Assembly: GCA_003151625.1 (NCBI GenBank)
Contig: PLYC01000016.1
Coordinates: forward strand, 1-34,438
Direction: 5' to 3'
Length of the DNA stretch: 34,438 nucleotides
Origin: Candidatus Doudnabacteria bacterium
GTDB taxonomy: Bacteria > Patescibacteriota > Doudnabacteria > UBA920
The notes under the pieces are model-generated. The model did not search any database. It worked only from the letters and a program-made list of their open reading frames with translations, and was not told the origin of the DNA. Positions within the stretch are counted from its first letter, which is position 1. Each line of letters begins with the position of its first letter. A program made the position numbers and the translations under genes. Shown here in pieces: positions 1-34,438 of the stretch.

Positions 1-81
1 AGTGTTAGTGGTTTGAAGTCGCCATTTCTCAATTTGACTAACCCGCCTGTTTTCGCTAAACTGCAGGTGAAAGGCACCGCA

Positions 82-170
82 AGATCACGGATTATAGACG
101 CAGATTTCGCAGATAGCGCAAATCGGCGGCGATTGGCGTTATCTGTGGCATCTGCGATTAATCATTGATC
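82..170. repeat. Dispersed palindromic repeat, copy 1 (upstream of purL)
   Basis: This imperfect inverted repeat has ends GATCACGGATTA and TAATCATTGATC and a central AATCGGCGGCGATT palindrome. A second copy at 9032-9118 has the same ends and the same inner block CATCTGCGATTAATCA. The purL start codon lies 4 bases past the repeat. The copies are clearly related by eye; the family name is not known to me. Confidence 0.75.
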
Positions 171-174
171 AATA

Positions 175-3100
175 ATGCATAGAATTTACGTAAAATATAC
201 CATCCCCGACTCCAGGGCGAATGTCAAAAAAAACCAGTTCGGGGCTTTGGGACTAAAAAATAAATTGGACGCCGTGCATTTGGCCGAATGCTATACCATA
301 GACGCGCGGCTAAACCAAAAACAAATTCAGGCCGCCAAAAACCTTTTAGCCAACCCTTTGGCCCAGTCCGCGGATACCGCTTTAAAAGCGCCGCGGAATT
401 TTAATTATGCCGTGGAAATCGGTTATTTACCCGGCGTTACGGATAACATTGGCAACACCGCTAAAGAGACGTTGAGCGATGGGGCAAAGGTTAAGTTTAA
501 ACAGGAAGAGAATGTGTATTCGAGCCAGGTTTATTTTATTTCCTTTGATAAAAACCCTCACCCCAACCCTCTCCCAAAGGGAGAGGGAGGACTGCAGCTA
601 GACATAAATAAAATCACCAACTCGCTTTACAACCCCCTCATCCAGAACGCGTCCGTTAAGTCGCGCGAGAAATTTATAAAAGACGGCGGGATGGATGTTG
701 TTGCGCCAAAGGTAAAACTTACGGCTTCAAATAAAGTTAGCTTGGTGGATTTAAATGTGAGTGATGAAGAGCTGATAAAACTGGGGAAACTGGGGATTCC
801 TGAAAGCAATCACCCCCACCTAGCCTCCCCCCTCAAGGGGGAGGAAACTGCAGCTGGTATTATTCCCTCCCCTGCCGGGGTTCCCCATTTATCGCTTGGC
901 GAAAATGGGGTGGCTCGAGGGGGAGGGTTAGGGAGGGGTGAATCACAAGAAAAACGGCGCGGACCGCTGGCTTTGGGCCTTCCTGAATTAAAAGTTATCC
1001 GCGAACATTTTAACAAATTGGGGCGGAAACCAACCGACATAGAGCTGGAAACTCTGGCTCAAACCTGGAGCGAGCACTGCAAGCACACCATATTCGCCGA
1101 CCCCATGGACGAACTGGAAAAAGGGCTTTACAAAACCTACATAAAAGGCGCCACGGAAAAAATCCGCGCTCAAAAGGTCAAGGATAAAAGATTAAAGATA
1201 AAGGATAGTACCGGCGACTTCTGCGTCTCGGTTTTTACGGATAACGCGGGCGGAATTATTTTTGACAAAGACTACATTGTCTGCCATAAAGTGGAAACTC
1301 ACAATACGCCTTCGGCACTGGATCCGTTTGGCGGCAGCATAACCGGTATTGTCGGCGTCAACCGCGATGTTTTGGGCTTTGGCCTTGGCGCCAAACCAAT
1401 TGCCAATTTTTTTGGCTTTTGCCTGGCTTCACCAGATGACAAAACGGAACTGTTCCGCGACCCCGAACTAAAAAACCCCATGCTCTCCGCCCGCAGAATT
1501 ATGGACGGCGTAATTTCCGGCATTAATTCCGGCGGCAACCAAAGTGGCATCCCCACGTCTTTGGGCTTTTTAAATTTTGACGCACGATATAGAGGCAAGC
1601 CTTTAGTGTTTGCCGGAACCGTGGGCTTAAGCCCCAAAAAAATCGGCACACGATTATCGTGGCAAAAAAAAGCCGAGGCTGGCGACTACATAGTGGTGGT
1701 CGGCGGCCGAGTGGGGGCGGACGGCATCCATGGCGCAACTTTTTCTTCGGAAGGACTGGATAAAGACAGCCCAGCCACGGCTGTGCAAATTGGCGATCCC
1801 ATAACCCAAAAAAAACTTAGCGACGCTATTGTTAAAGAAGCACGCGGACAAAACCTGTACAACAGCATTACCGACTGCGGTGCCGGAGGGCTCTCTTCCG
1901 CGGTTGGCGAAATGGCCTCACAAGCGGGCGACCCTTCAGGGTCGTCCCGAGCGAAGCTCTCGAGCGCAGCCGAGAGGGCTCAGTCGAGGGGAGGCTGTGA
2001 GGTAACACTTAACAAAGTACCGTTAAAATATCCGGGGCTCGCTCCTTGGCAAATTTGGATTAGCGAATCCCAAGAGCGAATGGTGCTTTCGGTTCCAAAA
2101 AACAAGTGGACGAGATTTGAAAAGCTGATGGAAAAACGCGGGGTGGAAGCTACTGTAATCGGAACATTTACCAAATCCGGCAACTGCGTGGTAAAATACG
2201 ACAACAAAATTGTTTTAAATGTTGATATGGATTTTTTGCATAACGGCAGGCCCATTAAACATCAAACAACAAAACCACCTCACGTCGTCATCCTGAACCC
2301 GAATGCATCTGAGGGTGAAGGATCTCATCAAAAGTTAAGGGATTCCTCGTCGGCTGCACTCCTCGGAATGACGTCAAGAGGAGAATCTTTCAATCTTTTA
2401 ATCTTTAAATTACTCTCCTGCTCCAATATCGCCTCCACCGAATTTGTAAACCAACAATACGACCACGAAGTCCAAGGCTCAAGCGTGCTAAAGCCCCTGC
2501 AGGGTAAAGGAAAAATAAATTCTGAAGCCGCGGTAATTAGGCCTGTGCTAAATTCCAAAAAAGCTTTGGTGCTTTCTTACGGTCTAAACCCCTCTCTTTC
2601 GGAATTAGATTCTTACAATATGGCCGCGTGCAGTATAGACTCCGCCATTCGCGCGGCTGTGGCCGTAGGCGCGGATATAGATTATATGGCACTACTCGAT
2701 AATTTTTGCTGGTGCAGTCCCGAAGACCCTCATCGCCTGTGGCAATTAAAAGAAGCCGCCCGCGCGTGCTACGACACGGCAGTGGCTTTTGGTACGCCGT
2801 TTATTTCCGGCAAGGACAGTATGTATAACGACTTTAAAGGTTTTGGTGCCGATGGAAAAGCATTAAAAATTTCCATTCCGCCGACTTTGCTTATTTCCAC
2901 CATTTCCGTAATCCCCGACGCGGAAAAAACCGTTTCCCTTGACGCCAAACTCCCCGGCGACTTACTCTATATATTAGGGGGTACTAATGATGAAATGGGA
3001 GGTAGCGAGTATTCATCACTTTTGGGGAAACCCGATGTATTCCCAGTACCGGCCGTCAACGCACAAACAAACCAAAAACTCTACAAAACTTTCTACCAAG

Positions 3101-3465
3101 CCGTTCAAAAAAATCTTATAGCCTCCGCAATAAGCCTAAATCGCGGCGGACTTTCGGTTGCGCTCTTAAAAAAACTTATGGGCGGCGGCTTGGGCGCAGA
3201 AATTAATTTAGCAGGAGTCCCAGGTAACTGGAAAGAAAATAACCAGGCTCTATTTAGCGAAAGCCAAGGCAGAATTTTAGTTAGTATCGCGCCAAAAAAT
3301 GCGATAACTTTTGAAAAGTTAATGTTAAAAAATACTATCGCAAAAATTGGCAGCTTAACCACAAAACCTGTTTTAACAATTACCGATAAAACCGGCAAAG
3401 AAATTTTAAATTTAAAAATAGTAGATGCGTTAAAGGCTTATAAATCAACTTTCCAAAACTACTAA
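175..3465 (+). CDS. purL: Phosphoribosylformylglycinamidine synthase, PurS-PurL fusion with in-frame repeat insertions
   Basis: This enzyme converts FGAR, glutamine and ATP to FGAM, the fourth step of purine synthesis, using ammonia delivered by PurQ. Residues 1 to about 65 resemble a PurS-like domain, so PurS is fused here. The PurL core follows, with WSEHCKHTIF near residue 300, KVETHNTPSALDPFGG near 370, a GGRVGADGIHG loop and the TDCGAGGLSSAVGEMA motif. The HNT variant of the usual HNH occurs in a known PurL subgroup. The protein is longer than expected because four palindromic DNA elements are translated in frame near residues 127-139, 212-257, 586-607 and 704-733, all between conserved blocks. 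The reading frame stays open throughout, so the protein is probably functional. purQ follows with no gap. The start ATG lies just after a dispersed repeat, with no clear ribosome binding site. Confidence 0.96.
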   Translation: MHRIYVKYTIPDSRANVKKNQFGALGLKNKLDAVHLAECYTIDARLNQKQIQAAKNLLANPLAQSADTALKAPRNFNYAVEIGYLPGVTDNIGNTAKETLSDGAKVKFKQEENVYSSQVYFISFDKNPHPNPLPKGEGGLQLDINKITNSLYNPLIQNASVKSREKFIKDGGMDVVAPKVKLTASNKVSLVDLNVSDEELIKLGKLGIPESNHPHLASPLKGEETAAGIIPSPAGVPHLSLGENGVARGGGLGRGESQEKRRGPLALGLPELKVIREHFNKLGRKPTDIELETLAQTWSEHCKHTIFADPMDELEKGLYKTYIKGATEKIRAQKVKDKRLKIKDSTGDFCVSVFTDNAGGIIFDKDYIVCHKVETHNTPSALDPFGGSITGIVGVNRDVLGFGLGAKPIANFFGFCLASPDDKTELFRDPELKNPMLSARRIMDGVISGINSGGNQSGIPTSLGFLNFDARYRGKPLVFAGTVGLSPKKIGTRLSWQKKAEAGDYIVVVGGRVGADGIHGATFSSEGLDKDSPATAVQIGDPITQKKLSDAIVKEARGQNLYNSITDCGAGGLSSAVGEMASQAGDPSGSSRAKLSSAAERAQSRGGCEVTLNKVPLKYPGLAPWQIWISESQERMVLSVPKNKWTRFEKLMEKRGVEATVIGTFTKSGNCVVKYDNKIVLNVDMDFLHNGRPIKHQTTKPPHVVILNPNASEGEGSHQKLRDSSSAALLGMTSRGESFNLLIFKLLSCSNIASTEFVNQQYDHEVQGSSVLKPLQGKGKINSEAAVIRPVLNSKKALVLSYGLNPSLSELDSYNMAACSIDSAIRAAVAVGADIDYMALLDNFCWCSPEDPHRLWQLKEAARACYDTAVAFGTPFISGKDSMYNDFKGFGADGKALKISIPPTLLISTISVIPDAEKTVSLDAKLPGDLLYILGGTNDEMGGSEYSSLLGKPDVFPVPAVNAQTNQKLYKTFYQAVQKNLIASAISLNRGGLSVALLKKLMGGGLGAEINLAGVPGNWKENNQALFSESQGRILVSIAPKNAITFEKLMLKNTIAKIGSLTTKPVLTITDKTGKEILNLKIVDALKAYKSTFQNY
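554..590. repeat. In-frame palindromic element in purL (single-hairpin form)
   Basis: The core is a C-rich/G-rich hairpin, CCCTCTCCC-AAA-GGGAGAGGG, preceded by CCCTCACCCCAA. It is translated as HPNPLPKGEGG within PurL, between the N-terminal domain and the next conserved block. It appears to be a one-hairpin relative of the longer elements at 808, 3858 and 7585. Confidence 0.75.
808..946. repeat. In-frame palindromic element in purL (long form with nested hairpin)
   Basis: The outer arms, CACCCCCACCTAGCCTCCCC on the left and a G-rich near-complement ending GGGAGGGGTG on the right, frame the element. Inside are a CCTCCCCCCTCAAGGGGGAGG hairpin (817-841 region) and a second hairpin, CCCCATTT...AAAATGGGG. 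AATCAC occurs at both ends. The element is translated as a Pro/Gly-rich linker beginning HPHLASPLKGEE. Its first 39 bases are identical to the element in purD at 7582. Confidence 0.85.
1930..1995. repeat. In-frame palindromic element in purL (GACCCT/AGGGTC type)
   Basis: Two adjacent hairpins are visible: GACCCT-TC-AGGGTC and CTCTCG...CGAGAG. The segment interrupts the PurL core between GEMA and GGCEVTLNKVPLKYPG, where family members normally have only a few residues. It belongs to a different sequence family from the C/G-tract elements. Confidence 0.75.
2286..2373. repeat. In-frame palindromic element in purL (CGTCATCC...GGAATGACG type)
   Basis: The ends CGTCATCCTGA and TCGGAATGACG form an imperfect inverted repeat enclosing AAGGATCTC and GATTCCTCGTCGG. 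Repeats of this GTCATCC/GGAATGAC style are scattered through many bacterial genomes. Here the element is translated after the conserved DFLHNGRPIK segment of PurL without breaking the frame. Confidence 0.8.
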
Positions 3466-4332
3466 ATGAAATCTCTATCCAAAATTATTGTGCTGGCCGG
3501 CTACGGCCTTAACTGCGAAGAAGAAACCGCGCATGCTTTTAACCTGTCTAATGGCGATGCTGATATTGTGCATATAAATGATTTAATTGCCAAGCCAAAT
3601 TTACTCAAGAATTATCAGATACTCGCAATTCCCGGCGGATTTTCCTACGGGGACGATTTAGGCAGTGGCAAAGCCTATGCCAACAAGCTTAACAACCATT
3701 TGAGAGAACAGCTAACTAATTTTGCCGCTCAAGACAAATTAATTATTGGCATTTGCAATGGTTTTCAAATTTTAACAAACCTGGGGCTTCTGCCCGGAGT
3801 CCTGACATTTAACGACAACAACCGCTATACCGACCGGTGGGTGGATGTAAGGATCAACACCCCCACCCAGCCTCCCCCCTCAAGGGGGAGGAGCCACAGA
3901 TTAGCCCAAAAAGATGAGTTCCCCTCCCTGGAGGGGAGGGGTCAGGGGAGGGTGATGAGCCCCTGGCTAACCGGCATCAAAAATCTTTCCCTCCCCATAG
4001 CCCACGGCGAAGGCAAATTTGTGGCAGATGACAAAACAATGAAGTCCATAAAAAAGCAAAAAATGATAGCTGGTGTATACTATAAAGGAGAAATTTGCAA
4101 TTACCAAAATCTCTCATATAATCCCAATGGCTCAACTCTGGACATCGCTATGCTGACATCCCCAAACGGCAAAATCCTGGGCACTATGCCACACCCCGAA
4201 CGGGCAATGTTCTTTACCCAGGCTCCCAATTGGCCGCTACTAAAAGAAAAGCTAATTCGCTCCGGCAAACCGCTGCCCAGATTCGCTGATGGTCTGCAAA
4301 TTTTTAAAAATTCTATTAATTATTTTAAATAA
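3466..4332 (+). CDS. purQ: Phosphoribosylformylglycinamidine synthase glutaminase subunit
   Basis: This class I glutamine amidotransferase hydrolyses glutamine and passes ammonia to PurL. The nucleophile motif GICNGFQIL (Cys near residue 97) and the C-terminal MPHPERAMF with the His/Glu of the triad are both present, as is the PGGFSYGDDLG oxyanion-region motif. At 288 residues it is longer than usual because a palindromic element adds about 33 residues (131-163), beginning TPTQPPPSRGR, before the WLTGI segment. The ATG follows the purL stop directly, implying translational coupling. PurL, its fused PurS-like domain and PurQ should form one FGAM synthase complex. Confidence 0.96.
   Translation: MKSLSKIIVLAGYGLNCEEETAHAFNLSNGDADIVHINDLIAKPNLLKNYQILAIPGGFSYGDDLGSGKAYANKLNNHLREQLTNFAAQDKLIIGICNGFQILTNLGLLPGVLTFNDNNRYTDRWVDVRINTPTQPPPSRGRSHRLAQKDEFPSLEGRGQGRVMSPWLTGIKNLSLPIAHGEGKFVADDKTMKSIKKQKMIAGVYYKGEICNYQNLSYNPNGSTLDIAMLTSPNGKILGTMPHPERAMFFTQAPNWPLLKEKLIRSGKPLPRFADGLQIFKNSINYFK
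3858..3954. repeat. In-frame palindromic element in purQ
   Basis: The outer arms are CACCCCCACCCAGCCTCCCC and a matching G-rich arm ending GGGGAGGGTG; two inner hairpins are present (CCTCCCCCCTC/GAGGGGGAGG type and CCCCTCC/GGAGGGG). It is the same family as the purL 808 and purD 7585 elements but is read in a different frame, giving PTQPPPSRGR rather than PHLASPLKGE. Confidence 0.85.
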
Positions 4333-4346
4333 TTTACAAAAATTCT

Positions 4347-4589
4347 ATGTCATTTGGACTTGAAAAATTTGATCGTGAAGCCGAAATAGGAGGAGCAACA
4401 GAAGCAGGCAATTCGGCAGCTTTTGCTGATTATAGAAGAGATGACGGTAAAAAAACTACTCATACTTTTACAGACAAGGAGTTAGTACGGGCTTGGGAAA
4501 ATGGTTATCAGGAAGGCTTACAGGAAATTAAGGGTCACTCGCACACAATAAACCCTGTGCCTAACGAACCAGGAAGTATAGAAGAATAG
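4347..4589 (+). CDS. Small hypothetical protein in purine operon
   Basis: This is an 80-residue acidic, soluble protein with no membrane segment or signal peptide that I can see. I do not recognise a family. It sits 14 bases after purQ and ends 5 bases before purF, on the same strand, so it is almost certainly co-transcribed with them. The middle (HTFTDKELVRAWENGYQEGL) could form an amphipathic helix. The spacing and strand support a real gene; the function is unknown. Confidence 0.65.
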   Translation: MSFGLEKFDREAEIGGATEAGNSAAFADYRRDDGKKTTHTFTDKELVRAWENGYQEGLQEIKGHSHTINPVPNEPGSIEE

Positions 4590-4594
4590 TTTTT

Positions 4595-6013
4595 ATGGAA
4601 AATCTTAACGAAAAATGCGGCGTATTTGGCATCTTCGGCAAAAATTTGGACGTCAGCCGTCTGACGTTTTATGGTTTGTTCGCGCTGCAGCACCGCGGCC
4701 AGGAAAGCAGCGGCATAGCCACCGCGGACGGCAACCATATTGACTGTTACAAAAATATGGGGCTGGTAACGCATGTTTATAACGAGGAAACCATTACCAG
4801 CCTAAAAGGCCACATTGCCATTGGCCACAACCGTTATTCCACTTCCGAAGGCTCGCATTTAAGGCACGCCCAGCCGATTGTTATAAATAACGTGGCCTTG
4901 GCGCATAACGGCAACCTGCCTTCGGTCGCCAAACTTAAAAAATTCCTGGAAGACAAAGATATTTCCACCGAAGACTGCTCCGATTCCGCGCTTATGACCA
5001 AGGCGCTGGATTATTACCTGCAGCACGGCAATTCCATAAAAGACGCGGTAATAAAATCCTACCCATTATTTATCGGCGCTTTTTGTTTAACGATCTTGAC
5101 CAAAGATACGCTGGTGGCCGTGCGTGATACTTTTGGCATCCGCCCGCTATCTTTGGGAAAAATTGACGGCGGTTATGTGATTGCCTCGGAAACCTGCGCA
5201 TTCCATACCGTGGGCGCGGAATTCATCCGCGAAATCCAGCCGGGTGAAATGGTTATTATAAACAAAGACGGGCTCGAATCGGTACAAATCGAAGACTCAA
5301 AAACCAAGGTTGATATTTTTGAGTTTGTTTATTTTGCCCGACCCGATAGTAACATTTTAGGCAAAAGCATTTATGAAGTCAGGCGTAATTGCGGCATGAG
5401 GCTGTTTGAGGAGTTCCCGGTTTCAGCCGACATTGTTGTCCCCGTTCCCGAAACCGCTTATCCAGTTGCCTCCGGCTACAGCAAAGCTTCCGGCATCCCA
5501 ATGGAAATGGCTTTGGTTAAAAATCGCTATATTCACCGCACCTTTATTCAGCCCGAACAGCATAGCCGCGACCTAGGCGTAAAACTAAAACTTACTCCCT
5601 TAACCGAGGTTTTAAAAGGCAAAAAGATTGTAGTAATGGATGACTCCATTGTCCGCGGCACCACTTCGCGCCAGCTGGTTAAAATGCTTTTTGAGGCCGG
5701 GTGCACCGAGGTGCACATGATCATTAGTTCCCCGCCGGTTAAGTATCCGGATTTTTACGGCATAGACACCCCCAAACAGGCAAAGCTAATTGCTTCCCAC
5801 AAAACCGTGGAAGAAATTCGGGAATATTTGGGCGCGACTTCGCTTTACTTTTTATCGCTGGATGGGTTAATTAAATCCACCGGCCTTTCCAAAGATTTGT
5901 TTTGTACTTCGTGCTTCACCGGCGAGTATCCCATAGATCTTGGGGAACGGAAGGTGGATGTGAAGGAACCATCATATCATAAAAAAGTAAAAAACGAGGG
6001 AACCTTATTTTAA
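4595..6013 (+). CDS. purF: Amidophosphoribosyltransferase
   Basis: PurF catalyses the first committed step: PRPP plus glutamine to 5-phosphoribosylamine. The N-terminal Ntn glutaminase begins MENLNEK-CGVFGIFG, so Cys8 would become the nucleophile after removal of a seven-residue leader. HRGQESSGIATADG and GHNRYSTSEGS are typical glutaminase motifs. The PRTase PRPP loop VVMDDSIVRGTTSRQ is intact. From memory of the Bacillus type, four cysteines bind a 4Fe-4S cluster; here a CTSC pair before FTGEYP is kept, but the positions in the EFVYFARPDSN and YPDFYGIDT segments are not Cys, so a cluster is doubtful. The length, 472 residues, is normal. The ATG follows the previous stop by 5 bases. Confidence 0.97.
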   Translation: MENLNEKCGVFGIFGKNLDVSRLTFYGLFALQHRGQESSGIATADGNHIDCYKNMGLVTHVYNEETITSLKGHIAIGHNRYSTSEGSHLRHAQPIVINNVALAHNGNLPSVAKLKKFLEDKDISTEDCSDSALMTKALDYYLQHGNSIKDAVIKSYPLFIGAFCLTILTKDTLVAVRDTFGIRPLSLGKIDGGYVIASETCAFHTVGAEFIREIQPGEMVIINKDGLESVQIEDSKTKVDIFEFVYFARPDSNILGKSIYEVRRNCGMRLFEEFPVSADIVVPVPETAYPVASGYSKASGIPMEMALVKNRYIHRTFIQPEQHSRDLGVKLKLTPLTEVLKGKKIVVMDDSIVRGTTSRQLVKMLFEAGCTEVHMIISSPPVKYPDFYGIDTPKQAKLIASHKTVEEIREYLGATSLYFLSLDGLIKSTGLSKDLFCTSCFTGEYPIDLGERKVDVKEPSYHKKVKNEGTLF

Positions 6014-6016
6014 CGT

Positions 6017-6096
6017 CTACTAAATACTAAACTTTCTAAAAGTACTAAATCGCAAAATCCAAGTTTAGTATTTTTAGACTCTTTTGTATTTAGTAG
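6017..6096. repeat. Overlapping inverted repeats between purF and purN
   Basis: Two inverted repeats share bases: an outer CTACTAAATAC (6017) with GTATTTAGTAG (6086), and an inner ATACTAAACTT (6024) with AAGTTTAGTAT (6061). The left arms overlap at 6024-6027, so only one pairing can be fully formed at a time. No T-tract typical of a terminator follows. It could be an mRNA hairpin, an attenuator or a small mobile palindrome. Confidence 0.65.
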
Positions 6097-6106
6097 AAAA
6101 TATTTT

Positions 6107-6706
6107 ATGAATATCTGTGTCCTTATTTCCAATGCCGGTACCGGCACCAACCTTCAGGCAATTATAAATGGGATCGCTGATGGAAAAATAAATGCTGATA
6201 TAGCGGCAGTCGTTTCCGACAAGGCCGACGCCCCTGGCTTGGAGCGCGCGCGCAAACATAATCTGCCGACAGAAATCTGCTCAAAAAAAGAAGACCTCCT
6301 TCCCCTGCTCAAACAACTAAACCCCGACTATATTTGTTTAGCCGGCTGGAAGCAAATTATTTTGGACGAAGTTATTTTGGCTTTTCCCAATAAAATATTA
6401 AATCTGCATCCCGGTTTAATTCCGGACTCAACTGATGGTGTTGCGGTCAATCCCGATAATACCCCGGGACTTTGGAACAAAGGAATGCTAACCACCAAAG
6501 CAATCCAAAATTTCCTTAATCATCACGCAACTTACGCCGGCTCCTCCATCCACTTTTTAACTTTAAATTTCGATTTTGGCCCGGTGCTTGGACGGTCGTT
6601 TGAAAAAATTCTGGCGGATGATACTGTGGATAATTTGTATAAAAGGTTAAAAGATAAAGAAAATAATCTGTATGTTGAAGTCTTACAAAAATTAAGTTTA
6701 CCATAA
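6107..6706 (+). CDS. purN: Phosphoribosylglycinamide formyltransferase (10-formyl-THF dependent)
   Basis: This protein formylates GAR to FGAR using 10-formyltetrahydrofolate. The N-terminus ICVLISNAGTGTNLQAII is the GART nucleotide-binding loop. NLHPGLIPD carries the catalytic Asn and His of the usual NxHPS motif, and NFDFGPVL carries the catalytic Asp region. The 199-residue length fits the PurN family. A 93-base spacer with inverted repeats separates it from purF; its stop overlaps the first two bases of a 38-bp palindrome that precedes purD. The segment between NLHPG and the Asp (GVAVNPDNTPGLWNKGM) differs from typical PurN, but overall identification is secure. Confidence 0.92.
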   Translation: MNICVLISNAGTGTNLQAIINGIADGKINADIAAVVSDKADAPGLERARKHNLPTEICSKKEDLLPLLKQLNPDYICLAGWKQIILDEVILAFPNKILNLHPGLIPDSTDGVAVNPDNTPGLWNKGMLTTKAIQNFLNHHATYAGSSIHFLTLNFDFGPVLGRSFEKILADDTVDNLYKRLKDKENNLYVEVLQKLSLP

Positions 6707-6742
6707 TAACACGATTTTAACGGCCGTTAAAATCGTGTTATT
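6705..6742. repeat. Perfect 38-bp palindrome between purN and purD
   Basis: The half-site AATAACACGATTTTAACGG is followed directly by its exact reverse complement with no loop. It overlaps the purN stop codon and ends 8 bases before the purD start. With only GTTATTGG following it is not a standard T-tailed terminator. Confidence 0.85.
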
Positions 6743-6750
6743 GGCCAAAT

Positions 6751-8112
6751 ATGAAAAAAACCATTTTAATTATTGGGGGCGGCGGACGGGAACACGCTTT
6801 GGCTTGGAAACTTAAACGGTCGCCGCGCGTTGGCAAAATTTATACTGCTCCGGGAAACGCGGGAACATCGTCAATCGGCGAAAATGTTACGATTGCCGCG
6901 ACCGATATTTTGGCGTTGGCCAACTGGGCTCAAAATAACAAAATAGATTTTACGGTTGTGGGTTCCGACGATGCTCTGGCTTTGGGTGTGGTGGACGAAT
7001 TCCAAAAACGCGGCTTAAAAATTTGGGGGCCAAGCAAAGCCGCCTCGCAAATAGAATCCAGTAAGGCTTTTGCCAAGAAGCTGATGAAGAAAAATAATAT
7101 TCCTACGGCGGAATTTGAAACTTTTACCGATTACCAAAAAGCTTTGCAATATATAGAGGAAAAGAGCACGCCGATTGTCATTAAAGTATCGGGGCTTGCT
7201 TTGGGCAAGGGAGTTACTGTTTGTAAAACGCTTGATGAAGCCCAGGCGGCGCTTAAAACAGCCATGATCGATAAAGCTTTTGGCGAAGCCGGCTCGCAAA
7301 TTGTCATTGAGGAATTTTTGGAAGGACAGGAATTTTCCATACACGCGTTTTGTGACGGCAAAAATTTTCAACTCCTTCCGTCATCACAAGACCATAAACC
7401 TATTTACAACGGGGGCCTCGGACCAAACACCGGCGGCATGGGCACCATTGCTCCGGTGCCGTGGATTAGCGAAGCGATGATGTCTGAAGTAGCCACTACA
7501 ATTGTAAAACCGGCGCTGGATGGTTTAAAAAATTTAGGTTCGCCGTTTGTTGGATTATTATATCCCGGGCTGATGGCCATAAATCACCCCCACCTAGCCT
7601 CCCCCCTCAAGGGGGAGGAATTCTCAGTTCCCCTCCCTGAAGGGGAAGGGTCAGGGGAGGGTGCTTTTAAAGCCATAGAATTCAACGCCCGCTTCGGCGA
7701 CCCGGAAACCCAAAGCTATATGCGCCTGCTAAAAACCGATCTTCTTGATATATTAGAGGCTTGTGTAGATGGAACAATTGATAAAATTAATATAAAATGG
7801 TCTAAAAAATCCGCGTGCTGTGTTGTACTCACCTCCGGCGGATACCCGGGCAAATACGAAAAAGGCAAAACAATCACAGGCATTAAAGAAGCGGAAAAAA
7901 TGGAAGAGGTAATTGTTTTCCAAGCCGGAACCTCCATCAGAAATAATCAGCTGGTAACCAACGGCGGCCGCGTCTTGGGAATTACGGCAATTGCGGATAA
8001 TTTACAAACCGCCCTCAACAAAGCCTACGCCGCGGTAAAACTAATCAACTTTGAGGGAATGCATTATAGAAATGATATTGGATTTCAGTCTTTAAATGTT
8101 AAAGGTGGGTAA
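6751..8112 (+). CDS. purD: Phosphoribosylamine-glycine ligase (GAR synthetase)
   Basis: PurD ligates glycine to phosphoribosylamine with ATP, the second pathway step. It opens with the family signature ILIIGGGGREHALAWKL, has the ATP-grasp lid region VIKVSGLALGKGV and the GLGPNTGGMG loop, and NARFGDPETQ near the metal site. A palindromic element adds about 27 residues (279-305; HLASPLKGEE... through GSGEGAF) between GLLYPGLM and AIEFNARFGDPE, that is, between two strands of the ATP-grasp core. At 453 residues it is about 25-30 longer than usual, matching the insert. The start lies 8 bases after a perfect palindrome, and no strong ribosome binding site is visible. Confidence 0.96.
   Translation: MKKTILIIGGGGREHALAWKLKRSPRVGKIYTAPGNAGTSSIGENVTIAATDILALANWAQNNKIDFTVVGSDDALALGVVDEFQKRGLKIWGPSKAASQIESSKAFAKKLMKKNNIPTAEFETFTDYQKALQYIEEKSTPIVIKVSGLALGKGVTVCKTLDEAQAALKTAMIDKAFGEAGSQIVIEEFLEGQEFSIHAFCDGKNFQLLPSSQDHKPIYNGGLGPNTGGMGTIAPVPWISEAMMSEVATTIVKPALDGLKNLGSPFVGLLYPGLMAINHPHLASPLKGEEFSVPLPEGEGSGEGAFKAIEFNARFGDPETQSYMRLLKTDLLDILEACVDGTIDKINIKWSKKSACCVVLTSGGYPGKYEKGKTITGIKEAEKMEEVIVFQAGTSIRNNQLVTNGGRVLGITAIADNLQTALNKAYAAVKLINFEGMHYRNDIGFQSLNVKGG
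7585..7663. repeat. In-frame palindromic element in purD
   Basis: The left arm CACCCCCACCTAGCCTCCCC and the right G-rich arm ending GGGGAGGGTG enclose two hairpins. The first 39 bases from 7582 match the element in purL at 808 exactly and are read in the same frame. It is 79 bp long, shorter than the purL copy, which contains an extra nested hairpin. Confidence 0.85.
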
Positions 8113-8129
8113 TCGTACTACTGGTTCGA

Positions 8130-8279
8130 TTATCCACCTCGCCTCATCTTCAAAGTATACTGAACCGCCAACAACACCTGCCAGGGTACTCCCAGAAAAA
8201 ATCCGATTCGGATACTATACCCCACGCAAGCGCCGAGCAGAACAGCTACCAAAAGATCTACTGTGAAGCTTCCTTTCAT
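8130..8279 (-). CDS. Small putative membrane protein (49 aa)
   Basis: This short frame starts at an ATG 6-10 bases after a strong AAGGAGGAGAGG ribosome binding site, one of the best in the window. The protein begins MKGSFTVDLLVAVLLGACVG and has one or two hydrophobic stretches (residues 6-22 and 25-41) and a basic end, KMRRGG. It would be a small inner-membrane protein. It is convergent with purD (17 bases apart) and divergent from the HAD gene at 8343, with a TATGAT -10-like box upstream. I do not recognise a family. Confidence 0.55.
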   Translation of the reverse strand: MKGSFTVDLLVAVLLGACVGYSIRIGFFLGVPWQVLLAVQYTLKMRRGG

Positions 8280-8342
8280 TCCTCTCCTCCTTAATAACCC
8301 AAAATTGTATCATAAAAAATTTTTTAAGTAAACAAGAATTGT

Positions 8343-9014
8343 ATGATAAAGCTCGTCGCCTTTGACTGGAACGGTACTCTTCTTTCCGATACACAGATTA
8401 CTCTTAAAGCCGAAAACATATCCCTCAAGGCCATAGGAGTAAAACCTATAAGTCTAAAAAAATTCCAAAAAACTTTTGACATACCCGTAACCAGATATTG
8501 GGATAATTTAGGATTTTCCAAATCTTTTGTAAAAACCCATATAGATGCCATAGAAAACACTTTTCATTCGCAATATAAAATTCTTGCCGCCAGGGCGCGA
8601 ACAAGATCTGGCGTAAGAGAAACACTAGAATGGTTGGTTGCCAAAAATATTGCCAGAGTCATTTTTAGCAATCACGACATACCGGATATTAAAAGGCATT
8701 TGGCCAGACTAAAAATAGAAAAATGTATTACCGATGTCTTGGCAAATCCCGGCGATGGGCGCCTACAAATTTTTAACAGGCATAAAGGGCAAAAACTAGA
8801 AAATTACCGCAAACAAAATAACTTTAAATCCAAAGAAATACTCTGCGTGGGAGACATGTGCGAAGAAATAGAGATAGGCAAAGAATACGGCTACCACACT
8901 GTAGCAATTACTGGCGGATTCAACTCCACCGCCCGCCTCAAAGCCGCCAAATCGGATTTTTTAATCCATAACCTTAAAGACTTAATCGGCATTATCAAAA
9001 AGCTGAATAAATGA
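8343..9014 (+). CDS. HAD-superfamily hydrolase
   Basis: This 223-residue protein has HAD motif I as FDWNGTLL (nucleophile Asp near residue 8, with Asn in place of the second Asp), motif II as IFSNHD, a Lys in the KGQK region and motif III as CVGDMCEEIEIGKEYG. Such proteins are usually phosphatases of small phosphorylated metabolites. The Asn at the D+2 position is shared by other WNGT-type HADs and may change catalysis. It lies inside the purine cluster between purD and purE, but nothing in the sequence assigns a purine substrate. Confidence is high for the fold and low for the substrate. Confidence 0.85.
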   Translation: MIKLVAFDWNGTLLSDTQITLKAENISLKAIGVKPISLKKFQKTFDIPVTRYWDNLGFSKSFVKTHIDAIENTFHSQYKILAARARTRSGVRETLEWLVAKNIARVIFSNHDIPDIKRHLARLKIEKCITDVLANPGDGRLQIFNRHKGQKLENYRKQNNFKSKEILCVGDMCEEIEIGKEYGYHTVAITGGFNSTARLKAAKSDFLIHNLKDLIGIIKKLNK

Positions 9015-9031
9015 TAAACTAAAATTATTAA

Positions 9032-9118
9032 AGATCACAGATCAAGCACAGATTACGCAAATTTCGCCAATCGCCGGCGATTTGCGCAATCGGTGACATC
9101 TGCGATTAATCAGTGATC
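9032..9118. repeat. Dispersed palindromic repeat, copy 2 (upstream of purE)
   Basis: The ends GATCACAGATC and TAATCAGTGATC and the central AATCGCCGGCGATT palindrome match copy 1 at 82-170 in order and spacing. The purE start codon overlaps the base pair after the repeat (TGATCTATG), so the purE leader is made entirely of repeat sequence. Confidence 0.75.
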
Positions 9119-9119
9119 T

Positions 9120-9635
9120 ATGAACAAACCTATAATAGGAATCCTAATGGGCAGCGACAGTGACTTAAAAGTAATGAGCGAGGCGGCCAAGGTCTTAGAA
9201 GAATTTGGCGTGGCTTTTGAAATTACCGTTTGCTCGGCCCACCGCACTCCCGATCGCGCGCACAAGTATGCGCTTACTGCGGCATCACGAGGATTAAAAG
9301 TTATAATCGCCAGCGCCGGCGGCGCGGCGCATTTGGCCGGAAGCCTGGCGGCCAATACCACTTTACCAATCATCGGCGTGCCAATAAACTGGAAACTGGA
9401 AGGCCTGGACGCGCTCCTCTCCACCATGCAAATGCCCCCGGGTGTTCCCGTAGCGACTGTCGGCATAGACGGCGCCAAAAACGCAGGCCTGCTTGCAGTA
9501 CAAATTTTGGCAACTAGCGATAAAAAGTTGGCCAATAAATTGACAAGCTACAAAAAACAAATGGCCGCGGGTGTAAACGCCAAAGCCAAAAAACTGAAAA
9601 AGGAAGGGTATAAAAAATATTTGAAAAATATATAA
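9120..9635 (+). CDS. purE: 5-(carboxyamino)imidazole ribonucleotide mutase (PurE)
   Basis: PurE forms CAIR from N5-CAIR. The motifs GILMGSDSDLKVM, CSAHRTPDRA (catalytic His) and SAGGAAHLAG fit class I PurE, which normally needs PurK to make N5-CAIR from AIR. No purK is present in this window, so PurK is either elsewhere or the enzyme works directly with CO2; the sequence cannot tell which. The protein is 171 residues, normal for the family. The start ATG abuts a dispersed repeat, with no ribosome binding site outside the repeat. Confidence 0.95.
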   Translation: MNKPIIGILMGSDSDLKVMSEAAKVLEEFGVAFEITVCSAHRTPDRAHKYALTAASRGLKVIIASAGGAAHLAGSLAANTTLPIIGVPINWKLEGLDALLSTMQMPPGVPVATVGIDGAKNAGLLAVQILATSDKKLANKLTSYKKQMAAGVNAKAKKLKKEGYKKYLKNI

Positions 9636-9655
9636 ATTTTTGCTATAATACTTAT

Positions 9656-9853
9656 ATGAGCGCTATAAATTGGATTAAAATTGTTAATAAATACAAGGGT
9701 TTATGGGTTGCCTTACAAGATGATGAGGTCACGGTTATTTCAAGTGGGAACACGGCAAAAGAAGCCTGGGATAAAGCCCAAAATAAAGGTTTTAAAAAAC
9801 CTATTTTGGCCCATATGCCTTTACACAATTTGCCTTTTATTGGGTCTCTATGA
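9656..9853 (+). CDS. DUF5678-like small protein
   Basis: This 65-residue protein shows the pattern KYKGLWVALQDDEVTVISSG followed by TAKEAWDKAQNKGFKKPIL and a short His/Pro tail. This resembles the small DUF5678 family as I know it. No membrane segment is seen. It ends with TGA 4 bases before the aspartyl-protease-like gene, so the two are likely translated together. In other genomes proteins of this kind often sit beside retropepsin-like genes, and the same pairing is seen here. Its role is unknown. Confidence 0.7.
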   Translation: MSAINWIKIVNKYKGLWVALQDDEVTVISSGNTAKEAWDKAQNKGFKKPILAHMPLHNLPFIGSL

Positions 9854-9857
9854 AATA

Positions 9858-10253
9858 ATGAAGTTCAAATATAAAAAATATCCGCCAAATTTTTTGCGTC
9901 CTGTTATACCTATAACCCTGGTTCAAAATGGCATTGAGGTTTCTTACCAAGCCTTAATAGATTCCGGTTCTGATATTTGCATCTTTGATGCCGGACTACT
10001 GGAAATTTTAGAAATTAATTTAACCAGCGGGGAACGCCGCGAGCTAATAGGAGCTACTGGCCAACCGGCAGTTTTTTATTTCCACTTAATTGGAATAAAA
10101 GTTGGTGGGTGGAAATACAACATCAAAGCCGGGTTTATGCCCAGAACAGCGGCTTTGGATTATGGTCTTGTCGGACAACAAGGCTTTTTTAATATCTTTA
10201 CCGTAAAATTTGATTTAATTAAAGAAGAAATTGAGTTAAAAGAAATAAAATAA
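9858..10253 (+). CDS. Retropepsin-like aspartic protease domain protein
   Basis: From the ATG at 9858 the product is 131 residues. The motif YQALIDSGSDICIFD matches the catalytic D-S/T-G loop of single-domain retropepsin-like proteases, and a hydrophobic strand (FNIFTVKFD) follows near the C-terminus. The frame stays open upstream to an ATG at 9681, but that would overlap the preceding gene by over 170 bases, so 9858, 4 bases after that gene's stop, is preferred. Homodimerisation would be needed for activity in this family. The substrate is unknown; the paired DUF5678-like protein is a candidate partner. Confidence 0.75.
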   Translation: MKFKYKKYPPNFLRPVIPITLVQNGIEVSYQALIDSGSDICIFDAGLLEILEINLTSGERRELIGATGQPAVFYFHLIGIKVGGWKYNIKAGFMPRTAALDYGLVGQQGFFNIFTVKFDLIKEEIELKEIK

Positions 10254-10256
10254 ACC

Positions 10257-11096
10257 ATGCCGGGTTTAATTGAAACGATAATTAAAACAAGGGAAACAGC
10301 GGCGGATATTTTTGCCAAGTCCCTAACAAATATTGATGGGCTGTCAGAACTGGAAATTAAGGAAAAACTTGTTTCGGAAATTAAAAAGCATAACGAAATA
10401 TTTACCGAAGGCTGGTATAACCCTCCCCCATCCGGCATTGCCGTCTTACTGGACCAAAAACCGTTTGATCGGTTAAAATACGAATCCCTAAGAAAACCGG
10501 AATTTTGGCCAAAAAAAAATTTGCGTTTGGAAAAAGAAACTGTCGGACTAATTTTCTTTTCTCCTATTGACCGTAGCACGAAGATGATCGCGGATATAGG
10601 CTTTACGATATATAGGGGTAACAACGAAAAAATTAAAAATCATTTAAAAAATACTTACGCCGTTATACTAAAAATCGCGGAACACACGAAAGTGGGAATG
10701 GAATTTTCTGAAATTTGCTCCTTCGCGCTCGGTTTGTATAAAAATAAATTTAAAATAACCAAATGGGTGGCAATAAGTTCGGACCCAAACGCGGCAATAA
10801 ACCTTGGTCATACGGTTCCAGGATCGTTTGAAAAGAATTTCACTTTCGGAGAAAATTTTGAAGAAATTAAAGAAACCATTAGGACAAAACGAGTCCCTAT
10901 TATAGAAACAGAACATTTCAAAATCCCGGAAACCTGCGCTTTTACCATAGAATCAAGACTGGAAGGTTTACATAACCCCAATATGCCAAGCGCCTATTTT
11001 CATTTTATTGTTTGTTTTGACAAAGGACAAAAAACCATTTTACAAAATTATAGCCAAATTTTTAGCACAGTCGGGATGGGCTATATGAATTCATAA
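10257..11096 (+). CDS. M24 (pita-bread) peptidase-like protein, probably divergent
   Basis: This 279-residue protein resembles the creatinase/aminopeptidase fold of M24 enzymes. MIADIGFTIYRG could hold a metal-binding Asp, NLGHTVPG aligns with the usual GHG-type His motif, and TCAFTIESRLEG and AYFHFIVCFDKG could hold later ligands. Several expected metal ligands cannot be placed with confidence, so it may have lost peptidase activity. It starts 3 bases after the retropepsin-like gene and ends 5 bases before purM, so it sits inside the purine operon. The fold assignment comes from motif reading only. Confidence 0.5.
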   Translation: MPGLIETIIKTRETAADIFAKSLTNIDGLSELEIKEKLVSEIKKHNEIFTEGWYNPPPSGIAVLLDQKPFDRLKYESLRKPEFWPKKNLRLEKETVGLIFFSPIDRSTKMIADIGFTIYRGNNEKIKNHLKNTYAVILKIAEHTKVGMEFSEICSFALGLYKNKFKITKWVAISSDPNAAINLGHTVPGSFEKNFTFGENFEEIKETIRTKRVPIIETEHFKIPETCAFTIESRLEGLHNPNMPSAYFHFIVCFDKGQKTILQNYSQIFSTVGMGYMNS

Positions 11097-11101
11097 AAAA
11101 T

Positions 11102-12226
11102 ATGGAATTAAAACCTAAAAGTGAATATGCGAAATCCGGAGTTGACTATACCGTAATGGAGCCGTTTAAAATGGCTATGATTGCGGCCGGCAAAAAGACT
11201 TTAAAATTCCCCAACAAGCGGGGCGTGTTTATTAACGAAGACGCAACGCACGCCCACGGAGCGGTTTTTGAATATCGGGGAGACCAGCCGCACATTTGGT
11301 GCCAAACCCAGGAAGATTTAGGGAACAAAAACTGGATAGCCGAATGGATGTATCAAAATACCGGCAAAACCTATTACGATTCCATTGCCATTGATACCGC
11401 GCTTATTGTAGTAAACGATGTTATCGCCCAAGGCGCAATGCCCGTGGTTTTTACGGACCAGCTGGAAGCTTCGGAGAGCGCCTGGTATGGCGATGAAAAA
11501 CGCGCAAAAAATTTTGCCAATGGTTTTTTACAAATTTGCGAGGAAGTGGGCATGGCTTTGCCTGCCGGCGAAAGCGCCAGTTGTACGTACTTAATAAACC
11601 CCAAGTCACCGGTAAAGCAAATCGCCACGCTTTCCGGCTCTGTTACCGGCATTGTGGCGCCAAAAGAAAAATTAATTACCGGGAAAGATTTGTCCGCGGG
11701 CGACCATATTATTGCAGTTGCATCAAGCGGCTTGCATGCAAACGGAATATCACTGGTTATAAAAAAAGCAATGGAACTACCGGAGCAATTTTTAACCAAA
11801 TTGCCAAACGGTAATTCTTTGGGCTCGGAAAGTTTAATTGCCACGAAATCATATGTTAAATTAGTTGAAACTTTACAGGAAAACAGCGTCAATATCCACG
11901 CCCTGCTCCCGGGCACCGGCGACGGCGTGGGAAAAATCGCTTTTGATAAAAGACCGTTTCAGTATCGCATCCATTCCTGGCTCAAAGTTCCGCCTTTAAT
12001 GGAATATTTTTGTGATGAGATTAAAGTGCCACTGATGGATTGCTTAAAGACCTTTAACTGGGGCGTGGGCTACTATATTTTTACACCGGCCTCGGAAGTT
12101 GATAAAATACTTACACTAGGCAAAAAAGTCGGCTACACGCTTGCCGATGTCGGGGTTGTAGAAGACGGCAAACGCCAAACAATTTTTGAACCAAATAATA
12201 TAATTTTAACGCCGCCAGGCGAATAA
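11102..12226 (+). CDS. purM: Phosphoribosylformylglycinamidine cyclo-ligase (AIR synthetase)
   Basis: PurM closes FGAM to AIR using ATP. The N-terminus SEYAKSGVDYTVMEPFK is typical, followed by the DTALIVVNDVIAQGAMPVVFTD segment, ALPAGESASCTY in place of the usual GGETAEMPG loop, SSGLHANGISL and GTGDGVGKIAFDK. The last motif replaces the usual TGGG, as in longer PurM variants. The length of 374 residues is slightly above the common 340-350. It starts 5 bases after the M24-like gene. The fold is homologous to PurL, but the order of motifs and the single-domain size identify PurM. Confidence 0.92.
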   Translation: MELKPKSEYAKSGVDYTVMEPFKMAMIAAGKKTLKFPNKRGVFINEDATHAHGAVFEYRGDQPHIWCQTQEDLGNKNWIAEWMYQNTGKTYYDSIAIDTALIVVNDVIAQGAMPVVFTDQLEASESAWYGDEKRAKNFANGFLQICEEVGMALPAGESASCTYLINPKSPVKQIATLSGSVTGIVAPKEKLITGKDLSAGDHIIAVASSGLHANGISLVIKKAMELPEQFLTKLPNGNSLGSESLIATKSYVKLVETLQENSVNIHALLPGTGDGVGKIAFDKRPFQYRIHSWLKVPPLMEYFCDEIKVPLMDCLKTFNWGVGYYIFTPASEVDKILTLGKKVGYTLADVGVVEDGKRQTIFEPNNIILTPPGE

Positions 12227-12228
12227 TT

Positions 12229-13008
12229 ATGCCAGAAAATGATCCAACAGAAAATCATCCTCTTCAAGAAGCTAATCAAAGGAGGGTTGGCTTAATTGAA
12301 AAAAGAAATAATAGTTACGCCCACACAGCCCATGCGGTAATTGATGCCACTTTAAGCGTACCCCCAGTAGAGCGTCCTCAAGTTACCAAAGCTGTCAAAG
12401 CTTCTATCCAAAAAGCACGAAGAGACAGGGACATCGGTGATACTTACAAAGCCACTCAAGATTTTATGGAAGAAGCTGTGCTTAGAACTCTGGCAAGATT
12501 TCCTCAAGAAGGTAAAAAAACAAGAGTGGAACTAATCCCTATTCTTCAATCAGTAAACAGAGATATTTACGACAACGCTCCTGCTATTACCGCTGATATG
12601 ATGGGAAGAGATGAACAAGAAAGAAAAATATGGAAAGAAGGTGAAGTATGGCAAAAATATTTTGAATACATTGGAAAAATTGCTGCGTTACTAACTCAAG
12701 TAAACTTACAAGACAAAGACAGTGCCGGACTTATTCTGCAGGTTATACATTGGCTGAATAAAGGGCCAAATCTTGATTGGAGAAAAGAAGCTCAAAGGGC
12801 CTCCATGGAAGATGAAGATGTATTTTTGGAATTACTAAATTTACTGGAAGGAAAAATTGGATCACAACAAACACAAACAAAAGTAATCACAGAAGATTTA
12901 CAACCTTTACAACAAAAGGTTTCTAACTTTATTACAGAAATAAGACAAATAAAAACCGATATAGAAGCAGCAATAAGAGATATGGACAGGGCAAGAAATC
13001 CATTTTAA
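12229..13008 (+). CDS. Hypothetical helical protein between purM and purC
   Basis: This 259-residue soluble protein is rich in Gln, Glu, Lys and Arg. The last 60 residues (about 200-255) have heptad-like spacing consistent with a coiled coil. There is no signal peptide or membrane segment. It begins 2 bases after purM and ends 33 bases before purC, so it is co-transcribed with purine genes. I do not recognise a family. Its base usage is somewhat more A-rich than that of the flanking pur genes, which may indicate later insertion into the operon. Confidence 0.65.
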   Translation: MPENDPTENHPLQEANQRRVGLIEKRNNSYAHTAHAVIDATLSVPPVERPQVTKAVKASIQKARRDRDIGDTYKATQDFMEEAVLRTLARFPQEGKKTRVELIPILQSVNRDIYDNAPAITADMMGRDEQERKIWKEGEVWQKYFEYIGKIAALLTQVNLQDKDSAGLILQVIHWLNKGPNLDWRKEAQRASMEDEDVFLELLNLLEGKIGSQQTQTKVITEDLQPLQQKVSNFITEIRQIKTDIEAAIRDMDRARNPF

Positions 13009-13041
13009 AATAAAAAATATATTCTTATCTAACAAAATATT

Positions 13042-14007
13042 ATGGACAAACAAACAATAGAAAAAAACCTGACAAGAGTTTTAGAAAAAACCGACTTCAA
13101 GAATCTCGGCACGAGGCGCCAGGGAAAAGTGCGCGATATTTATACCCAGCCGGATAAAATTATTTTGGTGTCAACCGACAGATATTCGGCGTTCGACAGG
13201 AATTTGGCGTTAATTCCCTTTAAAGGACAAGTCTTAACCCAAACCAGCAAATTTTGGTTTAACCAGACTAAGGACATTATTCAAAACCATATTATTTCCA
13301 GCCCCGACCCAAACGTTGTAGTGGTAAAAAAGTGCAGTGTGATTCCAATAGAAATGGTGGTGCGCGGCTACATTACCGGGGTTACCGGCACGAGCCTTTG
13401 GACGCTTTACAACGGAGGGCAAAGAGATTTTGGCGATTTTACTTTGCCGGATGGAATGAAGAAAAACCAAAAACTGGATAGTCCCGTTCTCACTCCGACA
13501 ACTAAATCGGACGAACACGACAAACCTTTAACTACCGCTGAAGTAATAGAAGATCAAATCGTACCGGCCGAGCTGTGGAAACAGCTGACAGACATTGCTA
13601 TAAAACTTTTTAAACGCGGGCAGAAAGTTGCCCTTTCCCGGGGACTGATTTTAGTGGACACTAAATACGAATTTGGATTGGCCGATGACGGAAAATTAAT
13701 GCTGATTGACGAAATCCACACGCCGGACTCTTCACGCTACTGGCAGGCCGATAGTTACCAAGCACGCATTGATGCCGGGAAGGAACCACAAAACTTTGAC
13801 AAAGAATTTCTGCGCCTGTGGTTTAAGGAAAATTGCGATCCCTACAACGACAAAATTCTCCCACCCGCCCCGGCCGATATGGTTGCCGAACTCTCCTCCC
13901 GCTATATTCAAATATACGAACAAATTACAGGACAAAAATTTGAAACAGATTTAGATACGCCGATAGCGGAAAGGATAAAAAAGAATCTGACATCTTTCAA
14001 TATTTAA
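13042..14007 (+). CDS. purC: SAICAR synthetase
   Basis: PurC joins aspartate to CAIR with ATP to form SAICAR. The N-terminal GKVRDIYTQPDKIILVSTDRYSAFDR, the central EMVVRGYITGVTGTSLW and the signature LILVDTKYEFGLADDG with IDEIHTPDSSRYW are all present. At 321 residues it belongs to the longer PurC form. It lies 33 bases after the 259-aa unknown and 23 before purB. No repeat element interrupts it. Confidence 0.97.
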   Translation: MDKQTIEKNLTRVLEKTDFKNLGTRRQGKVRDIYTQPDKIILVSTDRYSAFDRNLALIPFKGQVLTQTSKFWFNQTKDIIQNHIISSPDPNVVVVKKCSVIPIEMVVRGYITGVTGTSLWTLYNGGQRDFGDFTLPDGMKKNQKLDSPVLTPTTKSDEHDKPLTTAEVIEDQIVPAELWKQLTDIAIKLFKRGQKVALSRGLILVDTKYEFGLADDGKLMLIDEIHTPDSSRYWQADSYQARIDAGKEPQNFDKEFLRLWFKENCDPYNDKILPPAPADMVAELSSRYIQIYEQITGQKFETDLDTPIAERIKKNLTSFNI

Positions 14008-14030
14008 ATTATTAAATCTTTCAATTTTCA

Positions 14031-15416
14031 ATGCTAAATTCCATTTCCCCCATCGACGGACGATACGCTAAATACACAAAACCGCTGGAACCTTATTTTA
14101 GCGAAGCGGCATCAATGAAATACAAAACGCTCATGGAGTGCGAATATTTAATAGCACTTTCAGAAACCTCCGGACTGGGCATAAGAAAGTTTACCGAAAA
14201 AGAAAAAACACTGTTACGCGATGTTTATAAAAACTTTTCCATAAAAGATGCCCAAATCATTAGTGATATTGAATTAAAAGGCTACAAACAAATTAAAGCA
14301 ACCAACCATGATTTTAAAGCCATTGAATATTTTACTAAAGACAAATTATCCGTCACTTCACTTAAGGACTCTCTGGAATGGGTGCATTTCGCATTAACAT
14401 CGGAAGACTCAAGCAATATTGCATATGCTTTAATGTTAGATGAAAGTTTGCACGATGTTATCCTGCCGACAATGCAGGAAGTGGTAGATAAAGTTGGTAA
14501 ATTGGCCAAAGAAAATAAGAGCATACCTATGCTGGCCAGAACTCACGGCCAACCCGCCTCACCTACCACTATGGGTAAAGAATTCAACATTTTTTATTCA
14601 CGGCTTAACCGGCAATTGGAACAGTTAAAAAAATATCGCCCTCAAGCCAAGCTTAACGGAGCCACAGGGAATTACAACGCCCTAACCGTGGCGTATCCAA
14701 AAACAGATTGGATTAAATTTTCGGAAAAATTTATTAAACAAATTAATAAACAAAGAAACAGTAACCTGGAATTCAGCCTGCTTACCACACAAATTGAATC
14801 CAGCGACAGTTACGTGGAATTGTTCGATGCCATTCGCCGCTTCAATACCATTTTAATTGATTTTAACCAGGACGTCTGGCGCTATATCAGCGACGGCTGG
14901 ATTGGACAAAAAATGAAGGAAGGAGAAGTAGGGTCTTCCACCATGCCCCATAAAATTAATCCGTGGTTTTTGGAAAACAGCGAAGGAAATTTAGGAATGG
15001 CCAACGCAATCTTTAACTTCTTTGGGGGTAAACTTCCAGTTTCCCGCCTGCAAAGGGACCTTTCCAATTCCACAGTCTTAAGGAACATTGGCGTTGCAAT
15101 GGGGCACAGTCTTATTGGCTACAAATATTTAACTAACCAGCTTGGCAGGATTGAAATAAATAAAGAGAAAGTTGTAGCCGATTTATCGTCTCATCCCGAA
15201 GTCGTTGCCGAGGCCATACAAACCATTCTTAGGCGAGAAGGTGTAAAAATGCCTTACGAAAAATTAAAAAAACTTACCCGCGGCAAACAAATTACACTGG
15301 CCGATATTCATACCTTCATAGACTCTTTGGATATAACTGATAAAGTAAAAAAAGAACTAAAAAAAATCACCCCGGAAAATTATATTGGATTGGCGAGTAA
15401 GTTAGCCGGCATGTAG
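14031..15416 (+). CDS. purB: Adenylosuccinate lyase
   Basis: PurB releases fumarate from SAICAR (giving AICAR) and from adenylosuccinate (giving AMP). The start LNSISPIDGRYAKYTKPLEPYFSE is of the E. coli-like type. ARTHGQPASPTTMGKEF and TSEDSSNIAYAL carry active-site His/Ser regions, and the fumarase-superfamily signature GSSTMPHKINPWFLENSEGN is intact. The length of 461 residues is normal. It is the last gene of the + strand cluster; a hairpin repeat and a terminator follow. Confidence 0.97.
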   Translation: MLNSISPIDGRYAKYTKPLEPYFSEAASMKYKTLMECEYLIALSETSGLGIRKFTEKEKTLLRDVYKNFSIKDAQIISDIELKGYKQIKATNHDFKAIEYFTKDKLSVTSLKDSLEWVHFALTSEDSSNIAYALMLDESLHDVILPTMQEVVDKVGKLAKENKSIPMLARTHGQPASPTTMGKEFNIFYSRLNRQLEQLKKYRPQAKLNGATGNYNALTVAYPKTDWIKFSEKFIKQINKQRNSNLEFSLLTTQIESSDSYVELFDAIRRFNTILIDFNQDVWRYISDGWIGQKMKEGEVGSSTMPHKINPWFLENSEGNLGMANAIFNFFGGKLPVSRLQRDLSNSTVLRNIGVAMGHSLIGYKYLTNQLGRIEINKEKVVADLSSHPEVVAEAIQTILRREGVKMPYEKLKKLTRGKQITLADIHTFIDSLDITDKVKKELKKITPENYIGLASKLAGM

Positions 15417-15467
15417 TTAGCCCGATTTTTCGGACTGTCAAAAAAACATTTAATAACAGCCGATAAA

Positions 15468-15501
15468 TCCGCCTCGGCTCGCGCCGAGCGAGACGGGTCG
15501 G
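15468..15501. repeat. G+C-rich hairpin element after purB
   Basis: The sequence CCGCCTCGGCTCGCGCCG followed by AGCGAGACGGGTCGG forms a strong hairpin around GCTCG-CGC-CGAGC. Its first 18 bases match the left arm of the 51-bp hairpin at 22429-22479 at 16 positions, so both look like copies of one palindromic family. Confidence 0.6.
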
Positions 15502-15519
15502 CACACTACAAGATTCACC

Positions 15520-15548
15520 AAAAAAGCACCGCATAAACGGTGCTTTTA
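15520..15548. terminator. Bidirectional intrinsic terminator between purB and the DinB gene
   Basis: The arms AAAAAGCACCG and CGGTGCTTTT enclose a 6-base loop. The A-tract and T-tract let it act for both the + strand purine cluster and the - strand DinB-like gene. Confidence 0.85.
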
Positions 15549-15571
15549 ATATCCCAATATCTTAATATCTA

Positions 15572-16060
15572 TTAATTCCCTTTTCCCCCATCCCACGGCT
15601 CATCCGCGCTTGGACCGTAAATGGAAGGAACTTTCCCTCCGGCCAGACGGATATAAACGCTAAATTGCCCGCGGTGGTGGATACTGTCTAACATCATGGC
15701 CCTAAAAATATCCATAATGCGCATAGGTCTGCCGCCAAAGTCCGCCATACCGTTAACTTGTTCTTCGGAAGCGCCCTTTATGGCTTCCATGGAAGCCTTA
15801 TGGTTTTTATCAAGCAGCGCCAAAATTTCTTCCATATTTTGCGGCGGCGTGCCGCCGTATACGGAAAAATCTACCTTGCCGGCCAAAGCATCCATATTTA
15901 CCTTTTCTTCCAGCGCGAAATTATAAGCGAGCTCCCGTGCGCTTTTGGACTTTTCATGCGGCTTAAAGTCTAATTTATCAACAGGGAAAGCCTTAAGTAC
16001 CCTAACTGTAGTCTGGTACTCGCCTTCCTTAATTTTTAGAAACATTTCTTTTTCGGACAT
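15572..16060 (-). CDS. DinB-family protein
   Basis: This 162-residue four-helix-bundle protein matches the DinB/YfiT type, with the usual metal-binding His positions suggested by the SIHHRGQFSVYIRLAGGKVPSIYG segment near residues 125-150 and FALEEKVNM near residue 50. Members include thiol-S-transferases and enzymes of unknown substrate. The ATG is preceded by AAAAAGGAG at good spacing. A 24-bp inverted repeat and an extended -10 box lie upstream, so it has its own, possibly regulated, promoter. Confidence 0.82.
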   Translation of the reverse strand: MSEKEMFLKIKEGEYQTTVRVLKAFPVDKLDFKPHEKSKSARELAYNFALEEKVNMDALAGKVDFSVYGGTPPQNMEEILALLDKNHKASMEAIKGASEEQVNGMADFGGRPMRIMDIFRAMMLDSIHHRGQFSVYIRLAGGKVPSIYGPSADEPWDGGKGN

Positions 16061-16076
16061 CTTTAGTGTCTCCTTT

Positions 16077-16100
16077 TTACGTTATGAAACCATAACGTAA
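16077..16100. promoter_or_regulatory. 24-bp inverted repeat upstream of the DinB gene
   Basis: On the - strand TTACGTTATG and CATAACGTAA flank a GTTT centre. It sits just upstream of the ribosome binding site, downstream of the predicted -10 box, so it could be a repressor operator or an mRNA hairpin near the start. Confidence 0.6.
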
Positions 16101-16128
16101 TTAATTATTTGATTTTATAGGAACTCAT

Positions 16129-16137
16129 ATTATAGCA
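16129..16137 (-). promoter_or_regulatory. Extended -10 promoter of the DinB gene
   Basis: The - strand reads TGCTATAAT, a perfect extended -10 element about 70 bases before the ATG. No clear -35 is seen, as is common for extended -10 promoters; the upstream bases are the terminator of the GH130 genes. Confidence 0.55.
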
Positions 16138-16146
16138 TACCTTCCC

Positions 16147-16181
16147 CAAAAAAAGCACATTAAGGTTAATGCGCTTTTTTT
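16147..16181. terminator. Terminator after the GH130 gene cluster
   Basis: The arms GCACATTAA and TTAATGCGC, one mismatch apart, are flanked by A7 and T7 tracts. It lies 20 bases after the stop of the 631-aa GH130 gene (- strand). Confidence 0.8.
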
Positions 16182-16200
16182 GCGTAAGAATCGATTATTA

Positions 16201-18096
16201 TTACCCCAGGATTTCTTTAAGCTTAATGTGAGCGGCGCCAATAACTGTGTCGGCAGCGCCGTAATAAACAAATAAAGTATCGCCAACCACCGCGGCTCCG
16301 CAGGGAAAAACCACCCGCGGTACCTGGCCATATTTTTCATATCCAAGCTCCGGTTCTAAAATAGGTTCTTCGGTTCGAGCCAAAACCAAACTCGGATCTT
16401 TAATATCCAGCAACGCCGCGCCCAAACGATACTTGGTGTGATGCGAAATACCATGGTAAAGCAGTAACCAGCCGGCCTGCGTTTCTATTGGCGGGGCGGC
16501 AATACCAATACGCACACTATCCCAGCTGTCGTCCCGCGGATTCATAAGATGCAAACCCGAAAGCCAATGGCCTTCCCCAAAATTTAAATCCTTGTTAAAG
16601 TCCAGACAAATACCCTGGCCGAGCCGGTGCAAAGTGGCATATTGATTGTTAATCTTCTTTGGAAACAAAGCCGCATCTTTGTCGTCCTGGCCGGGCGGGG
16701 AAATTAACTTCGGCGTTGTCCAGTTCCATTGCTTATGGCTAAAATCATCCGTGGAAATAGAACTCAAAGCCACACGCGGAGGATTTACGCCGTCGTAAGC
16801 TGTATAACACATATATAGAGTGTCGCCGATTTGCGTCAGGCGCGGATCCTCACAGCCGGAATTGCCGCCGGGAACTAATTTTTGCTCAAAACTTTCCCTG
16901 GGAATATATACCGGGTCGGGCAGGCGTTCGGCCAAAGACAAGCCGTCGTAGCTTGCCGCGTAACCGAGGACAGAGGTGTTGTCCGCGCCTTGGGCGCGGT
17001 AAAGAATATGCACAACTTTGCCGTCATACCAGACCGCCGGATTAAAAGTGGCTTTGGACTCCCAGCTGTGGTTAACGATTGGCGAAATAATAGGATTAAA
17101 ACTTGAACGCCTTAAACGAATGGTCGGCGGGCCGTTGGTTATCATTGTCTTAAGCAGTGGGGCAAGCGCCAGCGTCGCCAAACAGGTAGTGGTATCGGCG
17201 GCGCCGTAATAAATTGCCAGCCGGCTGTCCTGCACCAATGCGCCGGTAGGAAAAGCAATGTTGGCAACGTTGCCGCTGCACTCATAGCCGGTTTCCGGTT
17301 GAAGAATTGGCTCTATGGTTCTGCCGATTATACGGAAAGGATTATTCGTGTCCAGCAAAATAGCTTCAATACCAAACGTGGCGGGAGGGGCAAAATAATC
17401 CTTAATGTATGAAAATATGGCCAGCCAGCCTTCTTTGGTTTTTACCGGCGGAGCGCCGGCTTCCACATGGTCGTGCCCGCTGCGGCGCACGAATAATACG
17501 TGATCTTCCAAATCGTCGTACCATTGTCTCCAATAGTCGCCCGACCACATATCCTCAAGTTTGCTAAACAGCGCCAAACAAATGCGGGCAGGCGGATTAT
17601 CGGTATGCACAGTCAAAAGAGCCGCATATTGGCCGTTAATTTTTTCCGGAAACATAGCCATGGCCTTTGCATTAAAGGGCGTGACCTGATGCTTTTTTTG
17701 AATATTTTTTAAATCCTGGGTTATAGCCACCGCAACTTTTATGCCGTTTTGGTTGAACGGGTATTCTGAAAGCGCCGTATAAAAAATAAAATAAGTATTG
17801 TCCAACAGGGTTATGCGCGGATCTTCGCATCCGTACTTTTCCCAATCTTCAGTCGGCGCGAAAAGTTGCCGGTGATTTATAAAATTTATGCCGTCGGAAC
17901 TTTCAGCGTAACCCACAGATGAAACCTGCATGCGCACCCCGAGGCAATCCTGTTCATGGGAAAGAGCGCGATAAACCATGTGGTAAGTCTTACCATCAAA
18001 AGCCACCGAACCGTTAAAGCTTCCGGCCGCTTCCCAGGAATTTTGGGGTTCCGGTTTTAAAATTGGATTTTGTTCTGCCCGTTGTATTTCTATCAT
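16201..18096 (-). CDS. Tandem two-domain GH130-family glycoside phosphorylase-like protein
   Basis: GH130 enzymes phosphorolyse beta-mannosides; the fold is a five-bladed beta-propeller. This 631-residue protein contains two complete modules. The first (about 1-315) has YGCEDPRITLL near residues 89-99, the second (about 325-631) has SGCEDPRLTQI; the Asp of GCEDPR is the proposed general acid. Each module ends in the typical FPTGALV or FPCGAAVV segment followed by YYGAADT. There is no signal peptide, so it is cytoplasmic. Most family members have a single module, so the fusion is unusual. It is last in a three-gene - strand series, with 14 bases to the preceding gene. The substrate cannot be read from the sequence. 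Confidence 0.88.
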   Translation of the reverse strand: MIEIQRAEQNPILKPEPQNSWEAAGSFNGSVAFDGKTYHMVYRALSHEQDCLGVRMQVSSVGYAESSDGINFINHRQLFAPTEDWEKYGCEDPRITLLDNTYFIFYTALSEYPFNQNGIKVAVAITQDLKNIQKKHQVTPFNAKAMAMFPEKINGQYAALLTVHTDNPPARICLALFSKLEDMWSGDYWRQWYDDLEDHVLFVRRSGHDHVEAGAPPVKTKEGWLAIFSYIKDYFAPPATFGIEAILLDTNNPFRIIGRTIEPILQPETGYECSGNVANIAFPTGALVQDSRLAIYYGAADTTTCLATLALAPLLKTMITNGPPTIRLRRSSFNPIISPIVNHSWESKATFNPAVWYDGKVVHILYRAQGADNTSVLGYAASYDGLSLAERLPDPVYIPRESFEQKLVPGGNSGCEDPRLTQIGDTLYMCYTAYDGVNPPRVALSSISTDDFSHKQWNWTTPKLISPPGQDDKDAALFPKKINNQYATLHRLGQGICLDFNKDLNFGEGHWLSGLHLMNPRDDSWDSVRIGIAAPPIETQAGWLLLYHGISHHTKYRLGAALLDIKDPSLVLARTEEPILEPELGYEKYGQVPRVVFPCGAAVVGDTLFVYYGAADTVIGAAHIKLKEILG

Positions 18097-18110
18097 GAAA
18101 ATTTGCTAGT

Positions 18111-18959
18111 TTATTTCAATTCCGCGACTCCTATCGCCTTATCGGCGGCGCCGTAATATAGTAAAAATTTATTTTTAAATAAAACTAAACCTTCCGCAAA
18201 AATTACATAATTTACTTTACCGTAAAGTTCGTAGTAAGTTTGGGGATTGGCCAATGGCCGGTTATGGCGGTATAAAATTTTGGCGGGATTGTTAATGTCC
18301 AGCAAGCAATAACAGGGGTGGTAGTGCCCCAAGCCGTCGGCAGAATTATAAATTAAAACGAGCTGGTTATTTTTTATAAACGGCACCGGACCAACTTCCA
18401 CCAGAGCGCTGTCAAACATATTTTTCCGCGGAGAAATTAAGGGTTTATTGTCGAGCTTCCAGTGTTTAAAATTTTTAGACCTGGCTATAAAAATATTTTT
18501 ATCGCCAACTAGCATTAAAAACTCCCCGTTTACCGACTGCTCCAGTATTTGCGCGGACTTACAGTTTTTTAAAATTACCCCGTGTTTTTTCCAGTGAATT
18601 AAATTTTTAGAAGTTGCCAGGGAAACCGCGACATTTTTCCCGTTATAGGCCGTGTAAGTTAAATAATAAACACCGCCAATTTTTACTATTCTGGGGTCTT
18701 CACAACCCCTTTTCTCTTCGGCGCGGTCTGGCTTGATAATTGGATTGTTTTTGTATTTTCTAAAATGTACGCCGTCTGAACTTTCCGCCAAACATAAACA
18801 TGAAACGTACTTGTTGTAATACTCCGCTTCGGCGCGGTAAATTAAATAAACTTTATTTTTATGAACGACGGCACATGGATTATAAACTGCCGCCTGCTCA
18901 AAAGACAATTTGGGATCCGGAACCAGTATGGGATTTTTGCTGTAACGAACGAATTCCAT
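18111..18959 (-). CDS. GH130-family glycoside phosphorylase-like protein (single domain)
   Basis: From the ATG at 18959 the product is 282 residues and begins MEFVRYSKNPILVPD, the usual GH130 opening. RGCEDPRIVKIGGVYYLTYTAY carries the catalytic Asp motif and LLYYGAADKAIGVAELK is the family's C-terminal strand. In-frame starts at 18989 (ATG) and 18992 (TTG) would add 10-11 residues without homology; no start has a convincing ribosome binding site. This is the minimal single-module member of the cluster and sits between two tandem-module genes, so duplication in place is likely. Confidence 0.87.
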   Translation of the reverse strand: MEFVRYSKNPILVPDPKLSFEQAAVYNPCAVVHKNKVYLIYRAEAEYYNKYVSCLCLAESSDGVHFRKYKNNPIIKPDRAEEKRGCEDPRIVKIGGVYYLTYTAYNGKNVAVSLATSKNLIHWKKHGVILKNCKSAQILEQSVNGEFLMLVGDKNIFIARSKNFKHWKLDNKPLISPRKNMFDSALVEVGPVPFIKNNQLVLIYNSADGLGHYHPCYCLLDINNPAKILYRHNRPLANPQTYYELYGKVNYVIFAEGLVLFKNKFLLYYGAADKAIGVAELK

Positions 18960-19001
18960 AGTTATATCAAAATCTCTGATGGTTCCCATCAACTTGACTG
19001 A

Positions 19002-20831
19002 TTACAAAGCCACCGGTGACAAAGAAGCCGGCTGGTGTGTTAATAAGTGGGTTAAAAACGCCGGCAGATTGGCCTTGGCAACACAGGTGTACATGTCAGC
19101 TCCCCCGTAATAGACAAATAAATCATCCCCGACTATAGTGGCACCGCAAGGGTAAACCACACCGTATTTCCAACCTTCGTTTTCATACCAGGCTTCCGGC
19201 TCCAGCACAGGCACATGGGCCCTGGCTAAAACTTTGGCCGGGTTGTTTAAGTCCAATAGCATGGCTCCGATTTTATATTTGGCGCTGTCCTGGTTGCCCA
19301 CCGCCTGGTAAATTAACAGCCAGCCTGCTGGCGTTTTAACCGGCGTGGCGCCAATGCCAATTTTTCGTGAATCCCAGTGCATTTTGCGCGGTTTGATTTT
19401 GGCGTGTCCGGCTTTGCTTAAAAATTTCTTTTTACCGTCAAAATTTAAATCGTCGACATAATCTATTAAAATATTCGGCCAAATCCGATGAAATACAACA
19501 TATTGGCCGTTAATTTTTTCGGGCAAAATGCAGGAATTTTTATTACCTTCCCCGGGAATGTAAGGCGATATCAACACCGGCTCGGACCAGTTCCACTTAT
19601 GGTCCAAAAAATCTTCCAAAGTAATAGTGGTTAAAGCCACGCGCGGCGGGTTGTAGCCGTCAAAAGCCACATAAGTCATATATAGAGTTTCATCTATCAA
19701 TGACACGCGAGGGTCTTCACAGCCGCCAATGCCCGACCCGCCGGAGGCAAAACTGCTGGGATGATCCGGCCTTTTTAAACTCCGGCCTTCAAAATGTTTT
19801 CGGGGCGTGTAAATAGGATAATCCAACCGCTCATTAAAATGCACACCGTCACTGCTGGAAGCGTATCCAAAAGTTGAGATGTCGTCGTTGCCAAGGGCGC
19901 GGTAAATTAAATGCACTCGGCCGCGAGCGTAAAAAGACGCCGGGTTAAAGGCCGCCTTAGACTCCCAGTCGTGCTCCGGCAACGGACCAAGCACCGGATT
20001 TTTATGCGAACGTTCCAAATGCGGACGGCCGGATTTTATAGGTTTAGTTTTGGCAAAACAATCCCAGAGGGGAAGTTCCGCGGAAAAAATATCACCGTGC
20101 CCGCTTTGCAAAAATAACATCGCCCGACCATCAATATCTACTTCGCCAATAGGGTCTAAGTGCCTGCCGCGATACCCCTTCGGCTGCTGCCACAAAGGGT
20201 ATTCACTGCGCCATAAAAGTTTTTCCGGATTCTGCTTTTCAAAAAGCGCGGCTCCCACAGTAACCAACCCTTCATGATTGCTGTCGTTATACCGCGCGTA
20301 ATAAGTTAATAAAATTCCTTGCTCTACCATTCTGGCCTGCCCCACCGTAAGCCCGCTGTTGTCAAAAAAGTTGTGGCGCGGGCCAAGAAGAATTTTGGGT
20401 AAAATTTTCCAGGACCCCCGAGGACCGGCTGTTGCCAACGAAATATTGTGCTTTCCAAAAAACATAACCTGCCGATTTTTTTCGAGCATCATCAAAACAG
20501 CCGGATCTTTTATCCCTTTTATAAGTCTGGCCTTGCTCCAGTAGTCACTTTTTTTCGCGTTCGCCTGATAAAGGAAACTTCCTTTGGCGCCGGATTTTAA
20601 AAAAGTAATTACCTGTTCTTTACCAGCCTGGGTTATCCGCACGGAATTGTAAACCCCGTCGATAATTTTTTGGGTGACTCCCGGACGAACGGTTAAGGAT
20701 GCCTGTGGCAAACTAAAAGATTTGCCGTCCTTACTTTTTGCAATAAACATTCGTCCTTTGTCGGGGCTCTGCTGGGAAAAATATAAAATCAGCCCTCCGC
20801 CGCCACTGCTTATCCCTACTGCCTTAAACAT
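19002..20831 (-). CDS. Two-domain GH130-like protein with degenerate N-terminal module
   Basis: The C-terminal half (about 265-609) is a complete GH130 module with GIGGCEDPRVSLIDETLYMTY and the closing VVYPCGATIVG and VYYGGADMYT segments. The N-terminal half (about 1-255) keeps the propeller repeat pattern, for example KDPAVLMMLEKNRQVMFFGK, but lacks the GCEDPR motif, so this module is probably inactive or has another role such as assembly or binding. It is the first gene of the - strand GH130 series. No signal peptide is seen. The A+T-rich 225-base region upstream should hold the promoter. Confidence 0.85.
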   Translation of the reverse strand: MFKAVGISSGGGGLILYFSQQSPDKGRMFIAKSKDGKSFSLPQASLTVRPGVTQKIIDGVYNSVRITQAGKEQVITFLKSGAKGSFLYQANAKKSDYWSKARLIKGIKDPAVLMMLEKNRQVMFFGKHNISLATAGPRGSWKILPKILLGPRHNFFDNSGLTVGQARMVEQGILLTYYARYNDSNHEGLVTVGAALFEKQNPEKLLWRSEYPLWQQPKGYRGRHLDPIGEVDIDGRAMLFLQSGHGDIFSAELPLWDCFAKTKPIKSGRPHLERSHKNPVLGPLPEHDWESKAAFNPASFYARGRVHLIYRALGNDDISTFGYASSSDGVHFNERLDYPIYTPRKHFEGRSLKRPDHPSSFASGGSGIGGCEDPRVSLIDETLYMTYVAFDGYNPPRVALTTITLEDFLDHKWNWSEPVLISPYIPGEGNKNSCILPEKINGQYVVFHRIWPNILIDYVDDLNFDGKKKFLSKAGHAKIKPRKMHWDSRKIGIGATPVKTPAGWLLIYQAVGNQDSAKYKIGAMLLDLNNPAKVLARAHVPVLEPEAWYENEGWKYGVVYPCGATIVGDDLFVYYGGADMYTCVAKANLPAFLTHLLTHQPASLSPVAL

Positions 20832-20957
20832 ATTTTTGTTTGTGTCGTCTTGAGTTTTTTATCACTTTTAATATAACCCAAAACCAAGCAAATAGCAACA
20901 AAAATTGATAATTTATTTTCTCAAAAATTTTTATCCAGGGCTTATTTCTGCCCACAT

Positions 20958-20995
20958 AAAAAAATCCTCAATAAACATAAAGGGTTTTTAAAAAA
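20958..20995. terminator. Hairpin with A/T tracts between the GH130 and HAD genes
   Basis: The arms AAAAAAATCCT and AGGGTTTTTA (one G-T pair) enclose about 12 bases. It would terminate transcription of the HAD/GAF pair arriving on the - strand. The remaining 20832-21057 region shows no gene. Confidence 0.5.
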
Positions 20996-21057
20996 ACGAG
21001 GAACGGCAGGATTACCCTGAACAAAGCTCCAAGGAAGTCTAATTGATAATAACTTTT

Positions 21058-21669
21058 CTATCTCTTAACAATATTTAGTTCAAACAATTCATTCTCCAAT
21101 TGCCCCACGTCCTGGAATTTTATAGCTTGTATACCAAGGCGTTTTGCGGCGTCTACATTTTCCTGTGCGTCATCTATAAAAATGGCCTCTGCGGGTTTTA
21201 TCTTTAGCTTTTGAAAAATAATCTTATAATTTTGCTCCGCGGGCTTAAGACTGCCTATTTGCCAGGAAAAAAAATTTTCTTTAAATATGTCATCCACGCC
21301 CCATTTTACGGGGGCACTACTCTCAAAATTTGTGGTATTAGTAAGTATGGCTAAAATGTAATTTTTATTTAACTTTTTTAGTAATTCTTCCATACCCGGA
21401 TATAAAACCGAGTTGTCGATTCCTGTCTGAAAAACTTTTGCCGTAAAATCTATATTTTCCTTGGTTTCTGCAACATCAAGGGCGGTTAAAAGGTTTTTTG
21501 ACATTTCTTCCAGGTTTTCCCATTTTTTAAGCTGGACGGCATTTTCATATTTTTTCTGAAAAATATAATTGCCTTCAAACCCAAACTTATCGGCTATAGT
21601 TTTACTAATGCTAATATTTTTTGTCCCCAATGTGTCCCACAGGTCAAAAATTATTGCCAATGTTTTCAT
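21058..21669 (-). CDS. HAD-IA hydrolase
   Basis: This 203-residue protein has motif I as IIFDLWDTLGT (nucleophile Asp, with the second Asp two residues on replaced by Trp-Asp spacing typical of FDxWxTL variants), motif II as ILTNTT, the conserved Lys in GSLKPAEQNYK and motif III as IFIDDAQENVDAAKRLG. The SLKP and IDDAQENV motifs are characteristic of subfamily IA. It likely dephosphorylates a small metabolite. It sits 6 bases after the GAF gene on the same strand. The substrate is unknown. Confidence 0.85.
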   Translation of the reverse strand: MKTLAIIFDLWDTLGTKNISISKTIADKFGFEGNYIFQKKYENAVQLKKWENLEEMSKNLLTALDVAETKENIDFTAKVFQTGIDNSVLYPGMEELLKKLNKNYILAILTNTTNFESSAPVKWGVDDIFKENFFSWQIGSLKPAEQNYKIIFQKLKIKPAEAIFIDDAQENVDAAKRLGIQAIKFQDVGQLENELFELNIVKR

Positions 21670-21675
21670 AAAAAA

Positions 21676-22176
21676 TTACGTATTTTTTACTGGCTTGTTC
21701 AGTTCTTCTTCCGCGCGGGTGGCAAAATCCATTAAAGCGGCAATGTCCTGGCGGGAAAATGTTCTGGGCTTGGTGTCTTTTATGCAAAAAACGCCAACGG
21801 GCAAATCCCTTTGTTTATTACGAAGCGCTATCCCGGCATAAAAACGGATAAATGGTTTCCCCGTTACCTGCGGGTTATCGGCAAAACGCGGGTCAAGCAG
21901 AGTATCTTCAATAACAAAAATATAATTGCTGGACATTACGTGTCCGCAAAAAGACGTTGACCTCGGCCCATGTTTTACATCCAGTCCCTGGCAGGATTTA
22001 AACCATTCTCGGTCAGAATCTATAATTGATATAGTAACAATCGGAACCTGAAATTTTGCCAACGCTTCCTTTGTAATGCTGTCAAACCGTTCCTCGGGTT
22101 TGGTATCTAATATGTTTAGCTCTAAAAGAGCGGCCAAACGTTCTTTTTCGTTGTGAGGAATAGGCGCCGGTTGCAT
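21676..22176 (-). CDS. Stand-alone GAF-domain protein
   Basis: Starting at the ATG at 22176 the product is 166 residues, beginning MQPAPIPHNEKERLAALLEL, the usual lead-in to GAF sensor domains of the NILDTKPEERFDSIT type. CQGLDVKHGPRSTSFCGHVM and PVGVFCIKDTKPRTFS complete the domain. An upstream in-frame ATG at 22248 would add 24 residues without homology. Such GAF domains normally precede GGDEF or kinase domains; here there is no output domain, so it may act by protein contact or bind a small ligand. It is probably co-transcribed with the HAD gene downstream. Confidence 0.82.
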   Translation of the reverse strand: MQPAPIPHNEKERLAALLELNILDTKPEERFDSITKEALAKFQVPIVTISIIDSDREWFKSCQGLDVKHGPRSTSFCGHVMSSNYIFVIEDTLLDPRFADNPQVTGKPFIRFYAGIALRNKQRDLPVGVFCIKDTKPRTFSRQDIAALMDFATRAEEELNKPVKNT

Positions 22177-22344
22177 AATTTTTTGTATTAATCTTTCTAT
22201 TAAAATTATAACACGCCATGGGCTTTCTATAAAAAGGACTATAAACATTTGTCAATATTATTCCCCCCATATTTATAGCACAAAAGATACAATAACCGCC
22301 ACGCTCGCTCATTAAGACCGTTGTTTAATGGAAAAAACCAAGGG

Positions 22345-22373
22345 TTGATAAAAATTACATAAACTGCTAAAAT
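22345..22373 (+). promoter_or_regulatory. Putative promoter of the tRNA-Asn locus
   Basis: TTGATA and TAAAAT are separated by 17 bases, and the predicted start is about 30 bases before the duplicated tRNA fragment. It was probably the original tRNA-Asn promoter and now lies upstream of the fragment, the GIY-YIG gene and the intact tRNA. Confidence 0.55.
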
Positions 22374-22404
22374 ATCCAAAGAAGTTAAAAATACAGATAG
22401 TAGT

Positions 22405-22490
22405 TATCGTTCGGGAGTAGCTCAGCGGCCCGCCTCGACTCGCGTCGTTAAGGCTCATTACGAGTCGACGCGAGGCGGGTAGAGCAATCG
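22405..22490 (+). pseudogene. Duplicated 5' part of tRNA-Asn, split by a hairpin element
   Basis: Bases 22405-22428 and 22480-22490 together equal, without mismatch, the 35 bases at 22730-22764: 6 upstream bases plus the first 29 of tRNA-Asn, ending inside the anticodon stem. A 51-bp palindromic insert interrupts the copy in the D-loop. It lacks the anticodon and 3' half and cannot be a functional tRNA. Confidence 0.9.
22429..22479. repeat. 51-bp palindromic insert in the tRNA fragment
   Basis: The ends CCCGCCTCG and CGAGGCGGG are exact complements, with further pairing of CGCGTCG and CGACGCG inside and a loop around TTAAGGCTCATTA. The left arm resembles the hairpin at 15468. It lies exactly between GCGG and TAGAGC of the D-loop. 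Confidence 0.85.
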
Positions 22491-22493
22491 CTT

Positions 22494-22745
22494 ATGGCTT
22501 ACGTTTATATCCTTAAAAGTATCAATCATCCTAAAACCTATACTGGTAGCACAGATCGTACTATAGAGGCTAGGTTGGCTGAGCATAATAATGGGTTTAG
22601 CACGTACACCAAGCGGTTTGCTCCTTGGAAATTAATATATTCCGAGGAGTTTGAGAATCTGTTAGATGCTAGGCTAAGAGAGCAGTATTTAAAAAGTGCT
22701 GCAGGTAGAAGGTTTATAAAAAAGAATAATATCGTTCGGGAGTAG
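22494..22745 (+). CDS. Small GIY-YIG endonuclease-like protein
   Basis: This 83-residue protein is a single GIY-YIG domain: YVYILKSINHPKTYTGST gives the two-strand GIY-YIG motif (here VYI and TYTG), followed by the catalytic Arg in TIEARLAEHNNG, WKLIYSEEF, and a Glu/Lys-rich helix. It is of the UvrC-N-like type common in small genomes; cleavage specificity is unknown. The gene lies between two copies of the tRNA-Asn 5' region, and its last codons and TAG stop are formed by the intact tRNA's acceptor stem. No ribosome binding site is visible before the ATG. The arrangement suggests a mobile or homing-like unit. Confidence 0.88.
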   Translation: MAYVYILKSINHPKTYTGSTDRTIEARLAEHNNGFSTYTKRFAPWKLIYSEEFENLLDARLREQYLKSAAGRRFIKKNNIVRE

Positions 22746-22810
22746 CTCAGCGGTAGAGCAATCGGCTGTTAACCGATGGGTCCTGGGTTCGAATCCCAGC
22801 TCCCGAGCCA
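22736..22810 (+). tRNA. tRNA-Asn (anticodon GTT)
   Basis: The 75-base gene folds as a full cloverleaf: acceptor TCGGGAG/CTCCCGA, D-stem GCTC/GAGC, anticodon stem ATCGG/CCGAT with loop CTGTTAA, T-stem CTGGG/CCCAG with loop TTCGAAT, discriminator G and an encoded CCA. It is intact although the GIY-YIG stop overlaps its 5' end and the serine recombinase stop lies on the opposite strand in its anticodon loop. Confidence 0.97.
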
Positions 22811-24268
22811 ACTAGCATTTTTGTGTGCTGAAACTATACCGGCAAACACGGGTTTCAGCGTAAACACAGGAGTTTTGCCACGAAGACGGCAGTTCTGAAG
22901 TAAGAAATTCAGAAACTGTCGTTTTTCGTTAGGTTCAGAACTTTCAAAGATTTCTTTAGCCCGTTTGCAAATATCAAGCAATTTGCTGGCGGTTAAATAA
23001 TGATTTTCATCGGCTGTGCTGTGTTCCTGTATTTGTTGCGTAATATCAAACTGTTTTGCTTTATACTCACGCAACTTTTTGTCGTATATGTCGGCAGTAA
23101 TACTACTGTCCATTTTCTCATCAAACATTTTGCTTATACGGTCGTCAATCTTGTTATACTCGGCTTGCAAGGTTGCTATGGCCTGTCGGTAAAAATCCTG
23201 CTCGGCTTCGGTTGTGCTCTTGAGCTTGCCAATAACATAATCAATGCCGTCCTGCGGCAAATTTAACTGCTCTAAATACTCATATACGGGCTTCAGTAGC
23301 TCTTTTTCGGGCACATAGACCCTTTTGCACTTGCCTTTGTAATTGGTGCAACTGTAATAAATAAACTTGCCCTTTTTCGTTTCCGGCGTAATGGTGCAAC
23401 CGCATACATCGCAAGTTATCAGCCCTCTAAAAATGAATGGCTTGGCCGCATACTGGAATGGTTTTTTGTTATAGCTTTCCCTAACCTTTTGGCATTTCAA
23501 AAATAGGCTATAAGAAATAATCGGGTCATACTTATGCTTATACTCTTTGCCTTTAACAAGCATATAGCCGTAATAAAAAGGGTTCAATAAAATACATTCA
23601 ATCTGCCGTGCCTTAAGCGGATTGCCGTAATAACCAACCAAGCCCCATTTTGCGCTTTCATTGGCAACCATTTTCATTGAGTGGCCGCCCTTTGCGTATA
23701 ACTCAAAGATTTTTAAAATCATCGGGGATTTAACATCATCAAGCTCAACCCAAACTCTACCCTCAACATCCTGCGTGTTGATATAGCCTATCGGGGCTTT
23801 GCCTGCCCATTCGCCGTCTTTGCGCTTTTGCTCGTTGCCACGCTTCACATTGTCGCTTAACTGCAAAACATAGCTTCGGGCAAACATAACGGCCATATCC
23901 CATTGCAAGAGCTGTGAGCTGTTGGAATCTTTGCTTAAAATAAGATTTTCCCGCACAAAGTGAATTTCAAGTTTGCCCTGCTTACGCAAGTCATCCAAAA
24001 TTACGCTTTCTTTAAAACTGCGCTGTAAGCGGTCAACTGTTTCAACAGCTAAAGCCAATATTTCTTTTGACTGTTTGATTGTTTCTAAAATTTTATCAAA
24101 TTCTTTTCGGCTGTCTTTGGTTGAACTTTCTGCAATTTCAACAACCTGCAAAAGCTCTAAACCTTTGCGGTGCACATACTCGGTCAATCGTCTGGTCTGC
24201 GCCGGTATAGACTGCCCCTCTTCGGCCTGCTCTTTGGTTGAAACTCTAGCTAAAATTATTGCTTTCAT
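22769..24268 (-). CDS. Large serine recombinase (integrase)
   Basis: This 499-residue protein should catalyse integration and excision of the element. The N-terminal resolvase domain begins MKAIILARVSTKEQ with Ser10 as nucleophile, and VDRLQRSF holds the conserved Arg residues. A recombinase domain follows (about 160-270), then a zinc ribbon CDVCG...C...C near 305-335 and a coiled coil near 360-430. It starts in a 4-base ATGA overlap with res, so it is the last gene of the RM operon. The final residues GSWDSNPGPIG are antisense tRNA-Asn, and the TAA lies in the anticodon loop. In the circular form the frame would continue instead into sequence now at 32267-32350. Confidence 0.93.
   Translation of the reverse strand: MKAIILARVSTKEQAEEGQSIPAQTRRLTEYVHRKGLELLQVVEIAESSTKDSRKEFDKILETIKQSKEILALAVETVDRLQRSFKESVILDDLRKQGKLEIHFVRENLILSKDSNSSQLLQWDMAVMFARSYVLQLSDNVKRGNEQKRKDGEWAGKAPIGYINTQDVEGRVWVELDDVKSPMILKIFELYAKGGHSMKMVANESAKWGLVGYYGNPLKARQIECILLNPFYYGYMLVKGKEYKHKYDPIISYSLFLKCQKVRESYNKKPFQYAAKPFIFRGLITCDVCGCTITPETKKGKFIYYSCTNYKGKCKRVYVPEKELLKPVYEYLEQLNLPQDGIDYVIGKLKSTTEAEQDFYRQAIATLQAEYNKIDDRISKMFDEKMDSSITADIYDKKLREYKAKQFDITQQIQEHSTADENHYLTASKLLDICKRAKEIFESSEPNEKRQFLNFLLQNCRLRGKTPVFTLKPVFAGIVSAHKNASWLGSWDSNPGPIG
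22805..22812. other. Left attachment site core (att)
   Basis: GAGCCAAC includes the tRNA discriminator and CCA and is repeated at 32351-32358. A short shared core is typical of serine recombinases. The exact crossover bases within the 8 cannot be fixed. Confidence 0.7.
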
Positions 24269-26880
24269 AGGTTTAATTTTTCCCTAAACACGGTATCAAA
24301 TACCTGTTTAGCGTTTTGCTCGTTGTAAAATGGCAGCCCGATAAGTTTAAGTTTGCCTTTTTCAAAAAGCGTTTCTATTTTATATTCCTTTTCAATTTCC
24401 TGTAAAAATTCTTCTTTCCATTTGTCTTCCAGTAAACGATTACTACCTTTCGGCTCTACAAATAATTGAAAAGAAATGGCATTTTTGCCGCCTTTGGTTT
24501 TCGCAAACAACACAAAGTCCGGTTCTATGGCCTGCCCATCGCTGAATTTGTAAATCTTAAACAGCCGTTCATTCCTAAGTAGATATACATCATCATACTT
24601 TTTCTTTAAGTCATCCATTGCCTGCCGGATAAATTGGATAAAGTATTTTTCTTCCGATGTGCCGTAATTTTCGTTATACATATACCAATCCTGTGTGCTT
24701 AAATCCAGCCGCAAGGTGTCGTTCGTGGTTTCGCTCATTGCAACACCAAATTCTTTTTCATCACCGCCGCTCAAAATTTCTAATGTTTTGTCCTGTGCTA
24801 CGGCCTTTATCCTTTGGGCGTAAAACTCCTTTGTGCCTATAAATTCGCTGTTACCGGCCGAAATTTTGCTAGCTAAGGCCTTAAAAGCAGTCAATGCGGC
24901 CTTAAACTTGTCCTCATTAGATAAACCATATAACCTACCATTTTTGGCCGAAATTGCAACGCTTACTAAGCCGCAATAATGTTCTGAAGATAAAAATTCG
25001 TCTATGGATTTTAGTTTAGGAAAATAAGCTGCCAAAGAAATAAATTGGTAAAAATCAATTTTATCAATTGCTTTTCTCAAAATGTTTTTGTTAAAATCAG
25101 TGAGTTTGAATGTCTGTGTCTTCAATTGTTCCATTACCAAATTTTCCTGCTCGCTGCCAAAGATAGCGGACTCGGCGGAATGACCAGTTGTTATACGGTG
25201 ATTAAAAATCGTATTTTGGACAATATCGCTTAAACTTTTGACACTGGAATAACTTTTCTTTTCTTGTTTGTTGGTAAAAATTTGCGCTGTATTCCAAAAC
25301 GGCGTTTTCTTTACGCTGTCCTTGATATAAACCCTAAAGGTATCTCTTTTTGCAGGCGCAATTCCTATATTTATCAATTCGCTGCGTAATTCGGCGATAT
25401 AACGGCTGTCCGTTAAGCTGTGATAATGCAGCTCTTCCAAAATCCGCAATTCGTTGTCTGGTATGCCATCATATTTACGCTTGTCTTTTTCCTGCTCATT
25501 ATTTACTACAAAAGGATAATACCTTGCGCCACGCCCAATTAGTTGGGCTTCTGAAATGGTATAGCTTCCGGCTTTATTGCTTTTTGTATTTGTGTCCCTG
25601 GTTTCGTAAAGCCTAACAATGTCAAACAAATTCAAAACATCCCAGCCCTCATTAAGCATATTAGTGGTAAAAACAACACGTGTTTCGTTGTTGTAATCTT
25701 CAAGACTGTTTACTTTAATCTGTTTTTCTTCGCTGTCGGCTTTGCTATTTATAATCAAACATTTTTCCGGCGCAAAATCTTCCTGAATTTCCTTAACCAA
25801 ATTAGAGGGCGTTATTTTATTGGCCGCAAAATAATCAAAGACCTGCTTCATTATGCCGTCCGTGCCGCCGCTTTCAACCTTTTTAATATCGGCAACCGTT
25901 AAGCCTTTAATCGTTTTATAAAAAATCTGTTCAAATTCTTCTGAATCTTTAATCTGTTTAGACTTAAATAGTATTACCGGCTTTAACTGGATTTTATGCT
26001 TCTCGGCAACCTTGCGCCGATATTGGCTTAAAATTACGGCCTGCAACGCTCGCATTTTAACGTCCCAGTCAGACTGTAATAATTGCACATCTTTAGAAAA
26101 GCCGTCTTCACGGAAATTTTTAAGTGTGTATTGATAAATAATTTTATCGGCATATTTGCGAGCTACGGCTTCGTGCTTTAGTTCAACCGTAGCCGTATAT
26201 TCCAGCATTACATTTTGCTCATTGGATTTGAAAATTCTGTTTACCGTATATTCCCAGCTTTTGGTTTCTTCCAGCTCTTCCTTGTCCAATTTTGACTTTG
26301 TAAGGGTGTTTATATGGTGTGCTTCGTCAGACAAAAAAGCCACTTTGATGTTTTCAAAGTCTGCGTATGTTACGGCATTTTCCGATGGGGTGTTAAGGCG
26401 GCTATGCAGGCCTTGAATGGTAGTAAACAGGATATTGATGTTATCGGTATTTGTGGCTTCAAAATTTTCCACTTCCTTAACCTCAATTTCCTTGTCATTA
26501 AAAACAATTTTTTCAGCAAATAAATACTTGCTGGATGACTTGTCTAAAAAATTCCTTTGGGTCTTTTTTATAATGTTCGTGCTGTTTACAAAAAAGATAA
26601 AATTGCGGTAGCCCAAAGAATACAGATACAAAATATCAGCGGCCATTAAAAGTGTCTTGCCGCTGCCGGTAGCCATATGAAAAAGCAAATGCACGGGGCG
26701 AGTAGCTTTTTTATAGCGGTTCAAGTAATACAAAAAGCGTGCAAGGGCTTCTTTTTGGTATGGCCGAATAACAAACTTTTGGTTAAGGTTTTTTACTACA
26801 AAATCAGGAATATCCTTGTCCAAATGTTCGTCTTCCGATAGCGTATTAAATTTTCTAACAAGAATTTCGTCAGTTTCCAT
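24265..26880 (-). CDS. Type III restriction enzyme, Res subunit
   Basis: Res supplies ATP-dependent translocation and DNA cleavage with Mod. The superfamily 2 helicase motifs are clear: VIRPYQKEALARF (Q-like), MATGSGKTLLMA (Walker A, residues 69-80), FLSDEAHHI (DExH) and QLIGRGARYYP (motif VI). The C-terminal nuclease reads EPDFVLF ... FQLFVEPKG, the PD...E-x-K pattern. The 871-residue length is normal for the family and there is no frame break. The gene starts 8 bases after mod and overlaps the recombinase start by 4 bases. The restriction target cannot be inferred. Confidence 0.92.
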   Translation of the reverse strand: METDEILVRKFNTLSEDEHLDKDIPDFVVKNLNQKFVIRPYQKEALARFLYYLNRYKKATRPVHLLFHMATGSGKTLLMAADILYLYSLGYRNFIFFVNSTNIIKKTQRNFLDKSSSKYLFAEKIVFNDKEIEVKEVENFEATNTDNINILFTTIQGLHSRLNTPSENAVTYADFENIKVAFLSDEAHHINTLTKSKLDKEELEETKSWEYTVNRIFKSNEQNVMLEYTATVELKHEAVARKYADKIIYQYTLKNFREDGFSKDVQLLQSDWDVKMRALQAVILSQYRRKVAEKHKIQLKPVILFKSKQIKDSEEFEQIFYKTIKGLTVADIKKVESGGTDGIMKQVFDYFAANKITPSNLVKEIQEDFAPEKCLIINSKADSEEKQIKVNSLEDYNNETRVVFTTNMLNEGWDVLNLFDIVRLYETRDTNTKSNKAGSYTISEAQLIGRGARYYPFVVNNEQEKDKRKYDGIPDNELRILEELHYHSLTDSRYIAELRSELINIGIAPAKRDTFRVYIKDSVKKTPFWNTAQIFTNKQEKKSYSSVKSLSDIVQNTIFNHRITTGHSAESAIFGSEQENLVMEQLKTQTFKLTDFNKNILRKAIDKIDFYQFISLAAYFPKLKSIDEFLSSEHYCGLVSVAISAKNGRLYGLSNEDKFKAALTAFKALASKISAGNSEFIGTKEFYAQRIKAVAQDKTLEILSGGDEKEFGVAMSETTNDTLRLDLSTQDWYMYNENYGTSEEKYFIQFIRQAMDDLKKKYDDVYLLRNERLFKIYKFSDGQAIEPDFVLFAKTKGGKNAISFQLFVEPKGSNRLLEDKWKEEFLQEIEKEYKIETLFEKGKLKLIGLPFYNEQNAKQVFDTVFREKLNL

Positions 26881-26888
26881 AATAAGTT

Positions 26889-28628
26889 TTAACTGTAAAA
26901 TTGTTTGTTGATTTTCTTTTCTTCGGCCGGAATTTTATAGGTTGTATCTTCCATTTCGGCGTAATTTACATACAGATGATTTTTGTCCAAACATTCCAGC
27001 AAAACTTTTTTCTGCTCGTCTAAGGTCAACTGGTCAAACTGCTTTTGGTCAAACTTGCTTAAATCAACCTCATACCGGAAAAATGCTTCAGCCTGCATTT
27101 TTTTATAAACAGCTGTGAGTTCCTTTGTGGTTTTGGCTTCCTGTATTGCCTGCGTATATACATCGTTCCACTGCTTCAATTCTGCATATACGAAAGAACC
27201 GCCGCCCTGCCAATTAACCGATTTTGATATACCGTTCTGCTCCCCAGCAATTACTTTCTTTATTCTTTCTTTAGTAATAGCTTCTATATAGTCCAGTTGT
27301 TCGCATAATATATATCTTCTTCCTAATTTGTGAGCTACGACTCCGGTCGTCCCAGTCCCAGCGCAAAAATCTAAAACGATGTCCCCTTTATTTGTTGCTA
27401 CCTCTATTATTCTTTTTAATAATTGTTCTGATTTCTGTCCCTTAATTTCTTTAGTTCCTAATAATTTTGATACCTTTTCCCCAGCGAAAGAAACAATTGC
27501 AACGCTATTTAATTTGTCATAATCACTGCAATTCCAAGTATCTTCCAATGGATATTTTTCTGGCAATCCTACACTTGCCAAAAATTCAAAAAAACTTTTC
27601 TGCTCATCTTTTTTAATCTTTAATTTATTGAAGTAATTGAATATCTCTTTTCTATCATCATTGTTGAATCTTTCAACAAAATCTTTTCTGGTATTATAAA
27701 GTTTATTAAAAATAAAGTTGTCTGGATTATTTGAATAAAATAAAATGGTATCGTGATTCCTTATGTAGTTATTGGCAATAGTCTTGTATCCAGAAAGCCA
27801 GCCTATACGCCAGATTATCTCTCTTTGGAAATTTTGTCTGGTAAATACCTCGTCCATTAGCACCTTCAAGTAGTGGGCTTCATTGTAATCAATGTTTACA
27901 TAAATACTCCCATCATTAGACAATAGCTCCCTCGCTATCTTTAGCCGATTTTCCATAAAAGTCAGCCAAGTTGAATGATTAAAGCTATCATTATAGTTAA
28001 ACCCGCTATTCTCTGTGTTATAGGGCGGGTCAATATAAATTAACTTAACTTTGCCTCGGTATTTCTTTTTTAGGGAGTGCAAAGTCAAAAGGTTGTTGCC
28101 CTTGATAATTAAATTATCTTGTTCAGTTATCTGCTCAAGTTTATGCTCGCCGGTTTTGTCTATCTTTTTAAAATTAGTTAAAACTTTCGGTTCAAACAGG
28201 CGGTCAATTTCATCCGGTGCAAGAATTTCATTATAAAAAATCTCATTGCGCTTTGTGTCTTCCTTATCCTGCCCGCCCTCTAAAACGCAATCCTTATACG
28301 GCCAAGCTAAAACCACTTTACCGCTGTCTTTTAAATATTCGCTTCCATCCGCAAGTCCGATATGGTTCTTAAACGCCGTAAAAGAGTTCGGTAAAAATTC
28401 CTTGTTGTTTATAAATTTGATAAATTTGTCCTGCTCAAAAACCAAACTACCGGCAGCTTGCAAAAAAAAGTGCTCCTTAATCTGATTGTTTTTCAGTAGC
28501 AATTCCAAAAGTGATTTATCCAATTTTAAAGCAGCTTCGGTAACGGCGTTTTTTAATAATTTACCCTCGGCAAAAAAGCGTTCATCTTTTTCCAAAAGTT
28601 TGGCTACATCGTTCATTAAATTTTGCAT
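26889..28628 (-). CDS. Type III DNA methyltransferase, Mod subunit
   Basis: Mod recognises the target and methylates adenine at N6 using SAM. Motif IV is IDPPYNT at residues 199-205, and motif I is LDFCAGTGTTG at 419-429; the order IV before I identifies a beta-class enzyme, as in type III systems. The N-terminal 170 residues are the family's usual helical region, and the segment between the motifs holds the likely target-recognition part. The protein is complete at 579 residues. It lies 2 bases after the HTH gene and 8 before res. No simple repeat tract suggests phase variation. Confidence 0.92.
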   Translation of the reverse strand: MQNLMNDVAKLLEKDERFFAEGKLLKNAVTEAALKLDKSLLELLLKNNQIKEHFFLQAAGSLVFEQDKFIKFINNKEFLPNSFTAFKNHIGLADGSEYLKDSGKVVLAWPYKDCVLEGGQDKEDTKRNEIFYNEILAPDEIDRLFEPKVLTNFKKIDKTGEHKLEQITEQDNLIIKGNNLLTLHSLKKKYRGKVKLIYIDPPYNTENSGFNYNDSFNHSTWLTFMENRLKIARELLSNDGSIYVNIDYNEAHYLKVLMDEVFTRQNFQREIIWRIGWLSGYKTIANNYIRNHDTILFYSNNPDNFIFNKLYNTRKDFVERFNNDDRKEIFNYFNKLKIKKDEQKSFFEFLASVGLPEKYPLEDTWNCSDYDKLNSVAIVSFAGEKVSKLLGTKEIKGQKSEQLLKRIIEVATNKGDIVLDFCAGTGTTGVVAHKLGRRYILCEQLDYIEAITKERIKKVIAGEQNGISKSVNWQGGGSFVYAELKQWNDVYTQAIQEAKTTKELTAVYKKMQAEAFFRYEVDLSKFDQKQFDQLTLDEQKKVLLECLDKNHLYVNYAEMEDTTYKIPAEEKKINKQFYS

Positions 28629-28630
28629 AG

Positions 28631-28810
28631 TTATTTCGTTTTAGCTTTTTCTAAAAATTTATTAACTTCTGCTTTGTCAATTCTAAATTCCTTGCCAATT
28701 TTATAAGCCTTAAGCTGTTTGGCTTTAATTTTTCTGTATATTGTAATTTTATTTAGTTTCCAAAGTTTTGCCAGCTCTGCGGGTGTATAGAATTGGTCAT
28801 CTTTTTGCAT
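28631..28810 (-). CDS. Helix-turn-helix (excisionase/MerR-like) DNA-binding protein
   Basis: From the ATG at 28810 the product is 59 residues with FYTPAELAKLWKLNKITIYRKIKAKQLKAYKIGKEFRI, a winged helix-turn-helix of the excisionase type. An upstream ATG at 28840 would add 10 residues without homology. It may serve as a directionality factor for the serine recombinase or as a regulator of the RM genes; it is located directly before mod (2 bases). The family call is firm, the role is inferred from context. Confidence 0.82.
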   Translation of the reverse strand: MQKDDQFYTPAELAKLWKLNKITIYRKIKAKQLKAYKIGKEFRIDKAEVNKFLEKAKTK

Positions 28811-28865
28811 AGGCGTATTGTAGTATACTTTTGTATACATTGCAAATTGTTAATTGTGGGTAAGT

Positions 28866-30023
28866 TTAATGCAAACTCATAGGGTCAAAAACGGGCTTTG
28901 GCGGCTCAATTTTAATGGCCTGCGGCAAAGTATAGGGCTTAAATTGCTGTAAGGCGCTTTTAATCTGTTTAATGTAATCTTGGCAATTTTCTATGGTTGC
29001 CGTTTTATTTAAAATTTTAATTTTAACAGCTATCCTATCCCAGCTTCGCTTGCTAGCTCTCTTGCCCAATATCCGGCGCAAGTCCCTAACGCCGCCTTTG
29101 TCTTTGCAAATCAATTTAAGTCCTGTTAGTAATAAGGCCGTTGCAGGTCTGGTGTTAGGGTTGTTTTTAAATAAAGTTTTTAGAATTTTTTGCGGTGTGC
29201 TTTCATAGTCAAAAATAAATAGGCTTGGCTCTACGTAAGTTTCAAAATAATACAGCAGGACTTTTTGGCAAACCTCTTTTTTAAATATATCGGAAAGTAT
29301 TGGATTTTTAGCAAAACCAAGTTTAACTAAGATGGTTTTCATTTTTCTTCTATCGCACAAACGAGCTTCCATTCTTAAAATTTCCGGCTTTGTTTTTCCT
29401 TCCATAAAATCAAAAAGGCTTTGCTTCTGCACTTCTTGGTCTTTGCTATAAGATTTTTTCTCGGACTTTTCAAGGTCTAAAACCTTATCATAAAAAACTA
29501 AAGCGTGAGTTTCGGCTCTGAACTGCAAACAGTGGCCGCCGTTTCGGTAGTCTTTAAAGTCAAATTCCATTTTTTCTGTTAGGTTGACTTTGGCAAAATC
29601 CTTAAGAATATCCAATACGATATAACCGCCGGTTATGAGTATGTTTTTTGAGGGGTGGAAAGCCCAAACTTCGGCCTTTTCTAAAACTTCTTTGCTAACT
29701 TCCACGCCCATATCAGCAACTAATTTTTGTAAATTTTCAATTACTTTTTTAAAATCTGCTTCGGTTATTTCCTGTAAGTTATTTTTATAAACTACTTTGG
29801 CCGCTGAAAACTGAATTTTTAACTCTGCGTCTAAACCTCGTTGAAATATAGTCAAACAAGGCTTGTAAATTCCCAAACGCTTATCTTCCTTTGTGGGATT
29901 ATTCACAAATTTGTCATAAATGATATAACTACCTTTGCGTTTTGATGATGTAAAAGCAAAATTTTCTTTTATAGTAATTTTGTAATTACCTTTGCGAATT
30001 AGCAAAATAACTGTGTCTAGCAT
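28866..30023 (-). CDS. Putative phage/plasmid replication initiation protein
   Basis: This 385-residue protein opens MLDTVILLIRKGNYKI, similar to the start of phage gene II/X-type and plasmid replication proteins, and holds HALVFYDKVLDLEK, which resembles the conserved Tyr-x-Lys motif of rolling-circle initiators. ILRMEARLCDR would be a conserved strand near the active site. I cannot see a clear HUH motif, so the enzymatic class is uncertain. Its place in the element, between a SpoVG-like protein and an HTH protein, fits a replication role for an excised circular form. Confidence 0.55.
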   Translation of the reverse strand: MLDTVILLIRKGNYKITIKENFAFTSSKRKGSYIIYDKFVNNPTKEDKRLGIYKPCLTIFQRGLDAELKIQFSAAKVVYKNNLQEITEADFKKVIENLQKLVADMGVEVSKEVLEKAEVWAFHPSKNILITGGYIVLDILKDFAKVNLTEKMEFDFKDYRNGGHCLQFRAETHALVFYDKVLDLEKSEKKSYSKDQEVQKQSLFDFMEGKTKPEILRMEARLCDRRKMKTILVKLGFAKNPILSDIFKKEVCQKVLLYYFETYVEPSLFIFDYESTPQKILKTLFKNNPNTRPATALLLTGLKLICKDKGGVRDLRRILGKRASKRSWDRIAVKIKILNKTATIENCQDYIKQIKSALQQFKPYTLPQAIKIEPPKPVFDPMSLH

Positions 30024-30046
30024 TTCATTACATCTTTAAAAAATTA

Positions 30047-30322
30047 TCAAACTAAAAAACTGTTATTGCATACCTTTTCGGCTTTATTTAAAACAGCTTT
30101 TTCAATCTCTTTTGCCAACAATTTATTGATAGGGTGATAGATATTTAAGCCTTTGTCGCCAATCTTTTTGGTTGGGTAAGTAAGCCGGTAGCCCGTGCCG
30201 TCCAGCCGTGCGTAAACGCCGATTGAGCCTAAAAACAAACAGCCGTCCAAAACCACGCTGGCAAAAGCTACAAGGCCGTTTTGGGGCTTTATGGGCGTTA
30301 TGTTGACCTCGCTAATCTTCAT
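30047..30322 (-). CDS. SpoVG-like protein
   Basis: This 91-residue protein matches the SpoVG fold pattern: MKISEVNITPIKPQNGLVAF, a central strand pair, YRLTYPTKKIGDKG and NIYHPINKLLAKEIEKAV. SpoVG proteins bind nucleic acid and act as regulators; versions also occur on phages and plasmids. Its start overlaps the end of the 53-aa gene by 11 bases, implying coupled translation, and the Rep-like gene follows 23 bases later. It may control replication or expression of the element. Confidence 0.8.
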   Translation of the reverse strand: MKISEVNITPIKPQNGLVAFASVVLDGCLFLGSIGVYARLDGTGYRLTYPTKKIGDKGLNIYHPINKLLAKEIEKAVLNKAEKVCNNSFLV

Positions 30323-30473
30323 ACAGGTGCGGATTTAATTTTTTGTCCTGCTCAATCAACCAAGCAAATGCGCCAACCAAATCTTGCCGTGCTTCAAAAA
30401 CTTCCTGCTCGGATAACGGGCGGTCTGATAATTTTTCCAATATTATTTTGTCTTGGTCGTTGATTTTGGACAT
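30312..30473 (-). CDS. Small protein (53 aa) coupled to the SpoVG-like gene
   Basis: The frame reads MSKINDQDKIILEKLSDRPL... and ends LNPHLYED, acidic and helical, with no membrane segment. It overlaps the SpoVG-like start by 11 bases. Directly before its ATG, with no spacer, is a hairpin with a T7 tract, so the annotated start has no ribosome binding site; transcription may begin or read through here. Coding bias and overlap support a real gene, but the start is uncertain. No family is recognised. Confidence 0.55.
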   Translation of the reverse strand: MSKINDQDKIILEKLSDRPLSEQEVFEARQDLVGAFAWLIEQDKKLNPHLYED

Positions 30474-30497
30474 AAAAAAACTGGCTATAAAGCCAGT
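30474..30497 (-). terminator. Hairpin with T-tract before the 53-aa gene
   Basis: On the - strand ACTGGCT-TTAT-AGCCAGT is followed by T7, an intrinsic terminator form. It separates the 268-aa gene from the replication and RM series and touches the next start codon, so it may act as an attenuator. Confidence 0.7.
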
Positions 30498-30559
30498 CTA
30501 CCTAAACCCAAAGACTTACTATATCTAATTATTGAGGGTCAATAAAAAACTTTAGGGAA

Positions 30560-31354
30560 TTATTGACCCACGATTATTTTCTTAGACCTGCGCCGTTTTT
30601 CAATGCTAATAATTTTACCAATTTCATAGTAAACCAAGCCATTTTTGGGGTGTACCTTGTCCAGCTCTTTTTTAATTTCTTTTGCGCTAAAATTCCTATT
30701 TTCCCAAATAAAATCAGTAATTTCTCTTGGGTGCTTTCTCATTCTAAATCGGATTTTTTGACCGTTGCGGTAAGTGTCCAAGTAGCTTTCTATAAAAGGC
30801 CATCTCTTTTCTACAAAATCCAAAACATCTCTTTTGGTCGCAAGTTTGTGTATATTTATACTAACCGGAAATGCCCTAATATGGGACTGCCTGTCCCTGT
30901 CCATTTCAATAGGCAAAGGTGCGGGAAAAGGAAAATCAGGACTTAAAGGGTAAATAGTTTCGTCATAGTCGTCCGTTATTCTACAAAAATCAAAAATTTC
31001 TCCTATTGGGTCTTTTTCGTTTCCCATAAATTCGGTCATCAAAAAAAGATTTCCAACCATATCATTATCTAGCCCGTATTCTTCAGCTATGCCATAAATA
31101 ATTTCATCAACTTCCAACTTCGTTGCGCTAACAATTTCTTTGGTTAGCTCATCAAGCTGTTTCTTTTTTTCTAAAATCTCATCGTACTTTTTTTCCCGCT
31201 CGTCCCATTTATCTTTATTTGCTGGTCGTTTTAAAATATCCCTAATTTTTTTAATCTTTGCTAAAAGATGTTTGTTGCGCTTTAAATCGTCAACATACTG
31301 TTGGAGCTTCCTATGCCCCTGCGTTTCTTTAATTGGCGGATTTTTATTGGTCAT
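30560..31354 (-). CDS. Hypothetical protein of the integrated element (264 aa)
   Basis: This is a charged, soluble protein with no membrane segment. Residues about 20-75 are strongly helical with coiled-coil character (KIKKIRDILKR, KKYDEILEKKKQLDEL). The C-terminal part ENRNFSAKEIKKELDKVHPKNGLVYYEIGKII resembles a small DNA-binding-like helical domain, but I cannot name it. The ATG at 31354 is preferred; one 12 bases upstream is possible. It is transcribed divergently from the toxin-antitoxin-like pair. The function is unknown. Confidence 0.65.
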   Translation of the reverse strand: MTNKNPPIKETQGHRKLQQYVDDLKRNKHLLAKIKKIRDILKRPANKDKWDEREKKYDEILEKKKQLDELTKEIVSATKLEVDEIIYGIAEEYGLDNDMVGNLFLMTEFMGNEKDPIGEIFDFCRITDDYDETIYPLSPDFPFPAPLPIEMDRDRQSHIRAFPVSINIHKLATKRDVLDFVEKRWPFIESYLDTYRNGQKIRFRMRKHPREITDFIWENRNFSAKEIKKELDKVHPKNGLVYYEIGKIISIEKRRRSKKIIVGQ

Positions 31355-31458
31355 TACATTTTTCAAAATTAGCTTACTTTATTCTTATTTTATCAATAAA
31401 TGACAATTTGTGAAAATTGAATTAAAATGTTATTCTAATATTACTGTTATATACTCGT

Positions 31459-31526
31459 TATAGACTATGAAAAGAAACCAAAATTGACTATAGTTAAGAC
31501 AAAGTCGTCTATTTACATATAGTCTA
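31459..31526. promoter_or_regulatory. Repeated TAGACTAT motifs in a divergent intergenic region
   Basis: TAGACTAT (31461), GACTATAG (31486) and its inverse TATAGTCTA (31518) recur within 66 bases between the divergent 264-aa gene and the toxin-like gene. Such spacing suits an operator for autoregulation. The remaining bases of 31367-31542 are A+T rich and contain no gene. Confidence 0.45.
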
Positions 31527-31542
31527 AAAGATGTTAAAATAA

Positions 31543-31890
31543 ATGCCCCTTGAAATACAATGTTCGTTTAAGGATAAGGATAACAAAAAAATTATTTGGT
31601 TTAAAAAAGGCTATGAAGAAGTCATAATTGACCATCAAGAAGTTGTTGACGACTTCCAAAATGTCAAAATGGCTATTGAGAACCCCCATACCATAACCAA
31701 AGATGTTGATTATAAAAATCGGCGATGTCATTATTTATTTTTTTGTCGTAAAGGTAGCAATACTGATAGGACAATGAAAGTTGTTATTCGCAAAAAACTA
31801 CATTTTTTCAGAGATGTAGTAACAGCTTATTATACAAATAATATTAAGCAAGGGGAGCAAACAATATGGACAAGACTAGCGAACAACTAA
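31543..31890 (+). CDS. Putative toxin, PBECR-like nuclease family
   Basis: This 115-residue protein shows the pattern HQEVVDDFQNVKMAIENPHTI, a YLFFCRKG strand, MKVVIRKKLHFFRDVVTAYYTNNIKQGEQTIW. It resembles small RNase-like toxins of the Barnase-EndoU-ColicinE5/D-RelE group, in which a short His-led helix and a C-terminal T-A-Y strand are conserved. Catalytic residues cannot be assigned with certainty. It overlaps the next gene by 25 bases. Together with the DUF2283-like protein it looks like a toxin-antitoxin pair that would stabilise the element. Confidence 0.6.
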   Translation: MPLEIQCSFKDKDNKKIIWFKKGYEEVIIDHQEVVDDFQNVKMAIENPHTITKDVDYKNRRCHYLFFCRKGSNTDRTMKVVIRKKLHFFRDVVTAYYTNNIKQGEQTIWTRLANN

Positions 31891-32255
31891 AGCAGATTTT
31901 AGGAAATAATCCCGACTTATTAAATAGAATACAGTCAGAGAGTTGGGAAATAAAATATAGAAAAGATAGTGATATGATTTTGATGGGAGCTAAATTTCCA
32001 TCTGATACTTTTTATTTTGATGTAAAAGGTTCAGGGGTGTTAGTGAGAATAGATGATGATAAAAAAATCTACGGTTTTGCCATAGAAAATTTTAAATATT
32101 TTACTAAAAAGAATCCTGAATTTAGATTATTTTACTTTTTGATTGCTCATCCGTTTCAGGCATATGCATTATATATCCTTATAAAGAGTTTGGACAAAAT
32201 GAGAATGATTAAAGTTGTGTCTGAATATGTAGCTGGACAAGCGGTCTACGCCTAA
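31866..32255 (+). CDS. Putative antitoxin, DUF2283-like
   Basis: This 129-residue protein contains WEIKYRKDSDMILMGAKFPSDTFYFDVKG followed by VLVRIDDDKKIYGFAIENFKYF, the shape of DUF2283-like proteins (Y..D.D.L......, then R.D...I.G.EI). A C-terminal helical extension follows (about 90-129). The ATG lies 25 bases inside the toxin-like gene and is preceded by AAGGGGAG, a good ribosome binding site. Coupled translation and position next to the attachment site suit an antitoxin. Family call from pattern only. Confidence 0.6.
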   Translation: MDKTSEQLKQILGNNPDLLNRIQSESWEIKYRKDSDMILMGAKFPSDTFYFDVKGSGVLVRIDDDKKIYGFAIENFKYFTKKNPEFRLFYFLIAHPFQAYALYILIKSLDKMRMIKVVSEYVAGQAVYA

Positions 32256-32266
32256 TAAGAGATAAG

Positions 32267-32350
32267 TCAAACTGTAATTTGTAAGGTTAATAATTCCAAT
32301 TCCTGTTCCAATTCTGCCCAGTCAACAGTTCTAAACGCACTCACTAGCCG
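32267..32350 (-). other. Recombinase C-terminal segment separated by integration
   Basis: Read from the right att core in the recombinase frame, this gives 27 residues starting RLVSAFRTVDWAELEQ and then TGA. It is not a gene by itself here. In the excised circle it would replace the tRNA-derived 11-residue tail of the recombinase. The open frame and acidic amphipathic composition look protein-like. Confidence 0.65.
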
Positions 32351-32358
32351 GAGCCAAC
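32351..32358. other. Right attachment site core (att)
   Basis: GAGCCAAC, identical to 22805-22812. It is followed directly by the likely tRNA-Asn terminator and preceded by CTAGCCG, unrelated to the tRNA 3' end. Confidence 0.7.
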
Positions 32359-32388
32359 AAAAAACATCAACGAAAGTTGGTCTTTTTT
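32359..32388 (+). terminator. Likely original terminator of tRNA-Asn, displaced by the element
   Basis: AAAAAACATCAAC-GAAA-GTTGGTCTTTTTT forms a hairpin (one mismatch, one G-T pair) with a GAAA loop and T-tract. It follows the right att core directly, where the tRNA would end if the element were removed. Confidence 0.75.
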
Positions 32389-32401
32389 GTTTGGAAAAGT
32401 G

Positions 32402-32749
32402 TCAAAAATTCAGACTTGACCCCCATACCCATATGCGAACGGCAACTGTGACACGGTCAGTGAACTGCGTAATACGGCTGTGTCCGTCAAAAGCACTCAT
32501 CAGCGAATTGCAACTTACGCTAATTTCGACCCTGATCGGAGCAGGGGTAAACTTCCGTGTTGTCGGAAAACCAAAGTAGCCGTGATTGCCCTCAAAACCG
32601 AATTCCAATTCCACAGTTCCTACTTCCGTGATGTTGGTATCGGTAGTGAAAGACGGTCGTTGTGGCGTTGCCTCGTGCGGTTTTTGCTGAGCCCCTCCTT
32701 GGAAGGCGGACACAGCAATAACGATTACCATTAGCAATCGAATTTTCAT
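32402..32749 (-). CDS. Short exported protein, possibly truncated outer-membrane-type family member
   Basis: From the ATG at 32749 the product is 115 residues with a signal peptide, KIRLLMVIVIAVSAFQGGAQQ. RPSFTTDTNITEVGTVELEFGFEG and FPTTRKFTPAPIRVEISV, then SAFDGHSRITQFTDRVTVAVR, recall the N-terminal part of a longer beta-barrel-like protein family that I know only loosely. The product ends in IWVWGSSLNF soon after, so it may be a fragment with a replaced end. A GGAGGAGG ribosome binding site lies upstream and a TTGACA-17-TAATAT promoter at 32799-32827. An outer-membrane protein would be odd in a CPR cell. Confidence 0.55.
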   Translation of the reverse strand: MKIRLLMVIVIAVSAFQGGAQQKPHEATPQRPSFTTDTNITEVGTVELEFGFEGNHGYFGFPTTRKFTPAPIRVEISVSCNSLMSAFDGHSRITQFTDRVTVAVRIWVWGSSLNF

Positions 32750-32798
32750 GATTCTATTAGATCCTCCTCCCAAGTTGGGATGTCTAAAAAGACCTTAA

Positions 32799-32827
32799 AT
32801 ATTAGCAAAAATGGCTAGAAATGTCAA
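32799..32827 (-). promoter_or_regulatory. Promoter of the short exported protein
   Basis: On the - strand TTGACA is followed after 17 bases by TAATAT, about 50 bases before the ATG at 32749. It is divergent from the promoter at 32849. Confidence 0.6.
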
Positions 32828-32848
32828 CAAATGAGCCCGTTTTTGTCC

Positions 32849-32878
32849 TTGACAAAGCGAAAAAAATATGTCATTATA
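32849..32878 (+). promoter_or_regulatory. Promoter of the G+C-richer two-gene unit
   Basis: TTGACA is followed after 18 bases by ATTATA; a TATAAT also overlaps but at 22-base spacing. The next gene starts about 190 bases downstream, leaving a long leader with a hairpin. Confidence 0.5.
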
Positions 32879-32957
32879 TAATGTTATAGTAGAATTGTTT
32901 CCACTCGGTTTTGTTGCTCTTAAAAAATTTGTGAGGAGGAATTTAAATTAGGCAAAA

Positions 32958-33011
32958 TATAAGGCGAGTATTTAGAAAATTACTTGTAGTTTTTTGTATA
33001 CTCGCCTTATA
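32958..33011 (+). promoter_or_regulatory. 14-bp hairpin in the leader of the two-gene unit
   Basis: TATAAGGCGAGTAT and ATACTCGCCTTATA pair perfectly around a 26-base loop. It lies after an AGGAGGA ribosome-binding-like site (32934) that has no start codon at a usable distance, and before the real start at 33072. The 32774-33071 stretch holds no gene other than these signals. Confidence 0.65.
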
Positions 33012-33071
33012 AGCGCGTCTCCCAACGGAGAGTATCCGAATTTTGAAACGAAACTCGAGGAGCTTAAGAAT

Positions 33072-33422
33072 ATGAAGCCGTCTACCGTAGTTGGAATTGT
33101 GATCGGATTTTTTGTCCTGATCTTCGGTCTCACGTGGATCGGAGAGGGCAACGATTTCTTCCTGTATAAGGTGTTCGCACCGAAACGGGCGGCAGTCGAA
33201 CGGCAGGTGTGGGAACAGAGCCCGAACTACATCAAGACGATGGTTCAGGAGCTCGAGAACATGCAGGTGCAATACGTTCAAACCAAGGACCCGGAAGCGA
33301 AAGCGACCCTTGCTGGCGTGATTCTGCACCGCGCATCCGGTTTCGACCTCAACAACCCCGATGTGTCCACCGACCTGCGCGCTTTCATCGAACAGTTGAA
33401 GCGCGAGCAGCGAGGGCAGTAG
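33072..33422 (+). CDS. Membrane-anchored hypothetical protein
   Basis: From the ATG at 33072, with GAGGAG 9-14 bases upstream, the product is 116 residues. Residues 5-24 (TVVGIVIGFFVLIFGLTWIG) form a membrane anchor; the rest is helical and charged, with QSPNYIKTMVQELENMQVQY and ATLAGVILHRASGFDLNNP. An in-frame ATG at 32994 lies inside the hairpin and is unlikely. The codon use is visibly G+C richer than in the pur cluster. I have seen similar small anchored proteins without assigned function; no role can be given. It is co-transcribed with the next gene (28 bases). Confidence 0.75.
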   Translation: MKPSTVVGIVIGFFVLIFGLTWIGEGNDFFLYKVFAPKRAAVERQVWEQSPNYIKTMVQELENMQVQYVQTKDPEAKATLAGVILHRASGFDLNNPDVSTDLRAFIEQLKREQRGQ

Positions 33423-33450
33423 CGCTTCAAGGAAGAACGAAGGAGATACC

Positions 33451-34029
33451 ATGAGCAAACTGTTAACGAAAAAAATGTTCCTGCTGCCATTCTTGGCAGC
33501 GATCTTCTTCCTTTGCACAGCGGAAGACGGATGCGGAAACTCCACACCTACAACCAACGACATCGAACGTGTCAATCAAGAGAAGGTGACGAAAGCCGCT
33601 GCCCAAGCGGTGGGCATGCCCAACATCAAGAATTTCCGCGAGAAGTGGTTCCTGCACGACTCGTACGAGTTGCGTGACCAGAAGGGTCTGGTCACCTACA
33701 CCTACGTATTCTCGCAGATGCAGGCGTGCTTCGTGTACATGGGGCCGACGGCGGGATATCCGATTCCCTATGCGACCCAGTACTCTGCACCGCAGAAGAT
33801 CGAGGAGTACCGCAGCCAGGTGGGTTACGCGATCCTTCCGCAGGCCGAACCGAGCGGACTCTACCCTCCGGCTTCGGCTGATGCCACGTGGATCCTGACC
33901 AAGGAGCCGAGCGAAAACGGGCAGAACCGGGTAACCTCCTCACAGGCCGGCTATATGGAGGAAAAGATCAACGCCTTTCCTTACAAGCTTCCCGAACGCC
34001 TGCTTTGCGCCAACTCTAAGGGGCAATAG
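33451..34029 (+). CDS. Exported hypothetical protein
   Basis: This 192-residue protein has a signal peptide (KKMFLLPFLAAIFFLCTA, then EDGCGNSTPT) and a soluble domain with FREKWFLHDSYELRDQKGLVTYTYVFSQ and a Pro-rich GPTAGYPIPYATQYSAPQKIEEYRSQ segment. A lipoprotein is possible but neither Cys has a standard lipobox. An excellent AAGGAGATACC ribosome binding site precedes the ATG. The base composition is like the previous gene and unlike the rest of the window, suggesting transfer of the pair. The family is not recognised with a function. Confidence 0.8.
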   Translation: MSKLLTKKMFLLPFLAAIFFLCTAEDGCGNSTPTTNDIERVNQEKVTKAAAQAVGMPNIKNFREKWFLHDSYELRDQKGLVTYTYVFSQMQACFVYMGPTAGYPIPYATQYSAPQKIEEYRSQVGYAILPQAEPSGLYPPASADATWILTKEPSENGQNRVTSSQAGYMEEKINAFPYKLPERLLCANSKGQ

Positions 34030-34065
34030 ACCCCACAGGCGCCGACACTTGCCTAATTCCACTCG

Positions 34066-34107
34066 AAGCCCGCCGCGTACGCAACTCAGTACGACGGCGG
34101 GCTTTTT
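34066..34107 (+). terminator. Intrinsic terminator of the two-gene unit
   Basis: AAGCCCGCCGCGTAC and GTACGACGGCGGGCTT pair with one bulge around an 8-base loop, followed by a T-tract. Confidence 0.88.
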
Positions 34108-34200
34108 TATCTGGTAATATCTACTTCCTGCTTATGCGCAATAAATATCCAACCATTCTCCACAAGCCACGTTCTAACAGCGTCCGCCGTGTTGAGCCAA

Positions 34201-34234
34201 ACAAAAACCACCAATTAATTTTGGTGGTTTTTGT
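34201..34234. terminator. Bidirectional terminator before the PAP2 gene end
   Basis: ACAAAAACCACCAA and TTGGTGGTTTTTGT are perfect complements around TTAATT. A- and T-tracts allow use from both strands; it lies 17 bases after the PAP2 gene stop on the - strand. Confidence 0.85.
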
Positions 34235-34251
34235 ATGATTAAAATTTAGTG

Positions 34252-34438
34252 TTACGGCTGTTCTTTCCCCTTTTTCAGATTGCTAGTGTAAAAATTATGC
34301 TCACGAAAGGTAATAGCGGCCACAAGCCAAAGGCCGCCTATCAAGAAGCCGCCTAAGACATCGCTCAAAAAATGCACAATCAAATATAACCTGGAAAACC
34401 CAATCAAAAGCGGCTCTATTATTAGTCCTGTATATAGC
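34252..34438 (-). CDS. PAP2-superfamily phosphatase, C-terminal part (partial)
   Basis: Only the last 62 codons are in the window; the 5' end lies beyond 34438. IGFSRLYLIVHFLSDVLGGF carries the second and third PAP2 phosphatase motifs (S-R, and H with D five residues later), followed by IGGLWLVAAIT, a membrane helix, and a basic tail LKKGKEQP. Such enzymes are integral membrane phosphatases acting on phosphatidic acid or isoprenyl diphosphates. The motif residues are intact in the part seen. The gene would be easily missed because its start is outside the window. Confidence 0.85.
   Translation of the reverse strand, partial: LYTGLIIEPLLIGFSRLYLIVHFLSDVLGGFLIGGLWLVAAITFREHNFYTSNLKKGKEQP

Follow-up and report, generated by a model that had tools for sequence, protein, structure and literature searches.

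Why does a small nuclease gene lie between a partial and an intact copy of the same tRNA gene? The question is raised by positions 22405–22810 of the 34,438-nucleotide stretch analysed here (the window), which belongs to Candidatus Doudnabacteria of the CPR. At this locus, a GIY-YIG open reading frame (ORF) separates a partial 5′ copy of tRNA-Asn from the intact gene. We consider it probable that the locus holds a small homing-like mobile element that lives in tRNA genes and consists of an Slx1-like GIY-YIG nuclease gene and a replacement tRNA end, which is the 5′ end here and the 3′ end elsewhere.

All features of the unit lie on the forward strand. The intact tRNA-Asn(GUU), located by ARAGORN at 22736–22810, is the sole tRNA-Asn gene found in the 1.5-Mb assembly and must therefore have stayed functional. 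Upstream of it lies a displaced 5′ fragment of tRNA-Asn in two pieces, TATCGTTCGGGAGTAGCTCAGCGG (22405–22428, 6 upstream bases and tRNA nucleotides 1–18) and TAGAGCAATCG (22480–22490, tRNA nucleotides 19–29). The pieces are separated in the D-loop by a 51-bp palindrome (22429–22479) of the dispersed CCCGYCTCG..CGAGGYGG family, which also has solo copies (at 15469 of the window and others). The preliminary description had reported a 35-bp duplication comprising 6 upstream bases and tRNA bases 1–29; this duplication is real and both copies are located, while the split of copy 1 by the palindrome had been missed. We take the unsplit copy (22730–22764) as the element-borne replacement for the tRNA 5′ end. 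An exact repeat of 24 bp within 34 kb is far above chance expectation, and the split fragment is predicted to fold as RNA at −37.1 kcal/mol, a stability reached by 0 of 200 shuffled sequences. The only gene between the two tRNA-Asn copies is the GIY-YIG nuclease gene (22494–22745, 83 amino acids, Slx1/UPF0213-like), and no site-specific recombinase is present inside the unit. Its stop codon, TAG at 22743–22745, is supplied by bases of the intact tRNA-Asn, as had been noted before. In an Rfam search of this locus at the gathering threshold, the tRNA is the sole match, with no self-splicing intron around the ORF.

A promoter-like site, TTGATA-N17-TAAAAT, is found at 22345–22373. By itself the site is at chance level (shuffled sequences have 1.3 on average). 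The identical TTGATA..TAAAAT occurs immediately 5′ of the intact tRNA-Asn in two relatives with an empty locus (G018, G008) and 5′ of the fragment in an occupied one (G016), and we take the window site as the original tRNA-Asn promoter at this locus.

On the other side, a serine recombinase gene (22769–24268) runs with its 3′ end into the 3′ part of this tRNA-Asn, which is what an element integrated there should show. The GIY-YIG gene might thus be a passenger, and this element or another integrase might have made the tRNA duplication. However, the recombinase uses the tRNA 3′ end and the duplication is at the distant 5′ side, an opposition already pointed out in the preliminary description; moreover, the window contains no second 3′ att copy for the recombinase island, and the short GIY-YIG units in the other inspected cases contain no recombinase. 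The serine recombinase element was rejected as the source because it is on the wrong side and lacks a second att copy, and the passenger reading as a whole is very unlikely. The recombinase gene is followed by a type III restriction-modification pair (24265–28628), which forms the island on this side of the tRNA. Integrase-type islands usually use the tRNA 3′ end.

The window ORF matches Pfam PF01541 with an E-value of 7e-15. Among ten aligned tRNA-associated proteins, Y5, Y16, R27, and H31 are invariant and E63 is nearly so. The AlphaFold model comprises one confident GIY-YIG domain (pLDDT 92), and the 83-residue, single-domain protein has no separate C-terminal DNA-binding (NUMOD-like) region. 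Foldseek assigns a probability of 1.00 to matches with At-HIGLE and with Slx1 of Slx1-Slx4 (6seh, 7cq2, 7wme), at an E-value of about 0.015 for these structures and TM-scores of 0.64–0.68 on the query (E-values are modest overall, about 0.01–0.04), whereas matches to I-TevI (probability 0.16) and UvrC are weak. As modelled, the nuclease fold is closest to that of the branched-DNA nuclease Slx1 rather than to that of I-TevI-type homing endonucleases. Comparison of the Zunongwangia and Salegentibacter copies reveals 14, 9, and 36 changes at the three codon positions; the dominance of the third position indicates that the protein is under selection.

Is the arrangement confined to this locus? The host genome contains nine PF01541 matches, eight of which are small genes, and six of these eight adjoin a tRNA gene (at L006, an assembly gap runs through the tRNA, which was identified by visual inspection). 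Two GIY-YIG genes besides that of the window lie immediately 5′ of tRNA genes, one of them with an equally split fragment. At tRNA-Gln of the host genome (L002), a 5′ fragment with a D-loop palindrome of the window's family is followed by a GIY-YIG gene and the intact tRNA. The same or a closely similar upstream layout occurs in other genomes of the order at tRNA-Asn (L028), tRNA-Gln (L024, L029, L042), and tRNA-Glu (L050).

Counts agree with this association. A tRNA or tmRNA gene lies within 250 bp of 15 out of 35 GIY-YIG genes, six of these 15 being hand-checked host-genome cases, versus 16 out of 394 control genes, which were the remaining genes of a 400-kb portion of the host genome (Fisher p = 2.5e-10); this difference corresponds to a 10-fold excess near tRNAs. 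At loci selected by their tRNA, partial tRNA copies are present in 8 of 11 with and 11 of 54 without a GIY-YIG gene (p = 0.0014), a difference that is significant only when pooled over three surveys. Loci that have partial copies but no GIY-YIG gene could represent remnants or non-autonomous units. Together with the array at L206, these 11 loci also show that tandem or partial tRNA copies exist without a GIY-YIG gene, as would fit a scenario in which the tRNA 5′ end was duplicated in tandem by chance and the gene ended up between the copies by accident. Against such an accident, the compound anatomy recurs at many unrelated loci and in several phyla, GIY-YIG genes are enriched near tRNAs, and a palindrome almost always splits copy 1. 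The preliminary description had named uniqueness of the arrangement as favouring chance; since the layout recurs at many tRNA genes, chance duplication was rejected and retains next to no probability.

Orthologous tRNA-Asn loci gathered across the family irrespective of GIY-YIG presence form the basis for comparing empty and occupied sites; a DNA search with the left flank of the window across the genus gave no close empty-site match. About half of the same-family genomes have a tRNA-Asn gene with such an insertion. The GIY-YIG gene lies 5′ of tRNA-Asn in eight loci (G000, G001, G002, G003, G004, G007, G011, G016), all of which are arranged as tRNA promoter, palindrome-split 5′ tRNA fragment, gene, and intact or intron-bearing tRNA. 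In the empty loci (G008, G012, G013, G014, G018, G020), by contrast, the promoter stands directly 5′ of tRNA-Asn. The ORF ends in tRNA sequence with the same TAG in G000, G002, G004, G007, and G016, while fragment and palindrome flank the gene on both sides in G001 and G002. Many occupied loci differ in palindrome sequence and position, and the proteins compared are about 40–59% identical to that of the window; because palindromes, positions, and proteins all differ, several independent invasions of tRNA-Asn are likely. Some palindromes lie outside loops, at position 7–8 in G001 and G016 and in the anticodon stem in G004.

In G015, fragment and palindrome are kept and the gene is absent, the palindrome having the position and nearly the sequence of that in G001. 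Removal of the gene by recombination between the repeats, as proposed in the preliminary description, is possible but was not seen: this sole apparent loss affected the ORF alone. Such an ORF-less remnant also speaks against a host function in tRNA quality control or repair that is tied to tRNA expression and not mobile. Co-orientation with the tRNA, termination inside it, and purifying selection would all suit a host gene, yet its presence is patchy at orthologous tRNAs, different relatives have it at different tRNAs, empty sites exist, and units are amplified in tandem. Thus, a host function is highly improbable.

The anticodon loop of tRNA-Asn(GUU) is interrupted by group I introns (RF00028) in several same-family genomes (L092–L100), about ten of which have the gene split there. 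The GIY-YIG protein could accordingly be imagined as the detached homing endonuclease of such an intron, and G002, G007, and G016 indeed combine an interruption of the anticodon loop with an upstream GIY-YIG gene. However, the window and four other occupied tRNA-Asn genes are intron-free, as are most other target tRNAs, and the interruption in G016 appears to hold an HNH-like ORF of its own. We rejected this origin, to which we attach very little probability, because the introns occur in relatives but are not needed.

The homing-like element is not restricted to tRNA-Asn or to the CPR. A scan of named genomes with four tRNA-Asn-associated proteins yielded 24 loci, picked by protein similarity alone, of which 20 were found by reading to lie at a tRNA or tmRNA gene, including three in genomes that had supplied the queries. 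Among the scan loci are a Bacteroidetes tRNA-Arg (L144) with the form seen in the window, two from isolates, namely Shiella aurantiaca (tRNA-Ser) and Pedobacter zeae (tRNA-Asn), and others from Ignavibacteria (tRNA-Met), Omnitrophica (tRNA-Glu), Levybacteria, Sungbacteria, and further groups. Further isolates carry such genes at tRNA-Arg (Salegentibacter, Zunongwangia) and at tRNA-Leu (Shiella). Overall, the further targets comprise tRNA-Gln, Glu, Arg, Leu, Pro, Tyr, Ser, Phe, and Met genes in Bacteroidetes isolates, Ignavibacteria, Omnitrophica, and other phyla. In a sample of the Salegentibacter family, the six genomes whose proteins are nearest to that of Salegentibacter (itself included) all have the gene at tRNA-Arg; another genome of this flavobacterial family has three tandem units 5′ of tRNA-Pro. 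Many of the compared loci come from metagenome assemblies, but isolate genomes carry the units too, which makes an assembly artefact unlikely. The replacement end is identical to the displaced end in the window and different from it in L183, L002, and L148; in Zunongwangia, the 5′ half of the intact tRNA differs from the displaced 5′ half. Occupied and empty alleles of one site exist both for tRNA-Asn of the Doudnabacteria relatives and in Pedobacter.

In a tree of 49 tRNA-associated proteins, which is based on few columns and leaves many forks unresolved, the side of the tRNA (5′ or 3′) changes 7 times, compared with 10–19 times in shuffles, and the tRNA isotype 27 times, compared with 30–36. 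Conservation of side and isotype exceeds that in 200 of 200 shuffles, yet both switch repeatedly on the tree. Taken together, the preliminary view that a homing-like nuclease invades tRNA genes and makes them whole again with a 5′ part of its own gains support, as judged from sequence comparison, from the many tRNA/GIY-YIG pairs, the empty orthologous sites, and the tendency of lineages to keep their target. The search it had suggested, for other small GIY-YIG genes with partial tRNA copies in related genomes, finds many of the same anatomy in several phyla.

On the 3′ side, the element takes a mirror form in which the intact tRNA is followed by the GIY-YIG gene and then by a displaced tRNA 3′ end that a palindrome interrupts. 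Here the palindrome is often in the T-loop, as in Shiella tRNA-Ser (GGTTC|AATCC), tRNA-Phe (L161), tRNA-Met (L151), and tRNA-Asn (L148), and in the anticodon arm in the Pedobacter mirror form. At L148, the displaced tRNA-Asn carries palindromes in all three of its loops, and the one in the T-loop is repeated on both sides of the insertion. The flanks of occupied and unoccupied Pedobacter loci are 96–97% identical, and the terminator after the displaced 3′ end is also found at the corresponding place in L199, whereas the terminator of the intact tRNA is different. Three loci without the gene (L198, L199, L205) consist of an intact tRNA, a terminator, and a T-arm whose loop is replaced by a palindrome (..CCTGAGCG..TCGAAGG..), and L205 has two or more such units in a row. 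By their sequence, the gene-less units in Pedobacter relatives look like non-autonomous versions. In two of these relatives (L205, L206), tRNA-Asn ends and palindromes form tandem units, with a terminator in L205 and no GIY-YIG gene between them.

No displaced tRNA end was found at several genes on the 3′ side (L001, L005, L008, L055, and the tmRNA group). The latter are small GIY-YIG genes about 110–170 bp past tmRNA, with an intervening palindrome that directly adjoins the tmRNA 3′ end (L015, L017, L018, L034, L156); no displaced tmRNA end was seen at these five loci. A second group of small GIY-YIG genes (L003, L036, L044, L047, L049, L053, L057, L058, L061) lies between the arms of long palindromes of the GTCATCCC..GGAATCCC type or similar. 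Inverted repeats flank the ORF of 19% of GIY-YIG genes versus 2.4% of control genes, an excess that mainly reflects this GTCATCCC-type group rather than the tRNA class.

The displaced tRNA end is interrupted by a palindrome in nearly all resolved cases. Folding energies were adopted for these inserts because an ungapped palindrome score is too crude for bulged hairpins; for 20 palindromic inserts taken from fragments, the folding z-scores lie between −1.7 and −8.2, with a median of −3.8, and all but three of these inserts (17 of 20) start with CC or TCC. Elsewhere in the window, purine biosynthesis genes (175–3465, 3466–4332, 6751–8112) contain in-frame insertions that resemble translated palindromic repeats (NPHPNPLPKGEGG, HPHLASPLKGEE, EFPSLEGRGQGRV).

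The palindrome of the window belongs to a dispersed family with solo copies, and two genes for Y1 transposases are present in the host genome. The palindromes could therefore be moved into hairpin loops by a REP-type Y1 transposase (RAYT), and the GIY-YIG gene could be an independent invader that exploits the tRNA transcription unit. Nevertheless, a palindrome is present in nearly every resolved displaced end beside a GIY-YIG gene, which independent neutral insertion would not produce. In addition, no Y1 gene was noticed in the inspected GIY-YIG/tRNA units; in the window, the ORF inside the unit is GIY-YIG and the Y1 (HUH) genes lie elsewhere in the genome. We regard such a division of labour as unlikely.

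How might the homing-like element work? Comparison of the loci shows that the unit inserts into a tRNA gene, that an end which is carried or duplicated makes the tRNA complete again, and that a palindrome is present in the displaced end, and where; the role of the palindrome and the route are our proposal. The nuclease would cut a tRNA gene that is still empty, at an arm loop or close to one, perhaps when the gene is folded as a single strand. Repair of the break from a donor copy would then bring in the nuclease gene and the replacement end, giving a complete tRNA. The displaced end would remain by the original promoter (5′ form) or terminator (3′ form), and its palindrome in most cases occupies the D-, anticodon-, or T-loop. 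This palindrome would inactivate the displaced end as a tRNA and abolish the nuclease site, so that recutting is prevented. As the layout suggests, the original promoter may drive the nuclease gene and the tRNA together, with tRNA processing then releasing the nuclease message.

Several observations count against the model. The intact tRNA retains every tRNA base of the presumed target, and an occupied allele would escape cutting only if the site spans the upstream junction or if the enzyme requires a particular structure. Further, the protein has no separate DNA-binding domain, some palindromes are outside loops, and some 3′-side genes have no displaced end. A wider reading, which we find conceivable but doubtful, posits a new class of mobile element in bacteria: its Slx1-like GIY-YIG nuclease would read structure, recognising folded tRNA-gene arms and other hairpins, put palindromes in the hairpin loops, and exchange tRNA ends. 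Such an element could also provide the mobiliser that is missing for palindrome families without a known transposase.

A published description of a GIY-YIG gene combined with a tRNA end was not found in the open-access literature searched. In the same literature we found no system with exactly this structure, in line with the preliminary description; the nearest are fungal mitochondrial mobile ORFs and phage SegB. The mobile ORFs, described for Allomyces atp6 and Glomus atp6, atp9, cox2, and nad3, pair an endonuclease ORF with a foreign gene-end copy that replaces the displaced native end, outside a self-splicing intron (PMC3630166). The tRNA units share the trait of an endonuclease ORF with a duplicated gene end that rebuilds the gene. 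In contrast, the mobile ORFs occupy mitochondrial protein genes and encode LAGLIDADG in the atp6 case, and the available text mentions no palindromes in displaced ends (PMC3630166), whereas the tRNA units use either end of bacterial tRNA genes and encode a GIY-YIG protein that is very small and Slx1-like. The second precedent, SegB of T-even phages, is a free-standing GIY-YIG homing endonuclease that adjoins tRNA genes and cuts within them (PMC13096335). By our own comparison, its motif RAWTSGAAC, which reads GTTCSAWTY on the other strand, resembles the conserved T-loop. Unlike the elements described here, SegB belongs to phages and lies beside, not inside, tRNA genes, and the available text describes neither tRNA-end replacement nor a palindrome scar (PMC13096335).

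Other systems share single traits. Slx1-type and UPF0213 GIY-YIG proteins (PMC1564403; PDB 6seh, 7cq2, 7wme, 1zg2) have the closest folds and a single GIY-YIG domain. Slx1 cuts branched DNA and, like its prokaryotic relatives, is described as a repair enzyme; the available section describes no mobile habit in tRNA genes (PMC1564403). GIY-YIG insertions in CPR rRNA genes likewise affect an RNA gene and match neither group I nor group II introns, but that study judged the GIY-YIG cases to be outside spread by homing, and its available sections describe no gene-end replacement (PMC11270868). Integrase-type islands also enter tRNA genes, restore them, and leave a partial tRNA, but they carry an integrase and measure about 9–23 kb (PMC9897764), while the GIY-YIG unit of about 300 bp is recombinase-free and can replace the 5′ end. 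REP palindromes are dispersed as well, some families being without a known mobiliser; the known one is a Y1 transposase, not GIY-YIG, and the part of the source available describes no tRNA-loop habit (PMC3733652).

The locus thus apparently represents a widespread kind of mobile DNA that has so far been undescribed. Large islands are known to dock at tRNA genes by means of integrases; a unit of about 300 bp, equipped with one nuclease of 80 residues, appears to match their feat, at either tRNA end, in several phyla, and repeatedly in one genome. A likely role thereby emerges for the small GIY-YIG proteins that abound in CPR and Bacteroidetes, and many partial tRNA copies are accounted for. Two questions also become accessible to direct tests: how tRNA genes are chosen by a nuclease that has no separate DNA-binding domain, and how palindromes without a known transposase spread.
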